From NCBI GenBank assembly GCA_003215355.1, contig QCKL01000006.1, positions 1 through 64,000 on the forward strand: 64,000 nucleotides of DNA. Reading direction: 5' to 3'. The translations under genes and the position numbers were made by a program. The notes under the pieces are model-generated. The model was not told the DNA's origin, made no database searches, and saw nothing but the letters and a program-made list of their open reading frames with translations. The DNA comes from Prochlorococcus sp. AG-409-O23 (GTDB taxonomy: Bacteria; Cyanobacteriota; Cyanobacteriia; PCC-6307; Cyanobiaceae). Numbering within the stretch: the stretch's first letter is position 1; each line of letters starts with the position of its first letter. Below, piece by piece: positions 1 through 64,000 of the stretch.

Positions 1-590
1 TCTATATCTCTCTCCCAAACACTCCATAAGGCCAAAGCCGCTTCCAACTCATCATTAACCACACAAACCGAATCTTGACCATGTTCCAGAAGAGCAGCAG
101 CAATTGCCCCCGCCGCAAGTGAATCTTCTAACGAATAAGTTCCTTCCCAGCCACTTCCCAAAATCCACATCTGATTTGGCTGATCATCAAGCAATTGCTT
201 AGCAACTGCCATTCGATTAGGGAAAGACGCCGTATACAAACAATTTGCATCACGAACTCGATCTAGAGAGCGAGTTCCATTAGTAGTGCTCATAAAAAGC
301 CTTTTCCCATTAACCACATCTGGAGTTACAGCGACAGGGGAATTCCCCAAATCAAATCCTTCAATTCGCTTGCCTCCCCTTTCCCCAAGAAGAAGACGAG
401 AAGATTCAGGCCATTCAAAAGCAGCTTGTCTCAAAAGATCTAAATCAGAGAAAGCCTCGATTGCTTCAGCCCCGTTATGTAACGCCCACGCAATCGTGGT
501 CGTAGCCCTTAGGACATCTATTACTACTGCTGCTTCAGGTCTACTACCTTCTGGCACATCATCAGCCACATGAAAATAAGAGAGCTTCAT
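1..590 (-). CDS. comB: 2-phosphosulfolactate phosphatase, ComB family (partial, C-terminus outside window)
   Basis: The minus strand reads an open frame from an ATG at 590 down to the window edge, beginning [15 protein letters not shown] and continuing with [26 protein letters not shown] and [16 protein letters not shown]. These are the conserved blocks of the ComB family, Mg-dependent phosphatases that turn 2-phosphosulfolactate into sulfolactate in coenzyme M synthesis. The family is widespread in cyanobacteria, which do not make methane, so the substrate in vivo is uncertain here. The last part of the protein lies beyond position 1. It is divergent from ubiD, with about 70 bp between the starts. 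The family call is strong; the physiological role is inferred. Confidence 0.85.
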
Positions 591-659
591 TGCATACCCC
601 TATTCGAACGATTTTGCGCCACAGTAAACAGACATTACCAATCGCCCCATAAGGCAAAT

Positions 660-2243
660 ATGTCAACCAATAAATGGAATCCATTTTTGAAGCCTGGAAA
701 TGGATCGAGAGATATGAGAGGTTTTATTGCTCTGCTTGAAGAGAGAGGTCAACTCCGTCGTATCAGTGCTGAGGTAAATCCAGATCTAGAACTCGCTGCC
801 ATAAGTGATCGAGTGCTATCTGTTGGCGGACCTGCTCTCCTATTTGAGAACGTTATTGGATCAGAAATGCCAGTAGCAATAAATCTGATGGGCACGATGG
901 AAAGAGTTGTATGGAGTATGGGCCTAGAGAAAGCTGAAGAATTAGAAGATCTGGGTGAAAGATTGGCTCTATTACAACAACCAAGGCCACCCAAAGATCT
1001 AAATGAAACAAAGAGATTTGCAAGTGTTCTCTGGGATCTACTTAAAGCCCGTCCAGACACAGACCTAACACCACCTTGTCATCAAAAAGTAATCAATGGG
1101 GAAGCTTTAGATCTAGATACCTTGCCGTTAATTCGTCCATGGCCAGGAGATGCAAGTGGAGTAATCACCCTGGGATTGGTAATTACAAAAGATCCAGAAA
1201 CTGGAGTTCCAAATGTGGGTGTTTACAGGCTTCAACGGCAGTCACCTCAAGCCATGACGGTCCATTGGCTGAGTGTGCGAGGTGGGGCTCACCATCTACG
1301 AAAGGCAGCAAAGTTAGGAAGAAAGCTAGAAGTTGCAGTTGCTATAGGAGTGCATCCACTTTTAGTAATGGCAGCCGCAACTCCAATCCCAATACAATTA
1401 AGCGAGTGGCTATTCGCTGGGCTTTATGCCGGAGAAGGTGTTCGATTAACGCGATGTAAAACAATCGATCTAATGGTTCCTAGTAATAGCGAAATAATTC
1501 TCGAAGGAACTATTACCCCAGGAGAAGAATTAAACGATGGTCCTTTTGGAGATCACATGGGCTTCTATGGAGGTGTAGAAGCTTCCCCAGTCATCCATTT
1601 TCATTGCATGACTCAACGGAATAACCCAATCTTCCTAACAACCTTTAGTGGAAGGCCCCCTAAGGAAGAGGCGATGCTTGCTATAGCTCTAAATAGAATT
1701 TATACCCCGATCCTTCGTCAACAGGTACCAGAAATTATTGATTTCTTTCTTCCGATGGAAGCTCTAAGTTACAAGCTTGCAGTGATTTCAATTGACAAAA
1801 AGTTTCCAGGGCAAGCCAAGAGAGCAGCAATGGCATTTTGGAGTGCTCTAGCACAATTTACCTACACAAAATTTGTTGTTGTTGTTGACTCGAATATCAA
1901 TGTTAGAAATCCTCGAGAGGTAATTTGGGTTATATCCAGTCAAGTTGACCCTCAAAGAGATCTATTCGTAATTGAAAATACTCCTTTTGATAGTCTTGAT
2001 TTCGCTAGTGAGCACATTGGTTTAGGAGGTCGACTTGCTATTGATGCCACAACCAAAATAGGTCCAGAAAGAAAACATGAATGGGGCGAGGCGCTTAGTC
2101 GGTCAGAAGAACTAAATTCCAAAATCGATGCACGGTGGAATGAACTTGGGCTAGATGACATCAAGACAAATGAACCAGATCCGGAGTTGTTTGGATACGT
2201 TATGAATGAACTACTAGCCCAAAGAGCAAATAAAAAGTTCTAA
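660..2243 (+). CDS. ubiD: UbiD-family decarboxylase (probable plastoquinone pathway 4-hydroxybenzoate-type decarboxylase)
   Basis: 527 residues if started at the ATG at 660 (MSTNKWNPFL). An ATG at 570 is in frame but would overlap the divergent comB start, and one at 714 (MRGFIALLEERGQLRR) would remove a stretch usually kept in relatives. UbiD enzymes use prenylated FMN to decarboxylate aromatic acids; in cyanobacteria the homologue is linked to plastoquinone synthesis. Visible family blocks include GGPALLFENVIG, a central VYRLQ region, DGPFGDHMGFYGG and a C-terminal GLGGRLAIDATTKIG. It is the first gene of a plus-strand run with aroA downstream. Family is secure; the exact substrate is inferred from organism type. 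Confidence 0.9.
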   Translation: MSTNKWNPFLKPGNGSRDMRGFIALLEERGQLRRISAEVNPDLELAAISDRVLSVGGPALLFENVIGSEMPVAINLMGTMERVVWSMGLEKAEELEDLGERLALLQQPRPPKDLNETKRFASVLWDLLKARPDTDLTPPCHQKVINGEALDLDTLPLIRPWPGDASGVITLGLVITKDPETGVPNVGVYRLQRQSPQAMTVHWLSVRGGAHHLRKAAKLGRKLEVAVAIGVHPLLVMAAATPIPIQLSEWLFAGLYAGEGVRLTRCKTIDLMVPSNSEIILEGTITPGEELNDGPFGDHMGFYGGVEASPVIHFHCMTQRNNPIFLTTFSGRPPKEEAMLAIALNRIYTPILRQQVPEIIDFFLPMEALSYKLAVISIDKKFPGQAKRAAMAFWSALAQFTYTKFVVVVDSNINVRNPREVIWVISSQVDPQRDLFVIENTPFDSLDFASEHIGLGGRLAIDATTKIGPERKHEWGEALSRSEELNSKIDARWNELGLDDIKTNEPDPELFGYVMNELLAQRANKKF

Positions 2244-2297
2244 AAAGGTCAGATATCGCTCAGGCGCATAAAATCTGTAGAGCCTTAGCGAACCTCT

Positions 2298-3626
2298 TTG
2301 AACGTGCCAAGTATCAAACCATCGGCACGCGAACTTCAAGCAGGAGGTCGACTTTGTGGGAAAGTTCGCGTCCCTGGTGACAAATCGATTTCCCACAGAG
2401 CTCTCCTCTTTGGATCTATCGCAGAAGGTTCAACCACAATTCATGGCTTATTACCTGCTGAAGATCCAATAAGCACTGCTTGCTGCCTGCGTTCTATGGG
2501 GGTAAAGATCAGCCCCATCATTAAAGATCAAATTGTTGTAGTAGAAGGAGTTGGTCTGGATGGGCTGCAAGAACCAGAAGAAGTTCTCCAGTGTGGCAAT
2601 TCAGGTACAACAATGCGTCTCATGCTTGGATTACTAGTTGGACGCCAAGGACGACATTTTGTTCTTACAGGAGATCAGTCTCTTCGTAACCGTCCAATGC
2701 AACGAGTAGGGCAACCTCTCAAAACAATGGGAGCACAATTACAAGGCAGGTCAAATGGAAACTTTGCCCCTCTTGCCGTAACTGGCCAAAAACTTCACGG
2801 TGCAGTGATCGGGACACCTGTTGCTAGCGCTCAAGTCAAATCAGCAATAATCTTGGCTGCCTTAACAGCTGAAGGCACAACAACTGTTATTGAACCAGCT
2901 CATTCCAGAGACCATAGCGAGCGAATGCTTAGAGCATTTGGTGCAAATCTTGAGATAGGCGGAGAAATGGGTCGCCATATAAATATCCGACCTGGATCAA
3001 CATTAAAAGGGCAAGAAGTTGTCGTGCCAGGAGATATAAGCTCTGCAGCCTTCTGGCTAGTGGCTGGAGCAATTACACCACATTCTGAGATAACAGTTGA
3101 AAACGTTGGGCTAAACCCAACCCGAACAGGAATTCTCGAGGTAATGGAACAAATGGAAGCTCAAATTGAAGTTTTAAACCAAAGAGACGTAGCAGGGGAA
3201 CCAGTAGGTGATATCAAAGTTAGGCAAACAGGGAGACTTAAACCATTCACACTCAACGCAGAGATCATGCCAAGACTGATTGACGAAGTCCCAATTCTTT
3301 CAGTAGCGGCTTGTTTCTGCGAAGGTGAAAGTCGAATCTCAGGCGCTAGTGAGCTAAGAGTAAAAGAGACAGATCGGCTAGCCGTCATGGCAAGGCAGCT
3401 AAAAGCAATGGGAGCCGATATCGAAGAGCGTTCTGATGGTTTGATCATCCAAGGTGGCAAAATTCTTCGAGGTACTGCTTTAGATAGTGAAACTGATCAC
3501 CGTGTTGCAATGAGCCTTGCAGTTGCAGCTTTATTAGCCGAAGGGAATTCAATGCTCGACCGCAGCGAATCAGCAGCTGTTTCTTACCCCAACTTTTGGG
3601 AAGATCTTGAAAGACTCCGCAACTAA
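2298..3626 (+). CDS. aroA: 3-phosphoshikimate 1-carboxyvinyltransferase (EPSP synthase)
   Basis: 442 residues. The enzyme joins shikimate-3-phosphate and phosphoenolpyruvate in the sixth step of the shikimate pathway, in the cytoplasm. The N-terminal [14 protein letters not shown] substrate-binding block, [12 protein letters not shown], the NRPMQR motif and [19 protein letters not shown] are all present, and the length is normal. The reading starts at a TTG (2298); a GTG at 2304 is the alternative, and no ATG fits before the conserved N-terminus. It ends 20 bases inside the next gene, suggesting translational coupling with the methyltransferase. Confidence 0.95.
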
Positions 3627-4551
3627 AACAAATTTTGATTCAAGCCCTTTAGGTGAACTATCTGTTTTTGAGACCGAAGACGGTAGCTATAGCCTAAAAA
3701 GTAGCCACTTCCAAGAAGCATTCCATAGCTCAATAGGGGCGATAACAGAAGCCAAGAAAAAGTTCCTATTTCCATCCCAAATTGAACGTTTTGAAGCAAG
3801 AAAACAAATCAAAGTACTCGATGTTTGCCTAGGGCTTGGCTACAACTCGGCCTGCCTAATAGAAGCACTTATAAGTACTTCTATAGGACTTGAATGGTGG
3901 GGTCTAGAAATAGATCGTAGACCATTAAAACTTGCACTTAATTCCCAAAAATTCAAGTCCATCTGGTCTTCCTCAGTTTTAGAGATCCTAGAATCAATCT
4001 TAAAATCGAATGCGTGGGAAAGAGAGAACAGCAAAGGCACAATGCTTTGGGGAGATGCAAGACAAAAGATTAAATTAATCCCTGAAGATCTAACTTTCGA
4101 TTTGATTCTTTTTGATGCTTTCTCTCCAAGTCACTGTCCAGAACTTTGGAGTGAAGAATTCCTAAATTACATAGCAAACAAACTCATGCCAGGAGGTCGG
4201 CTAATGACTTATTGCCGTGCTGCTGCTGTCAGAAAAAGCCTCATGAGAGCTGGGCTTCAATTGAGTTCTCTAATACCTGAACCAAAATCAGAAAAAGACT
4301 GGAGTGCAGGGACTTTGGCAATCCGTCCAAGCACTAACTGGAACATCCCTCTAAAAGGTCCTAATTGGAAGCCTTTAAGCATCAAGGAAGAAGAACATTT
4401 ACTTACTCGAGCTGCAATTCCATACAGAGATCCAAGTGGTAAAGATACTTCTAAACAAATTTTGGCTCGCCGACAGAAAGAACAAGAACAATGCAAATTA
4501 GAAAGTACTAATGACTGGTTTAGACGTTGGGGAGGAGAACAGTCAAACTAA
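3607..4551 (+). CDS. MnmC/DUF752-type SAM-dependent methyltransferase
   Basis: 314 residues from a TTG at 3607, overlapping the end of aroA by 20 bases. The SAM-binding region is visible as [20 protein letters not shown] (about residues 67-86), followed by [17 protein letters not shown] and [32 protein letters not shown] is the hallmark of the methyltransferase half of MnmC, which methylates nm5s2U34 to mnm5s2U34 in tRNA wobble positions. The oxidase half of bifunctional MnmC is absent, as in stand-alone MnmD-type proteins. The fold call is firm; the tRNA substrate is inferred. Confidence 0.8.
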
Positions 4552-4586
4552 AGCCTGTAGATTCCGCCCGATCAACCAACTTCCCC

Positions 4587-5930
4587 ATGCTCGCCGTCGC
4601 CATATTGGCTGCTGGGAAGGGCACTCGTATGAAGAGTGCCCTCCCAAAAGTCCTACAACCACTTTCAGGCATTAGCTTGCTCGAAAGAGTACTAGCCAAC
4701 TGCAATCAATTAGAACCACAACGTCGCCTGGTAATAGTTGGGCACCAAGCAACGCGCGTGGAAAACGCCCTAAGCCATATTCATGGGCTGGAGTTTGTAC
4801 TGCAAGATCCTCAGAATGGTACTGGGCATGCGATTCAACAGATAATTCCAACCCTTCATGACTTTCAAGGAGAACTTCTAGTCCTTAATGGCGATGTCCC
4901 TCTACTGCGTTCAAGAACAATCGAGAGACTTGTTCAAGCTCATCGTTCTAACAATTCAGGGGTAACTTTCCTAACGACGAGGCTCTCAAATCCCATGGGT
5001 TATGGAAGAGTTTTTGCAAATAAACAAGGTTTCGTAGAAGCAATCGTGGAGGATAAAGATTGCACAGAAGAGCAACGCACCAACACACTTACAAATTCAG
5101 GTATTTATTGCTTCGATTGGAAGCAGTTAGCATCTGTGCTCCCGAAGCTGTCCACCAATAATTCACAAAAAGAAATTTACTTAACAGATACAATAAGTCT
5201 ATTAAAAGTCGCCATGCATATTGAAGTCAACGATCCTGGGGAGGTATTAGGTATTAATGATCGAAGTCAAATGGCAAAATGTGAGGAGGTCCTGCAACAA
5301 CGGCTACGAGAACATTGGATGAAAGAAGGAGTTACTTTTATTGACCCTTCAAGCTGCACTTTGAGTGAAAACTGTATTTTCGGCAAAGATATTGTTATTG
5401 AGCCTCAGACACATCTACGTGGGAACTGTCAAATCGCTGATAGGTGCAGAATAGGGCCAGGAACCCTTCTAGAAGATGCGGAGCTTGGAACAGACGTACG
5501 TATCATCTACTCAGTAATAAACGGAGCCAAGGTAGGTAACAATGTAGTAATAGGGCCATATGCACATTTACGTCCAAAGGCAGTCCTCCAAAATAATTGC
5601 AGGATCGGGAATTTTGTAGAGATTAAACAAAGCTATGTTGGTGAAGGGAGCAAAGTAAGCCACCTTAGTTACATCGGGGACGCTGAGCTTGGTAAGAAGG
5701 TCAACGTGGGAGCAGGGACGATAACTGCTAACTTTGACGGCACAAGAAAGCACCTAACTGTTGTAGGTGATTACACCAAGACTGGAGCTAATTCAGTTTT
5801 AGTAGCACCAATTGTTCTTGGTTCAAGAGTAACCGTAGGCGCGGGTTCAACTCTCACAAAAAATGTCCCTGATGGCTCACTAGCACTTGGGCGGGCGAAG
5901 CAATTAATAAAAAAAGGATGGTCTGTCTAA
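4587..5930 (+). CDS. glmU: Bifunctional N-acetylglucosamine-1-phosphate uridyltransferase / glucosamine-1-phosphate acetyltransferase
   Basis: 447 residues from the ATG at 4587 ([16 protein letters not shown]), which fits the family start; an in-frame ATG at 4527 adds 20 unlikely residues and overlaps the previous gene. The N-terminal uridyltransferase signature [17 protein letters not shown] is at residues 7-23, with VLNGDVPLL for metal and substrate binding. The C-terminal half is a left-handed beta-helix acetyltransferase with hexapeptide repeats and the blocks [23 protein letters not shown] and [12 protein letters not shown]. It makes UDP-GlcNAc for peptidoglycan and lipopolysaccharide, and it converges on murF, the next gene, also a cell-wall enzyme. 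Confidence 0.96.
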
Positions 5931-5944
5931 AAAGACACAACGAA

Positions 5945-7348
5945 TTAAAGCCTGGGCAACAAAGGTATCAACTGCTCAAGGGCAATATCTCGACTAGCCT
6001 TTAGAAGAAGAGTATCCCCTGGCATTAGCCAGCGATGCAAGTGGTCCATAACTTTGTTTGGCTTAGAAACAACTGCAAGACGAGGCAAACCCTTGGCGGC
6101 AGCCAACATCGCATTTGCCTCGGCACCGTTTGCAACAACAACTAATCCATCCAAGTTGAGGTCAAGCACTCTTTCACCTACTTGACGATGTAAGTCAACA
6201 CTCAGATCACCCAACTCCAACATGGTGCCTAGGACAGCAAAGTGACGGCCCGGCTGACTTACCAACAGATCCAATGCTGCAAAAACTGCTTCAGGAGAAG
6301 AATTGTAAGTCTCATCAAATACAGTGAGGCTACCAAAATCAAGACGCCTATTACGTCCAGAAGGAATGTCTACATGCAATTTTTCAAGCGATTCAAGTGA
6401 TACATTCAACTCTCTAGCTACTGCAATCGCAATCATAAAGTTGATTGCATTGTGCCTTCCTTCTAAGGGAAGACACAATGTCTTGCCTTCAATCTCAAGC
6501 AAACGATTTTGAAGATCTACGATCCCAACAAGATCTGGACTTGGGAGAACAGTCTTAGCATCATCATTATCATAAATTGGCAGGGGCAAAGAAGATTCAC
6601 TATTGATAGCCACCCGTATCACACGCCCTTTCCATTTTTGTTCCAAAGCTTGTTCTAAAAGCGGATCACCAGCTGGGATAACAACAACACCATTAGACCT
6701 TAGACAGGACGTTATTTCACATTTAGCATTTGCTATTTGAGAACGACTACCTAGGCGACCCAAATGTGCACTGCCAATATTTGTAATTACCGCTATATCT
6801 GGCTCAGTACAACACGAGAGTCGTTTAATTTCTCCTAAGCCACGCATTCCCATTTCAACAACCGCAGCAGAATGTTCTGATTGTCCTTGCAACAAAGTAA
6901 AAGGAACTCCAACATCATTATTGTTATTTCCCTTAGTCGACAAGATCTCACCAAGAGATGACAATGCTGCACGTATAAGCTCTCTTGTTGTTGTCTTACC
7001 AACAGAACCTGTTATGGCAACAACAGGAATATCCAAGGCATATCTATTAAATAATCCCAACTGTTGATAGGCCTGAAGAGTGTCCTCAACAATCCAATGA
7101 AGAAGGCCTTGGGGAACTTTAAACTCAGATTTACTTGAAACAACTGCTGCCTGAGCTCCTAGCTTAAAAGCGTCATCAAGAAAAGCATGCCCATCAAAAT
7201 ACTCTCCTTTCAAAGGGACAAAAAAGTCACCTTGTTGAAGACTTCTGCTATCTGTACAGACAGGACCTATGGAGCTGACCATATCTGGAGGGTAAGCGTT
7301 GATAGGATCACCCCATAACTCGTTAAGTTGTGCAAGGTTTACAGCCAT
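5945..7348 (-). CDS. murF: UDP-N-acetylmuramoyl-tripeptide--D-alanyl-D-alanine ligase
   Basis: 467 residues. MurF adds D-Ala-D-Ala to UDP-MurNAc-tripeptide, the last cytoplasmic step in building the peptidoglycan precursor. The ATP-binding loop AITGSVGKTTT is at residues 111-121, followed by the Mur-family GNNNNDVGVPFTLL block, the VVEMGMRGLGEI stretch and the GRHNAINFMIA motif near the third domain. Length is typical. It is convergent with glmU with 14 bp between stop codons. The gene upstream on the same strand is glgA, 118 bp away, so it may have its own promoter in that gap. Confidence 0.96.
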   Translation of the reverse strand: MAVNLAQLNELWGDPINAYPPDMVSSIGPVCTDSRSLQQGDFFVPLKGEYFDGHAFLDDAFKLGAQAAVVSSKSEFKVPQGLLHWIVEDTLQAYQQLGLFNRYALDIPVVAITGSVGKTTTRELIRAALSSLGEILSTKGNNNNDVGVPFTLLQGQSEHSAAVVEMGMRGLGEIKRLSCCTEPDIAVITNIGSAHLGRLGSRSQIANAKCEITSCLRSNGVVVIPAGDPLLEQALEQKWKGRVIRVAINSESSLPLPIYDNDDAKTVLPSPDLVGIVDLQNRLLEIEGKTLCLPLEGRHNAINFMIAIAVARELNVSLESLEKLHVDIPSGRNRRLDFGSLTVFDETYNSSPEAVFAALDLLVSQPGRHFAVLGTMLELGDLSVDLHRQVGERVLDLNLDGLVVVANGAEANAMLAAAKGLPRLAVVSKPNKVMDHLHRWLMPGDTLLLKASRDIALEQLIPLLPRL

Positions 7349-7466
7349 CAGATTGAATCACAGAGAAAACCGCACATTTCACTAGCAAATCTTTTTAGGA
7401 TTATTGAATAAGCCAAATGAGCATGAAATGTTCACTACAACATTCAAAAGAGATAGTCTAAAAAAA

Positions 7467-8939
7467 TCATAATTTGCGCGTCAAGCCAGCCTTACTCTGC
7501 AAGGAGGGATCTGCATCTTGACCAACAGAAAGCTGCTCAACTACTGCAGCATCAGGGGAAGGCTCTTTAACGCCACAAACGTCCTTGTACATCAATTCAT
7601 AGTCAACTGCAGACCTATCCCAACCATAAGTCTCCGTCATAGCCCTTAGCTGCAACTTACGCCAACTATCTCTATGACGAAAAGCCTCCCACGAACGAAC
7701 CAAAGCTGTATAGAAGTCAATAGGTTCAAAGCGGTCAAAGCAGAAGCCTGTTCCAACTTCTTCGATAGGATTATGAGGGGTTACTGTGTCAACAAGTCCA
7801 CCTACATTTCTGACGACCGGGACCGAGCCATATCGCATGGCGAGTAGTTGACTAATGCCACAAGGCTCAAATCGACTAGGCATGAGGAATGCATCACTAC
7901 CTCCATATATCAAACGAGACAAATCATCGTCATAAGTTAGATAAACAGCAAAGCGTCCTGGATGTTCCATGGCAAGTTGCCAAAGTGCAGATTCCAAACC
8001 TCGTTCACCAGTGCCTAAAACAACAATTTGGGAATCGGTATAAGCAAATAGACGCTTGGCTACTTGAAGGAGTAGATCTATTCCTTTCTGGTCAACAAGT
8101 CTACTGACCATTCCCAATAAATATTTATCAGGGTTCACTTCTAATCCCATTTCCTCCTGAAGGACTCGCTTATTTGCAACACGACCTGAAAGATCATCAC
8201 TACTAAAGTTTACGGGTAATGATTTATCTGTGGCCGGATTCCAATCCTCTAGATCAATTCCATTAAGAATCCCACGCAGTTTACCTGAAATGTAATTAAG
8301 TAATCCATCAAGATTCTCACCATATTCAGCCGTACAAATTTCACGTGCATAAGTAGGAGAGACAGCATTCACTCTGTCGGCATACAGCATTGCAGCAGCC
8401 ATGGTGTGATCACCATGCATGTACCAGGGGCACCACGTCATGCGATCAAGTTTCCATCTCCATGGTCCTTGATACTTAAGATTGTGGATTGTAAAAACGG
8501 TGCTGATATCAGGATCCTGATGCATCCATACAGGGATCATTCCAGTATGCCAATCATGACAATGGAGTACCTGAGGTTTCCAGCCATTCCAGGCGAATTC
8601 TGCTGTAGCACTTGCAAAAAAAGTAAATCGCCAATCTTCATCATCACCGCCATAAATCCTTTCCGGATCAAATACAGGGTGTCCAACTAGATACAAAGGC
8701 AGACCATTTAAAGGGTGTTTTGTTTCGTAAATAGCAAAGTCTGAGCCCATTGTCTGGGCCTTAAAAATCGGCTCTTCTGATATATCAAGCGAGGTCCAAA
8801 GCTTGCTATATCCAGGAATAATCAGCCTGACATCATGACCAAGCTTGGCCAATGCAGGGGGCAATGACCCGACAACATCTCCCATTCCGCCGACCTTCAC
8901 CATCGGCGCGCATTCGGCAGCAGCAAACAGCACGCGCAT
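7467..8939 (-). CDS. glgA: Glycogen synthase (ADP-glucose type)
   Basis: 490 residues of a GT5 glycosyltransferase that extends alpha-1,4-glucan from ADP-glucose. The N-terminal [16 protein letters not shown] motif (from residue 15) is the ADP-glucose binding signature, and the C-terminal domain carries [20 protein letters not shown] and [18 protein letters not shown]. Start ATG at 8939 gives the standard [12 protein letters not shown] opening. About 20 residues at the C-terminus after the last conserved block look variable. With glgB (38422-40719) in the same window it supports a glycogen carbon store. Confidence 0.96.
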
Positions 8940-8992
8940 TTCAATTAATTCGATGGAGGCGCGACTCTAAGTTGAGCAGGGACTTAATGGTG

Positions 8993-9886
8993 TTAAGGAA
9001 GCCAACCTGATTCTGAAAAATCAGGTGGGCGCTTGTCCAAAAAAGCTTTTCGCCCTTCATGTGCCTCATCCGTTCGATAAAAAAGATGGGTGGCTTGCCC
9101 GGCTAATTCCTGAATTCCAGCCATTCCATCAGTTTCAGCATTAAATGCAGCTTTCAAGCATCGAATAGCTGTAGGGCTGTGTTGCATCACTTCCAAAGCC
9201 CAACGAACACCCTCACTCTCAAGTGCTTCTAGAGAAGTAACAGCATTAACAAGCCCCATTTTTAAAGCCTCATCAGCCCCATATTGTCTACAAAGGAACC
9301 AAATCTCTCTAGCTTTCCTCTGCCCTACGACTCTGGCCAAATAGCCTGAACCGAAGCCTCCATCAAAGCTTCCAACCTTGGGTCCCGTCTGACCGAAAAC
9401 AGCATTTTCTGCGGCTAAACTCAAATCACAAAGCAAATGAAGAACTTGGCCACCACCTATGGCATAACCAGCAACAAGTGCGATGACAACCTTTGGCAGA
9501 CTTCGAATAATTCGCTGCAAATCAAGGACATTTAATCGAGGCAAGCCTTCTTCATCCAGATATCCTCCTTCACCTCGAACGCTTTGATCCCCACCAGCAC
9601 AGAAAGCATATGCCCCATCATCAGATGGTCCGACTCCAGTAAATAGAACAACTCCTAGCTTTTTGTCATCGCGAATTTTGGTAAAAGCATCACAAAGTTC
9701 GGAGACAGTTCTTGGTCTGAAAGCATTGCGCTTGTGAGGACGGTTAATTGCAACTCTTGCAATTCCTTCAGGACATCTGTCAAGAAGAATATCTTTGTAA
9801 TCACCCCAACTTTCCCAAGAAACATTACTTTGCCCAGGCAATACTTGCCTTTTGCTTTCATAACCGAGAAAAGAATCATTAGGCAT
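8993..9886 (-). CDS. menB: 1,4-dihydroxy-2-naphthoyl-CoA synthase
   Basis: 297 residues of the crotonase superfamily. MenB closes the second ring of the naphthoquinone in phylloquinone (vitamin K1, the photosystem I A1 acceptor) synthesis. Visible are the oxyanion-hole blocks [14 protein letters not shown] and [18 protein letters not shown], then [20 protein letters not shown], characteristic of MenB rather than generic enoyl-CoA hydratases, and a C-terminal DKRPPDFS. It begins 9 bp after the menD stop, so the two are almost certainly co-transcribed. Confidence 0.96.
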
Positions 9887-9895
9887 TGGTGTAAT

Positions 9896-11659
9896 TCATT
9901 CAGATAAATGTTTTTGGTTAATCGACTGAATATACTTAGCCAATTCAACCCTTAACTCATTACGAAGATACGAGTCATTCTTCGAATCAGTGCAAACACG
10001 AAGAAGAACGGGCCCAAATTGAGCAAGGCTCCACTCAAGGGAACTCTCCAAATCCTCTAAACAAGAAACTTGTCGAGATGGAATCCCATGAGCATCAGCA
10101 AGTGCTAACTGATCAACATTCTGAGGCATTGAAAAAAGCTGATCTATCTTTCCATTGGAAACTGTATCTATCTTTAGCTGTTTAAAGATTCCACCTCCAC
10201 CATTATCAATTAACAAAACCACAAGAGGAGGACGCGATGGATTAGCCAGTAACCAACCATTACTGTCATGAAGCAGTGCCAAATCACCGCTAACCAATAA
10301 CGTCTGGCCAAGAGTCATTGCCAACCCCATGGCTAAAGAGAGAGTGCCATCGATACCTGATGCTCCCCTAAATCCAAAACATCTTCTAAAACGCCCCCCG
10401 CCGCCGCCGCCAAAAGAGAGCCAATCTCTAATAGGACTACTTGCTGCAAGCATCACTGGTAATCCTTCAGGTAATAAACGCGGTAACCAATGCGCCAAAG
10501 CAGGCTCAGAGATAGAACCCCTCAAGGGCAATTTCTGATCCAACCATCCTTCAGCAAGCCGATCAACAAGAAGCCATGACTTAAAAAGAGCCTTACCTTT
10601 TTGATTTGAAGATGCAATTGGGGGGGGCATTCTCCCCAATCGATGTTGAAGCCAAGCGACAAAACCCTCACTCCATTGCAAAGCAACTCCCAAAGGATCA
10701 AGTCTTCTCAAGTCCCCTTCAGTGACAAGCAATTGGCTTTGAGGAAAAGTTCTCAACCAAACTTCCAAATTGCGGCTGGTGGACATAGGACCTAAACGCA
10801 AAACCTGAATCCCATCCAACGGAATAGGGAGCCCTTCAGGCAAAAGAAGCTCCCAATTACGAATTAAACCCGGCTGATCATTAGGGACACCAGCCAAAGG
10901 GTCAGCAAGAATTGGCCACCCACTTAGAGCCTGCCATTTACGAAGAGCTTGCTGAAAAGCAACTAAATTTGCAGAAGACCCTCTCCATGGTCCCGCAATA
11001 ACTACTCCTGGAAGAGAAGGGTCGAGTTCTAGCAATTCCTTAGATGGCTCAGTATTTAGAAGCTTCGTTTGAACCCTCTCAGACTTTTCATGCATAAAAG
11101 TGTTGGACACCCAACCAGACAAAATTTGCTCTTTATCACTCAAACTTGCATGCAAAGGCTCTTCTAAAGGAAGGTTTAAATGAACTGGACCAGGAAATAC
11201 ATGCGCACTTCTCCATGCATTCTCAACAAAGAGATTTAATGAGTCTGAACAAAAAAGATGAGCCCCTTCTAATGGACCTTGTGCAAAAAATCTGCAAACA
11301 GGACTTAAAAAATCTTCTTGGTTAACTGTCTGGTTTGATCCACATTCCTTAAGTCTTAAAGGACGATCAGCTGTCAGAAATAAAATAGGTTGACAAGATC
11401 GATCAGCTTCTATTGCTGCTGGAAGGAGATTTGCGACTGCACTTCCAGAAGTTGTGATTACAGCGCTAGCCATTCCTGTCGATGTACTTATTCCCAGTGC
11501 CAAAAAAGCTGCAGAACGTTCGTCGATAGCCGTATGCAGAGTCAATCGATGGGACACTGACAATTCGCCTGCAGCAATTGCAAGAGGGCCTGATCGGCTT
11601 CCTGGACACAGCACAATGTGCTCTAGGCCCTTTGAATAAAAGGCCTCTAAAAGCTTCAA
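9896..11659 (-). CDS. menD: 2-succinyl-5-enolpyruvyl-6-hydroxy-3-cyclohexene-1-carboxylate synthase
   Basis: 587 residues of a thiamine-diphosphate enzyme that joins isochorismate and 2-oxoglutarate for phylloquinone. The N-terminal VLCPGSRSGPLAIAAGE, TAIDERSAAFLALG and ITTSGSAVANLLPAA blocks and the C-terminal FRGASGIDGTLSLAMG and DNGGGGIF are all present. The call starts at TTG 11659, but no ATG or GTG lies in this frame before the conserved block; the frame is open up to about 11692. An ATG at 11711 opens a different frame that stops after 12 codons (see findings), so the true N-terminus may be frameshifted or start at a rare codon. A six-glycine run sits just before RFRRCFGFRG, encoded by a short GCC-type repeat on the plus strand near 10395-10412. 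Confidence 0.93.
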   Translation of the reverse strand: MKLLEAFYSKGLEHIVLCPGSRSGPLAIAAGELSVSHRLTLHTAIDERSAAFLALGISTSTGMASAVITTSGSAVANLLPAAIEADRSCQPILFLTADRPLRLKECGSNQTVNQEDFLSPVCRFFAQGPLEGAHLFCSDSLNLFVENAWRSAHVFPGPVHLNLPLEEPLHASLSDKEQILSGWVSNTFMHEKSERVQTKLLNTEPSKELLELDPSLPGVVIAGPWRGSSANLVAFQQALRKWQALSGWPILADPLAGVPNDQPGLIRNWELLLPEGLPIPLDGIQVLRLGPMSTSRNLEVWLRTFPQSQLLVTEGDLRRLDPLGVALQWSEGFVAWLQHRLGRMPPPIASSNQKGKALFKSWLLVDRLAEGWLDQKLPLRGSISEPALAHWLPRLLPEGLPVMLAASSPIRDWLSFGGGGGGRFRRCFGFRGASGIDGTLSLAMGLAMTLGQTLLVSGDLALLHDSNGWLLANPSRPPLVVLLIDNGGGGIFKQLKIDTVSNGKIDQLFSMPQNVDQLALADAHGIPSRQVSCLEDLESSLEWSLAQFGPVLLRVCTDSKNDSYLRNELRVELAKYIQSINQKHLSE

Positions 11660-11763
11660 GCAAACAAAAAGATTAGTGCGTGCTAATGACAGGGGCTAAA
11701 ACTGAACTCATACGATCTTCGGACAGTACCGACCTTTAGAAAAGATAGTGACAAGCTATTTTC

Positions 11764-12354
11764 ATGTCTCCTTCAACTTCCACTCCTAAACCGCCTAAAG
11801 AATCAAGCTGGCGTGCATTCCTTGTATGGGCCCTACTAGCTCTCCTCTTGCGATGGCAAGTCATTGAACCACGATGGATTCCCTCTGGCTCCATGCTTCC
11901 AACTCTCGAAATTCAAGACAGAATTCTGGTAGAAAAACTTCGTCCTCGAATAACTAGAAAAGAAGGAAGGCAACTCTCCACTCAAAGTGTGGTTGTCTTT
12001 CATCCACCCAAAACACTTGTAGAAGCTGGATATGAAGCCAATTCAGCATTAATCAAAAGGATAGTTGGTCTCCCTGGCGACCAAATTGCAGTTCACAACG
12101 GCTATTTATATCGAAATGGCAAATTAATTGAAGAATCATGGCTGCAATCTCCAATGAAGTACGAAATGGATTCCGTAATAGTGCCAAAGGATTCACTCTG
12201 GGTACTTGGAGATAACCGCAACAACAGTCTTGATTCACATCTTTGGGGTGCTTTACCAATTGAAAACGTAATAGGGACAGCTATCTGGAGATACTGGCCT
12301 CTGGAAAAATTTGGGCCTATTCGGTTCCCCACCCCTATAAATTTTGAGACTTGA
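11764..12354 (+). CDS. lepB: Signal peptidase I
   Basis: 196 residues with an N-terminal membrane segment at about 16-32 (WRAFLVWALLALLL). The catalytic serine is in WIPSGSMLPTL (Ser43) and the general-base lysine in ALIKRIVGLPGD (Lys98), followed by LGDNRNNSLDSHLWG, the third conserved box. The enzyme removes signal peptides from exported proteins at the thylakoid or plasma membrane. It is divergent from menD, with the promoters sharing roughly 50-100 bp. A perfect 7-bp hairpin immediately follows its stop codon. Confidence 0.95.
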   Translation: MSPSTSTPKPPKESSWRAFLVWALLALLLRWQVIEPRWIPSGSMLPTLEIQDRILVEKLRPRITRKEGRQLSTQSVVVFHPPKTLVEAGYEANSALIKRIVGLPGDQIAVHNGYLYRNGKLIEESWLQSPMKYEMDSVIVPKDSLWVLGDNRNNSLDSHLWGALPIENVIGTAIWRYWPLEKFGPIRFPTPINFET

Positions 12355-12374
12355 GACCTTACTGCGATAAGGTC
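12355..12374 (+). other. Perfect 7-bp hairpin after lepB
   Basis: GACCTTA and TAAGGTC form a perfect 7-bp stem with a 6-base loop, starting one base after the lepB stop codon. There is no T tract behind it, so it is not a canonical intrinsic terminator; it may protect the lepB transcript end or be a weak attenuator before the DUF760 gene. Confidence 0.45.
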
Positions 12375-12400
12375 AATGTCGTGATGAAGAGCACACTGGG

Positions 12401-12751
12401 ATGTTCAACCCGGAGTTCCTTGCGACAGATAGCAATGATGGGCAGGATGGCAACGCGTTAATTCAGTATCTTCAGGATCAATCACCTGATGTACTTCAAC
12501 GAGTAGCTAAATCCGCCAGCAATGACATTCAGGACATTATTCGACATAACGTCCAAGGCTTACTTGGGATGCTGCCAGGCGAGCAATTTGAAGTAAAGGT
12601 AACTGCAAGTAGAGATAACTTCGCAAGTCTTCTTGCCTCAGCAATGATGACTGGTTATTTCCTGAGACAAATGGAGCAAAGAAAAGAGCTTGAAGAGTCA
12701 CTTTTTTCTGATGAAGCAAATGCAGTAAATACTGAAGATCTCAATCTCTGA
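12401..12751 (+). CDS. DUF760 family protein
   Basis: 116 residues. The central part LIQYLQDQSPDVLQRVAKSA, followed by VQGLLGMLPGEQFEVKV and FASLLASAMMTGYFLRQMEQ, matches the DUF760 family found in cyanobacteria and plant plastids. Its biochemical function is not known to me. The protein is soluble-looking, helical and acidic at the C-terminus. It lies 46 bp downstream of lepB and overlaps the convergent DUF4336 gene by 11 bp at the 3' ends. Confidence 0.8.
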   Translation: MFNPEFLATDSNDGQDGNALIQYLQDQSPDVLQRVAKSASNDIQDIIRHNVQGLLGMLPGEQFEVKVTASRDNFASLLASAMMTGYFLRQMEQRKELEESLFSDEANAVNTEDLNL

Positions 12752-13946
12752 AAGATTTCAATGGGTCTTGTGGCACTACTCCCCTTTTAAGAAGTCTCTT
12801 GTCTACCCCATCAAGGAATCCCCAATTACCTTTACTGTCAGCCCAAGGGCGCTTAAGAAGCTTACTTTTTAAATCTCTTACTTGATTAGGAGTAAATCGA
12901 ATTGGGGCACTGTGATGAGCAGAGATAAGCCATTTCATTCTTTTAATAGAGATCAACTCGTCAAACCATTGAATTAAGACCTCTTTAGCTCTTGGGAAAA
13001 CAAGCCTCTCAAGAACCGGGGCAACCTGCAATAACGGAGTTCTTTCTCCAATTAACTCTTTAGCAGAATCCTCCCAGCCTTTTTGCCAGGAAAAAGGGTA
13101 GAGGCCAAAGTGGGATCTTGAATTTCTCAGGCCAGGCTTAAAGGAATTTCGCAAAATTTCTGGGATGGATGGGATAGAAAGGTTCGCTGGTTTGAGGAAA
13201 GATGCAAACAAAACCAAACGAGCCCAACCTTTTCTCCTAGCCGAAACAGAATCAACAAGAGGCTGATCTCCTCGTTCACGAGCATGAAAAAGCAATGGGG
13301 TTGGGTCCAAATCAAATAAAGCAGGTGGCTGAGATTCGATGCCAACCAATGCATCCGTAACTAGCAAAGACTTCGAGTTGGTATGGAAACAGGCCACTTC
13401 CTGAAAACGTCCCAACCCAATATCAAGCGGCCCAAGTGGGAGCCACTCGCAACTCTCCTTATGAGGGACTCCATCTTCGAGCAAAATCCTTGTTCGCCTA
13501 CGAGGGATCCCTAACCAAGACAAGGGTAAAGAGATTGGAAAACTCCACTGCCCAGGACAAACCCAAACTTCTGCTTTTGGGAACGAGCGAGTTAAAGCTG
13601 GTAGAGAAATTTTATGTTCTAAGCCAGATGCAGTTGGCAAGACAATACTTAGAACAGGTCCATGTTTTTCTTGAAGATTATCTAATTCTCTAAGGAGCTC
13701 TCTTGTAGGTGGAAGAGGGTTAAAGAGCATTAACCCTCCATCAACCTTTACCACTGTTAAGCGAACAGGAACGGCCACGTAATAAAGGCCCTGCAACTGT
13801 TCAAGGCTCCAAACTTGGTCACGTATAAGTTCTTTAAAAAGAGTGCGCCTTCTCCCATATGGATAGAGAGGCAATAGGGGCCACCATGGCCATGCCTGAT
13901 CTGAGGAAAGGTCTGTATTGGTTTTTTCTACATTCGAATTAGTCAC
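12741..13946 (-). CDS. DUF4336 domain-containing protein
   Basis: 401 residues with the DUF4336 hallmarks WPWWPLLPLYPYGRRRTLFKE near the start (given here in part), YYVAVPVRLTVVKVDGGLML and LPTASGLEHKISLPAL, and a distal DUF4336 core with HHSAPIRFTP. The family has a metallo-beta-lactamase-like feel in its strand pattern (VLPTASGLEHK resembling a metal loop), but I see no complete HxHxDH motif. It sits 2 bp downstream of the metal ABC permease, so it could be transcribed with the transporter. Function is unknown. Confidence 0.75.
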   Translation of the reverse strand: MTNSNVEKTNTDLSSDQAWPWWPLLPLYPYGRRRTLFKELIRDQVWSLEQLQGLYYVAVPVRLTVVKVDGGLMLFNPLPPTRELLRELDNLQEKHGPVLSIVLPTASGLEHKISLPALTRSFPKAEVWVCPGQWSFPISLPLSWLGIPRRRTRILLEDGVPHKESCEWLPLGPLDIGLGRFQEVACFHTNSKSLLVTDALVGIESQPPALFDLDPTPLLFHARERGDQPLVDSVSARRKGWARLVLFASFLKPANLSIPSIPEILRNSFKPGLRNSRSHFGLYPFSWQKGWEDSAKELIGERTPLLQVAPVLERLVFPRAKEVLIQWFDELISIKRMKWLISAHHSAPIRFTPNQVRDLKSKLLKRPWADSKGNWGFLDGVDKRLLKRGVVPQDPLKSFRD

Positions 13947-13948
13947 AT

Positions 13949-14818
13949 CTATGGATTAATTGAGTTCTGCAACTTAAGGATGCCGTATCTAGGGGCAAAT
14001 AAAAATGCCAGGAGAAAAATTAATGTTTGCACAAGTACAATAGATCCTCCTGTCTCGATATCTGACCAATAGCTTATATATACACCAACAATACTTGAAA
14101 TAGCGCTACTAGTTACAGCCAGTATATTCATTCTATCAAAGCGATCTGTAAGTAGATATGCGGTTGCACCTGGAGTAATTAACATCGAAACAACAAGAAT
14201 AATTCCAACCGTCTGCAGACCAGCTACTGCCGCCAAAGACAACATAGACAAGAGCAAGTAGTGCAATAAACCTGTATTAATTCCTATAGATCTTGCATGA
14301 GTAGGGTCAAAGCAATAGAGCATCAAATCCCTACGAAAAATAAGCAACGTAATTACAACAATCGCAGATATGGTTATAGTTTGATGTATATCTGACAATG
14401 AGGTCCCTAGCGGACTACCAAACAGAATATGCATCAAATCAATATTACTCTTAATCTTTGAGACAAGAACAAGCCCAAGTGCAAAAAAGCCAGTAAAAAC
14501 AAGACCGATCACCGTATCTTCTTTAACTCTTGACTTCTGTTTTATGAATCCAATTAAAGCAACAGATCCCACCCCAAAAACAAAAGCCCCAATAGAGAAA
14601 GGCAATCCAAGTGCATAAGCAACCACAACTCCTGGCATTACGGCATGTGAGACGGCATCACCCATCAATGCCCATCCCTTAAGGGTCATAAAACAAGAGA
14701 GCAGACCGCAAACAGCTCCAACAAGTGCGCTTACCATCAATGCTCTTCTCATGAAATCATGACTCAATGGTTCTATAAGCCAAGAGGCAGGAGTTATGGA
14801 AGTAAATATATGAATCAT
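13949..14818 (-). CDS. Metal (Mn/Zn) ABC transporter, permease subunit
   Basis: 289 residues, nearly all hydrophobic with about 8-9 membrane segments, of the ABC-3 permease family. Diagnostic blocks include FMRRALMVSALVGAVCGLLS, GDAVSHAVMPGVVVAYALGL and LQTVGIILVVSMLITPGATA. It overlaps the ATPase gene by 4 bp and completes a substrate-binding/ATPase/permease operon. The set imports divalent metal across the plasma membrane; I favour Mn2+, needed for the oxygen-evolving centre, based on the binding protein. Confidence 0.88.
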   Translation of the reverse strand: MIHIFTSITPASWLIEPLSHDFMRRALMVSALVGAVCGLLSCFMTLKGWALMGDAVSHAVMPGVVVAYALGLPFSIGAFVFGVGSVALIGFIKQKSRVKEDTVIGLVFTGFFALGLVLVSKIKSNIDLMHILFGSPLGTSLSDIHQTITISAIVVITLLIFRRDLMLYCFDPTHARSIGINTGLLHYLLLSMLSLAAVAGLQTVGIILVVSMLITPGATAYLLTDRFDRMNILAVTSSAISSIVGVYISYWSDIETGGSIVLVQTLIFLLAFLFAPRYGILKLQNSINP

Positions 14819-15612
14819 GTACTAAATTCCTCTGGAGGAGTCTGTCCAGAGAGCAAGTCAGGAGGCATACCTCCAAAAGTCATTGTGAGGTTCTCAGTTG
14901 TAAAGATTTTTGAGGTCTCACCATATGCAAGTACTGTCTTATTAATAAGAACAACTAAGTCACAAAAGTCCCGAACATGGCTTAGATCATGTGTAGAAAT
15001 AAGAATCGTGCGGCCCTCATTCTTAAATTGAATAAACAACTCAGACATTAATTTTTCAGTCCGAACATCAACTCCAGAGAATGGCTCGTCTAAAAGAAGA
15101 ACAGATGCTCTTTGTGCAATTGCACGAGCAAGAAATGCTCGTTTTCGTTGTCCACCTGACAATTCACCTATAGGTCTTTTGCGATATTCAATAAGCTCTA
15201 CTCTTTCTAATGCATGCCAAACAGCTTTTCTGTCTGACTCCCTTGGGATTCTCAGCAGATTCATAGAACCATATCTACCCATCATGACTACATCCCAAAC
15301 TCTTACTGGAAATGAGCAATCAATTCCTTCGTTTTGAGGTACATAAGCCACGGCTTGATCTCGCTGTGCTTTATGAACTTCAAGGCCATTTATACGAATA
15401 TTGCCCCTTGATGGGCGAACGAACCCCATCAGAGCTTTAAAAAAAGTTGACTTCCCAGCACCATTCATCCCGACGAGGCCACATATACATCCTCCTTTAA
15501 GCCGAAGACTTGCATCGAACAGGGCCACAGTTCCGTTGTAGTCAACGCACACTTGATCAGCCTCTATTCGGTAGGTCCCATTTCCAAGTTGTGGATTTAA
15601 TGCATCCATCAA
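14815..15612 (-). CDS. Metal (Mn/Zn) ABC transporter, ATP-binding subunit
   Basis: 265 residues with a complete ABC ATPase core: Walker A GMNGAGKSTFFKAL at about residue 47, Q-loop VAYVPQNEGIDCSFPVRVWD, signature LSGGQRKRAFLARAIAQ, Walker B VLLLDEPFSGVD and switch histidine STHDLSHV. The PQN.G.D.SFPV sequence is typical of metal ABC-type (cluster 9) ATPases. The gene overlaps the permease start by 4 bp and follows the binding-protein gene after 14 bp. The ATPase identity is certain; the metal is inferred. Confidence 0.93.
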   Translation of the reverse strand: MMDALNPQLGNGTYRIEADQVCVDYNGTVALFDASLRLKGGCICGLVGMNGAGKSTFFKALMGFVRPSRGNIRINGLEVHKAQRDQAVAYVPQNEGIDCSFPVRVWDVVMMGRYGSMNLLRIPRESDRKAVWHALERVELIEYRKRPIGELSGGQRKRAFLARAIAQRASVLLLDEPFSGVDVRTEKLMSELFIQFKNEGRTILISTHDLSHVRDFCDLVVLINKTVLAYGETSKIFTTENLTMTFGGMPPDLLSGQTPPEEFST

Positions 15613-15626
15613 TACCTCATCACCAC

Positions 15627-16616
15627 CTAAGGAATAAGTCCTTGAAGAATCAATCGAACATTGTGCCGCTGCAAGTCCAACAAGGTAGGGGCAGGTCCAT
15701 CGGCCTTCGAAAGGGAATCCACAAAGAAGTTCCCTCCAAATCTTGCGCCGCTTGATTTTGCCACCTCAAGCTGAGCTTTTGGACTAACTGTGCTTTCACA
15801 AAAAATCGTTGGGACATTACGCTCCTTAATAGTCTCAATTAACTTGAGCATTCGCCTTGGTGTCACTTGACTTTCAGCATTTACTGGCCACAAATAGGCT
15901 TCAGCCATGCCGTAATCCTTAGCCAAGTAAGTAAAGGCCCCTTCACAAGTAACTAAAATCCTTTTGCTCTTGGGAATTGAAGACAGTGATGTTCTTAACT
16001 CCACGTCCAGTTCTTTAAGTTTATTTTTGTAATTAAGTCCATTCTTTACAAAAGTTTCTTTTCCAAGTGGATCAAGCCTTACGAAAGCCTGAACAATTCG
16101 ATCCACGTAGTGCATAGCCCTTTTGGGCGACATCCAGGCGTGTGGGTTTGGCTTCCCTGCATAAGCATCACTTCCAATAAATAGAGGTTTCATACCCTCA
16201 CTTAATACAACAGTAGGTACATCACCAGCAGCAGAAATGAATTTTCTTGCCCAAAGCTCTAAGCCAAAGCCATTCTCAATAATTAGGTCAGCCCTAGAAG
16301 CTTTAACTAGATCGCTAGGTGTCGGCTGATAACCATGAATTTCTGCACCTTGTTTTGTAATTGAATTTACTATCAGGCGATCTCCAGCAACGTTCTTTGC
16401 CATATCTGCCAATACAGTGAAAGTTGTAAGCACCAAAGGCTTACCAGTTGACGAAAAATCCTTAGCAGAATTCGATGAAGAGGAACAAGCTCCTAGCAGG
16501 TTGAAGCAGGAAGTGGCTAGTGCAACAGCAAATATGCGTCTAATAGCGCGCGAACGCTTTAGGGATGGAAGCCTTAACAAGGCGAGGGGGCCATAGAAAA
16601 ATTCATTAAGTATCAT
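15627..16616 (-). CDS. Metal (Mn/Zn) ABC transporter, substrate-binding lipoprotein
   Basis: 329 residues. A signal peptide ends in a lipobox (LLGAC, Cys44), so the mature protein is a lipid-anchored periplasmic receptor. It belongs to the cluster-9 metal-binding proteins: TFTVLADMAKNVAGDRL, a ligand His in GAEIHGYQPTPSD, a second in PNPHAWMSPKRAM, Glu in IFCESTVSPKAQ and an Asp in GGNFFVDSLSKADG. The His-His-Glu-Asp pattern and the lack of the His/Asp-rich loop usual in zinc receptors point to Mn2+. Zn2+ is not excluded. First gene of the three-gene transport operon. Confidence 0.88.
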   Translation of the reverse strand: MILNEFFYGPLALLRLPSLKRSRAIRRIFAVALATSCFNLLGACSSSSNSAKDFSSTGKPLVLTTFTVLADMAKNVAGDRLIVNSITKQGAEIHGYQPTPSDLVKASRADLIIENGFGLELWARKFISAAGDVPTVVLSEGMKPLFIGSDAYAGKPNPHAWMSPKRAMHYVDRIVQAFVRLDPLGKETFVKNGLNYKNKLKELDVELRTSLSSIPKSKRILVTCEGAFTYLAKDYGMAEAYLWPVNAESQVTPRRMLKLIETIKERNVPTIFCESTVSPKAQLEVAKSSGARFGGNFFVDSLSKADGPAPTLLDLQRHNVRLILQGLIP

Positions 16617-16744
16617 CCGAATTATTTGGTGGGTAAATCAAGCCTTTATTAAAGACTTAAACAAATTTTTTTCTGATTAAGAAGAGACGATACCTCTCAA
16701 AAATTGCTAATGAATGGAGAATGATTTTTTATTCTCACATCTCA

Positions 16745-18115
16745 TTAGACCTCAAGCGTCAGACTCTGACCTCTTTTATCTAAAGCAGTTTTTTGAAGCC
16801 ATTCGGTTGCCTGTTTTGTGAACCCACTCCAATCAACTCTTTCTTGCTCAGCTGCCTTAGCCACAAGTTCAGATGCATGAGTTTTCAATGCCTCCAAATC
16901 AGGCTGACTGACACCATTATTCAAGGCCATCCAATCAGACATAGATCTTCCAACCACTCGAGTTAGATAAGCAGCACTAAGCGCTTGCAAGGCACCTGCT
17001 GCAAGCCAGCTACCTCCATGAAGTTTTGCCAACCCAAGAAGAGCTTGTCCACTCCACTCGACAACACCCTGAGCAAGAGCTGCTGCAACAAGCTGTTTAG
17101 CAACAACTTCTAAAACCTCAACTTTCCAAGAACAAGACCATATTTTTGCCATCTCCTTAATCATTAATCCATTAACCACCGCTACTGCCAACAAGTCAGT
17201 AGACGGGACTGGAGAAGCAAAAACTGCTCCTGCAACAACCCATTGGGTTCTTTTTTGTAGATCTCGAAACTTTTTTCTTCGTACCTGCTCCAAATCCGCC
17301 TGCCAAGAGCTATGGAGTCTTGCTAATAGTCTTTGACGAGTGACCTCAATATTTTTGGAAGGTTGCTCCAAAACTGAGCGCACAGAACTCATCATCAACC
17401 CATTTTTCTCTTGATCATCAGACCAAAGAATGACTCTTTCATTCCAACGAACAGGCAATTGAGCTTGAAGAGTTTTGAGTTCAGCTGTCCAAGTATTTAA
17501 ATCTGGCCATAAAACCATGATCCAGGAAGGTTGATCTTCAGGAACCTGCTCAAGCCAAAGGAGATCAGCAGCTCGTAAAGGAAGTGATAGACCATAAATA
17601 ATTAAGTCAGGCTCATAAAAAGTGGGTGGCCAAATCCATGAGTCTTCTGACAAAGGCAAAGGAGTTGGTCGACAAAGTTTTAATGGGTTGGCAGCTTGAA
17701 GAGCTGATTTAATCTGAAGTTCATTTGGAAGTTCAACTCCAAATGAACTAATCAGACCAACCATTTGAGGATCAGACCTATCAAGGATTTGAGCAAGCTC
17801 ATTAAGTCGTTGTTCTTTTAGATCCAGAGAAAGAGGAGCACCATCTTCTAAAACTTCAAACTGATCAAGAACTTCTTTGCATCGGCTTACCCATCCTTCA
17901 ACTGTCGAAGGAGCGTCAAATCCTTTCCTTACAGGTTTTATTAACCACCAAATCCCACAACCAATTGCAATAAGCCCAAGTCCACCTCCTGAGAAATGAG
18001 TTAATTCACTCAATGCCCACTGACCTATTAGCAGGGACACAAGAACAAATCCGATTTTGCCCAAAAGTACTCCTGGAAAAGCTATTGGAATAGATTGCCT
18101 CTTCAAAATGTTCAA
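16745..18115 (-). CDS. DUF697-type membrane protein without a GTPase domain
   Basis: 456 residues. Two membrane segments lie near the N-terminus (about 15-55), and a hydrophobic C-terminal domain contains GAVFASPVPSTDLLAVAVVNG and QALSAAYLTRVVGRSMSDW, which match the DUF697 family (YcjF-like). Cyanobacterial relatives often carry a Ras-like GTPase before DUF697. Here the middle region (about 110-270) keeps strands such as DLIIYGLSLPLRAADLLWLE and WIMVLWPDLN, but I find no GxxxxGKS loop, so GTP binding is probably lost. Function is unknown. It stands alone on the strand, with about 128 bp before the metal transporter. Confidence 0.72.
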   Translation of the reverse strand: MNILKRQSIPIAFPGVLLGKIGFVLVSLLIGQWALSELTHFSGGGLGLIAIGCGIWWLIKPVRKGFDAPSTVEGWVSRCKEVLDQFEVLEDGAPLSLDLKEQRLNELAQILDRSDPQMVGLISSFGVELPNELQIKSALQAANPLKLCRPTPLPLSEDSWIWPPTFYEPDLIIYGLSLPLRAADLLWLEQVPEDQPSWIMVLWPDLNTWTAELKTLQAQLPVRWNERVILWSDDQEKNGLMMSSVRSVLEQPSKNIEVTRQRLLARLHSSWQADLEQVRRKKFRDLQKRTQWVVAGAVFASPVPSTDLLAVAVVNGLMIKEMAKIWSCSWKVEVLEVVAKQLVAAALAQGVVEWSGQALLGLAKLHGGSWLAAGALQALSAAYLTRVVGRSMSDWMALNNGVSQPDLEALKTHASELVAKAAEQERVDWSGFTKQATEWLQKTALDKRGQSLTLEV

Positions 18116-18355
18116 TTGATCAGTTCGTATTAGTTCTTCTTAGCTCAATTAAGAATAAAGGCAAATTATCCCCTCCTAAATGCCTGTAAATACAAGCATC
18201 TGAAGCAAACCCCTTCTCGAAATTCATGTATACACATCATGAGTTTGATATGCGCTTGACTCTCTAGCGATGTGAATCTGCTGAAGGAATACCCCCAATC
18301 CATCGCCAGGCCCCCCAGAATGCGTCACACTTGCCCGTGGTACTAGGCGAAGGCC

Positions 18356-18955
18356 ATGAGTGATTCCCACAGCGAGCCTCAACAGAACGGTAGAAGTATC
18401 GATGGTTCCAGAGATGGAGGCCGAGGTGGTTCCCGCGGCGGAAGGGGCCATGGGAACAGAGATACAGGAGGTTTTCGAATTCGTCTTAGCGACAATGAAA
18501 TGCGTTCTGCACGTTCATTACAAGAGGCCTTTAATCTTCGATCAACTGTTGCTGTTCTTGGATTTGCATTGCGCACCCTTGGGCAGATGCTTGAAGAAGG
18601 AAAACTTGACGAGTTAGTTGTCCAACATCGATCTCAGGCACCTCGCGGTGGGAACCGAAAGGAAGAAGGAGGAGGACCTGGCTTCAGAAAAAATCGTTTT
18701 GATGGAGACAGGCAAGGATCTGGTAGAGGGACCCCCAAACCAAACCCCTTTGCACGTCCTGAAAAGCCTCAACCATCTCCTACAGAGTCTGACCAATCAG
18801 TTGAGGGTCTAAATGACGACGTTGCTGGAGATTCATCAGAGCAAGATCTAAACAAAAGCCCAGAGACAGAAGAAATGCCAACCACATCCACAGAAGAAGC
18901 AAATAGCACTTCAGGTGATGATGGGCAAACAAAAAACATTTCCAGTGAGAACTAA
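18356..18955 (+). CDS. RGG-rich protein with a ribbon-helix-helix-like core and acidic tail
   Basis: 199 residues in three parts. Residues about 10-40 are Gly/Arg-rich (DGGRGGSRGGRGHGNRD), like RGG boxes that bind nucleic acid. Residues about 40-95 form a compact fold candidate: a strand FRIRLSDNEM, helix RSARSLQEAFNLR and helix VAVLGFALRTLGQMLEEG, the pattern of ribbon-helix-helix DNA-binding proteins. The remaining 100 residues are disordered: basic/Gly/Pro then strongly acidic Ser/Glu/Asp/Thr. Start ATG at 18356. It lies 3 bases before trpS. I do not recognise a named family; the domain reading is inference. Confidence 0.7.
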   Translation: MSDSHSEPQQNGRSIDGSRDGGRGGSRGGRGHGNRDTGGFRIRLSDNEMRSARSLQEAFNLRSTVAVLGFALRTLGQMLEEGKLDELVVQHRSQAPRGGNRKEEGGGPGFRKNRFDGDRQGSGRGTPKPNPFARPEKPQPSPTESDQSVEGLNDDVAGDSSEQDLNKSPETEEMPTTSTEEANSTSGDDGQTKNISSEN

Positions 18956-18958
18956 TCA

Positions 18959-19972
18959 GTGCCTCGCAAGCGAGTCCTATCAGGTGTACAACCAACAGGA
19001 GCCCTTCATCTAGGCAACTGGCTAGGTGCAATTAGGAATTGGGTGGAACTACAAAAAACTCATGAGACATTTTTTTGCGTAGTTGATCTCCACGCAATAA
19101 CTGTTCCGCACGATCCAGCTACCCTTGCTGAAAATACCTTGTCTACCGCCGCCCAATACATGGCTTGCGGAATAGATCCCAAGATATCGTCAATTTTTAT
19201 ACAGAGTCATATTGCAGCGCATAGTGAGCTCTGCTGGCTTCTTAACTGTGTAACTCCTTTGAATTGGATGGAACGAATGATCCAATTTAAAGAAAAAGCA
19301 ATCAAGCATGGCGACAATGTATCAGTGGGATTACTTGATTACCCAGTGCTAATGGCAGCTGATATCCTTCTTTATGATGCTGACCTTGTTCCTGTTGGAG
19401 AAGATCAGAAACAACACTTAGAACTTGCAAGGGATATAGCTCAACAACGTATAAATTCAAAATTTGGTGTTTTAGATAAGCCATTATTAAAAGTACCTGA
19501 GCCTTTAATAATTAAAGAAGGTGCAAAAGTTATGAGTCTTTCAAATGGTCGAAACAAAATGAGTAAGAGTGACCCCAATGAAGGCAGTAGAATTGCGCTA
19601 TTAGATCCTCCAGATTTGATCAAAAAGAAAATCAAACGTGCAAAAACAGATCCAAAGATTGGATTGGAATTTGATAACCCAAGCAGACCTGAAGCAGAAA
19701 ACTTGCTAAGCCTCTTCTCCCTGATGAGTGGAATAGATAAGAAAACCGCCGCCGAAAAATGTTCTGAAATGGGATGGGGAACTTTCAAGCCATTGTTAAC
19801 TGATGCCACTATCGCGGCTCTAGAGCCAATTCAAAATCGTTACAAAGAGCTGATCCAAAAGCCAGAAGAATTAAATCAAGTTTTAGCCGATGGCAGAGCA
19901 ACTGCTGAAGAAGTCGCACAATCTACATTAGATAGAATAAAGGCTGCTGTAGGCCTACTAAAAAAAATCTAA
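18959..19972 (+). CDS. trpS: Tryptophan--tRNA ligase
   Basis: 337 residues starting at a GTG only 3 bases after the preceding stop codon, which suggests co-translation. Class I signatures are visible: the HIGH-equivalent TGALHLGNW (residues 13-21) and KMSKS at 200-204. The [19 protein letters not shown] block recognises the tryptophanyl adenylate and is standard. The enzyme charges tRNA-Trp in the cytoplasm. It is followed after 40 bp by thrS, giving a synthetase pair. Confidence 0.97.
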
Positions 19973-20012
19973 TCATTCAACCTGCAAAACACATTTAGGA
20001 GAAGAATTAACC

Positions 20013-21938
20013 ATGACAATCATTACACTTCCAGACGGAAATCAAAAAGTATTTAACAACCCAATCACTATTATGCAAATAGCCGAAAGTATTAGTCCTA
20101 ACTTAGCCAAGGCGGCTGTAGCAGGCAAAGTTAATGGAGTACTTATAGATACATGCATGAAAGTAAAGAATGATGCAGAGGTAAGTATTATTACAGCAAG
20201 AGACAAAGAAGGTATTGAAATTATACGGCACTCATTTGCGCATCTGATCGGTCACGCCGTCAAGCAATTATACCCTGAAGCAAAGATGGCCATAGGGCCA
20301 GTAATTGAAGATGGATTTTACTATGATATTTCATACAATAAAACATTTAGCCCTGAGGATTTAGAGAAAATAGAAGCTCGAATGAAAGAGCTAATTAAGC
20401 ATGATTACGATGTAGTTGTAGACGTTGTTACCAGCCAAGATGCACGTAAAACATTCATCGAGAGGAAAGAAGATTACAAGTTGAAGATTATTGAAGATAT
20501 ACCCGAAGGTGAGGAAATAAAATTATATAGGCATGAGGAATATATAGATATGTGCAGAGGTCCACATGTTCCTAATACAAGGCATTTGCGAATATTTAAA
20601 TTAATGAAAGTAGCCGGTGCGTATTGGAGAGGTGATTCTAAGAATGAGATGCTACAAAGAATATATGGTACCGCTTGGAGTAACACTAAAGAACTAAAAA
20701 CATATATCAAAAGGATAGAAGAAGCAGAGAAAAGAGATCACAGAAGACTAGGCAAGAATCTATCTCTATTTCATACTCAAGAAGAAGCCCCTGGAATGGT
20801 ATTCTGGCACCCTAAAGGTTGGGTTATCTATCAAGTTTTAGAGCAATATATCCGCAAAGTCTTGACAACTAATGGATACAAAGAGATAAGGACTCCTCAG
20901 GCTGTTGATCGAACTCTTTGGGAGATGTCTGGTCATTGGGGAAAATTCAAAGATGATATGTTCACAACTAAATCCGAAAATAGGGAATATGCAATTAAGC
21001 CTATGAATTGTCCCTGCCATGTGCAGGTATTCAACCAGGGGCTTAAGAGCTATAGGGACTTACCTATAAGACTCGCAGAATTTGGTTCTTGTCATCGCAA
21101 TGAGCCCTCTGGCTCATTGCATGGATTAATGCGAGTGCGTAATTTTGTTCAGGATGATGCGCACATCTTTTGCACTGAGGCACAAATTCAATCAGAAGTT
21201 TCTGATTTCATCGACCTTGTTTTTGAAGTATATAAAACATTTGGATTTGAATCTATCCTTATAAAACTCTCAACCAGGCCAGAAAAACGGGTGGGGAGTG
21301 ATGATATCTGGGACAAATCAGAAAAAGCACTGCAAGAAGCATTAGATGCTAAAAATCTTAAATGGGATTTACTGCCAGGTGAAGGTGCCTTCTATGGTCC
21401 TAAAATAGAATTTTCTCTAAAAGATTGCCTAGGAAGAATTTGGCAGTGTGGAACTATACAAGTTGATTTCTCTATGCCAGAAAGGCTTAATGCAACATAC
21501 ATTAGTGAAGATAATGAAAGGAAAAATCCTGTGATGCTTCACAGAGCAATTTTAGGCTCTTTCGAACGTTTTATAGGTATTCTTATAGAACACTATGCAG
21601 GTCTATTCCCAATATGGTTATCTCCAGTACAAACTGTAGTTATGTGTATAACAGATAGGAATATCAAGACTTGCGAAGAAATTTATAAAGACTTAAATAG
21701 GAATGGTTATAGAGCTGAATTAGATATTAGGAATGAAAAGATTGGCCTTAAAATTCGAGAGCATACTATACAAAAAGTACCTTTTCTAGTCATCATTGGA
21801 GACAAAGAAGAAGAAAACAAAACTCTTTCTATTCGCAGTAGAGAGGGGGAAGACCTAGGATGCATGGAATTACAGGCTTTCAAATTTCTCTTAGATCATT
21901 CAATTGCGCAACTAGGGAAACTCACGGTTAAGGAGTAA
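20013..21938 (+). CDS. thrS: Threonine--tRNA ligase (gammaproteobacteria-like full-length form)
   Basis: 641 residues with the full domain set: TGS domain (1-61), editing domain with [11 protein letters not shown] (His73, His77) and CRGPHVPN (Cys181), class II catalytic core with motif 2 [19 protein letters not shown], motif 3 [13 protein letters not shown], and the C-terminal anticodon-binding domain. Length and local wording resemble Escherichia coli ThrS closely along the whole protein. The zinc-ligand loop reads MNCPCH (Cys333 plus Cys335) where the common form is MNCPGH. Local composition is AT-rich with many AGA/AGG/ATA codons compared with thrB downstream. A good SD (AGGAGA) lies upstream of the ATG. 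Confidence 0.97.
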
Positions 21939-22014
21939 TAAGTACACATTTCCCTTGGATTAATAGAGTTAGTGCTTATTTGTTATAAAATCAAGTCCGC
22001 ACAAAGTATCAAAA

Positions 22015-22410
22015 GTGAATCAATTGTCAGTCAAATGCCTAAATGATTTAAATCAATTCCGTTCTGCACCGACAATTGATTCAAAACAAGCTTCAAGTAT
22101 TCTTAAAGAACTTGAACATGCAATGAAGCAAGCCGAATGGTTTACAATTGGAATAATGGCAGATTCGGAAGAGGAGGCTATTCTTAGTTTACGGAAAATT
22201 GAAGCTTATTTTGCATGGGTGCAAATGAGAAAGATCAAGTCTCCTAATAAAAAGGGACCTGTATTCCTTAAGGCAAATCAACAAAGTGGAGATGTATCTA
22301 TCAGAATAGAGCATGGGTTAGGCAAAGGAATTCTATTGGCAGGCCAGAGTAATGATTCAGGTAAAAATTTTGAGACTTGGGGGCCTTTCCCTTTAGATTT
22401 TTTCAAGTAA
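22015..22410 (+). CDS. DUF1824 family protein
   Basis: 131 residues from a GTG at 22015. The pattern ILKELEHAMKQAEWFTIGIM, with SLRKIEAYFAWVQMR and GPVFLKANQQSGDVSIRIEH and a terminal GPFPLDFF, matches the cyanobacterial DUF1824 family. Function is unknown. It lies between thrS and glk. A weak AT-rich hairpin (TTCAAAT/ATTTGAA, 22432-22450) follows its stop and could help end transcription before glk. Confidence 0.75.
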   Translation: MNQLSVKCLNDLNQFRSAPTIDSKQASSILKELEHAMKQAEWFTIGIMADSEEEAILSLRKIEAYFAWVQMRKIKSPNKKGPVFLKANQQSGDVSIRIEHGLGKGILLAGQSNDSGKNFETWGPFPLDFFK

Positions 22411-22499
22411 TACTTTCCTGTATTAAGCACTTTCAAATTTATTATTTGAATTCCATCTTGAGGGACTTTTGCTTTAAATGGCTTCGAAGTGAGTAAATC

Positions 22500-23537
22500 A
22501 TGAAATTTCTTGCAGGAGACTTAGGAGGGACCAAAACCCTTTTAGCTGTTTTCAGCTGGGATGGAGCCCTACGAAAACTCCATCAACAAAAATATATCTC
22601 AGCAGAATGGAAATGTTTAGAGCAAATGGTCCAACATTTTTTTGCGAATCTCCCAAATGGAATTGATCCTCCTAAGAGTGGCTGCCTGGCAGTAGCGGGA
22701 CCAGTTGTAAATGGTTGTTGTCAAATAACAAATCTTGGCTGGGAATTAAATGCGAATAAAATTTGCGATGCAGTTGGCCTTATTAATCTTGAATTAGTAA
22801 ATGACTTTTGCGGGCTAATCTACGCATTGCCTTTCCTCAATGCCGATCAACAAAAAGAAATTCAACCACTGCAGGGGAAGAGGCCTAGTAGTGGCGTAAT
22901 TGCAATTATTGGAGCAGGGACTGGCCTTGGAATTGCCAGAGGACTGCTTACACAAAATGGCGTAATTGCACTTCCTAGCGAAGGTGGACATCGAGAATTC
23001 GCTCCGCGTTCATCAATCGAATGGCATCTAGCTAAATGGCTTAAATCAGAGCTTCAAGTCAAACGACTGTCAATCGAGCGAATTGTGAGCGGAAATGGCC
23101 TAGGACATATTGCCCATTGGCGGCTAACGCAAAGTGATGCTAGTGGGCATCCTCTCTATCAAATTGCGACCACTTGGAAGAAAAAAGCAACTAAATCTCC
23201 AGATCTACCCGAACTGGTAAGCAAAGCCGCAAAAAATGGAGATCCTTTGATGAATGAAGCATTGGAAATCTGGTTAGGTGCTTATGGCTCTGCGGTAGGG
23301 GACCTAGCTCTGCAAGAACTTTGCACTGCAGGACTGTGGATAGGCGGAGGAACTGCTGTGAAACATCTTCAAGGACTCCGTTCTAAGGCATTTTTAGAAG
23401 CAATGCGAAACAAAGGGAGATTCCAATCTTTTATTGAAGCTTTACCAGTACTTGCAGTGGTAGATCAAGAAGCAGGTTTATTTGGTGCCGCATGTAGGGC
23501 CCGTATGATCACAGAGCTAAATGGGAAACTGAATTAA
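22500..23537 (+). CDS. glk: Glucokinase (Glk family)
   Basis: 345 residues with the hexokinase/actin-fold N-terminal phosphate motif FLAGDLGGTKTLLAVFSW at 3-20, VAGPVVNGCCQITNLGW for sugar binding, VNDFCGLIYALPFL and GAGTGLGIARGL for ATP, and LPSEGGHREFAPRS carrying glucose ligands. The family is the non-ROK bacterial glucokinase (Glk). It makes glucose-6-phosphate from free glucose, for instance after glycogen turnover. A second, ROK-family sugar kinase is at 30580-31509. The gene is 14 bp upstream of thrB. Confidence 0.92.
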   Translation: MKFLAGDLGGTKTLLAVFSWDGALRKLHQQKYISAEWKCLEQMVQHFFANLPNGIDPPKSGCLAVAGPVVNGCCQITNLGWELNANKICDAVGLINLELVNDFCGLIYALPFLNADQQKEIQPLQGKRPSSGVIAIIGAGTGLGIARGLLTQNGVIALPSEGGHREFAPRSSIEWHLAKWLKSELQVKRLSIERIVSGNGLGHIAHWRLTQSDASGHPLYQIATTWKKKATKSPDLPELVSKAAKNGDPLMNEALEIWLGAYGSAVGDLALQELCTAGLWIGGGTAVKHLQGLRSKAFLEAMRNKGRFQSFIEALPVLAVVDQEAGLFGAACRARMITELNGKLN

Positions 23538-23551
23538 ATAATTGAAAAGGG

Positions 23552-24499
23552 ATGGGGCAGCCGCGCATAGGACAAACAGTAATAGTGGACGTTCCTTCCA
23601 CAACAGCGAACCTTGGCCCAGGGTTTGACTGCCTAGGTGCTGCTTTGGGCCTGAACAACAGATTCAATATTCAAAGGATTGAAGGGAGTGGTGAAAGATT
23701 TGAATTGATCATTGAAGGGAGTGAAGGAAGTCATCTTCGAGGAGGTCCTGACAACTTGTTCTACCGAGCAGCTCAAAGAGTTTGGAAAGCTGCAGAGATT
23801 GAACCAGTGGGACTAGAAGCAAGAGTGAAACTTGCAGTCCCTCCTGCGAGAGGGCTTGGTAGTAGTGCAACTGCAATCGTTGCTGGTCTAGTTGGTGCAA
23901 ATGCATTGATGGGATCACCATTAAGGAAGGAAAAGCTTCTAGAACTTGCTATTGACATTGAGGGACATCCTGACAACGTTGTACCTTCTTTGCTGGGTGG
24001 TCTCTGCATGACAGCAAAAGCTGCATCAGAGCGATGGAGAGTAGTTCGCTGTGAATGGAACAATTCAGTAAAAGTTGTTGTAGCGATACCAACTATTCGA
24101 TTGAGCACAAGCGAGGCCAGGCGCGCGATGCCAAAAAACGTTCCAATATCAGATGCCGTAACCAATCTGGGAGCGCTTACTTTGCTCCTGCAAGGGCTTA
24201 GGACAGGCAATGGTGACCTGATTGCCGATGGAATGAATGACCGACTTCATGAGCCATACAGATGGAGGCTTATTAAAGGAGGGCTTGAAGTCCGAAAAGC
24301 GGGAATAAATGCAGGGGCCTGGGGGTGCGCTATCAGTGGAGCTGGCCCGAGTATCTTGGCTATATGTCCTGAGGAAAAAGGTCAGGCAGTTAGCCAAGCC
24401 ATGGTTAAAGCATGGGAGGCGGCAGGGATAGCCAGCAGGGCCCCACTATTAAGCCTCCAAACTGCAGGCAGCCAATGGCATCCTCATCCCGATGGGTAG
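23552..24499 (+). CDS. thrB: Homoserine kinase
   Basis: 315 residues of the GHMP kinase family. The N-terminal VDVPSTTANLGPGFDCLGAA block, the ATP-binding VPPARGLGSSATAIVAG at about 92-108, and the C-terminal WGCAISGAGPSILAI are all in place. The enzyme phosphorylates homoserine on the path to threonine. It follows glk by 14 bp and precedes ndhD by 57 bp. GC content looks higher here than in thrS. Confidence 0.96.
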   Translation: MGQPRIGQTVIVDVPSTTANLGPGFDCLGAALGLNNRFNIQRIEGSGERFELIIEGSEGSHLRGGPDNLFYRAAQRVWKAAEIEPVGLEARVKLAVPPARGLGSSATAIVAGLVGANALMGSPLRKEKLLELAIDIEGHPDNVVPSLLGGLCMTAKAASERWRVVRCEWNNSVKVVVAIPTIRLSTSEARRAMPKNVPISDAVTNLGALTLLLQGLRTGNGDLIADGMNDRLHEPYRWRLIKGGLEVRKAGINAGAWGCAISGAGPSILAICPEEKGQAVSQAMVKAWEAAGIASRAPLLSLQTAGSQWHPHPDG

Positions 24500-24556
24500 A
24501 TCTACTCAGGTTCGTACCCAGGGACTGATAAGTTCATCCTCATTCACTAGCCCACC

Positions 24557-26131
24557 ATGGACGCAAATCTGTCACTGACGGCTGCGTCCCATGCCCAGGC
24601 ATTCCCCTGGCTTTCTGTAATCGTTCTTCTCCCAGTTGTAGGGGCACTGATAATGCCTCTGCTTCCAGAAAACGGGAAAATATCGTCAGATTTACCACGC
24701 AACCTCGCACTAACTCTCTTACTAGCAGACTTTTTTTTAATTCTGTTTGTTTTTAGTCGTCTATTTATTAACGGAGCAGAAGGCCTTCAACTTGTTGAAA
24801 GAGTCAACTGGGTACCATTTATCGGACTTGAATGGTCTCTTGGTGTTGATGGCATATCTGCACCACTAGTTGCTTTGAGTGGGCTAATTACTTTGTTGTC
24901 TGCAGCAGCCAGTTGGAATCTAAAGAGCAAAACGAGGCTATATTTTGCTCTTTTACTTGTTCAAGCCTCTGCCCAGGGATTAGTTTTCCTGTCCCAAGAC
25001 TTCCTTTTATTTTTTCTTGCTTGGGAATTGGAACTAGTTCCTGTTTATCTGCTAATTGCTATCTGGGGGGGGGAAAGACGTCTTTATGCCGCAACAAAAT
25101 TCATTCTTTATACAGCTCTAGCTTCTTTATTAATACTTATAAGTGGACTGGCATTGGCCCTTTCAGGAGGTGAATTCACTCTCAACCTAAGTGAACTATC
25201 TAACAAATCTCCAACAGGAAGTTTTGGCCTTTTCTGTTATCTAGGGTTCTTAATAGGCTTTGGAGTAAAACTCCCAATCTTTCCATTGCATACCTGGTTA
25301 CCAGATGCCCATGGAGAAGCAAATGCTCCTGTCTCCATGCTACTGGCAGGAGTTCTACTCAAGATGGGTGGCTATGCACTATTGCGCTTCAACGTTCAGA
25401 TGCTCCCTGAAGCACATTTACAACTTGCCCCTGCACTAATCGTTATAGGAATAGTGAATATTATTTATGGAGCTCTAAATGCTTTCGCTCAAGACAACGT
25501 AAAAAGGAGGATCGCTTGCAGCTCAGTAAGTCATATGGGCTTTGTTCTACTTGGAATAGGTGCAATCGACTCACTTGGCATAAGTGGAGCCATGCTTCAA
25601 ATGATCAGTCATGGTCTTATAGCTGCTGCAATGTTCTTTATTACAGGTTCTTTCTACGAGAGGACAAAAACCCTCTCTATTCCAAATATGGGAGGGTTAG
25701 CAAAGGTATTGCCAATAACATTTGCTCTATTTTTAACAAGCTCACTGGCATCACTTGCCCTTCCAGGAATGAGTGGGTTTATAAGCGAAATCACTATCTT
25801 CTTAGGCATAACTAGCCAAGAAAGCTTTACTTCTATTTTTAGGGCCATAACAATTGTGCTGGCTGCCATTGGACTAGTCCTAACACCCATATATCTTTTG
25901 TCTATGTGTAGGCGAGTTTTCTTTGGCCCAAGGATTCCTGCATTAGCAAAAATAGAAGAAATGACTCCTAGGGAATTATCAATTGGACTCAGCTTATTAG
26001 TGCCTACTTTAATAATTGGATTCTGGCCAAGGGTAGCAATTGATTTATATGAAGCCTCAACCAATGCTTTGGCTAACAGACTGATAGACCAGAGCCTTAT
26101 AGCTATTAATCAAACATTTATCCTTGGCTAA
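24557..26131 (+). CDS. ndhD: NAD(P)H-quinone oxidoreductase subunit 4
   Basis: 524 residues with about 14 membrane segments of the antiporter-like NuoM/NdhD family in the membrane arm of photosynthetic NDH-1, which drives cyclic electron flow and respiration. Conserved blocks are [37 protein letters not shown] with the coupling Glu, [20 protein letters not shown] and [14 protein letters not shown] run of nine G residues (25065-25073) encodes the Trp-Gly-Gly after LLIAI. The gene ends one base before the ATG of the M3 peptidase gene. Confidence 0.96.
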
Positions 26132-26132
26132 G

Positions 26133-28271
26133 ATGTCTGAAAACACAAAGCATAAAAAACTATCTGCATTACTAATGGGACAAGGCATCCCTGAATTCCA
26201 TCTGATTACTCCTGAACTAATAACAAGAGATATTCCCCTATTACTAACTGACATCAACCATGAATTAAGTGAACTAGAGGAACAGCTCTCTAAAAAGTTT
26301 AAGCAGAGCAGCTCCATCAATTGGGATGATGTAATGACGCCTCTTCAAAGGATTGGAGAACGCTTACGTTGGAGTTGGGGCGTTGTATGTCATCTCAATG
26401 GAGTTTGTAACTCCATTGAGATGCGAAAAGCCCATACGGCTCAACAACCAGAAGTTATTCGATTTAATAATCGCATTGGCCAAAGCAAAAAGGTTTACCA
26501 AGCGCTCTGCGATCTCAAGAAAAACTCATCTAATGATCTTGATCAAACACAAAAGAGAATTCTTGAATCAGAGCTCCTCTCAATGAATCAACGTGGTGTA
26601 GGCCTAAATGGAGCTGAAAAGAAGGCCTTTAATTACAACAGTGAAAAATTGGCGGAGCTATCTACCACATTCAGTAACAACGTTCTTGATGCAACAAAGC
26701 AATGGAGCTTGCTCTTGACCCAACGGTCTGAAGTAGAGGGTTTACCTCATAGAGCACTAGTAAGCCTAGCGGCTGCAGCACAAGAAGCAGGCGATCATCA
26801 TTTAGGCAATGACAAAGATCCAACTGCAGATCAAGGGCCTTGGCGCCTTGGTCTTGACATGCCTCGCTATTTACCGTTTATAACCTACGCAACCAACAGG
26901 CCTTTACGAGAAACTATTTACAGAGCTTTTGTAAAAAGGGCCAGTGCTGATCAACTAAACAACCAAAAGATTATTGAGGAGATCCTGTCTATCAGAGCTG
27001 AACAAGCCAAAAGGCTTGGATATAGAAATTGGGCTGAACTAAGCATTGCAAACAAAATGGCATCTGATGTAGATGCTGTTGAGGAATTAATTGAAGAACT
27101 TCGAAAGGCTGCATTCCCTGCTGCAAAGGAAGAGCTAAGCGAGCTTCAATCTTGCGCAAGTAGACATGGTGCTATTGAAGCCTCAGAGCTGGCACCTTGG
27201 GATATACCATTTTGGACAGAACGACTTAAGCAAGAACGTTTTTCTTTAAACCAAGAGGCATTGCGACCATGGTTCCCATTAACACAAGTACTGAATGGGC
27301 TTTTTAACCTATGCGAAAGACTATTTGATATTGCGATTGAGGCAGCTGACGGCGAATCACCTGTCTGGCACGAAGATGTGCGCTTCTTCAAAGTACGCGA
27401 TGGAGATGGCTCAGAACTTGCGGCTTTCTATCTAGATCCATATAGCAGACCAGAAAGCAAGAGAGGAGGAGCATGGATGGACGAATGTCTAATCCGATGC
27501 AAATCCGAAGAAGGCAAGCCCGTTTTGCCAGTCGCGTACCTGATCTGCAATCAAACTCCACCTGCCAAGGGAACTCCCAGTCTGATGAGTTTCGAAGAAG
27601 TTGAAACTTTATTCCACGAATTTGGCCATGGGTTGCAACATATGCTCACTAAAATTGACTACCCCCAAGCCGCTGGGATTAACAATGTCGAGTGGGATGC
27701 AGTAGAACTTCCCAGTCAATTCATGGAGAACTGGTGTATAGACCGCTCAACACTAATGAGCATGGCTAAGCATTGGAGAACAGGCGAAGCTCTCCCAGAT
27801 AAAGAATTCGAAAAGTTGCGTCTAAGTAAAACATTCAATGAAGGCCTAGCAACATTGCGACAAATTCACTTTGCACTTACTGACCTGAGATTACATACAC
27901 AATGGAGCAAGGATCTTGGTACCACTCCTGATGAACTCCGTAGAGAGATAGCAACCACAACAACAGTCATGCAACCAATTCCCGAAGATCAGTTCCTCTG
28001 TGCTTTCAGCCACATTTTTGCTGGAGGCTACTCCGCTGGTTACTATTCCTACAAATGGGCAGAGGTGTTAAGTGCAGATGCTTTTGCCGCCTTTGAAGAA
28101 GTTGGCCTAGATCAAGACGAGCAAATTAAATCTACAGGCAGGCGCTTTCGCGAGACCGTACTTAGCCAAGGGGGTAGTCGTTCACCAGCAGAAGTCTTTA
28201 AGTCTTTCAGGGGAAGGCCTGCTCAGACAAATGCACTTATAAAGCATTGCGGATTCAAAGCTATTCACTAA
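26133..28271 (+). CDS. prlC: M3 family oligopeptidase (oligopeptidase A-like)
   Basis: 712 residues from ATG 26133 (MSENTKHKKLSALL), directly after the ndhD stop; a TTG at 26124 would add three residues and overlap ndhD. The thimet-type zinc site is FHEFGHGLQHM, followed by ELPSQFMENWCID and GGYSAGYYSYKWAEVLSADAF, all standard in M3A enzymes. It degrades short peptides in the cytoplasm, including cleaved signal peptides in relatives. The 3' end overlaps the convergent lipase gene by 11 bp. Confidence 0.92.
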   Translation: MSENTKHKKLSALLMGQGIPEFHLITPELITRDIPLLLTDINHELSELEEQLSKKFKQSSSINWDDVMTPLQRIGERLRWSWGVVCHLNGVCNSIEMRKAHTAQQPEVIRFNNRIGQSKKVYQALCDLKKNSSNDLDQTQKRILESELLSMNQRGVGLNGAEKKAFNYNSEKLAELSTTFSNNVLDATKQWSLLLTQRSEVEGLPHRALVSLAAAAQEAGDHHLGNDKDPTADQGPWRLGLDMPRYLPFITYATNRPLRETIYRAFVKRASADQLNNQKIIEEILSIRAEQAKRLGYRNWAELSIANKMASDVDAVEELIEELRKAAFPAAKEELSELQSCASRHGAIEASELAPWDIPFWTERLKQERFSLNQEALRPWFPLTQVLNGLFNLCERLFDIAIEAADGESPVWHEDVRFFKVRDGDGSELAAFYLDPYSRPESKRGGAWMDECLIRCKSEEGKPVLPVAYLICNQTPPAKGTPSLMSFEEVETLFHEFGHGLQHMLTKIDYPQAAGINNVEWDAVELPSQFMENWCIDRSTLMSMAKHWRTGEALPDKEFEKLRLSKTFNEGLATLRQIHFALTDLRLHTQWSKDLGTTPDELRREIATTTTVMQPIPEDQFLCAFSHIFAGGYSAGYYSYKWAEVLSADAFAAFEEVGLDQDEQIKSTGRRFRETVLSQGGSRSPAEVFKSFRGRPAQTNALIKHCGFKAIH

Positions 28272-28860
28272 GTACGGCATGTACCAAAATTTCTAGAGAC
28301 CTTGGATGAGTAATCAACTGTTGATGAGTAGCCACAGAAATCTCATGCTGTGAGCCAACTTTAAGTATCGCCTCCCAGCCAGGAATCACCATCAAATCCC
28401 ATCGAGTAAAAAAGCTTTTACACTTAACACCTTTTAAGGAGTGAACATCAGAATTCAACGCATCAAGCAAAGGGCTGTTACGTCTCATCTGAGCAACACC
28501 TTCTAACAACCAAGAAGGAAAGAGATGTGCCATATAACTACCTTGATGAGGGCTACCCACACTAAAAAAGCGTTTAGTTCGTCGAACACCACCAAACTGC
28601 TGCAACCAAATTCTACTTACAACACCACCCATGGAAAATCCCAATAAATCAATTTCTTGCTTAGAGCCAAGCTCTTTAAGTATTTGCGAATCCAAGTCCT
28701 CAGCTAAATATCTCAAAGGAGCACGCCCAAAATCATGTTGCAAATAGGGATTGAAGATCAGTTGTTCTTGCTGAGGGAAACAATTAATCAATTTAGAGAA
28801 AATTCTTGGGTTGTCCCAAAGCCCATGAATCATTACTAAAGGACGATGGAGTGAAGACAT
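28261..28860 (-). CDS. Alpha/beta-hydrolase, lipase-like
   Basis: 199 residues. The N-terminal LVMIHGLWDNPRIF is the oxyanion-hole strand of alpha/beta hydrolases, GFSMGGVVSRI carries the nucleophilic serine, and SVGSPHQGSYMA resembles the triacylglycerol lipase strand. Asp in RWDLMVIPG and a late His in THPRSLEI are plausible triad partners. No signal peptide is visible, so it is probably cytoplasmic. Last gene of the minus-strand run tamB-ROK-proA-folB-lipase, 6 bp after folB. Substrate unknown. Confidence 0.8.
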   Translation of the reverse strand: MSSLHRPLVMIHGLWDNPRIFSKLINCFPQQEQLIFNPYLQHDFGRAPLRYLAEDLDSQILKELGSKQEIDLLGFSMGGVVSRIWLQQFGGVRRTKRFFSVGSPHQGSYMAHLFPSWLLEGVAQMRRNSPLLDALNSDVHSLKGVKCKSFFTRWDLMVIPGWEAILKVGSQHEISVATHQQLITHPRSLEILVHAVLSE

Positions 28861-28866
28861 TCAGTC

Positions 28867-29250
28867 TTATTCAAATGACCAATTACGTCTTCTCTCAACT
28901 GCAACACTTCCAGAGAATCCTGGAATAGGCGGAGAACATTTTCTCAAAAAAACCTTCATAGGTACTGGCCCATAAATTCGATCTAGACAATCAAGTATCT
29001 TCTCACTGAAATGTTCGATAGTTAGACATCTCAATTCAAAACAGAGTTGGTGAATATCACTTATTGCAAGGCTGTAATCAGCAGAAGCAGACAGATCATC
29101 CTTTTGTGCTGCCTCATCCAATTCCAACCAAAGCTTAAAGTCCAAGCTAAACAACTGTCCAGAAATTCGTTCCTGCTCAAGCACCCCTACGTGAGCCCAA
29201 AGTCGAATATCTTTTACTTCTATAGCGCCTAAAGATAGATAACCACTCAT
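28867..29250 (-). CDS. folB: Dihydroneopterin aldolase
   Basis: 127 residues. The start [22 protein letters not shown], with the conserved Glu in VLEQE, then [22 protein letters not shown] and [17 protein letters not shown] follow the FolB pattern. The enzyme cleaves dihydroneopterin to 6-hydroxymethyl-dihydropterin in folate synthesis. It overlaps proA by 4 bp (ATGA junction), a sign of translational coupling. Length is normal. Confidence 0.9.
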
Positions 29251-30563
29251 AAAGGCAAATCCTTATGAGAGAAGCATCTGTCGCCTGAAGCAAAATCAGC
29301 TGCGATATGCCCATCGCCCTTAAGTCGATAACGATAAGTAACCAAGCCCTCAAGCCCTACAGGACCACGTGGGGGCAAAGTCTGTGTACTAATCCCAACC
29401 TCAGCACCAAAACCATAACGGAATCCATCAGCAAACCGAGTAGAGCAATTGTGATAAACCCCTGCACTATCAACTGCTCCTAAAAAACGTTCAGCAACTT
29501 TTTTATCATTAGTAATAATCGCCTCTGTGTGTCTAGATCCATAGCGACGAATATGCTCAAGAGCTGCATCCAAATCTGACACTACGCGAATTGAGAGAAT
29601 TAGGTCGAGATATTCAATTGCCCAATCTTCCTCATTAGCAGCAATCTGAACTCCAAGATCCTGACTAGCCTGATCACCACGAAGAGTCACTCCTGCCTCC
29701 TTGAATATTGGGATCGCCTTGGCAAGGAAGGAAGCGGCAATGTCTCGATGCAGCAGCAATGTCTCAATTGCGTTGCAAGCTGCTGGATATTGAGTCTTAC
29801 TGTCGATAGCAATTCGGACTGCCTGCTCTAGATCAGCGCAAGAATCTATATATAGATGACAAATACCATCAGCATGCCCCAACACTGGAATACGAGTGTT
29901 GTCCTGAATAAATCGAACCAACTCATTGCTGCCACGAGGAATGATTAAATCAACAAGTCCATCAAGCCGCAATAATGACAAACTCTCTTGACGGGTCGTA
30001 AGTAACTCCAATGTATGGGGATCAACTGGTGTATTAACGAGCCCTTCACGCAAAGCTTTCATAATTGTCTCATTTGTCAAGCTGGCCTCACTGCCTCCTT
30101 TCAAAATCGCCCCATTTCCTGAGCGAATCGCAAGCGATGCTATCTGCATTAAGGCATCGGGACGAGCCTCGAAAATCACTCCCAATACGCCTAATGGCAC
30201 TGTTCTTCTTTCAAGAACTAGTCCCTCAGAAAGTTCTCTATTAAGTTGACGAATGCCTAAAGGATCAGGCAAAAGCGCAACCTTTCGCACCCCTTCGATT
30301 GCCCCTAAAAGCTTGGCTTTATCTAATTTCAGTCTTGACAAAAGAGCCGTGGACAAGCCTTTCATCTCTGACCTTTCAAGATCCTGAGCATTTGCTCCTA
30401 CGATCTCATCTGCATTACTTGCCAACGAATCTGCCATTGACATCAAAGCCCTTCGTCGGTCTTGGTCAGTGGTTTGACCTAATGCAACAGCAGAACGCCG
30501 AACGTCCAATGCTCGCTGCAATAACTCAGAAGATGGCTCTGGGACCCCAGGAGATTTTTTCAT
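29247..30563 (-). CDS. proA: Gamma-glutamyl phosphate reductase
   Basis: 438 residues of the aldehyde dehydrogenase superfamily. It reduces glutamyl-5-phosphate to glutamate-5-semialdehyde for proline. Visible are [34 protein letters not shown], the catalytic Cys in [12 protein letters not shown], and the C-terminal [20 protein letters not shown]. Length is slightly above the 415-420 of many relatives, mostly from extra residues at the N-terminus. It sits 16 bp after the ROK kinase gene and overlaps folB. Confidence 0.96.
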
Positions 30564-30579
30564 GACAGCTATTCAGCTG

Positions 30580-31509
30580 CTATATATCATCCATCTTTGC
30601 TGACATGCCCGAAGATGCAAGACGCTCCATAGCCATTCTTGCTGCCCCTAAACGCCCAGCTCCATTACCAAGTGCACAAGGCCGAATAAGTAAACCTTCC
30701 CGACTAGCAACCTGAACACGTTTTTCTACCTCCTTGCAGACTGCTGGCAAAAAATGCGCTGCCCCCTGAGCAAGTCCTCCTCCTATCAAAACCAATTGAG
30801 GGGTGAATAAGTAAATCAAAGAACTAATTCCTACACCCAGATTTGTTCCATACTCTTCCCAAATTTGAAGGGCTTTAAGCTCTCCCAAAGAAGCGCGATC
30901 GTTAAGCTCAGAGGGATCTAAATCGCACAAAAGTTTAAAGCCACTAATACTTGCAAATTGCTCTAGAGAACCATGATTACCACTATTGCAACTTGGCCCA
31001 TTTCGATCAATAGCAATCAAACCTGGCTCTGATGCTGCACCATTGTGGCCAGTAAATAACTTGCCCCCAAGCATTACACCTCCCCCAACACCCGTGCCAA
31101 GAGTTAACAGCAGAACATCCTGATAACCTCTGGCCGCGCCTTGCCATTCTTCTCCAAGCAACGCACAGTTACCATCATTACCAAGTGTAATTTGTCGGCC
31201 CAACCTTGGTTCCAGCCAATCAGCCAAATGAATATTTTCCCAACCAGGCAAATTTATACAAATACGAGCGATCCTACCTCTGGAGTCCATAGGCCCAGGC
31301 AAGCCAATACCAACAAAATCTGCTAGATGATTAGGATCTATTAACTCTATTGCCTCGCAAATTGCCACAGTGATGGCACCTGGCATCGAAGGCTGAGGAG
31401 TAGGGAACTCATGGTTGGCTATTAAATGTCCCCTATGGTCAAATCTTCCAACCTTAATAGCAGTTCCACCAATATCAACTCCAATGAATTGTCGTTCACC
31501 AATAATCAA
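30580..31509 (-). CDS. ROK family sugar kinase-like protein
   Basis: 309 residues. The N-terminal FIGVDIGGTAIKVGRFD is a phosphate-1 loop, followed by VGIGLPGPMD, LGNDGNCALLGEEW and LLTLGTGVGGGVMLGG, all ROK kinase blocks. The usual ROK zinc motif (CxCGxxGCxE) appears as GPSCNSGNHGSLEQ: only one cysteine survives, so zinc may be absent. The catalytic Asp in GNDGN is kept. It could phosphorylate glucose or an amino sugar; the separate Glk at 22500-23537 makes redundancy possible. It is packed between tamB (3 bp) and proA (16 bp). Confidence 0.85.
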   Translation of the reverse strand: MIIGERQFIGVDIGGTAIKVGRFDHRGHLIANHEFPTPQPSMPGAITVAICEAIELIDPNHLADFVGIGLPGPMDSRGRIARICINLPGWENIHLADWLEPRLGRQITLGNDGNCALLGEEWQGAARGYQDVLLLTLGTGVGGGVMLGGKLFTGHNGAASEPGLIAIDRNGPSCNSGNHGSLEQFASISGFKLLCDLDPSELNDRASLGELKALQIWEEYGTNLGVGISSLIYLFTPQLVLIGGGLAQGAAHFLPAVCKEVEKRVQVASREGLLIRPCALGNGAGRLGAARMAMERLASSGMSAKMDDI

Positions 31510-31512
31510 CGC

Positions 31513-34500
31513 TTAAAACCTTAAAAACAATTGTACTTGGCTCTTTAATGTACCGTTGTTATCAAGAGAGCCAAGCAAGCCTATGTTTGGATTGACCTGA
31601 AAGGTCAAAGTTCCTTGAGGAGGAATATCCTTCCGGTTTGGAGTTGCCTGTACAGAGAAGTTAAATCGTTTAGTTAAATCAATACCCATCTCAGTAACCC
31701 AAGCTTGCTGAGGAGATAGCTGTCCAGAAGCTTCATCAGAATTAGAGGGCTGACTATCAGAATCTTCATCTGCAACTTTTGGACTAGTTACATAGGCAGA
31801 GTAAAGAGATAGTTTCAGCTTCTCGCTAAAAGCACCTGTGATGTTACCTAACACTGTAGAGACAACAGAACGGCCTAACAAATTTGCAAGAACTTCTCTT
31901 TCACCTCCACCTAACAGTCTTGTTAAAGAATTGCCCCCAATCAATCCAAGCAACTGACTCTCAGGCATCGGAGGAGTACTTCTCAATTGGAAATTATCTG
32001 ATAACCGGTCAGCTGGACCAGTAGCAGTAACCTCGACCTTGACGAAACGAGACCCACCTATACCAAATGCTCCTGAGCCATTACTTGCAAAATCACTAGA
32101 GGATGCAAGATTGCTTGCGTCCCTAACGGTATCTGGGACACTGCTTGTCATTGTTACATCCACAAAAGGAATCAAACCTAATGAAGGGGTAAAAACTGCA
32201 ACATTTGGTTCACTCTTATCCAAATCAAATGTTGTTGTAAATAGATTAACTCTCCCATTCTTTAGACGTATCACTCCTCTAGGTTTAAGGGATTGATCAA
32301 ATGCCCCATTTAAAGTTACAAGTCCTGAGACATTGAAAGTAGCCACAGGTTGTGACGTGATCCGCAAATTAGGCCCCAATCGCAATCTAAGATTTTCAAA
32401 ACTAATTGCAGAGAAACTCGTAGGCATTGAAGCTCTAAGCATTTTGCTTGCAGGAGCCTCCTCATCCTGAACAAACAAAACAAGTGGTGACTTAAGGTCC
32501 CATCTTTGTTCTGGTAATTGAGATCGCTTTACAGCTCCAGAGGAGCTAAGACTATTTGAATCGCTATCAAGAAGTTTTCTTCCTGAGCCAGATCTTTGAG
32601 GTGAGATAGAACCTTCTTTAATAGTTACTTCCCCTCCTATCCGCGGCTGAAGCAAAGCACCTTTTAATTCAAGGTTGGAAGCCACTTCAACATTGGCTAT
32701 AGGGAGTTTCAATGGGACCTTGTTCATATTGATAGTCAGTGTTTCCTTCTCTTCAACTCCTGGACGGAAAAGTGCAATCGCACCAACTCCTTGAAGAGTT
32801 CCTTTGGAACCGATATTTGCTTTGAGTCTCTTCACTTCCAGTCGATTGAAGTCAAAAAGCATCGTGCCTTCTACATCTTTAACGGCCTTCTCCATTACCT
32901 CGAACTCACCTTTATTTAAGACCAAAAAACCATTTGCTTCTGGATCACTAATGGTCCCCCTGATTAATAACCTCAGGTCAGCACTTCCTTCTTTCCAAGA
33001 GACCGCGCCATTAGAGAACCCATCAAGGAACCTAAGTCCATCGCCATGACTCTCAACTCTCACATTCATAGGCAATGCAGGTTTCATTGGCACCTGACCG
33101 ATCATCTTCACTGGCTGCCTAGAAGACTTACTGCGCAACACAACATCCATTTTCAAAAATGAATCCTGAACAATCACCTTCCCTCGCTCCAAAACAATTT
33201 GTTCTTCGGCTACAAGAGCATCCTTAAGAATCAAATCAGCAGTAATTTCTGGAGTCTCTTTACCCAAGCGATATCGTCCAGACAAACCAAAAGTCCCTTT
33301 CAAAGAAGAAGGTATTGGCGCCACTAAGGAGAGAAGCGAGAAAGGAAGGTTGAGCAAAGAGAACTCTCCTTTGCCTCCTTGCAGAGGACCCTTCAAAGTT
33401 GCAACAAATGGTTCTAAACCAATCGAAAATTGATCATTGATGCCTTTAGGTAATAGCTTTCCAGAGACCTTTAGATCCAGATTCAATTTGCCCAAATCTG
33501 GGCCTTCAAGCTTTATAACCGCATCAACCTGACCGCGAAGATCATCTGGATTAATAATCTTCGCTTTACGATTTAATTGTTGATCCTTTCTCAAAGAAGA
33601 TTGCGATAAAGCCAATGCTTTAAGGCGTCCATCAAGTGATTCCCCAAAAGTCTCTACAAATATTTCTCCTAGATCTCTTGCATTCCCAGTAGGGAAAGGC
33701 GCATCCAAATTGATCTTTGGCAACTGGAGTGCCGTAAAGGTCAGCCATCTCGAACTGACCCCCTTAGCTTCTGCTCTTGCAGACAAACCACCCCCAACAA
33801 GACCATTGGCAACAAACGACAACTGACCAGTATCTGGAGGGAACAATTTGCCTGTAAACGAGTAGTTATTATCAAAAAAGCGCCCATTTAATTGAGCTTC
33901 TTTTAACTGCAACCCCATTAACCTTGGGTAACGCATCGTGACTTGACCCTCCATTGCAAGAGGAGACATCCCAAAACTACCTTGCCCGCCCAGTTCTCCG
34001 AAAATACGTTTAAAGCTCTTTTCAGGAGGGATAGCTACTTCAACTCGATCCAACCTGAAACCCTCTGCCTCCCATCGATAAATATCTTGAGTCCCTTTGA
34101 CATAAATCCGACCGCCTAATCGATTAATAGTCAAGTCATCTAGAGCCCAATTTTTCGCAAGTACTGCAGAAAGATTGCCTGGGACAGCCGCGCCTACGGA
34201 GGTCATTTTCAATCGTCCACCACCACCGGGATCACCTGCAAAATCTCCCCGCCATTCTTCTTGAAGGCGAATACCACTCAATTGTGGATTGACTACGCCT
34301 ATAGAAAGGTTTGTCCTCAAAGAATTTAGAGGTCCTTTAACTTGCCCCTTTCCAGAAATCGAGCCAGACATTGAAGTTCCAATCAAAGAACCGATTGGAG
34401 CTAAAGGCAAAGGACTAAGTGTGAGATCAGCAGTCAGTTCTCCAGGGTTTATCTTTCCCTTCTGAAAAATCAGCGGTAAATTTCCCTCAATCTTGAGATC

Positions 34501-35481
34501 CGAACTGGAAACATTCTTCAAGCCAAGAGAGCTTGAAACCCCAAGATTGAGTTGACCTGTTTTATTTAGAGGGAGGTCGCCACTGACGGAAGCAACCCAA
34601 GATCCATATTCCCATTTGCTAACTGGGATTTGAAGCAAAGTATCACTACAAGTAATGGCAGCCTTATCAGATGAAAGTGAATCTGTTAAAGGGCCACCTT
34701 TAATCATAAAATCAACCAGATTCAGTCCACCTTTACAAGCAACCTGCCCATCACCAAGACTAAGTTGTAAGTCTCCATCTAGCTTTCCCTTAGCTTTTAA
34801 ATCAATCTGCTTAGGAAATATCCCAATAAGAGGTTCTAATTTAAATTTATTTAAGCGAGCTCTTGCCTTTAACTCCAATCTGTCCCAGTAACCTTTGCCC
34901 TTTAGAAATACGCTCCCCCTATTAGGAAATCCCAGTTGAATGAAACCAGCAACCTTCCTCTGACTGAGATGAAAAGTTGTTTTTGTTCGGGCCGTGAGCT
35001 CTACATTTACAGGCTCAATAAAAACTCGAGCAGGTTCATCCAAAAGAACTCTCAAGTCAAAGTTTGGAACTGACTTGCCCTTATTTGAACCTGAGACCCA
35101 ATAAGAGCCATTTTCATTTGAACGTAAATTAACTCTTGCCCCCTCAGGCTTCAAAATTGCTACTGGTCGCCAATTAAATAAGCTTGCAATAGGTGCAATT
35201 TTCACCGTCAGTCCCGAGAAATTAGCCGTTGAATCATCCAATTCCCCTGAGAGGAGCTGAGTAGACCCAATTGCAATGCCCCACGGCCTCAATCCCTTGT
35301 ATGGCCCAATTTTCAGAGGATGACCAAGTGGTTTAGAAAGCTCTTCCTGAATTTGAGATCTATAACGCTCAAGAATCCCAGCGACCAAACGATCTGTACC
35401 AACCCAAACGGATACTCCCCCGAAAAGGATCAAAGACCCTACGAGGCTCCATCTGATTACTTTTAATGATCTGATCTTCAC
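31513..35481 (-). CDS. TamB/DUF490-like outer-membrane translocation and assembly protein
   Basis: 1322 residues. One N-terminal membrane segment (about 12-30) anchors the protein, followed by a very long beta-rich, repetitive domain with many GxLxGxG-like strands, as in AsmA/TamB bridge proteins. The C-terminal 400 residues carry the DUF490 pattern, including PRGVIRLKNGRVNLFTTTFD, DVTMTSSVPDTV and LLGLIGGNSLTRLLGGGERE, ending in LRF, a terminal aromatic. TamB-like proteins span the periplasm and move lipid or protein to the outer membrane. First gene of the minus-strand run; divergent from the ycf51-like gene, 71 bp apart. Confidence 0.88.
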   Translation of the reverse strand: MKIRSLKVIRWSLVGSLILFGGVSVWVGTDRLVAGILERYRSQIQEELSKPLGHPLKIGPYKGLRPWGIAIGSTQLLSGELDDSTANFSGLTVKIAPIASLFNWRPVAILKPEGARVNLRSNENGSYWVSGSNKGKSVPNFDLRVLLDEPARVFIEPVNVELTARTKTTFHLSQRKVAGFIQLGFPNRGSVFLKGKGYWDRLELKARARLNKFKLEPLIGIFPKQIDLKAKGKLDGDLQLSLGDGQVACKGGLNLVDFMIKGGPLTDSLSSDKAAITCSDTLLQIPVSKWEYGSWVASVSGDLPLNKTGQLNLGVSSSLGLKNVSSSDLKIEGNLPLIFQKGKINPGELTADLTLSPLPLAPIGSLIGTSMSGSISGKGQVKGPLNSLRTNLSIGVVNPQLSGIRLQEEWRGDFAGDPGGGGRLKMTSVGAAVPGNLSAVLAKNWALDDLTINRLGGRIYVKGTQDIYRWEAEGFRLDRVEVAIPPEKSFKRIFGELGGQGSFGMSPLAMEGQVTMRYPRLMGLQLKEAQLNGRFFDNNYSFTGKLFPPDTGQLSFVANGLVGGGLSARAEAKGVSSRWLTFTALQLPKINLDAPFPTGNARDLGEIFVETFGESLDGRLKALALSQSSLRKDQQLNRKAKIINPDDLRGQVDAVIKLEGPDLGKLNLDLKVSGKLLPKGINDQFSIGLEPFVATLKGPLQGGKGEFSLLNLPFSLLSLVAPIPSSLKGTFGLSGRYRLGKETPEITADLILKDALVAEEQIVLERGKVIVQDSFLKMDVVLRSKSSRQPVKMIGQVPMKPALPMNVRVESHGDGLRFLDGFSNGAVSWKEGSADLRLLIRGTISDPEANGFLVLNKGEFEVMEKAVKDVEGTMLFDFNRLEVKRLKANIGSKGTLQGVGAIALFRPGVEEKETLTINMNKVPLKLPIANVEVASNLELKGALLQPRIGGEVTIKEGSISPQRSGSGRKLLDSDSNSLSSSGAVKRSQLPEQRWDLKSPLVLFVQDEEAPASKMLRASMPTSFSAISFENLRLRLGPNLRITSQPVATFNVSGLVTLNGAFDQSLKPRGVIRLKNGRVNLFTTTFDLDKSEPNVAVFTPSLGLIPFVDVTMTSSVPDTVRDASNLASSSDFASNGSGAFGIGGSRFVKVEVTATGPADRLSDNFQLRSTPPMPESQLLGLIGGNSLTRLLGGGEREVLANLLGRSVVSTVLGNITGAFSEKLKLSLYSAYVTSPKVADEDSDSQPSNSDEASGQLSPQQAWVTEMGIDLTKRFNFSVQATPNRKDIPPQGTLTFQVNPNIGLLGSLDNNGTLKSQVQLFLRF

Positions 35482-35552
35482 TCCAATGGTGTTTTTTCAA
35501 CCTTTGAGGGAGTAAACGAACTATAAGAAGTGAAAGTAATGTTCACCAGCCC

Positions 35553-36032
35553 ATGTCCCTTCTTCAACTCCTCCAAAACTCAGCAATTTGGCTGGGATGG
35601 ACTGGTTTAGCCCTTGTTTTAATCACGCTAATCTCATTCCTAGTCAACTGGGGTGCGAAATTTCGTCTTGTTGGAGTAACAATATTCACACTTCTTCTTT
35701 CTGGTAGTTCCTGGGCATTCGCGACAAGCTATACGCCTCCTCTAATTGTTGATGGAGCCAAATATGCCCCTGTTGTTTACGACAATGGCTATGACCTAGT
35801 AGTTGCTCAGGCATCTGAAGATTTTCCTTCTGAAGCAATTAAACCAACACTTGAGCAAATTGCTGGGAATATTAAAGGAGGAGGAAGAAATGGAGCCATG
35901 GTGCATGTTCGCCTAAGAAAAGTTGAAGAAGTCGCAGAGGGGATAAGTAGGCCAGTAGTCCTTGGAGAAGTAGTAAGAGACTTAAGTGAAGGCATCACCC
36001 TCTCTTTACCCCAAACAACAAATGAATCATGA
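35553..36032 (+). CDS. Ycf51/DUF2518 family membrane protein
   Basis: 159 residues with two membrane segments near the N-terminus (about 15-35 and 42-60), then a soluble domain with SYTPPLIVDGAKYAPVVYDN and AMVHVRLRKVEEVAEGISRP. This fits DUF2518, the Ycf51 family of cyanobacteria and red-lineage plastids. Function is not known to me. It overlaps the following HhH-protein gene by 11 bp, suggesting joint translation. Confidence 0.8.
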   Translation: MSLLQLLQNSAIWLGWTGLALVLITLISFLVNWGAKFRLVGVTIFTLLLSGSSWAFATSYTPPLIVDGAKYAPVVYDNGYDLVVAQASEDFPSEAIKPTLEQIAGNIKGGGRNGAMVHVRLRKVEEVAEGISRPVVLGEVVRDLSEGITLSLPQTTNES

Positions 36033-36426
36033 GAAACCACTAGAAGGACTTCCCAAAAACTTCCAGAATGAAGAAAAAGATCTTCTTTCTAATGGAATAA
36101 ATTCTTGGGGATTACTAAGATCTCTTAAAGACGAAGAAATCTGCGCTCTTGTCAAAACTGGTCGAGGGACAACTAGCAATTTCAAACGAATAAGAGGGAT
36201 TGCACTACTTATTTGCGAAATTGAACTCAGTCAAGAGAATGCTGCATTGCTATTGCATTCAGGTGTCGCCTCAGTTAAAGCATTGGCAGCACTAACACCA
36301 CAAGAGTTGGTAAACAAGACTGGGCGCCTAGAAAGGCAATTAAATACTTGCAGGGAACCTCTAGTGGATTTAGCAACAGCAAAGTCCTGGATTCAAAAAG
36401 CAAAAGACAGGCAAATGGTGAACTGA
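36022..36426 (+). CDS. Small helix-hairpin-helix-like protein (DUF4332-type)
   Basis: 134 residues from the ATG at 36022, which overlaps the previous stop by 11 bp; an in-frame ATG at 35986 lies deep in the previous gene and is unlikely. The sequence contains two repeated helical units (INSWGLLRSLKDEEICALVK and GVASVKALAALTPQELVNKT), each resembling a helix-hairpin-helix as in DUF4332 proteins. Such units may bind DNA or proteins; no enzyme motif is seen. Role unknown. Confidence 0.65.
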   Translation: MNHEKPLEGLPKNFQNEEKDLLSNGINSWGLLRSLKDEEICALVKTGRGTTSNFKRIRGIALLICEIELSQENAALLLHSGVASVKALAALTPQELVNKTGRLERQLNTCREPLVDLATAKSWIQKAKDRQMVN

Positions 36427-36494
36427 CCCAAGCAAACCCCACTAACCATGCTCTTAGGTCTCAAATATAGATATCACCTCGACCGGAGGAAAAC

Positions 36495-36761
36495 ATGCGC
36501 CTATTGAATGCGCTCATCATGGCTACCATTGCCACTACTCCGGCTATGTATGCGCAATCAAACCTTCTAAATAGTGTCAAACGAAATCCCAATGAATCAA
36601 TTGCTTTATGCAATAAATTCAGAGCGTTTAACGAGCAAGGTATTTCAGCCAGCTCAGAAAAGGCTATAGAGGCTGTTTCCCTTCAGAAGAATTTAAGCAA
36701 AATTGATTCAGAAATCCTTTCTATGTACGTAATAGGACTTCACTGCCCAGAGGTGCAATAA
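36495..36761 (+). CDS. Small secreted hypothetical protein
   Basis: 88 residues. The first 20 (MRLLNALIMATIATTPAMYA) look like a Sec signal peptide with an AYA-Q cleavage site, giving a mature protein of about 68 residues with two cysteines (in IALCNKFRA and GLHCPEVQ) that could pair in the periplasm. GGAGG-like bases (cggagga) just before the ATG form a clear ribosome-binding site. I do not recognise the family. It lies 12 bp before the CocE-type hydrolase gene. Confidence 0.65.
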   Translation: MRLLNALIMATIATTPAMYAQSNLLNSVKRNPNESIALCNKFRAFNEQGISASSEKAIEAVSLQKNLSKIDSEILSMYVIGLHCPEVQ

Positions 36762-36773
36762 GGGTCTCGACAA

Positions 36774-38363
36774 ATGGAGTCCATAAGCTGGCGGGATTCA
36801 ACTCTCACTCTCCGAGATGGGATAAATCTCGTGTCAAGACTTTGGATCCCCAAAGGGGATGGACCTTGGCCTGCGTTATTAATGCGACAGCCCTATGGAA
36901 GACAGCTTGCCTCTTCTGTGACTTATGCCCACCCAAGTTGGTGGGCAAACCATGGATATCTAGTTGTAATTCAAGATGTAAGAGGCCAAGGTGATTCAGA
37001 GGGACAATTTAACGGTTTCACCCAAGAAGCTGCTGATACAAGTCAGACACATGCATGGGTTAGATCTTTACCTGAATGCAATGGGAAATTAGGTACATAT
37101 GGTTTTTCATATCAAGGCCTTACTCAATTAATTGCTGAGCCAGGGACTCCTCCTCCTGACTGCATGGCCCCAGCCATGACAGGACTCAGCGAAAAAGAAC
37201 ACTGGAGTTGCGATGGTGAGGCATTTTGGTGGCATCTTGGTATCGGATGGGGCTTGCAATTAGCTGCACTTCAGGCAAAGAGAAATTGCGACAACTTTGC
37301 TTGGGATGAAATTCGGCAAAGCCTTGAAGATGGAAGCTACCTAAGAGAAGGACCTTCACTTCTCAAAAGACATGATCAATCAGGGATGGCCCTCAAATGG
37401 CTTCAATGCTCAATCGAACATGACACAAGCTGGACATTACATAAACCTTTAAAAACATGGCTTCGCAAACCTATGCTTCTTTTAGGTGGATGGTGGGATC
37501 CTCATCTAAGAGGAATACTTGATCTATATCAAAAATCGAAACTCTCAGGTGGTTCTCCTGAGTTACATATTGGTCCTGCAACTCATCTACAATGGTGGGA
37601 AGATGCACAAAGTACTCAATTAAATTTTTTCAATCTCCATCTCAAGTCTTGTGATTCATCTAATCAGAAAACACCAAAAAATCTTTTTTGGAACCTAACA
37701 AGTAAAGAGTGGCAAACATCAAAATCATCAACACTGGCTGATAAGCAAAAACTATCAAATTGGGGGCTAACAAGTGATGGTCTTGCATGCTTAGACTTTA
37801 ATTCTGGAGTACTAGAACCAAATTCTCATGGGCATGGATCCATAAATCTCGTCCATGATCCATGGCGCCCAGCACCATCAATAGGCGGGCACCTAAGTCC
37901 AAAACCAGGGCCAGCAGAAAGAAGTGAGATCGACAAACGTTCTGATGTCGCTACATTTACAAGTTATGAGTTTCTAAACAACCAAACCATTGAAGGCATC
38001 CCAACCCTTCGATTAATCGTTTGGTCTGATCAAGAAGGCTTTGACATTTGCGTAGCTCTTTCAAAAGCAAATAAAGAAGAAACAAAAATCGAACAGCTTT
38101 CTACTGGGTTTCTTCGAGTACTAGGGCCTAAGGCAAAACAACCTATAGAGCACAAAGTCATTCTTCAAGCAATACTTGCAGATCTAAAAGCAGGAGAAAA
38201 ACTACGACTTTCCATTGCTGGTGCGGCTTGGCCTGCCATAGGAGTCAATCCAGGCCATCTTCGACAACCTTGCGGGGCTTCAAACTCTGCCTGCCTAATC
38301 GTGACGATAAAAATGGAACTCACTAACTCCTCCCTTGATTTCCTACCACTTTTATCTTGTTAG
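36774..38363 (+). CDS. CocE/NonD family hydrolase (peptidase S15-like)
   Basis: 529 residues. The N-terminal half is an alpha/beta hydrolase: WPALLMRQPYGRQL, VVIQDVRGQGDSEGQFNGF and the nucleophile serine in GTYGFSYQGLTQL. Catalytic Asp is likely in LGGWWDPHLRG and His in IGPATHLQWWED. The C-terminal domain (about 340-529) is the jelly-roll of X-Pro dipeptidyl-peptidase-like enzymes. Relatives hydrolyse acyl esters or beta-lactam and peptide bonds, so the substrate is open. No signal peptide. Neighbour of the small secreted protein and glgB. Confidence 0.87.
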   Translation: MESISWRDSTLTLRDGINLVSRLWIPKGDGPWPALLMRQPYGRQLASSVTYAHPSWWANHGYLVVIQDVRGQGDSEGQFNGFTQEAADTSQTHAWVRSLPECNGKLGTYGFSYQGLTQLIAEPGTPPPDCMAPAMTGLSEKEHWSCDGEAFWWHLGIGWGLQLAALQAKRNCDNFAWDEIRQSLEDGSYLREGPSLLKRHDQSGMALKWLQCSIEHDTSWTLHKPLKTWLRKPMLLLGGWWDPHLRGILDLYQKSKLSGGSPELHIGPATHLQWWEDAQSTQLNFFNLHLKSCDSSNQKTPKNLFWNLTSKEWQTSKSSTLADKQKLSNWGLTSDGLACLDFNSGVLEPNSHGHGSINLVHDPWRPAPSIGGHLSPKPGPAERSEIDKRSDVATFTSYEFLNNQTIEGIPTLRLIVWSDQEGFDICVALSKANKEETKIEQLSTGFLRVLGPKAKQPIEHKVILQAILADLKAGEKLRLSIAGAAWPAIGVNPGHLRQPCGASNSACLIVTIKMELTNSSLDFLPLLSC

Positions 38364-38421
38364 GCCTTTCAAGATGTACTCCCATCAGATTAAGCTCGGA
38401 CTTTAATTTTCCCCCTTTCCC

Positions 38422-40719
38422 ATGGTCACCAGTGTTGCCTCCGACTGGATGGCGGAAGAAGGGGCAAAACTTGCTAAATGCAGGAATGACAATCCATTCG
38501 CATTACTAGGTCCGCATCCTCATGAAGGTAAATGGATTGTTCGAGCTTGGATGCCCGAAGCTAATGAAGTAGAGCTTTTATGTAATGGGACTAGCCACGA
38601 GATGGTTAACCCTCATCATCCTTGGCTCTTCGAGATTGCTTTAGATAACGACCCAGGCAGAGACTATCGAACCAAGATCAAACGAGGTGGCATAGAGCAT
38701 GAGCAATACGACCCTTGGGCTTTTCGAAACGAATGGATGGGAGAAATAGACCTTCACCTATTTGCAGAAGGCAATCATCACCACATATGGAGGCGCATGG
38801 GTGCGCACCTAATAGAGAATCAAGGTATTCCAGGAGTGATGTTCTGCTTATGGGCTCCTCATGCTTTAAGTGTTTCTGTTCTTGGTGAGCTCAACTCCTG
38901 GGACGGGAGGCATCATCCAATGCAAAAGCGTCAAGGAGGAGTCTGGGAGTTGTTTATTCCTCAATTAGAAGAAGGATGTCTATATAAATACGAAATCCGG
39001 ACGCAAGAAGGCCACTGCTATCAAAAAGCTGATCCTTATGGTTTCAATAATGAAGTTCGTCCAGCAAAAAGTTCAATAGTTTCCAAGCTTGATAATTTTC
39101 AATGGCATGACGATGAATGGATCGTTCAGCGTGATAGTAAGAATGCGATTGAGCAACCTATATCTGTTTATGAAATGCATTTAGGGAGCTGGATGCATGC
39201 CTCAGCAGACGATACTTTTATAGAAAAAGATGGGACAAAAAGGGACCCTGTTCCCGCTGCTGATATGAAACCAGGAGCAAGGCTACTTACATATCCTGAG
39301 TTATCAGAAAGATTAATCCCATATGTAAAGGAACACGGATTCACCCATATCGAATTAATGCCTATATCTGAGCATCCTTTTGATGGATCTTGGGGGTATC
39401 AAGTTACAGGTTGGTATGCCCCAACTAGTAGATATGGTACTCCAGATGAATTCCGAGAATTTGTTGACAATTGTCATTCAGAAGGAATAGGAGTGATCCT
39501 TGATTGGGTACCAGGACACTTTCCAAAAGATAGTCATGGACTAGCATTTTTTGATGGTACTCATCTTTACGAACATTCCGACCCTCGAATCGGAGAACAT
39601 AAAGAATGGGGCACACTTATTTTTAATTACAGTCGTAATGAAGTCAGAAATTTTCTTGTTGCCAACCTTATTTATTGGTTTGATCAATTTCACATTGATG
39701 GCATCAGAGTTGATGCTGTTGCATCAATGCTTTATAGGGATTACCTAAGGCCTGATGGAGAATGGTTGGCTAATGAAGAAGGAGGCAGGGAGAATACTGA
39801 AGCAGTCAGATTCCTACAACAAGCAAATCACGTACTTTTTGAACATTTTCCAGGTGCTTTATCTATAGCAGAAGAATCAACCACATGGCCTATGGTTACT
39901 CAGCCTACAAATCTTGGAGGCCTAGGATTCAACCTTAAGTGGAATATGGGTTGGATGCACGATATGCTCGACTATTTTGAACTTGATCCTTGGTTTAGAC
40001 AGTTTCATCAAAACAATATTACCTTCTCAATTTGGTATAACTACACCGAAAACTTCATGCTGGCTTTAAGTCATGATGAAGTTGTTCATGGTAAAAGTCA
40101 TCTCCTCCATAAGATGCCAGGAGATGACTGGCAAAAATATGCAAATACCCGAGCATTACTTGCATATATGTGGACACATCCAGGGAAGAAAACAATTTTT
40201 ATGGGCATGGAATTTGGTCAGCGTCAAGAATGGAATGTATGGGGCGATCTTCAATGGGATCTTCTCAAATTCGAGCCTCATAAAGGCATTCAAAATCTGG
40301 TCAAAGATTTAAATCAACTTTATAAATCAGAGCCTGCTTTATGGAGAGATGATTTTGATCAATATGGATTCCAATGGATCGACTGCACCGACAACCGTCA
40401 TTCAGTAATTAGCTTTATGCGTCGGGAAAATAACACTGGTGATTGGCTTGTAGTAGTTGCCAACTTCACCCCAGAAAGTCACTCCAATTACAGGGTTGGA
40501 GTTCCAAAAGGTGGTTACTACCAAGAGCTCCTGAATACAAATGCCAAATTGTATGGGGGGAGCAATCTCGGCAATATGGGGGGCAAGTACTCTGACGAAT
40601 GGGGTATCCATGGATATGAGAATTCTCTAGACCTTTGCCTCCCAGCACTATCGGTTTTAGTGTTCAAGCATGACCCTAAAAAAAGCCTTTCAAACCAGCC
40701 AAAAATCAAAAAGGTGTGA
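38422..40719 (+). CDS. glgB: 1,4-alpha-glucan branching enzyme
   Basis: 765 residues with N-terminal CBM48-like regions, a GH13 barrel and a C-terminal beta domain. Barrel motifs are visible: [55 protein letters not shown] with the nucleophile Asp, [11 protein letters not shown] with the acid Glu, and [15 protein letters not shown] with His-Asp. It introduces alpha-1,6 branches into glycogen. Length fits the long cyanobacterial form. It partners with glgA at 7467-8939. Confidence 0.97.
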
Positions 40720-40799
40720 CGAAGCTGCTGTCTCTATTCATCTAGAGGCGTAATAAGGAACAGCCTCAAGTAAGTTTCCCGGTTGATCATGGTCTCTTG

Positions 40800-41858
40800 A
40801 TGAGCGACTCCCTGCCTTTGTTACTTCGCGCCGCGCGTGGCGAATCAGTGGAGCGTCCTCCTGTTTGGATGATGCGCCAAGCGGGCAGATATATGAAGGT
40901 CTATCGCGATCTTCGCGATAGATATCCCAGTTTTAGGGAACGTTCAGAGAATCCTGAGCTCTCCTATGAAATATCAATGCAGCCCTTTAGGGCATTCCAG
41001 CCAGATGGAGTAATACTTTTTTCCGATATCCTTACGCCCCTTCCCGGCATGGGAATCAACTTTGACATCGTTGAGAGCAAAGGCCCACTCATTCAGTCCC
41101 CTATCCGCGATTTAGCCCAAGTCAAGGCCCTCAAACCACTTGCCCCAGAAGAATCAATGTCTTTTGTTGGAGAAGTACTTGGGCGCCTCAGAGAGAGTGT
41201 TGGTAACAAAGCTGCGGTATTAGGATTTGTAGGTGCCCCATGGACCCTTGCTGCATACGTAGTTGAAGGCAAAAGCAGCAAAAATTACGCAGTAATAAAA
41301 GCAATGGCCTTCCAAGAGCCTCAGATTTTGCATCAACTGTTAGATCATTTCGCCGAGTCAATTGCTTCATACCTCCGCTTCCAGATCGATTCAGGGGCAC
41401 AAGTTGTTCAAATGTTTGATTCTTGGGCAGGGCAACTCAGTCCAATTGATTACGACACTTTCGCAGCTCCTTATCAAAAGAAGGTAGTGAAACTAGTCAA
41501 GGAAACACATCCAGATACTCCAATGATTCTTTATATCTCTGGGAGTGCTGGTGTATTAGAGCGCATGGGACAAACAGGCGTCGATATTGTTTCTCTTGAC
41601 TGGACAGTTGATATGGCTGACGGATGCACCCGGCTTCCAACAAACATTGGCATTCAGGGGAATGTTGACCCCGGACTGCTATTTGGGAATGCTGAGATCA
41701 TTCGCAATCGAATTGTTGATACCGTCCTTAAAGCAAAAGGTCGCAAACATATTCTCAACCTTGGGCATGGAATCCTCCCTGGCACACCAGAAGATAGTGC
41801 AAGAGTCTTCTTCGAGGCAGGCAAGGGTGTAAATGATCTAATCAAAGCCTCAACTTGA
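40800..41858 (+). CDS. hemE: Uroporphyrinogen decarboxylase
   Basis: 352 residues from the ATG at 40800; a TTG at 40797 directly before it would add one residue. The N-terminal signature [17 protein letters not shown] and the second signature [16 protein letters not shown] are intact, as are [12 protein letters not shown] and [14 protein letters not shown]. The enzyme makes coproporphyrinogen III, feeding both heme and chlorophyll. Its stop overlaps the start codon of the next gene (TTGA), implying coupling. Confidence 0.97.
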
Positions 41859-42871
41859 ACAAGTCGCGAATACTTATTACTGGAGCAAGTGGTTGTGTAG
41901 GTCAATACACAGCCGCTTGGCTGCTAGAAAATTCTGACGCTGAAATAATTCTCTGGCTCAGGGATCCCAAGAAACTAACTGCCATCTCTACTAATAACTC
42001 TAGGGTCAAACTTTTAATAGGCGACCTAAGAGAACCAGTAAAATATGCACATGAATTATCTACAGTTACTCGTTTAATACATACAGCCACAGCCTGGGGT
42101 GATCCCCAGAGAGCCTTGCAGGTAAATGTAATTGCAGTTAAAGCCTTACTAAAACTACTTAATCCAGAAGTAATTGAACAAATAACATACTTCTCAACTG
42201 CAAGCATTTTAGATAAGAATCTTGAGCCACTAAAAGAAGCTCATCTATATGGAACCGAGTACATTCAAACAAAGGCAAAATGCCTTCAGGAACTAGAGAA
42301 GCACCCACTTGCAGAAAAAATAATTGCGGTTTTCCCAACCCTTGTTTTCGGTGGACGAATAGATGGATCTTGTCCTTTCCCTACAAGTTATCTGACAGAA
42401 GGAATTCACGAAGCGAGCAAATGGTTATGGCTTGCTAGATGGATACGAGCTTACTCAAGATTTCATTTCATACACGCTGCAGACATTGCATACATCTGTG
42501 GACATCTGGCAACAAGACCTCATATTACGAATTTTGAGCAAAATAAAAGCCCCATAAAAAAACTTGTTCTTGCCCAGCCGGCAGTTTCCATCGATAAAGC
42601 AGTGGATGAACTTTGCATATGGAGAGGGCTTAGGAATACTCCTAGGCTTCCCCTAAAAGGCTGGCTAATAGAAATCCTCATATTGATTCTTCCCATCCAA
42701 ATCAATGATTGGGATCGTTTCAGCATTAATCAACGTCATTTCATCCATGATCCAATAACCGCACCAGAGAGTTTTGGAGGTAAAAGTCACGCAAGAACTC
42801 TCCAAGAAGTATTCGCAGATTCAGGGCTACCCAAAGTGAAGAAGCTCCGAAAGCGAGCTAAACTGTTCTGA
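41855..42871 (+). CDS. NAD-dependent epimerase/dehydratase-type (extended SDR) protein
   Basis: 338 residues from a TTG that overlaps the hemE stop by 4 bases. The Rossmann motif [19 protein letters not shown] is at residues 6-24, followed by [16 protein letters not shown] and a catalytic-type [12 protein letters not shown] (Tyr-x-x-x-Lys). [12 protein letters not shown] corresponds to the active-site loop. This fits the atypical extended SDRs of photosynthetic organisms, some of which act on sugar nucleotides or bind RNA; substrate unknown. It is followed by petE after only 15 bp. Confidence 0.8.
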
Positions 42872-42886
42872 GAAATAAAGAAACTC

Positions 42887-43246
42887 ATGGTTTCAATGAT
42901 TCGTTCTTTTGCTGCTGCATGCTGCGCATTCCTTTTAGTACTTGGTATCAGCGTCTCTTCAGCGCAAGCCACAACTGTTCAGGTCAAGCTAGGAACTGAT
43001 GATGGGATGCTTGCTTTTGAGCCAAGCACTGTCTCGATTAGTGCTGGCGACACAGTGAAATTCGTCAACAACAAACTTGCTCCACACAATGCAGTCTTTG
43101 ATGGGCATGAGGAGCTTAGCCATGCTGATTTGGCCTTCGCCCCTGGTGAATCCTGGGAAAAGACCTTCAGTTCGGCAGGAACATATGAGTTCTACTGCGA
43201 ACCCCATAGAGGTGCAGGCATGGTAGGCAAAGTAGTTGTTAATTAA
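42887..43246 (+). CDS. petE: Plastocyanin
   Basis: 119 residues with a signal peptide of about 28 residues (ending SSAQA), giving a mature type I copper protein of about 91 residues in the thylakoid lumen. The copper ligands are visible: His67 in [10 protein letters not shown], Cys104 and His107 in [12 protein letters not shown], and Met112. It carries electrons from cytochrome b6f to photosystem I. Only 15 bp separate it from the SDR gene, so its promoter must lie inside that gene or further up. The strong terminator at 43271-43330 insulates it downstream. Confidence 0.98.
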
Positions 43247-43270
43247 CCAACTCAATAAAGCAGTACGATA

Positions 43271-43335
43271 AGTTTCCCAAAAAATAGCTGAGTTGTTATT
43301 TATGACTACTCAGCTATTTTTTGGGAAACTTTTTC
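43271..43335 (+). terminator. Intrinsic terminator of petE with a perfect 23-bp stem
   Basis: The arms 43271-43293 and 43308-43330 are exact reverse complements (23 bp), with a 14-base loop, followed by a T run (TTTTTC). The stem has a GC-bearing core (CCC, AGCTGAG) flanked by A/T. It lies 25 bases after the petE stop. Because the arms are near-symmetrical with A runs, it could also work on the minus strand, but no minus-strand gene is in reach. Confidence 0.93.
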
Positions 43336-43417
43336 ATTTCTCATATCAGGAATATTCACTAGATCTCCAAGTGTATCTGCAATAACATATAAGGGCGATC
43401 TAACTAACAATTGCAGT

Positions 43418-43636
43418 ATGTCGCTAGAAGCACTCTCAGACTTTATTCATGCAGCTGAACACAGCTCCAGCCTTAGAAGAGCCCTTAAAAATTGCGCAGA
43501 CATTGAAGCAATTCTGGTTATAGCCAATAATTATGGCTTCAAAGTAAATCAAAAAGATCTTATGGATGGTGACATAGCTTTTCGTATAAAAGATTGGTTT
43601 AAGAGAAGTCAAATCAATCCAATCAATAAGAATTAA
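43418..43636 (+). CDS. Stand-alone Nif11-like small protein
   Basis: 72 residues. MSLEALSDFIHAAEHSSSLRR, given here in part, then LKNCADIEAILVIANNYGFKV and an acidic DLMDGDIAF match the Nif11 domain pattern (helix, gap, VxxIAxxxGF). Nif11-type leaders occur in picocyanobacterial lanthipeptide precursors. Here there is no Gly-Gly or Gly-Ala cleavage site followed by a Cys/Ser/Thr-rich core; the C-terminus is short (KDWFKRSQINPINKN). No LanM-like enzyme is in the window. Likely a small regulatory or nitrogen-stress protein; function not known. Confidence 0.7.
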   Translation: MSLEALSDFIHAAEHSSSLRRALKNCADIEAILVIANNYGFKVNQKDLMDGDIAFRIKDWFKRSQINPINKN

Positions 43637-43699
43637 GATTAAGTTGCGAAATAAACAACAAAACAAGAGGGGATAAATTCTTTTTAGATAGGTTTATTT

Positions 43700-43840
43700 T
43701 TTAAAAGCGCAATATCTATTTGCGCATACATTAAAAATACCAGTAGGCATTGCCGCACTCCTTCAAGAATACCGAACCCTCTAGATCGGTTTCCCTACTC
43801 AACAGAAGGTATTTATTTCCTTATCTTTAAATACTCCAAG
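43700..43840 (+). promoter_or_regulatory. clpB upstream region with two inverted repeats
   Basis: Ahead of clpB are GCGCAA/TTGCGC (43707-43725, 7-base loop) and GTATTTA/TAAATAC (43809-43834, 12-base spacer). Neither has the length or wording of the CIRCE element (TTAGCACTC-N9-GAGTGCTAA) used for HrcA control. They could mark an operator or the 5' UTR of clpB. No clear -35/-10 pair could be assigned. Confidence 0.3.
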
Positions 43841-43848
43841 CGATACTT

Positions 43849-46440
43849 ATGCAACCAACAGCTGAGAAGTTCACAGAGAAAGGATGGGCGTCAATTGTCT
43901 TAGCTCAAGAGCTAGCAAAAGAAGAAAAGCACCAACAAATAGAAACAGAGCATTTACTACTTTCTCTAATTGATCAAAATGACCTCGCGGTAAGAATCCT
44001 TGAGGAAGCAGGCGCATCTATTCAAAATCTTCGCACTTCATTAAAAGAATATTTAAATAAACAACCTAAGATGCATAAGAGGCCTGACTCTGTTTACTTA
44101 GGAAATGCTCTTCAACAAACAATTGATAGAGCGTACACTTTTAAGGAGAACTTGGCTGATGAATTTGTATCTGTAGAGCATTTACTCCAGGCACTTGTCA
44201 TTGACCATCGGTGCTGTAACAAGATCCTCCTAGGAGAAAAAATTGATAGGAATAAAATCAAGTCAGTAATCAATCAAATACGTGGCAACCAAAAAGTGAC
44301 CGATCAGAACCCAGAAGGAAAGTATGAATCTCTTCGAAAATACGGAAGAGATCTCACATCTGCGGCTAGGGAGGGAAAGTTAGACCCTGTAATAGGCAGA
44401 GATGATGAGATAAGACGTACTATTCAAATACTAAGTAGACGAACAAAGAATAATCCCGTTCTAATTGGAGAGCCAGGAGTCGGAAAAACAGCAATAGTAG
44501 AGGGACTAGCTCAAAGGATAGTTAATGGTGATGTCCCAACTGCACTTCACAACAGGCAACTAATTGCACTTGATATGGGCTCATTAATTGCAGGGGCAAA
44601 GTATCGAGGTGAATTTGAAGAACGACTAAAAGCTGTCCTTAAAGAGGTGACATCATCAGAAGGACAGATTGTGCTTTTTATAGATGAAATACATACCGTA
44701 GTTGGAGCAGGAGCTGCGGGTGGCGCAATGGACGCCAGCAATCTTTTAAAACCTATGCTCGCAAGGGGTGAGCTTAGGTGTATTGGTGCAACAACACTGA
44801 ATGAACATCGTCAACACATTGAAAAAGATCCAGCGCTAGAGAGAAGATTTCAGCAGGTACTTATAAATCAGCCAACAGTTGAAGACACTATCTCCATATT
44901 GAGAGGGCTAAAAGAACGTTATGAGGTTCACCATGGTGTACGAATAGCAGACAATGCTCTTGTTGCAGCTGCTGTAATGAGCGACAGATATATCGCCGAT
45001 CGCTTTCTACCAGATAAAGCAATTGACTTGGTAGACGAGTCGGCTTCGCGATTAAAGATGGAAATAACATCTAGGCCAGAAGAAATAGAACTAATAGATC
45101 GCAAGATAATTCAATTAGAAATGGAAAAGCTCTCCCTCGAACGCGAGTCTGACTTGGCCAGCAAAGAGAGATTAGAAAGAATTCAAGATGAGCTTTCAGA
45201 GCTATCAAATCAACAAAGCTCGCTTAACCAGCAATGGCAGAATGAAAAGGCATCAATAAATGAACTGTCTTCAATCAAAGAGGAAATTGAGAGAGTACAG
45301 CTTCAAGTAGAGCAAGCAAAACGAAATTACGACCTAAATAAAGCAGCAGAACTTGAATATGGGACCCTTGATGGACTTCATAAAAAACTATTTAACAAGG
45401 AAAACGAGCTTAATAGCATTCAAGACACTGGAGAAAAATCACTTTTAAGAGAAGAGGTTACGGAAGATGATATTGCTGACGTAATTGCTAAATGGACAAA
45501 TATTCCTGTATTTAAGTTAACTCAATCTGAGATGGAAAAACTACTGACCTTAGAAGAAGAACTACATAAAAGAGTTATTGGACAACGAGCAGCAGTCAGC
45601 GCAGTAGCAGATGCTATCCAAAGGTCGAGAGCTGGGATGAGTGATCCAGATCGTCCAATTGCAAGCTTTCTTTTCTTAGGCCCTACAGGAGTTGGGAAAA
45701 CCGAGCTTTCCAAGGCCTTAGCATCACAACTATTTGACTGTGAAAGCTCAATGCTTTCCTTTGACATGTCTGAATACATGGAAAAGCACTCTTTAAGTAG
45801 ATTGATAGGAGCGCCCCCTGGCTATGTTGGCTACGAAGCAGGAGGTCAACTAACAGAATCTGTTAGGAGGCATCCTTATTCAGTTCTTTTATTCGATGAA
45901 ATAGAAAAGGCTCACGCAGATATCTTCAATGCATTACTTCAGATTCTTGACGAAGGCAGAGTCACAGATGGCCAAGGACATATTGTCAACTTTAAGAACA
46001 CTGTCATAATCTTGACGAGCAATATTGGCAGCCAATCTATTGTAAGTCTCAAAGATAGCGAGAGCGACTATTCCTCAATAAAGGAACTTATTAATAATGA
46101 ATTACGAGGACACTTCAGGCCAGAGTTTCTTAATAGACTTGATGAGTCAATCATTTTCCGAAAACTAAATAAAGAGCAGTTAAATAATATTGTATGCCTA
46201 CAAATTGATAGGCTTAGGAAAAGGTTGGAAGCCAAAAAGTTAGGCCTGACAATAAGCGAATCTGCAATCAACTGGATTGCAGATTGTGGATATGATCCTA
46301 CCTATGGAGCAAGGCCTCTTAAACGAGCAATTCAAAAGGAGATTGAGACTCCTATAGCAAAGGCAATATTAGGAGGGCAATATAAAGATTGTCAAACCGT
46401 AAATATTTCTCTTAGCGATAATCATCTGACATTCAACTAG
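43849..46440 (+). CDS. clpB: ATP-dependent disaggregase ClpB
   Basis: 863 residues with the full ClpB layout: N-terminal Clp repeats (1-145), first AAA+ domain with GEPGVGKT at 207-214 and Walker [15 protein letters not shown], a coiled-coil middle domain (about 400-520, rich in Glu/Leu/Gln), and a second AAA+ domain with GPTGVGKT and Walker [12 protein letters not shown]. The middle domain separates ClpB from ClpC/ClpA. It rescues aggregated protein with DnaK under heat and other stress. It converges on hupE with 2 bp between stops. Confidence 0.96.
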
Positions 46441-46442
46441 GC

Positions 46443-47063
46443 TCAACTCATCATCATCATATTGCCATAAGTAATTGTAATTCCCATTCCTATTAAAATA
46501 CCTGAAAAAATTCTTTTATGCTCAAGATAACTTCTGAAGAATTTCAGTCCAAATACTATAAGCAGAACCTCACTAATAAGTAATCCAGTGAAATAAGCCA
46601 GAAGAGGTGAAGGTTCTGCACCAATAATTGCCTGGCCCAAAATTAAGCCATGAGCAGCAATTAAAGGGGCCATCCAACCAGGATGCAAATGGCCTAATGC
46701 GACAAATGCAGCAGCTATAAGGCTTATTCCTATTACGCTCTCTGGGACAGGGAGTAGAGGCATAAACTGCGAAAAAGCAGCTCCCAGTAATCCAGCAAAC
46801 AGAAGTAAAGGAACCCAACGTATAGAAGCAATCCTTCCCACTAACCCGATAGAGAACAAAAACAAAAGATGATCTATTCCAAAAACAGGGTGAGCTAATC
46901 CACTAAGAAAGCCTTGAGAAATACTAAAACTTTCAGCTGGTCCATCAAATGGATGATGAGCATAAACAGGTAGGCCAATGAAAGAGTTGAAAATTCCAAA
47001 GCCTGCAAGAAGTCCAATAAGTATTAATGGTTTGCGGAAAGAACCTTTTTCCAAAACGTTCAT
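46443..47063 (-). CDS. hupE: HupE/UreJ-type metal transporter
   Basis: 206 residues with six to seven hydrophobic segments after an N-terminal membrane segment or signal. The motif HHPFDGPAESFSISQGFLSG followed by GLAHPVFGIDHLLFLFSIGL is the HupE/UreJ signature, with His-Pro and Asp-His pairs that bind Ni2+ or Co2+. It is thought to import nickel or cobalt for hydrogenase, urease or cobalamin. No hydrogenase or urease gene is in this window, so the metal is inferred from family only. No cobalamin riboswitch boxes were seen in the 157 bp upstream. Confidence 0.85.
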   Translation of the reverse strand: MNVLEKGSFRKPLILIGLLAGFGIFNSFIGLPVYAHHPFDGPAESFSISQGFLSGLAHPVFGIDHLLFLFSIGLVGRIASIRWVPLLLFAGLLGAAFSQFMPLLPVPESVIGISLIAAAFVALGHLHPGWMAPLIAAHGLILGQAIIGAEPSPLLAYFTGLLISEVLLIVFGLKFFRSYLEHKRIFSGILIGMGITITYGNMMMMS

Positions 47064-47200
47064 GACTTGGGCATCCTCCTGAACAAATCATTTGATAAAT
47101 ATTGTGAGTTTTGAGCTAAATGCTCTGATTCACAGCATGAAAACACTAGCCGATTTATCGCCATCAACAAAGTTCTTCTGTTCAAGTCAGCATAAGATTC

Positions 47201-47212
47201 AAAAAAAAAAAA
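47201..47212 (-). repeat. 12-base A/T homopolymer after the QueD-like gene
   Basis: A run of 12 A on the plus strand (T on the minus strand) begins 9 bases after the stop codon of the QueD-like gene read on the minus strand. It may act as the U tract of a weak terminator, but I see no stable GC-rich stem ahead of it. Such runs are also prone to length variation. Confidence 0.5.
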
Positions 47213-47220
47213 TTTTATCT

Positions 47221-47709
47221 TCATTCTTCTAAAGAGCCACTTGTCTTAAACCAGTCCGGCGTCAATTCAAAAAACGCAGCATTAGCATCATTCTCACGTG
47301 CTTCAGTACGCCAACAACAAGTTCTTCCCCTATCTCTATCAAACAAAAGCTCATTAGCCCATTTCCAAACCAGCTCAGCGCTGAACTCCATGCCAACATT
47401 GTTCATTACACGAAGATCTAATGCCCCCTTTATATGCAAGTCTTCCCATTCCCTCAGTAGAGGATCATTAGCATTGATCAAAAAAGTATGGTCAAACTGC
47501 TTACGCAACTTCTTTTCAAGTGGCTTAAGAGTTGAGAAGTCAACAACAAAGCCATATTCATCAAGATGATCTGCTGCAAACCAAAAAGTAAAGCTCCTGC
47601 TATAGCCATGAACAAATCTGCAATGACCAGGATGATTCCATTGCCTATGGCAACATGGATACCCTTCAAAATGCTTTGTACAGGTGTACCTAATACTGGG
47701 CATGGACAT
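47221..47709 (-). CDS. 6-pyruvoyl-tetrahydropterin synthase/QueD-family protein with altered metal motif
   Basis: 162 residues. The stretch [19 protein letters not shown], then [20 protein letters not shown] and [20 protein letters not shown] with DHTFLIN, follows the PTPS/QueD fold. The usual zinc triad HxH (as in LHGHS) reads VHGYSR here: the second histidine is tyrosine, and the His/Cys cluster [11 protein letters not shown] may supply other ligands. The catalytic Cys in HCRF is kept. It might make a tetrahydropterin or a queuosine precursor, or have a changed role. Start 47709 or 47703. Confidence 0.72.
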
Positions 47710-47774
47710 CTAAAAGGAGTTTATGGAGACTAAAGAAGATCAAATCTCAAGCCTTGGTTGTTTTGAGGACCAAT

Positions 47775-48443
47775 ATGAATTCACAAAGACCAACCTTCAT
47801 AGACCAACTGCGGTTTAATGACAATGGCCTAATCCCTGCCATAGCTCAAGACTGGCTAGATGGGGCCATTCTGATGATGGCTTGGATGAATCGCGCTTCA
47901 TTAGAAAAAACAATTGCTACTGGAGAAGTTCACTACTGGAGCCGATCCAGGAATGCTCTGTGGCATAAAGGCGAAACTAGCGGTCATACGCAGATCCTTA
48001 AAAACATAAGGTTTGATTGCGATGCAGATGTTCTGCTCCTAACCATTGAGCAAACTGGATCAATTGCATGTCATACCGGAGAAAGAAGTTGCTTTTTCAA
48101 TGAAGGTTTCAAATCCTCAGACAAGAACTCATTGAAACAACAACCTCCTGCTGATATATGTAGTGAACTGTCCTTAACAATAAGTAAACGTCATTCAAGC
48201 CCAGAGGAAGGTAGCTACACAAACAAGCTTTTGAAAGGAGGAGACAACCTAATACTCAAAAAAATCGGAGAGGAGAGTGCAGAGTTTGTAATGGCATGCA
48301 AAGACGATGATGCATCCTCTATTGCAAGTGAGGCAGCAGATCTGATTTTCCATTTGCAAGTGGCTCTGATAAACCATGGAGTCAGATGGAGGGATGTTCT
48401 TAAAGAGCTAGCAATTAGAAGAGGCGCTCCACGTAGATCATAA
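47775..48443 (+). CDS. hisIE: Bifunctional phosphoribosyl-AMP cyclohydrolase / phosphoribosyl-ATP pyrophosphatase
   Basis: 222 residues from ATG 47775 ([12 protein letters not shown]); a TTG at 47754 would add seven residues. The HisI half has [37 protein letters not shown] and the metal-binding [10 protein letters not shown] and [14 protein letters not shown]. The HisE half has [20 protein letters not shown], with [12 protein letters not shown] and [13 protein letters not shown]. It catalyses steps two and three of histidine synthesis in the cytoplasm. Confidence 0.95.
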
Positions 48444-48516
48444 GAAACAACTTCTAGCGCCTAAAGATAAGGCCTTACAAAAAACATCCGATCATTTCTA
48501 GTTTATTAATCGTTCT

Positions 48517-48999
48517 TCAAAGGCCAACACCACGTGCCATAAGTGTCGCCAATAGTGGAATTACTGCAAAGCCAACTAATTCTATATTTATAGCTATAGC
48601 AAGGCGTTTGACAAGACTTTCACTCACATTTGGCAGCTCACCCTTTGTCAAAGGTATAGCCCAAAGAATATAGGTAATAGTTGGATATAAGGATATTCCA
48701 CCGACAGTTAAAAAAGTACCAATCTTCAGCCAAAAGAGTGGATTCTCAGTATAGAATTGAACTCCTTCACCAAAATAAAAAACCCTGAGGATTCCAGTCA
48801 GAAGAAGCGTTAAAGCTGCAACACCATAGACGATGTCAGTTGCGACCATTGCAATCGCCTCTTCCCGTTTAGGGTCAACCTTCAATAGCTTCCGCTCAAG
48901 AACCAATGCCGCGAAACAGAGCATGAAGCTGAAGTAGTGCAAGTAGGCTGTTCCAGCATTTCTGGCAACCTCAGAGGATAAGGCAGTCCCCAGATACAT
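48517..48999 (-). CDS. DUF2214 family membrane protein
   Basis: 160 residues with four to five membrane segments. AYLHYFSFMLCFAALVLERK and TDIVYGVAALTLLLTGILRV, with an FYFGEG turn and LFWLKIGTFLTVGGISLYPT, fit the DUF2214 family of bacterial membrane proteins. Conserved His and aromatic residues near the first helix resemble heme-binding integral proteins, but this is speculative. No co-directional partner is adjacent. Function unknown. Confidence 0.75.
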   Translation of the reverse strand: MYLGTALSSEVARNAGTAYLHYFSFMLCFAALVLERKLLKVDPKREEAIAMVATDIVYGVAALTLLLTGILRVFYFGEGVQFYTENPLFWLKIGTFLTVGGISLYPTITYILWAIPLTKGELPNVSESLVKRLAIAINIELVGFAVIPLLATLMARGVGL

Positions 49000-49212
49000 G
49001 GGATTTCGGCAACTCGGTACTGACAGTAGCTAGCCATAGATCTATTTCAGCGCGTAAGAAGAGGGAATAGTTTTCACACAATCTCGACGTAGAGAAATCA
49101 AATACTGAAGAAACCATTCAATAAGGTACAAAAGATTAATTCGGAACTCTTCCTTACATGAGAAGAATAAAAAACACTTTGGTCCTAAATTTTATTAATC
49201 AAGGATCGACAG

Positions 49213-50139
49213 ATGGTGAGTTCATTAAGCGCCTTTCTTGGAGAGATCGGTAGGCATCAACTTTTAACCCCTGAACAGGAGCTCACTATGGGGAGAAAAG
49301 TTCAGGCAATGATTGCCATAACTGAACGCTGTCATCTTGCCGGTGGGAAAGGTCCTGAATGTGAATATACAGAACTAGAACGCAGAACTATTCGCCTAGG
49401 GGAAAAGGCTAAAAACCAAATGATCACTGCCAATCTTAGGCTCGTGGTCAATTTGGCCAAACGTTATCAAGGGAAAGGACTGGACCTTCTTGATCTAATT
49501 CAGGAGGGGACATTAGGGCTAACAAGAGCTGTCGAAAAATATGACCCAACTCGAGGCCATAGATTCTCAACATATGCTTACTGGTGGATTCGACAAGGAT
49601 TAAATAGGGCGCTTTCCACCCAAAGCAGAACCATTCGAATTCCAGTAAATGTGAATGAGAAATTAACCAAGCTTAGAGCCGCCAAAGCAAGACTAATGCA
49701 GGCAAATGGTATGCAGCCAACTGCCGCTCAACTTTCTCAAGCAATGCAAATTCCCCAAGAAGAGGTTGAAGAGTTACTTGAATGCGAGCTCAGAAGCATA
49801 ACGGTGAGCTTGCAAGGCGTTGTCAAATCCAAATCGGACCCATCTGAACTTGTAGATATTCTTCCTAGTGATCAAACACCACCCATGGAGCTAGCAGAAT
49901 TAGCAGAACGCAGTGACTCAGTTTGGTCATTATTAAATAATGCCAATTTAACCCCTAAAGAAAGGACAGTCGTCACTCTTAGATTTGGTCTAGATGGGAC
50001 AAATGAGTGGCGAACTCTGGCAGAAGTGGCCCGTCATATGCACTGCAGCAGAGAATATTGTCGTCAGGTTGTGCAACGAGCTTTACGTAAACTTCGCAAG
50101 ACTGGTATTCAGAGTGGATTAGTAGAAAGCAGCATTTAG
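49213..50139 (+). CDS. Group 2 RNA polymerase sigma-70 factor
   Basis: 308 residues. Region 1.2/2.1 begins FLGEIGRHQLLTPEQELTMG; region 2.3-2.4 is DLIQEGTLGLTRAVEKYDPT and FSTYAYWWIRQGLNRAL; region 3 follows; region 4.2 is a helix-turn-helix around LAEVARHMHCSREYCRQVVQ. The long acidic region 1.1 and spacer of the principal RpoD are missing, which marks a group 2 factor. These direct stress, nutrient or light-dark expression in cyanobacteria. Upstream DNA (49000-49212) is AT-rich and likely holds its promoter. Confidence 0.93.
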   Translation: MVSSLSAFLGEIGRHQLLTPEQELTMGRKVQAMIAITERCHLAGGKGPECEYTELERRTIRLGEKAKNQMITANLRLVVNLAKRYQGKGLDLLDLIQEGTLGLTRAVEKYDPTRGHRFSTYAYWWIRQGLNRALSTQSRTIRIPVNVNEKLTKLRAAKARLMQANGMQPTAAQLSQAMQIPQEEVEELLECELRSITVSLQGVVKSKSDPSELVDILPSDQTPPMELAELAERSDSVWSLLNNANLTPKERTVVTLRFGLDGTNEWRTLAEVARHMHCSREYCRQVVQRALRKLRKTGIQSGLVESSI

Positions 50140-50249
50140 GGACGAATCTAGGCCCAAGAAATAGGTTAATCATGCCTAAAAGGATGAAAAAATTTGCTTT
50201 TATAGCTACAAATCAGGCAATAATTGAATTGTAGATTTTGTGCCTAGCT

Positions 50250-50615
50250 ATGACTGACGAACACAAATATACAAATGGCACCGTGGAAGCAGAGGTTCTG
50301 GAAAGCTCTGTAATTGATGAAGGGGTCTTCCGCAAAGTTTTGATTAAAGCAGGTCGAGTCATTGCGCAGCCTGCTCTAGAGGCAATGGAAATGATCATGG
50401 ACAAAGAAACTCCGCCTCAAGCTCGGGTATCAATGATGGCCGCGCTTGCTTACTTGTTGATGCCATTAGATTTAGTCCCAGATATTATTCCTGCAGCTGG
50501 CTTCAGCGACGACCTTGTTGCGCTAACAGCTGTAATAAGCCTTTGGAGTAATCACATAACCCCTGAGATTCGAAATAGAGCCAGACTCAAATTGGACAAA
50601 TGGTTTCCTGTATAA
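50250..50615 (+). CDS. DUF1232 (YkvA-like) small protein
   Basis: 121 residues from the ATG at 50250 (a GTG at 50238 adds four). The core VSMMAALAYLLMPLDLVPDI followed by PAAGFSDDLVALTAVISLWS is the DUF1232 signature, a short hydrophobic hairpin with PxDxxPD. Function is not established. It precedes the next small gene by 8 bp and probably shares its transcript. Upstream DNA is AT-rich. Confidence 0.85.
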   Translation: MTDEHKYTNGTVEAEVLESSVIDEGVFRKVLIKAGRVIAQPALEAMEMIMDKETPPQARVSMMAALAYLLMPLDLVPDIIPAAGFSDDLVALTAVISLWSNHITPEIRNRARLKLDKWFPV

Positions 50616-50623
50616 GCCTCATC

Positions 50624-50938
50624 ATGTCACGTTGGTCTACAGAAATCGAAGAGGAACTAGCCCTTTTACTTAGAGACTGGCTTAAGCATCAAGGCAGGAC
50701 ACAGGCTGATCTTCGTAAGAGTCTTCAAGCAATGTCTACACGAATGCCATCCTTACTAGAAGTACTCCAAAAAGAATATTCTTTAGGAGGCCTACCAAAA
50801 TTAGCTGCACGTTTGTGCTCTATCGAAGATGAATGGTCTCGCAATATTCCTCACTCAGAAGAGAAGGGAAAGCCATCAGACCCATTTGGGCAACTAGACC
50901 TGCTTTTACAAGAGATTCGTCATGACTGTGATGGATAA
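50624..50938 (+). CDS. Conserved hypothetical small protein, possibly helix-turn-helix-like
   Basis: 104 residues from ATG 50624 (MSRWSTEIEEELALLLRDWL). It is helical and includes HQGRTQADLRKSLQAMSTRM, which has the spacing of a helix-turn-helix (QADLRKSL..), then LLEVLQKEYSLGGLPKLAAR. This resembles phage-repressor-type N-terminal domains, but I do not recognise a named family. The C-terminal 30 residues are likely flexible. It starts 8 bp after the DUF1232 gene and probably shares its transcript. Confidence 0.6.
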   Translation: MSRWSTEIEEELALLLRDWLKHQGRTQADLRKSLQAMSTRMPSLLEVLQKEYSLGGLPKLAARLCSIEDEWSRNIPHSEEKGKPSDPFGQLDLLLQEIRHDCDG

Positions 50939-51055
50939 ACAACGTCATTATTTACACCAATAATCTTAGGTCCTAGAGCCGAATCAACTCCTCTAGAAGG
51001 GCCAAGCCCTCTCAGAGACAAAGCGAGCAAAGTTAATTCTCTAAAGCTTTATCTA

Positions 51056-51574
51056 TTACCAGCGCAAGGAAAGCCATGTTGTCCCTGGATGAGGATCCGT
51101 ACGCTCAAAGCGGTGCAAGCGGTTTGGAGCCAAATACAAATGATCTCCTGCACTTAAGTCAACTAAAGCATCAGGTCCTTTAAAACTAAAACTCGCACTA
51201 CCACGCAAAATGAGAATCCATTCTTTCTTGTCTTGATCATGCCAAAGCCCCTTTGGAGTTTTTACAGCCGAAGAAAGAACAAGCTCTAACTTCCAATCTG
51301 AACCTTCTTGTATTAAATGCCTTTGCTCATGGCCATTTAAGGGTATTGCTTTTGCCAATAAGTTATCTTCAAGCTTTAAATGCTCCTCCTGCTGTAATTC
51401 ACCCCAACGGCGTCCAATCTCATACCCCCAAGACCTAGCCAACTCAACAACCTGATTATGATCTGTGCAAGAAGCCAATACTTCTCTTCGATTAGGAACA
51501 TCATCCAAAGATTTAACCATCATCTGAAGGTGCTTAACCTTTTCAAGGAATCTTTGAAGGTCTACTTCAGCCAT
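51056..51574 (-). CDS. Nif11-like domain fused to a cupin domain
   Basis: 172 residues in two modules. Residues 1-60 (MAEVDLQRFLEKVKHLQMM, ending DHNQVVELARSWGYEIGRRW) follow the Nif11 pattern of two helices and a VxxLAxxxGY turn. Residues about 95-172 are a cupin barrel: GLWHDQDKKEWILILRGSAS, then VDLSAGDHLYLAPNRLHRFE and RTDPHPGTTWLSLRW, with His and Glu in the first box and His in the second as likely metal ligands. The second box keeps PNRLHRF. Nif11 modules usually are peptide leaders; a cupin partner is unusual. Role unknown. Confidence 0.75.
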   Translation of the reverse strand: MAEVDLQRFLEKVKHLQMMVKSLDDVPNRREVLASCTDHNQVVELARSWGYEIGRRWGELQQEEHLKLEDNLLAKAIPLNGHEQRHLIQEGSDWKLELVLSSAVKTPKGLWHDQDKKEWILILRGSASFSFKGPDALVDLSAGDHLYLAPNRLHRFERTDPHPGTTWLSLRW

Positions 51575-51891
51575 AAATACTCCTAAAGCATTTCGAGTCT
51601 TTTGATCTATAACTTAAATCAACCATACACTCAAAGAGTTGAGTATCTACTTCACCGGGATAACGAAGCCTAAAAATACAGTCCCAAAAAAATCCTCGGC
51701 AAGTTTTTGCGCTATAGGCAGTGTCGCCCCGGTGAAACGACATAAAGCACTGAATGTATATATCTGCCTACTAGTCAAACCAGCTCCGAGTAGTCTATTA
51801 GAAATTCATTGAGAATTACACCATCCCTAAGAACGTACTATCAATGTACTATTACGATAGTCCTAACTTAAAAACAATTATTTAGGAACAT
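51575..51891 (+). other. Intergenic region with hairpins between the cupin fusion and cytochrome c
   Basis: 317 bp without a coding gene, between divergent genes. It holds an ACTCAA/TTGAGT hairpin (51629-51644), a 9-bp long-range stem TTCACCGGG/CCCGGTGAA (51651-51659 with 51728-51736) enclosing a nested GCCTA/TAGGC pair (51668-51672 with 51715-51719), and the direct repeat GTACTAT (51835-51841 and 51846-51852) just ahead of the cytochrome gene. This could be a structured RNA leader, a small RNA, or operator DNA. No known riboswitch consensus was recognised. Confidence 0.4.
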
Positions 51892-51894
51892 TTG

Positions 51895-52272
51895 ATGGCA
51901 ATGCTGAAAACCATTAGGACACACTTTGCTCAGATCTATCTGCTATGCATAGTGCTATTCATGGTTATAATAGCAATCTTTGAATTTCCGATTAGCACCT
52001 GGTCGCTTGAAAAAGAGCCGGGCGAAAATCTATTCATTCAACATTGTTCAGGATGTCATGTGAAAGGTGGAAATATCATTCGAAGAGGCAAGACCTTAAA
52101 ATTAGCGGCTCTAAAACGTAATGGTTTAGATGACCCAGAAGCCATTGCAAGAGTTGCGCGCAGCGGGGTTGGAGTTATGAGTGGTTACCAAGAAGTTCTT
52201 GGAGAAGGGGGTGATCAGCTAGTAGCAAATTGGATATGGGAGCAAGCTCAGAAAGCTTGGGTCCAAGGATAA
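51895..52272 (+). CDS. Membrane-anchored cytochrome c6-like protein
   Basis: 125 residues from ATG 51895 (a TTG at 51892 adds one residue). A single hydrophobic segment at about 13-32 (IYLLCIVLFMVIIAIF) is probably an uncleaved anchor or signal. The heme site is HCSGCHVKGG (Cys51, Cys54, His55) and the axial Met is in VGVMSGYQEVL. The GNIIRRGKTLKLAALKRNG stretch resembles c6-type cytochromes. It would carry electrons in the lumen or periplasm, as an alternative or partner to plastocyanin. Overlaps the convergent YciI gene by 25 bp. Confidence 0.85.
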   Translation: MAMLKTIRTHFAQIYLLCIVLFMVIIAIFEFPISTWSLEKEPGENLFIQHCSGCHVKGGNIIRRGKTLKLAALKRNGLDDPEAIARVARSGVGVMSGYQEVLGEGGDQLVANWIWEQAQKAWVQG

Positions 52273-52517
52273 ATCTCCAACGAAGTCCATATCCCCTGCT
52301 TCCAATAAACGTCTTCTTCAAGAAGCTTGCGAACATTATCAAGACTAGTCTCTTCAAATATTCCAAAAACATATCTCGTGCATTTAGTTGGACCAAGCGT
52401 GATCAATATTCCCTGTTGCTTCAGAGTGGAAAGCCTATTTAGGTGCTCTTCACGAAAAGGTGCACGCTTTTCAAGCGCGTTTTCGCAGTAAGTGCCCCAA
52501 AGAACAAATTGCTCCAT
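52248..52517 (-). CDS. YciI-like protein
   Basis: 89 residues. FVLWGTYCENALEKRAPFRE, HLNRLSTLKQQGILITLGPT and VRKLLEEDVYWKQGIWTSLE follow the YCII family (dimeric alpha-beta barrel proteins related to muconolactone isomerase). The conserved His in EEHLNRL and Asp in EEDVYW sites are visible. Function is unknown in cyanobacteria. Its last 25 bases overlap the cytochrome c gene on the other strand. Confidence 0.8.
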   Translation of the reverse strand: MEQFVLWGTYCENALEKRAPFREEHLNRLSTLKQQGILITLGPTKCTRYVFGIFEETSLDNVRKLLEEDVYWKQGIWTSLEIYPWTQAF

Positions 52518-52617
52518 GCCAGATGCGTTTAACTCTTCGTGAAATATTTACTCCCAAATAATTGCACAAAGGGAACAAAAAAGGCTATGTTTATTTTAGA
52601 TCTCTAAACTACTGATC

Positions 52618-52986
52618 ATGCTCACTGGTAGCGACCTACTCGCCAAAGTCAAAGAACTTGGTGATGTAAGCAAATCTGATCTTGTTCGTGCATGTGGATA
52701 TGTATCCAACAAGAAGGGTGGTGGTGAACGTCTCAACTTCACAGCATTCTATGAATCTCTGCTAGAAGCTAAAGGTGTAAGCCTTGGAGCAACTGGCGTT
52801 GCAGGTATTGGAAAAGGAGGAAGAAAGCTTAGTTATGTAGCTACTGTTCAAGGCAATGGCAATCTATTGATTGGTAAGGCATACACAGCACTACTTGATC
52901 TCAAATCAGGTGATGAATTTGAAATTAAGCTAGGTCGTAAGCAGATCAGGCTTATTCCTGCTGGCAGCGAAGACAACGAAGACTAA
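52618..52986 (+). CDS. AbrB-like cyanobacterial transcriptional regulator
   Basis: 122 residues. The C-terminal half is the AbrB-type swapped-hairpin fold: YVATVQGNGNLLIGKAYTAL, then LKSGDEFEIKLGRKQIRLIP. The N-terminal KVKELGDVSKSDLVRACGYV is the conserved cyanobacterial AbrB extension (cyAbrB). These proteins regulate carbon-nitrogen balance and redox responses in other cyanobacteria. It has its own terminator at 53044-53076 and stands alone on the strand. Confidence 0.88.
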   Translation: MLTGSDLLAKVKELGDVSKSDLVRACGYVSNKKGGGERLNFTAFYESLLEAKGVSLGATGVAGIGKGGRKLSYVATVQGNGNLLIGKAYTALLDLKSGDEFEIKLGRKQIRLIPAGSEDNED

Positions 52987-53043
52987 ATTATCCCTTCGCT
53001 CAACCTTGGCGTAATGTTCAGGATTGAAAAGTTGAATCATAAG

Positions 53044-53076
53044 AAAAAAGCTCTAGTAATAATCTAGAGCTTTTTT
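53044..53076 (+). terminator. Intrinsic terminator after the AbrB-like gene
   Basis: AAAAAAGCTCTAG and CTAGAGCTTTTTT form a perfect 13-bp stem with a 7-base loop, and the right arm ends in the T tract. It lies 57 bases after the stop of the AbrB-like gene. The stem is symmetrical, with A runs on one side, so it could also end minus-strand transcription from trpA. Confidence 0.9.
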
Positions 53077-53112
53077 ATTGCTATTTAGGATTAAGACTAG
53101 TCCTAAAGATTT

Positions 53113-53955
53113 TCAATTATCACTAGCAGCTTTTCGCAGCTCTTTGCAGAAAGTTCCCACTTGTTCAACTTCACATCCTGGGTGTGCATTAGAAATGCGC
53201 TTAACAAGTGCGCTCCCAACAATCACACCATCAGCTCCCCAACTACGCACTTTACGTACCTGTTCAGGTCCTGAAATCCCAAAGCCAACAGCTACTGGAG
53301 TCGGGCAAGATTGCTTTAATTGTTTAACAAGTGGCTGGACACGATCTTCCAAAGACAATCTCTCTCCGGTCACGCCAGTCACACTAACCAAATAAGTAAA
53401 CCCCTTCGTGCTGTTTGAAATCCTTACCATGCGATCCTTAGGTGTTGTTGGCGCAACTAATAAGACCAAATCAAGTCCTCGAGATGATGCCATTGGGGAA
53501 AGTAGTTCTGCTTCCTCAAGTGGGAGATCAGGAACAACAAGGCCAGCCGCTCCAGCTTCAGCAGCTTCATCGCAGAAACGTTCCATCCCTCGATTAAGCA
53601 GGGGATTGCTATATGTAAAAAGGATTACAGGTATATCCAACCTTCCTCGTAGATCGGCCAACATTTGAAAAACCCTTGTAGGTGTAGTGCCCGCATTGAG
53701 TGCACGTGCAGCTGCAGCCTGAATTACTGGACCATCCGCCAAAGGATCGCTATAAGGAATACCTAATTCAATAATGTCAGCTCCTGATTCCTGAAGTTCC
53801 AGCAAGACTTCTGCAGATGTTTCTAAGTCAGGATCACCTGCCATGAGAAATGGCATTAAGGCAATACGCCCTTCATTCCTTGCTTTCTTAAAACGGACAC
53901 TGATTGCGTCTCCAAACCTGGATTTAGCATCCAAAGGATCTGACTTACCAATCAT
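53113..53955 (-). CDS. trpA: Tryptophan synthase alpha subunit
   Basis: 280 residues of the TIM barrel subunit that splits indole-3-glycerol phosphate into indole and glyceraldehyde-3-phosphate. The catalytic Glu and Asp regions, [20 protein letters not shown] and [17 protein letters not shown], are in place, as are the phosphate loops [11 protein letters not shown] and [13 protein letters not shown]. Length is normal. It is the last gene of the ndhL-DUF3007-trpA run on the minus strand; the gene ahead is 34 bp away. Confidence 0.96.
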
Positions 53956-53989
53956 TAAACAAAAATCATGAGAATAGATTCAGCAAAAT

Positions 53990-54337
53990 TTATAAATCAG
54001 CAGGAGGTCTAAGCGCTCCCTGGTCATCTTTTAGTTCTTCTAATAGCTTGAGTTGATCTTCTTCTGACATTGCGTCAAATTTGGCCTGAATTTCTGCATT
54101 AGTAATCTTTTCATAAGCCTGAAGGTAACGTTTACGTTGCTCATTAAAAGTCATTTTACCGGTAACCACTCGAAACAAATAGGAGCCTATCCAAACCAAA
54201 ATCACTAAGACAAGCATTGCTTCAGCTGCTATCCCAGCAGAAGCCCCTTCAAATCCTATAAATCTAAAGACTGCATACCCTAATGCTCCTAGCAGCAAGG
54301 CATACAAACCAATTTGAATGACGTTTGCGCGAGTCAA
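53990..54337 (-). CDS. DUF3007 family membrane protein
   Basis: 115 residues from a TTG at 54337 (no ATG fits upstream), with two membrane segments (about 5-25 and 38-60) and a charged C-terminal tail KYLQAYEKITNAEIQAKFDA. The pattern matches DUF3007, common beside ndhL in picocyanobacteria. Function is unknown; the place next to ndhL suggests a link to NDH-1. It starts 4 bp after the ndhL stop. Confidence 0.75.
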   Translation of the reverse strand: MTRANVIQIGLYALLLGALGYAVFRFIGFEGASAGIAAEAMLVLVILVWIGSYLFRVVTGKMTFNEQRKRYLQAYEKITNAEIQAKFDAMSEEDQLKLLEELKDDQGALRPPADL

Positions 54338-54341
54338 CTGA

Positions 54342-54593
54342 TCAGACCTCTCCCTGACCTTTTAAGCGAAGGTTTAAAAAAGGTGCGAACAGAATCAAAC
54401 CCGGGAAAAATAAAAAAACCAATCCATAAACACCTAATCGCTCAATTTTGCCCATAATGTGCCATCGTCTATTCATCCAAAAATAAAGGAACAATGGAAC
54501 GACGACCAAATAAAGAACGCCCAGGGTTGCATAGGCGCCCGCCAAAAGCAAAGTGTTGTTAGTGAATTGGCTGCCTAGGGCCATAAGAGACAC
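54342..54593 (-). CDS. ndhL: NAD(P)H-quinone oxidoreductase subunit L
   Basis: 83 residues with two membrane segments (about 15-38 and 52-70). [20 protein letters not shown] with [20 protein letters not shown] is the NdhL signature. A GTG start at 54593 is shown; an ATG at 54584 ([10 protein letters not shown]) would shorten it by three residues. NdhL is specific to the cyanobacterial and plastid NDH-1 complex, in cyclic electron flow and respiration. Confidence 0.88.
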
Positions 54594-54623
54594 TATGGGT
54601 TAGAACTACTATTTGAAATCTAG

Positions 54624-54641
54624 GATGCCACAAAGGGCATC
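54624..54641 (+). other. Small perfect hairpin ahead of tRNA-Leu
   Basis: GATGCC and GGCATC form a 6-bp stem with a 6-base loop, ending 15 bases before the tRNA. It lies in the only gap between ndhL and the tRNA and may belong to the tRNA leader. Significance is uncertain. Confidence 0.35.
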
Positions 54642-54656
54642 TGCCCAACATCTATA

Positions 54657-54742
54657 GGGAGCATGGCGGAATTGGTAGACGCAGCGGACTTAAAATCCGT
54701 AGGTCGTAAAAGACTGTGGGGGTTCAAGTCCCCCTGCTCCCA
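54657..54742 (+). tRNA. tRNA-Leu(UAA), no intron
   Basis: 86 bases fold as a class II tRNA: acceptor GGGAGCA/TGCTCCC, D-arm GCGGAATTGGTAGACGC, anticodon arm GCGGACTTAAAATCCGT (loop CTTAAAA, anticodon TAA), a long variable arm AGGTCGTAAAAGACTGT, and a T-arm GGGGGTTCAAGTCCCCC. Discriminator is A; CCA is not encoded. The long variable arm fits leucine. The anticodon loop is uninterrupted, so the group I intron found in this gene in many cyanobacteria and plastids is absent here. Confidence 0.97.
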
Positions 54743-54844
54743 CTACTAAACATTGAGATAAGTTTCACCCATTTCAGAGTTTCGAGAACTCAATGCGAAC
54801 CATGGGCGACAAGACTTAAAAGATCAGTAGATATAAGTCAAAGC

Positions 54845-55936
54845 TCAATTGTCATTAAGGCTTTTTTCAACGGGTAGTAAGGACCATCTCAAAGACTCTC
54901 CAGCATGAAATGGAACAAGATATTCAACAGAGTTGTTAGCAAGTTTTAGCTGTAGCTGCTTAGGGATTTGCTGTGGTCTCTTTTCAAGTCTTACAGAACT
55001 TTTGTTAAAAGGTAGACCATAAAAAGAGGGCCCATTCTCACTAGCGAAAGCCTCTAGCCTCTCAAGTGCTCCTTCCTCCTCAAAAACAGTAACGTAACTT
55101 TCAAGAGCGTATTGCGCATTAAATATGCCAGCGCATCCACAAGAGCTCTCCTTTGACCCACGTAAATGGGGGGCAGAGTCTGTTCCAAGGAAAAAGCAAG
55201 TCTGTCCACTCGTCGCAGCTCGACGCAAAGCAAGCCTATGTCGTTCTCTCTTGGCCACAGGTAAGCAATAAAAGTCGCTACGTAACCCGCCAGCAAAAAT
55301 CGCATTCCGATTAATGTGCAGATGATGCGGAGTTATTGTCGCTGCAAGATTGGACTTACTGTCTTGAACAAACTGAACTGCTTCTTCCGTAGTGATATGT
55401 TCTAATACGACTCGAAGCTTGGGATACCTAACAAGCAGTGGCTGTAAATGTCGATCAATGAAAGTTGCTTCCCTATCAAAAATATCAACATCTTCGTCTA
55501 CCACTTCTCCATGAATAAGCAATGGCAACCCTATACGTTCCATTGTCTCAAATAATGAGCCTATTGCCTTCAAATCACTAACACCTTGCGATGAATTAGT
55601 TGTAGCATTGGCTGGATAAAGTTTAGCGGCTACAAATACCCCCTCTCTGTGCCCTTGCTCTAATACCTTCGGAGAAAGGTCATCTGTGAGATAAGCAGTC
55701 ATCAATGGAGTAAACGATAGTTCCTTAGGAATTGCATCCAAAATCCTAATCCGATAATTAACAGCCTCTTCAACACTAGTAATCGGTGGACTTAAATTAG
55801 GCATAACAATTGCACGTCGAAAAACCCTAGCCGTGCTAATAGCTACATTCTTCAATATCTCTCCATCACGTAAATGAACATGCCAGTCATCAGGTTGGCG
55901 AAGAGTAATTTGTTCTGCTGAGAAATTCAAAGCCAA
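54845..55936 (-). CDS. pyrC: Dihydroorotase
   Basis: 363 residues of the short, E. coli-type (class II) dihydroorotase. The zinc site DDWHVHLRDGEIL at about 16-28, the carboxylated-lysine region FVAAKLYPANATTNS and LGTDSAPHLRG with the catalytic Asp are visible. It closes the pyrimidine ring from carbamoyl aspartate. Start is a TTG at 55936 (LALN...), since no ATG fits before the conserved block. Transcribed away from the 457-bp gap upstream. Confidence 0.95.
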   Translation of the reverse strand: MALNFSAEQITLRQPDDWHVHLRDGEILKNVAISTARVFRRAIVMPNLSPPITSVEEAVNYRIRILDAIPKELSFTPLMTAYLTDDLSPKVLEQGHREGVFVAAKLYPANATTNSSQGVSDLKAIGSLFETMERIGLPLLIHGEVVDEDVDIFDREATFIDRHLQPLLVRYPKLRVVLEHITTEEAVQFVQDSKSNLAATITPHHLHINRNAIFAGGLRSDFYCLPVAKRERHRLALRRAATSGQTCFFLGTDSAPHLRGSKESSCGCAGIFNAQYALESYVTVFEEEGALERLEAFASENGPSFYGLPFNKSSVRLEKRPQQIPKQLQLKLANNSVEYLVPFHAGESLRWSLLPVEKSLNDN

Positions 55937-56393
55937 AAACCCTAAACGAAATGAATAAATTTGTTAGCTTCTAGGGTGCCGAAGTGACGATTTTTTGAAG
56001 TGTGGTCAACTGCGACATAATCGAGCAGACAGTATTTACCAGTTTCCCCATGCGTCAGTATAGAAAATCTATACAGTCTCCCTAACAACACTAATCCCTC
56101 TGACCAACACTTCTTCAAGAGTGAATGACATCCAAGAAAACAGTCCTGAGCTGCATCAAATCAAGCAGACTAGGCCCTACAAACTCAAAATCCATCTTTA
56201 GCAGAGGAAGCCTTCTTAAAAAAAAATTTCGTCCACAGCACTAATTCCAATAAGAAAGCTATCTTTATTAGCCTCTTAGAGAATAAATTGAAAATTGAAC
56301 TGAGTACAAAAGAGCTTAAAAAAACAATTAAAGCCTCAAAAAAATTGAGGTGCAGCACATAAAAGCAAAATCCACTAACACTCTTCAAATCCC
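55937..56393. other. 457-bp intergenic region between pyrC and the exchanger gene
   Basis: AT-rich DNA, mostly without clear features, including several A runs (near 56218-56227 and 56316-56345). I see no tRNA, riboswitch or strong hairpin. A weak minus-strand open frame (see next entry) is the only coding candidate. The region probably holds the divergent promoters of pyrC and the Na+/Ca2+ exchanger-family gene. Confidence 0.5.
56185..56358 (-). CDS. Possible small two-membrane-segment protein (weak)
   Basis: A minus-strand frame from a GTG at 56358 would encode about 57 residues beginning VLHLNFFEALIVFLSSFVLS (read as Met first), with two hydrophobic stretches and a charged tail KKASSAKDGF. 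There is no recognisable family and only a weak ribosome-binding site. The frame stays open upstream into the antisense of the next gene. It could be random AT-rich translation; offered only as a candidate. Confidence 0.2.
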   Translation of the reverse strand: MLHLNFFEALIVFLSSFVLSSIFNLFSKRLIKIAFLLELVLWTKFFFKKASSAKDGF

Positions 56394-57503
56394 ATGCAGA
56401 CTTTCTTGCTTTCACTCCTGGAAGTCCTGGTTGGAATAGGCCTCTTGTTCGCAGGTGGAGAACTTTTTGTTCAAGGATCAGTTGCTCTCGCTCTGATTCT
56501 TGGGATACCACAACTTGTCATTGGGCTAACCGTAGTGTCTCTTGGCACCAGTGCTCCTGAATTTTTTGTGAGTGTCAACTCAGTACTTCAGGGTTCAGAT
56601 GCTCTTGCAGTAAGCAATGTAGTAGGGAGCAATATTTTTAATGTATTGGTAGTTCTAGGAAGCAGCGCACTTGTACTACCTCTAAAAGTAGAGAGCCGTT
56701 TAGTAAGAAGAGATGTACCCCTCTTGCTAGCTGTATCAGCAGCGGTTTGGGGAATGGCCTCATCAGGACGAGTTACTTGGCAAGCAGGTTTAGCACTGTT
56801 AATAGCTCTAACAATTAATACCATTTGGGAGATTCGTACTGTCAGAGAAGAACCTGAAGGGACAGAAGATGCCGAACCTGAAATCAATGCTGAATTTGCT
56901 TATGGGGGATGGATAAAAGCAATCTTCAAACTAATTGGTGGAATATTGCTTTTAAGTTTCGGCTCAAATCTTCTGGTAACTGGTGCTAGTTCAACAGCAA
57001 TTCTTCTTGGTGTTAGTGAAGCAGTAATTGGCTTGACAATTGTCTCAGCAGGTACATCAATGCCAGAATTGATAACCTCTTTGGTGGCAGCCATTAGAGG
57101 TCGAACAGATCTGGCAATTGGTAATGTCGTTGGGAGTAGCCTGCTAAATCAACTTCTAGTTCTAGGAAGTAGTGCAATTGTATCCGGCAGAGATGGCCTT
57201 TTGGTAGACAACTTGCTGATTCAAAGAGACCTTCCGGTAATGGTACTTACAACACTTGCTTGTATGCCAATTTTCTGGACAAAAGGACAGATAAGTAGGC
57301 AAGAAGGTGGTGTGCTTATAAGCTTATATGCTTGCTATTTAATTGATCAGGTTCTACCACAAATCCTACCTACTTGGCAGGGAGAGTTTCGATTAATAGT
57401 CATATGCATAGTAATCCCAATGGTTATGATTTTCATAGGATTTCAAACAATTAACTATTGGAGGCACTTAAGAAAAGTACCTCCAAAAAAAATCGCAAAA
57501 TAA
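56394..57503 (+). CDS. Na+/Ca2+ exchanger-family (CaCA) membrane protein
   Basis: 369 residues with about ten membrane segments in two homologous halves. The alpha-repeats are VIGLTVVSLGTSAPEFFVSV and VIGLTIVSAGTSMPELITSL, with GN/SNVVGSNIFNVLVVLG and GNVVGSSLLNQLLVLG after each, the CaCA superfamily signature with paired acidic residues for the ion. An acidic loop EEPEGTEDAEPEIN lies between the halves. It probably exchanges cations at the plasma membrane. The ion (Ca2+ or another) is not deducible. Confidence 0.92.
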   Translation: MQTFLLSLLEVLVGIGLLFAGGELFVQGSVALALILGIPQLVIGLTVVSLGTSAPEFFVSVNSVLQGSDALAVSNVVGSNIFNVLVVLGSSALVLPLKVESRLVRRDVPLLLAVSAAVWGMASSGRVTWQAGLALLIALTINTIWEIRTVREEPEGTEDAEPEINAEFAYGGWIKAIFKLIGGILLLSFGSNLLVTGASSTAILLGVSEAVIGLTIVSAGTSMPELITSLVAAIRGRTDLAIGNVVGSSLLNQLLVLGSSAIVSGRDGLLVDNLLIQRDLPVMVLTTLACMPIFWTKGQISRQEGGVLISLYACYLIDQVLPQILPTWQGEFRLIVICIVIPMVMIFIGFQTINYWRHLRKVPPKKIAK

Positions 57504-57602
57504 TCTGTAAAAGAGGTTTTATTCTTGAAGGGATAAATAAAATTAATTTTTCAAGGCTATTATATTAATTGGCAATGAATTAATAACCTAGATACTCCCT
57601 AA

Positions 57603-58964
57603 TTAGGCCATAGTTACAAACTCCTCGGCAATAGTAGGATGTAAGGCCATAGTCCTATCAAAGTCAGATTTGGTTGCTCCCATGCCTAGAGAAACTGAAG
57701 CCATCTGAATTATTTCCGCAGCATTCTCTCCAACCATATGGCAGCCAATTACTTTCTCATCATCTCCCTTAACAATTAATTTTAGAAAGCAAAAGCTATT
57801 AATCTCAGATAATGCTTGGGACATTGATCTAAAACGAGTGCTATAGACTTTCACCTGATCAGAGCCGAAGCGATCTATGCTCTGCTCTTCAGTAAACCCA
57901 ATTGTCGCAATTTCAGGTTGGCTAAATACTGCATAGGGAATCAAATCATAATTAACATTACGCGGCTTATTTCCAAATACAGTATCTGCAAATGCTCTGC
58001 CTTCATCTATTGCCACTGGAGTAAGATTAAACCTATTAGTCACATCGCCAACAGCATATATATTGCTTATATTAGTATTGTTATTGATATCAACAGGGAT
58101 ACGATCACCAACTACTTTTATACCGGCTGAGTCTAAATTAAGGTTTTGCAGAAATGGACTCCTACCGGTTGCAAAAAGGATCCCTCCACAATTAACCTGT
58201 TCTCCATTGCTAGTACCCAGCAATAGCTCGCCAGGAACACCTTCAACAAATTCAGGACTTTGTCCAAAACGCAATTCAATTCCATTCTCCTGCATGCTTT
58301 CTTCAAGTCGTTTAGATAAGTCCTTATCAAATCCTCGAAGGAGCTGATCACCTCTGACTAATTGAATTACCTTTACTCCTAAACCATGCAGTATGCATGA
58401 GAATTCACAAGCTATAAAACCTGCTCCAACTACAACTACATCTCTTGGGAAATTTTCCTGAAGGAACATATCATCACTTACCCATCCCAATGTTGCACCA
58501 GGTATATCAGGACGATTTGGCCTTCCACCAACAGCAATAAGAATTCGACTTGCTTTGATTTCGAAGGATTTATCAGACTCTTTATTTCCTTTAACAGAAA
58601 CCGTATTGGCCCCAATAAAACTACCCCATCCTTTGATTAACTTAACTCCAGCTTTTTCAAGCAAGTCAATATGAAGTTTGTTAAGACGATCAACTTCTTT
58701 TCGAACATTTTTCAACAACACTCCAGCATCAATAGAGGCATCTTCAAACTGGACTCCATAACTTGGGCCACACTCTAGGTATTTGCGGTATAAAGATCCG
58801 TAAACCATCAATTTTTTGGGCACACATCCTCTGATTACACAAGTTCCGCCTACTCGGTCAGCCTCAATAACGGCAACTCTTGCTCCATGCTTTGCCGCAC
58901 GTTTCGCAGCCGCAAGCCCACCAGAGCCAGCCCCTAAAACGATCAGATCAAAAAGGTCTTTCAA
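57603..58964 (-). CDS. gor: Glutathione reductase
   Basis: 453 residues of the class I pyridine nucleotide-disulfide oxidoreductases. FAD motif LIVLGAGSGGLAAAKRAA at 7-24, the redox pair in GGTCVIRGCVPKKLMVYG, NADPH fold VVVGAGFIACEFSCILHGLG, the dimer domain with PEIATIGFTEEQS, and the C-terminal HPTIAEEFVTM with the active-site His-Glu. Keeps glutathione reduced in the cytoplasm. It is divergent from the glutathione S-transferase gene, 239 bp away, giving a sensible functional pair. Confidence 0.95.
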   Translation of the reverse strand: MKDLFDLIVLGAGSGGLAAAKRAAKHGARVAVIEADRVGGTCVIRGCVPKKLMVYGSLYRKYLECGPSYGVQFEDASIDAGVLLKNVRKEVDRLNKLHIDLLEKAGVKLIKGWGSFIGANTVSVKGNKESDKSFEIKASRILIAVGGRPNRPDIPGATLGWVSDDMFLQENFPRDVVVVGAGFIACEFSCILHGLGVKVIQLVRGDQLLRGFDKDLSKRLEESMQENGIELRFGQSPEFVEGVPGELLLGTSNGEQVNCGGILFATGRSPFLQNLNLDSAGIKVVGDRIPVDINNNTNISNIYAVGDVTNRFNLTPVAIDEGRAFADTVFGNKPRNVNYDLIPYAVFSQPEIATIGFTEEQSIDRFGSDQVKVYSTRFRSMSQALSEINSFCFLKLIVKGDDEKVIGCHMVGENAAEIIQMASVSLGMGATKSDFDRTMALHPTIAEEFVTMA

Positions 58965-59203
58965 GAGAAGAGCATCAATGAATATCTATAATTGTCGGGC
59001 TTACTAATAAGAAAAGCCAGGAGAAATCTTCTATCTCAACCTAATGTTGATTATACAAGCAACTAATTCATCTCAATTTAAGCTGTTTGATCAAAACGAA
59101 CTAAAGCAAACCCAATCTCAGCATTTCCTATCACTAAATCGATTCGGGACAATATTTATGCGAAAAAGCCCTAGAAAGGTAAACACAAACAAAATGGTAG
59201 TTA

Positions 59204-60457
59204 ATGAATTATCAAGACTCTTCAATTAATGCTCTGAGCTGGGACGACTTACAAAAACTTGCAGCAAAGGAACCCGACCGCATCAACGGTCCTACCAACT
59301 CCTATTCAACATTGAGGCTTTTTGGGCAACCTGAAGAGAAAACAAGAATCACTCTCTTTAGAGATCACCATGCTTGGTGCCCATACTGTCAAAAAATTTG
59401 GCTTTGGTTGGAATGGAAACAGATCCCATATCGAATTAAAAAAGTAACGATGCGCTGTTATGGGCGTAAAGAGAGTTGGTATCTCAAGAAAGTGCCTTCA
59501 GGAATGCTCCCAGCTCTAGAGCTTGACCAAAGGCTTATAACCGAAAGTGATCAAATACTCCTTGCACTTGAAGATGTCTTCGGCCCGCTTGGCAAGCGCC
59601 TAGAAGACCATGAGGCTCTAAAGCTTAGGAACCTTGAGAGAAAGTTATTTCATGCTTGGTGCATATGGTTATGTCGTCCAGGGCTAAATCAAAGACAGGA
59701 GAAAGAAAGTAGAGAACAGTTTCAATGCATTGCAAGAGAAATGGAAAGAAATCTAATTGCTCATGAAGGTCCTTTTTTAGACACCTTGCTAAACAACAAA
59801 GGGCTACAAGTCCCTGGAAGTTGCGATGTCATCTTCATCCCTTACCTAGAGAGAATGAATGCCTCCCTTGCTTACTACAAAGGCTTCTCTCTTCAAGAAG
59901 AACATCCAGCCATCCAAAAGTGGTTTAATTCACTTCAAAAACTTGAGGTTTATCGAGGTACCCAAGGAGATATCCACACACATTCACATGATCTACCACC
60001 TCAAATGGGTGGATGCTGGACGGATCCAAACCCAAATCAGAAATCATTTTCAAAAGCAATAGACCTTGGCGAAGGTCTTGGTGAACTTGAGACTTCATTT
60101 GTCTCCCCCAAAGAACCAAGGGATAAGCAACCTGCAGCAATTGCTTTAGGGAGGGTGTTAAAACATCGCAAAAACTTATTGAGAACAAACCCAATTGGAG
60201 AAGACTTATTAGAGCAGCCCTTAAGAGCTGCTCTAACTAATATGGTCATGAGAAAATCGTGTCCTCCTAATCATGGGAGTGCTTATGGATTGAGATACCT
60301 AAGAGACCGAATCTCTGTTCCTAGAGACATGCCTTTACTGGAAGCAAGGTGCTTACGCCAGGCTCTTGAAAAAACCGCACAAATCGATGGAACGGAACAA
60401 GGTCCATCTATACCAACAAGAAATCGTCTCGACCAGAATCCACAGCCATTCCTTTGA
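59204..60457 (+). CDS. Glutathione S-transferase with a long C-terminal extension
   Basis: 417 residues. An N-terminal thioredoxin-like domain (about 45-125) has DHHAWCPYCQKIWLWLEWKQ, where the first Cys in CPYC is the likely catalytic residue, and GMLPALELD with the cis-Pro; an all-helical domain with RKLFHAWCIWLCRPG follows to about 250. The last 150 residues (from about 265) carry GGCWTDPNPNQKSFSKAID and further conserved-looking blocks, but no family I recognise. Most GSTs are 200-250 residues, so this is a long form, known in picocyanobacteria. Start ATG 59204. Confidence 0.87.
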   Translation: MNYQDSSINALSWDDLQKLAAKEPDRINGPTNSYSTLRLFGQPEEKTRITLFRDHHAWCPYCQKIWLWLEWKQIPYRIKKVTMRCYGRKESWYLKKVPSGMLPALELDQRLITESDQILLALEDVFGPLGKRLEDHEALKLRNLERKLFHAWCIWLCRPGLNQRQEKESREQFQCIAREMERNLIAHEGPFLDTLLNNKGLQVPGSCDVIFIPYLERMNASLAYYKGFSLQEEHPAIQKWFNSLQKLEVYRGTQGDIHTHSHDLPPQMGGCWTDPNPNQKSFSKAIDLGEGLGELETSFVSPKEPRDKQPAAIALGRVLKHRKNLLRTNPIGEDLLEQPLRAALTNMVMRKSCPPNHGSAYGLRYLRDRISVPRDMPLLEARCLRQALEKTAQIDGTEQGPSIPTRNRLDQNPQPFL

Positions 60458-60572
60458 TCCTGTTTATTAAACAAAAATTTTATCTAAATTGACTACAATC
60501 AGAAACTAAGAATACAAAGAATCACTCAAGCTCAAGCCAATTAGGCAAAATGAACTCTTCTCTATTTAAGAA

Positions 60573-61232
60573 TTGAGCCTTCCACTAAAACCATATCAGA
60601 AGATTCCTAAGCCAGAATCAAAAAGAAAGCTTTTTGAGGTCTCAATCAAAAAGCTACAACCTACACAAATGTGTGTGGGTTTAGCCGAGATATTGAGTCG
60701 AAAAAAAGACTTTTCACAACAAAAGGGTATCAAACGAATTGACTACCTACATTCAAAACCTGTCCCTTTAGTCAGGAATGCAAATGGAGAGATGTGGATA
60801 CTTGATCGCCACCATCGTCTTAGAGCATTGCTCGAATTAGATGAAAATGCAAAGGCATATGGCTATGTAATTGCAGAGATTCAAAGCGCTAAACGCTTAG
60901 ACATACTTTCTTTTTTAAAGGGACAAGGATGGCTCTTTCTTTATAACCGAAGAGGTATAGGCCCTATAGAACCAGACCTACTCCCAATCTCATTACTTGA
61001 GATGGAGGACGATCCCTATCGAAGTCTTGTCTGGAAACTAAAAAAAGAGGGGTTTGTAATGCCAGCACAACAAATCCCCTATCACGAATTCAGATGGGCC
61101 GCATGGCTAAGAAGGCGGCCTTTGCCACCATTCAATTCACGAAATCTTAGTCCTGCCCTACCAGCAGCAAGAAATTTAGTTATTTCAAAAGCAGCATCTA
61201 AACTATATGGGTGGAAAGGTGAAAGAAATTAA
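60573..61232 (+). CDS. ParB-like nuclease-domain protein
   Basis: 219 residues from a TTG at 60573; a TAA lies just two codons earlier in this frame, so the start is constrained. An ATG at 60550 opens another frame that stops after eight codons. The central [27 protein letters not shown] is a ParB-like (ParBc_2) core with the DRHH.L motif that binds the active site; [11 protein letters not shown] follows (given in part). It may be a nuclease or nucleotide-binding protein; role unknown. Overlaps the convergent dnaA by 4 bp. Confidence 0.78.
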
Positions 61233-62629
61233 TGTCTCTTGCGTGAGTCAATCTGCAATAGATCCTTGACCCTCTGTACTTGGCTAGCAAGCTGTGGTTC
61301 AGTCGATAGTTTCTTCTCTACTTGCTCAATTGCATAAATAACTGTGGTGTGATCCTTCCCTCCAAATGCCTCACCAATTCGTGGCAAGCTTAAATCAGTT
61401 CCATGGCGCATAAGATACATACCAACTTGTCGAGCCTGACTCACGGGACGTCTTCGACTACTACTCTGCATCTCTTCAGGGGTAACTTCAAAAACCTCGG
61501 AAACTTTTTCAATTACTTGTTTAGGCGTAACTTCAACACCCTGACCATTTGGATCAAGCATGGGCGCCACTGATTCCACTGTCATGGGAAGTCCTGTAAT
61601 TGATGCGAATGCAACTGCCCTAGTTAAAGCACCTTCTAATTCACGTATGTTTGAAGTAAAACGACCGGCTATAAACTGAATCAAATCTCTAGGCAAACGC
61701 ATTCTTTCTTGCTCTGCTTTTTTTTGAAGGATTGCCATCCTAGTTTCCAAATCAGGAGCCTGAATGTCAGCTATTAGTCCCATGGAGAATCTAGAAATCA
61801 AACGTTCCTGCAATCGGGGAATTTGACTTGGGGGCCTATCACTAGCAATAACAATTTGCCTCCCAGCCTCATGCAAAGCATTGAATGTATGGAAGAACTC
61901 TTCTTGTGTATATTCCTTACCTTCTATAAATTGAATATCATCAACAAGTATTAAATCTGCTGCCCTGTACCTATCACGAAAAGCCTGCATCCCATCCTTT
62001 CTAATAGCTACTATTAGATCATTAGTAAAGGTCTCAGTTGACACATAAGAAACTTTGGCCCCAGGATCAATCTCTAGTCGATAGTGACCTATAGCTTGCA
62101 TTAAATGAGTCTTACCAAGACCAACTCCTCCACATATAAATAGCGGGTTGAATTCACGCCCAGGAGCTTCAGCAACAGCCAAGGCTGCAGCATGAGCCAT
62201 ACGACTATTTGGACCAACAACAAACCTATTGAATACATATCTAAGATTTAACCCTGGGAGGATCCTCTTTGGGCCATTAAACTTCGCCCCAACAGATGAT
62301 TTAGAAGCCTCTACATTGGGTTGCTTTGAAGGAGATGCAATCGCGGATGACATTGCCGAATCAGCATCCTTATCCAACTCCTCAGCATTTATTTGAACTC
62401 GAACTGGCTGACCATAAATCTCGCAAGCTACCTCAGAAATTGTTTGAGAATAATTTTTGCGCAACCAATCACTAGAGAAGCTATTTGGAGCCAATAGCGT
62501 CAATTCTCCATCCTGAAAGCCACTACAACGAGCGGGACGGATCCAAGTTTCAAAAGTGGGTTTACTTAGATTCTTCTGAAGTGCCTGCTGCACCTTTACC
62601 CACAGCTCATTGCCCGTTGGCACCTGCAT
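61229..62629 (-). CDS. dnaA: Chromosomal replication initiator protein DnaA
   Basis: 466 residues with domain I (1-80), a linker rich in Ser/Ala/Lys, the AAA+ domain with Walker [10 protein letters not shown] at 167-175 and Walker [13 protein letters not shown], and a C-terminal domain IV with the DnaA signature [20 protein letters not shown]. It binds DnaA boxes and opens the origin. In several cyanobacteria dnaA is away from the origin, and I see no DnaA-box cluster (TTATCCACA type) around it here. Transcribed away from the 449-bp gap upstream. Confidence 0.96.
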
Positions 62630-63078
62630 TCCCTGATCGGAGCATGAATCTAGGCACTTCTTGGGAATAGGGCACCCTTTAGTCAGCTGATCATATTTAA
62701 ATTTGCATGCAAGATTAAAGACTCTTAGCGCTCTCCGCTTGCGTTACATGCCAATTGCCACCTGATTTTTGGGGTTACGCTGCCTCCCAAAACTAAAAGG
62801 GAAAGAAACGAAGAGTTGCTTAAAGACCGAGACAAAGATTCATGAGAGCTACGCAATGTCGTCCAATTTGCAGCCTCAAGGTCAACCCCAATTGAACCCT
62901 GACTGATTTTTCCCCTTAGAGAGCCTGAGCAAGATCCCTAAAGGGGAATAAAAAGGTATTAGAAGAAAGAGAGACTCCACTTAATTGCATAGGCCTCCTC
63001 AATAAACCACTTACTTGAGCGTTGCCAAAAAAGAATACATAGACTCAACATAAGTTGAACTTCTGACAGAGGAATAGC
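62630..63078. other. 449-bp intergenic region upstream of dnaA with two stem-loops
   Basis: No gene found. A short stem-loop TTTTGGG/CCCAAAA (62767-62792) and a longer one TTCCCCTTAG/CTAAAGGGGAA (62910-62948, with one bulged T) are visible. Two tiny open frames (near 62841 and 62856, 16-17 codons) lie between them. No match to TTATCCACA-type DnaA boxes was seen by eye, so there is no sign of autoregulation or an origin. It likely holds the divergent promoters of dnaA and the next gene, and perhaps a small RNA. Confidence 0.5.
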
Positions 63079-63711
63079 ATGTTTAAGCGGCCAGTCCTGG
63101 TCTTAATGACAAGATGGCATGCTTCTGGTAGATGCAAAAAAAGACTTGCCTCAGGACTTGGCTCAGCTCGCGCAGCCTCAATACAAAAGAGACTTACTGA
63201 GCACACACTTGCAGTAGCTCAAGGACTTCAAAAACAAGGCTTGGTAGAAGTACGAATTGCTTTATCAGGACTTGCCTCCAAATGTGCTCAACGGTGGGGG
63301 AAGCAACAAGGGTTAAGCAGGGTTGATGAGCAAGGCCAAGGCAGTCTTGGATTGCGTATGAGGCGACAAGTTTTACGTGCTCAACATGGCAAGAAAGCAA
63401 GAACGACAATCCTTATCGGGACTGATCTCCCTGGTCTATGTCAAAGAGATGTGGTTGATGCGATAACAGCACTACAAGCACATGAAATAGTTTTTGGCCC
63501 GTCAGAAGATGGGGGGTATTGGCTGATTGGACTTACTCGAGGGCTAGTCAATCCTGTGGCAACTTGGCCATTTTCCGGAATCCCTTGGGGAACTGATCAA
63601 GTGCTATCCAAAACTCTCTTTGAGGCAAAGCTGGCAGGTATTAGATGTGGATTACTTCGCAAGCAAAACGACCTAGACCAACTCGATGATCTCTCTCCAT
63701 GGCAAGCTTGA
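63079..63711 (+). CDS. TIGR04282-type glycosyltransferase (DUF2064)
   Basis: 210 residues. The N-terminal VLMTRWHASGRCKKRLASGL resembles a nucleotide-sugar binding start, with the DUF2064 hallmarks TTILIGTDLPGLCQRDVVDA and IVFGPSEDGGYWLIGLTRG. The DxD-like GTDLPG would hold a metal. This family often sits beside TIGR04283 glycosyltransferases in arsenosugar-biosynthesis neighbourhoods. Substrate not deducible here. The downstream gene overlaps its end by 13 bp. Confidence 0.83.
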   Translation: MFKRPVLVLMTRWHASGRCKKRLASGLGSARAASIQKRLTEHTLAVAQGLQKQGLVEVRIALSGLASKCAQRWGKQQGLSRVDEQGQGSLGLRMRRQVLRAQHGKKARTTILIGTDLPGLCQRDVVDAITALQAHEIVFGPSEDGGYWLIGLTRGLVNPVATWPFSGIPWGTDQVLSKTLFEAKLAGIRCGLLRKQNDLDQLDDLSPWQA

Positions 63712-64000
63712 ATAAAAAGCCCAAACTAAGCATCATTGTTGCCGCCCTAAATGAAGGGGGGAGGATTCCTTTGCTGTTAGCTGATATCAATCGTTGGCCA
63801 AAAGAACTTGATTTATTAGTAGTTGATGCTTGTAGTTCCGATTACACCGCTCTAGTTTCCAAGTTAGCAGGGGCAAAAGTTATTCAATCTCAAACCCCAA
63901 ATAGAGGTCTTCAGTTAAATATTGGAGCCGAGAATGCAATTGGAGAATGGTTACTATTCCTTCATGCTGATAGTAGGCTACCAAAAAACTGGGCTGAAGT
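63699..64000 (+). CDS. Family 2 glycosyltransferase, TIGR04283-type (partial, C-terminus outside window)
   Basis: The first 100 residues are visible: MASLNKKPKLSIIVAALNEG, then LLVVDACSSDYTALVSKLAG, VIQSQTPNRGLQLNIGAENA and GEWLLFLHADSRLP. The GT2 start motif, the DxSSxD and the DxD in LHADSRLP are plain, and NRGLQLNIGA is typical of TIGR04283. Starts ATG 63699, 13 bp before the previous stop, so the pair is coupled. The rest lies past the window end. Confidence 0.85.
   Translation, partial: MASLNKKPKLSIIVAALNEGGRIPLLLADINRWPKELDLLVVDACSSDYTALVSKLAGAKVIQSQTPNRGLQLNIGAENAIGEWLLFLHADSRLPKNWAE

Follow-up and report, generated by a model that had tools for sequence, protein, structure and literature searches.

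What does a Nif11 domain do when it is joined to a cupin, and can the two halves part company? The question is raised by a gene of Prochlorococcus sp. AG-409-O23 in the window, by which we mean the whole 64,000-nucleotide stretch of DNA that was analysed. The initial annotation of this gene gave no strand; the plus strand of 51056-51574 carries many stops, and the real open reading frame lies on the minus strand. Promoter and terminator scans returned signals at the level of shuffled sequence. The features concerned are as follows.

51056..51574, minus strand: nif11-cupin gene, an ATG open reading frame of 172 aa plus stop (TIGR03890 over its full length, 1.9e-73)
51398..51574, minus strand: Nif11 module, residues 1-59, with GRRWGE at its end (PF07862, E 3.9e-11; modelled helices; profile A3)
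51335..51397, minus strand: variable linker, residues 60-80 (low identity, 0.31; low pLDDT around residues 61-70)
51059..51334, minus strand: cupin half, residues 81-172 (modelled strands 82-171; 2OPK, Z 16.6, phmmer 2.9e-10)
43418..43636, plus strand: separate free Nif11 protein of 72 aa (PF07862, E 2.5e-11), 7.4 kb from the fusion and not part of it

Domain architecture and predicted fold

Pfam searches of the 172-aa protein located a Nif11 domain (PF07862) at residues 1-57 (E 3.9e-11, 43.5 bits, cut-off 23.8), bearing out the initial proposal of such a domain in the first ~60 residues; the module also matched our module profile A3 strongly, being itself 1 of the 12 rows of that profile. The accompanying proposal of a cupin in the C-terminal half held by fold and by family profile and failed in Pfam, where Cupin_2 (PF07883) aligned with residues 111-162 (E 3.6e-4, 20.6 bits) below its cut-off of 27.2, a value passed by two stand-alone cyanobacterial homologues of the cupin half (43.0 and 45.0 bits). 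The NCBIfam profile TIGR03890 (nif11_cupin, entry type hypoth_equivalog) covered residues 2-172 with all of its positions (1-171 of 171; E 1.9e-73, 245.7 bits against a cut-off of 159.45), making the protein a member of a catalogued family, to which no function is assigned there. This match, the Nif11 match of the fusion and the Nif11 match of the protein at 43418-43636 are all far beyond chance. Because TIGR03890 matches end to end, the earlier suggestion that the combination had not been described fails; 'Nif11 domain/cupin' is also named for picocyanobacteria in the accessible text of PMC10783134 (2023). The literature searched, with subscription journals mostly outside it, yielded no mention of TIGR03890 itself, and in the accessible part of PMC2887384 (Haft et al. 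2010), which defines Nif11-derived precursors, the word cupin is absent. Cupins are mentioned in the available portions of PMC3170327 and PMC5804319, where no tie to the fusion gene was established.

A structure model built with a 62-row alignment of fusions (mean pLDDT 88.5, pTM 0.59) superseded a poor single-sequence model (pLDDT 46.9). The Nif11 half is predicted to form helices at residues 3-25, 29-34 and 39-48, followed by a weak linker, and the cupin half is strand-rich over residues 82-171, with pLDDT of 92-97 per block of ten (residues 82-172). Fold comparison, which covered residues 66-172 only, gave 2OPK as the structure nearest to the cupin half (Foldseek E 1.1e-9; Z 16.6, rmsd 2.4, 106 aligned; phmmer 2.9e-10), and many other cupins also matched (Z 11-16.6 overall), pointing to a double-stranded beta-helix; residues 82-172 are thus a cupin by predicted fold. 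Mean pairwise identity across 62 fusions was 0.62 in the Nif11 half, 0.55 in the cupin half and 0.31 in the linker; with conservation almost equal to that of the Nif11 half, the cupin half is not a decaying appendage where it is present.

Metal-dependent cupins carry the ligand set HxH...E...H. The AG-409-O23 protein has H112/Q114/E118/H154 and its family mostly Y/Q/E/H, so that this set is not reproduced, although the cupin may bind metal in another way. Position 112 is Tyr in 47/62 fusions and His in a single one, the AG-409-O23 protein, while Q114, E118 and H154 are each conserved in 61/62. Stand-alone cyanobacterial homologues share the WYDQ...EW pattern of the family in seven of the eight extracted rows (in which two genes occur twice), the exception having EF. 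These residues bear on a rival reading, in which the cupin is a small enzyme, the Nif11 domain only localises or stabilises it, and free Nif11 proteins are a separate paralogue persisting by chance: three nearly invariant residues, together with stand-alone homologues in other cyanobacteria and as 2OPK, would suit an enzyme, whereas the absence of the canonical HxH motif (Tyr or another residue at 112 in all fusions except one, Gln at 114 in 61/62) argues against it.

Fused and free modules across the Cyanobiaceae

Of 60 relatives searched, 36 gave a match (22 to both halves, 9 to the Nif11 half only and 5 to the cupin half only, as counted by reading rows). A wider search of 400 Cyanobiaceae genomes produced matches in 349, comprising about 214 at fusion level (by subtraction; E 1e-36 or better, a score that needs both halves), 130 in a one-half band and 5 weak; one of the 130 (G090) was dropped from the band, its locus being interrupted by a run of N, that is, an assembly gap. 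The remaining 51 genomes were without a match, several of them incomplete, and among genomes at least 90% complete the proportion without a match was 22/251. At the level of the class, 38 of 145 genomes matched: 14 belong to Cyanobiaceae, the 24 from other families have the cupin half alone, and no fusion was found outside Cyanobiaceae among the 145. For these stand-alone cupins, the cupin hit was located in three of five loci (L139, L142, L143), and there no shared neighbour was seen by eye on raw ORF starts, which is weak evidence. The named fusion loci (80 retained out of 290 confirmed; 61 of the 80 included in the alignment, the rest omitted only for size) carry the titles of Prochlorococcus, Synechococcus, Cyanobium, Vulcanococcus, Aphanothece and unnamed cyanobacteria. 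One fusion locus (L085, CALPNT020000067.1) is titled as a Bifidobacterium breve MAG and is most likely a mislabelled cyanobacterial bin. Conservation of the fusion across picocyanobacteria, as initially suggested, is therefore supported by the genome surveys together with TIGR03890, and on sequence grounds the fusion is an already catalogued family of marine and freshwater picocyanobacteria. Phage origin or carriage was considered and rejected, a scan of viral contigs giving 65 pattern matches with 0 confirmed and PHROGs nothing below E 0.2.

The gene order in AG-409-O23 is sigma factor, DUF1232 protein, unknown protein, nif11-cupin, cytochrome c, YciI-like, AbrB-like and trpA, and the same order surrounds most fusions examined (L022 and L025 differ). 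Both the fusion, a single-copy gene of Cyanobiaceae, and its neighbourhood are conserved. The fusion is adjoined by a 112-aa protein (50600-50938, plus strand) with no Pfam match, found at the same place in most loci examined. In three genomes (G011, locus L026; G018, L027; G075, L157, L208 and L215), a free Nif11 open reading frame occupies the site of the fusion with the same neighbours and orientation; it encodes 60-66 aa and ends at or just after GRRWGE. The gap between its stop and the following gene is only about 100-140 bp, so the sequence coding for the cupin has been lost. Reading on in frame past the stop in L026 and L027 revealed no trace of a cupin, and no separate cupin match for the three genomes occurs among the matches listed for the 60 relatives and the 400 Cyanobiaceae genomes. 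A tree of six flanking proteins (root assumed on the Cyanobium-like side; inner supports low) places all three, with support of 100, within a clade of Prochlorococcus loci that carry the fusion, and because they nest there, the fusion is ancestral in that clade; a single origin of the loss was not rejected (AU p 0.28), the tree leaving one versus several losses undecided.

Since the free gene lies at a different place in six other genomes (G010, G003, G030, G016, G026 and G032; the ancestral neighbours persist in several), in-place absence of the cupin is established for three genomes only, and the other free-copy genomes could hold relocated copies or replacements. Near the free modules of G010 (L133) and G003 (L134) are genes resembling Pcb chlorophyll-binding antenna proteins, with starts read by eye.

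In small-genome lineages the match ends after GRRWGE, a stop codon following directly or a few residues later. A module-profile search of 28 genomes found exactly one strong copy in 25, either fused or free and never both (G090, cut by the assembly gap, is one of the 25). Besides G090, 67 genomes of the one-half band were searched with this profile, 7 of them among the 28 and 60 in a further set, and in 67/67 a short open frame holds a strong copy; the frame has 60-87 residues in 60/60 of the further set, which represents part, not all, of the band not searched before. Within one genus the free module was present in 39/61 genomes and in 20/22 of those at least 90% complete; the other misses are partly due to incompleteness, and the 2/22 good genomes without the module show that it is not indispensable everywhere. 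The free copies of one genus (n=29) gave a mean dN / mean dS of 0.14 over 311 of 406 pairs (dropping L192, of other length, and all pairs that were identical or had a dS of 0.05 or less), a ratio biased downwards by drawing on the 30 best-scoring loci, which favours conserved copies; the free module evolves under purifying selection (dN/dS about 0.14). Four free copies aligned with residues 1-59 of TIGR03890 at 66-91 bits, against only 17-28 for the leader family TIGR03798, and all 4/4 missed the TIGR03890 cut-off, so automatic naming by that profile would miss their family membership.

Replacement of the fusion by the free copy at its own site in three genomes, and the lack of coexistence in the 25 positive genomes, are what a separate paralogue would not explain, and the enzyme-and-paralogue reading as a whole appears unlikely to us. 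What is new, to judge from the comparisons above, is that the two halves separate in evolution, the Nif11 half apparently staying in several Prochlorococcus lineages from which the barrel has been lost; in-place loss of the cupin was not found in print in a literature search that left subscription journals mostly outside.

Leader-peptide reading and other Nif11 genes

Genome-mining software labels Nif11 genes as RiPP precursors or parts of RiPP clusters, and this label could be extended to the present protein. A GG pair does occur within residues 41-82 in 14/62 fusions, but no GG cleavage site is conserved among the 62 and none is present in the AG-409-O23 protein. The leader family TIGR03798 scored 14.6 bits, below its cut-off of 32.3, the module is followed by what is predicted to be a folded cupin, and no YcaO was found in the AG-409-O23 genome, which is 69% complete; the LanM (DUF4135) search, concerning the same 69% complete genome, matched 0 control genomes. 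As regards a cluster, the epimerase at 41855-42868 is PF01370, of the NAD-dependent epimerase/dehydratase family. Given the TIGR03798 score, the lack of a conserved GG and the absence of a YcaO match in the 69% complete genome, the RiPP reading of the fusion is disfavoured by the tests run, and we consider it very improbable. The score below the leader cut-off and the retention of the module without the cupin are both compatible with the initial suggestion that Nif11 may act here in interaction, in place of a leader role.

The second Nif11 gene that had been noted, at 43418-43636, was verified (PF07862, E 2.5e-11); it sits between plastocyanin and a ClpB-like gene, with the PF01370 gene nearby, and this order was the same in 5/5 loci examined (L168-L172). 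The epimerase of PMC10783134 is, at a guess, this PF01370 gene; if so, that enzyme, as a member of the NAD-dependent epimerase/dehydratase family, offers no evidence for D-amino acids. In 12 genomes of the module-profile search, a weak Nif11 match was observed at a distance of 6-8 kb from the module, whether fused or free. Another Nif11 protein of the same genome (contig C1, L001:1429-1644, minus strand), ending in PGEYN, passes the TIGR03798 cut-off (50.5 bits vs 32.3) and resembles the '-GEYH/N-' group named in the accessible text of PMC10783134. Nif11 proteins or Unk10 are also mentioned in the available parts of PMC9723758, PMC2784084 and PMC10904595, which were of no help with function here.

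Proposed role and comparison with known systems

Because the module persists on its own, is conserved in sequence and occurs in single copy, its function is most likely independent of the cupin; being helical, 60 residues long and devoid of precursor features, it most likely works through binding to another protein. In the scheme that we propose, a Nif11 gene probably joined a stand-alone cupin in the Cyanobiaceae ancestor; the Nif11 module would most likely dock autonomously onto a partner protein within the cell; the cupin may bind a small ligand, or simply dimerise, and so modulate docking; and it would later have been deleted in several Prochlorococcus lineages, the Nif11 module continuing to work alone. 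The cupin would then be a dispensable partner of the Nif11 module. To this combination of docking module, ligand-binding or dimerising cupin, ancestral fusion and later deletion we assign an even chance of being correct. A sharper statement, which we put forward only tentatively and with rather more doubt than belief, is that Nif11 is the working docking part and not a peptide precursor, and that the cupin acts as an optional sensor of a ligand and was discarded by streamlined Prochlorococcus lineages, possibly repeatedly, with bare Nif11 doing the core job.

Lineages that lost the cupin and kept Nif11 amount to a natural experiment that separates the two halves, and comparing a strain carrying the fusion with a strain carrying the free module could show the role of Nif11 outside leader peptides.

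Among known systems, the closest is TIGR03890, which the AG-409-O23 protein matches above cut-off at full length and in the same domain order, without difference, whereas the free modules match its first 59 positions only and fall below that cut-off. The cupin half resembles 2OPK (REUT_A1446, titled putative mannose-6-phosphate isomerase) in its cupin fold (Z 16.6 over 106 residues, 27% identity), and 2OPK has its own WYD....DEW stretch at the usual place of the metal motif; however, it is without a Nif11 half, and its isomerase title is an annotation. Unk10 of marine Synechococcus (107-118 aa; PMC3877281) likewise has an N-terminal Nif11 domain in a longer picocyanobacterial protein, but its description, as far as the accessible text of that paper goes, sets it apart by mentioning no cupin and by its location in a chromatic acclimation island. 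The Nif11 leader peptides of TIGR03798 (N11P, prochlorosin-type) share the N-terminal Nif11 domain (PF07862) with the fusion, which differs in scoring below the cut-off of that family, in being without a conserved GG and in having what is modelled as a folded cupin in place of the core peptide.
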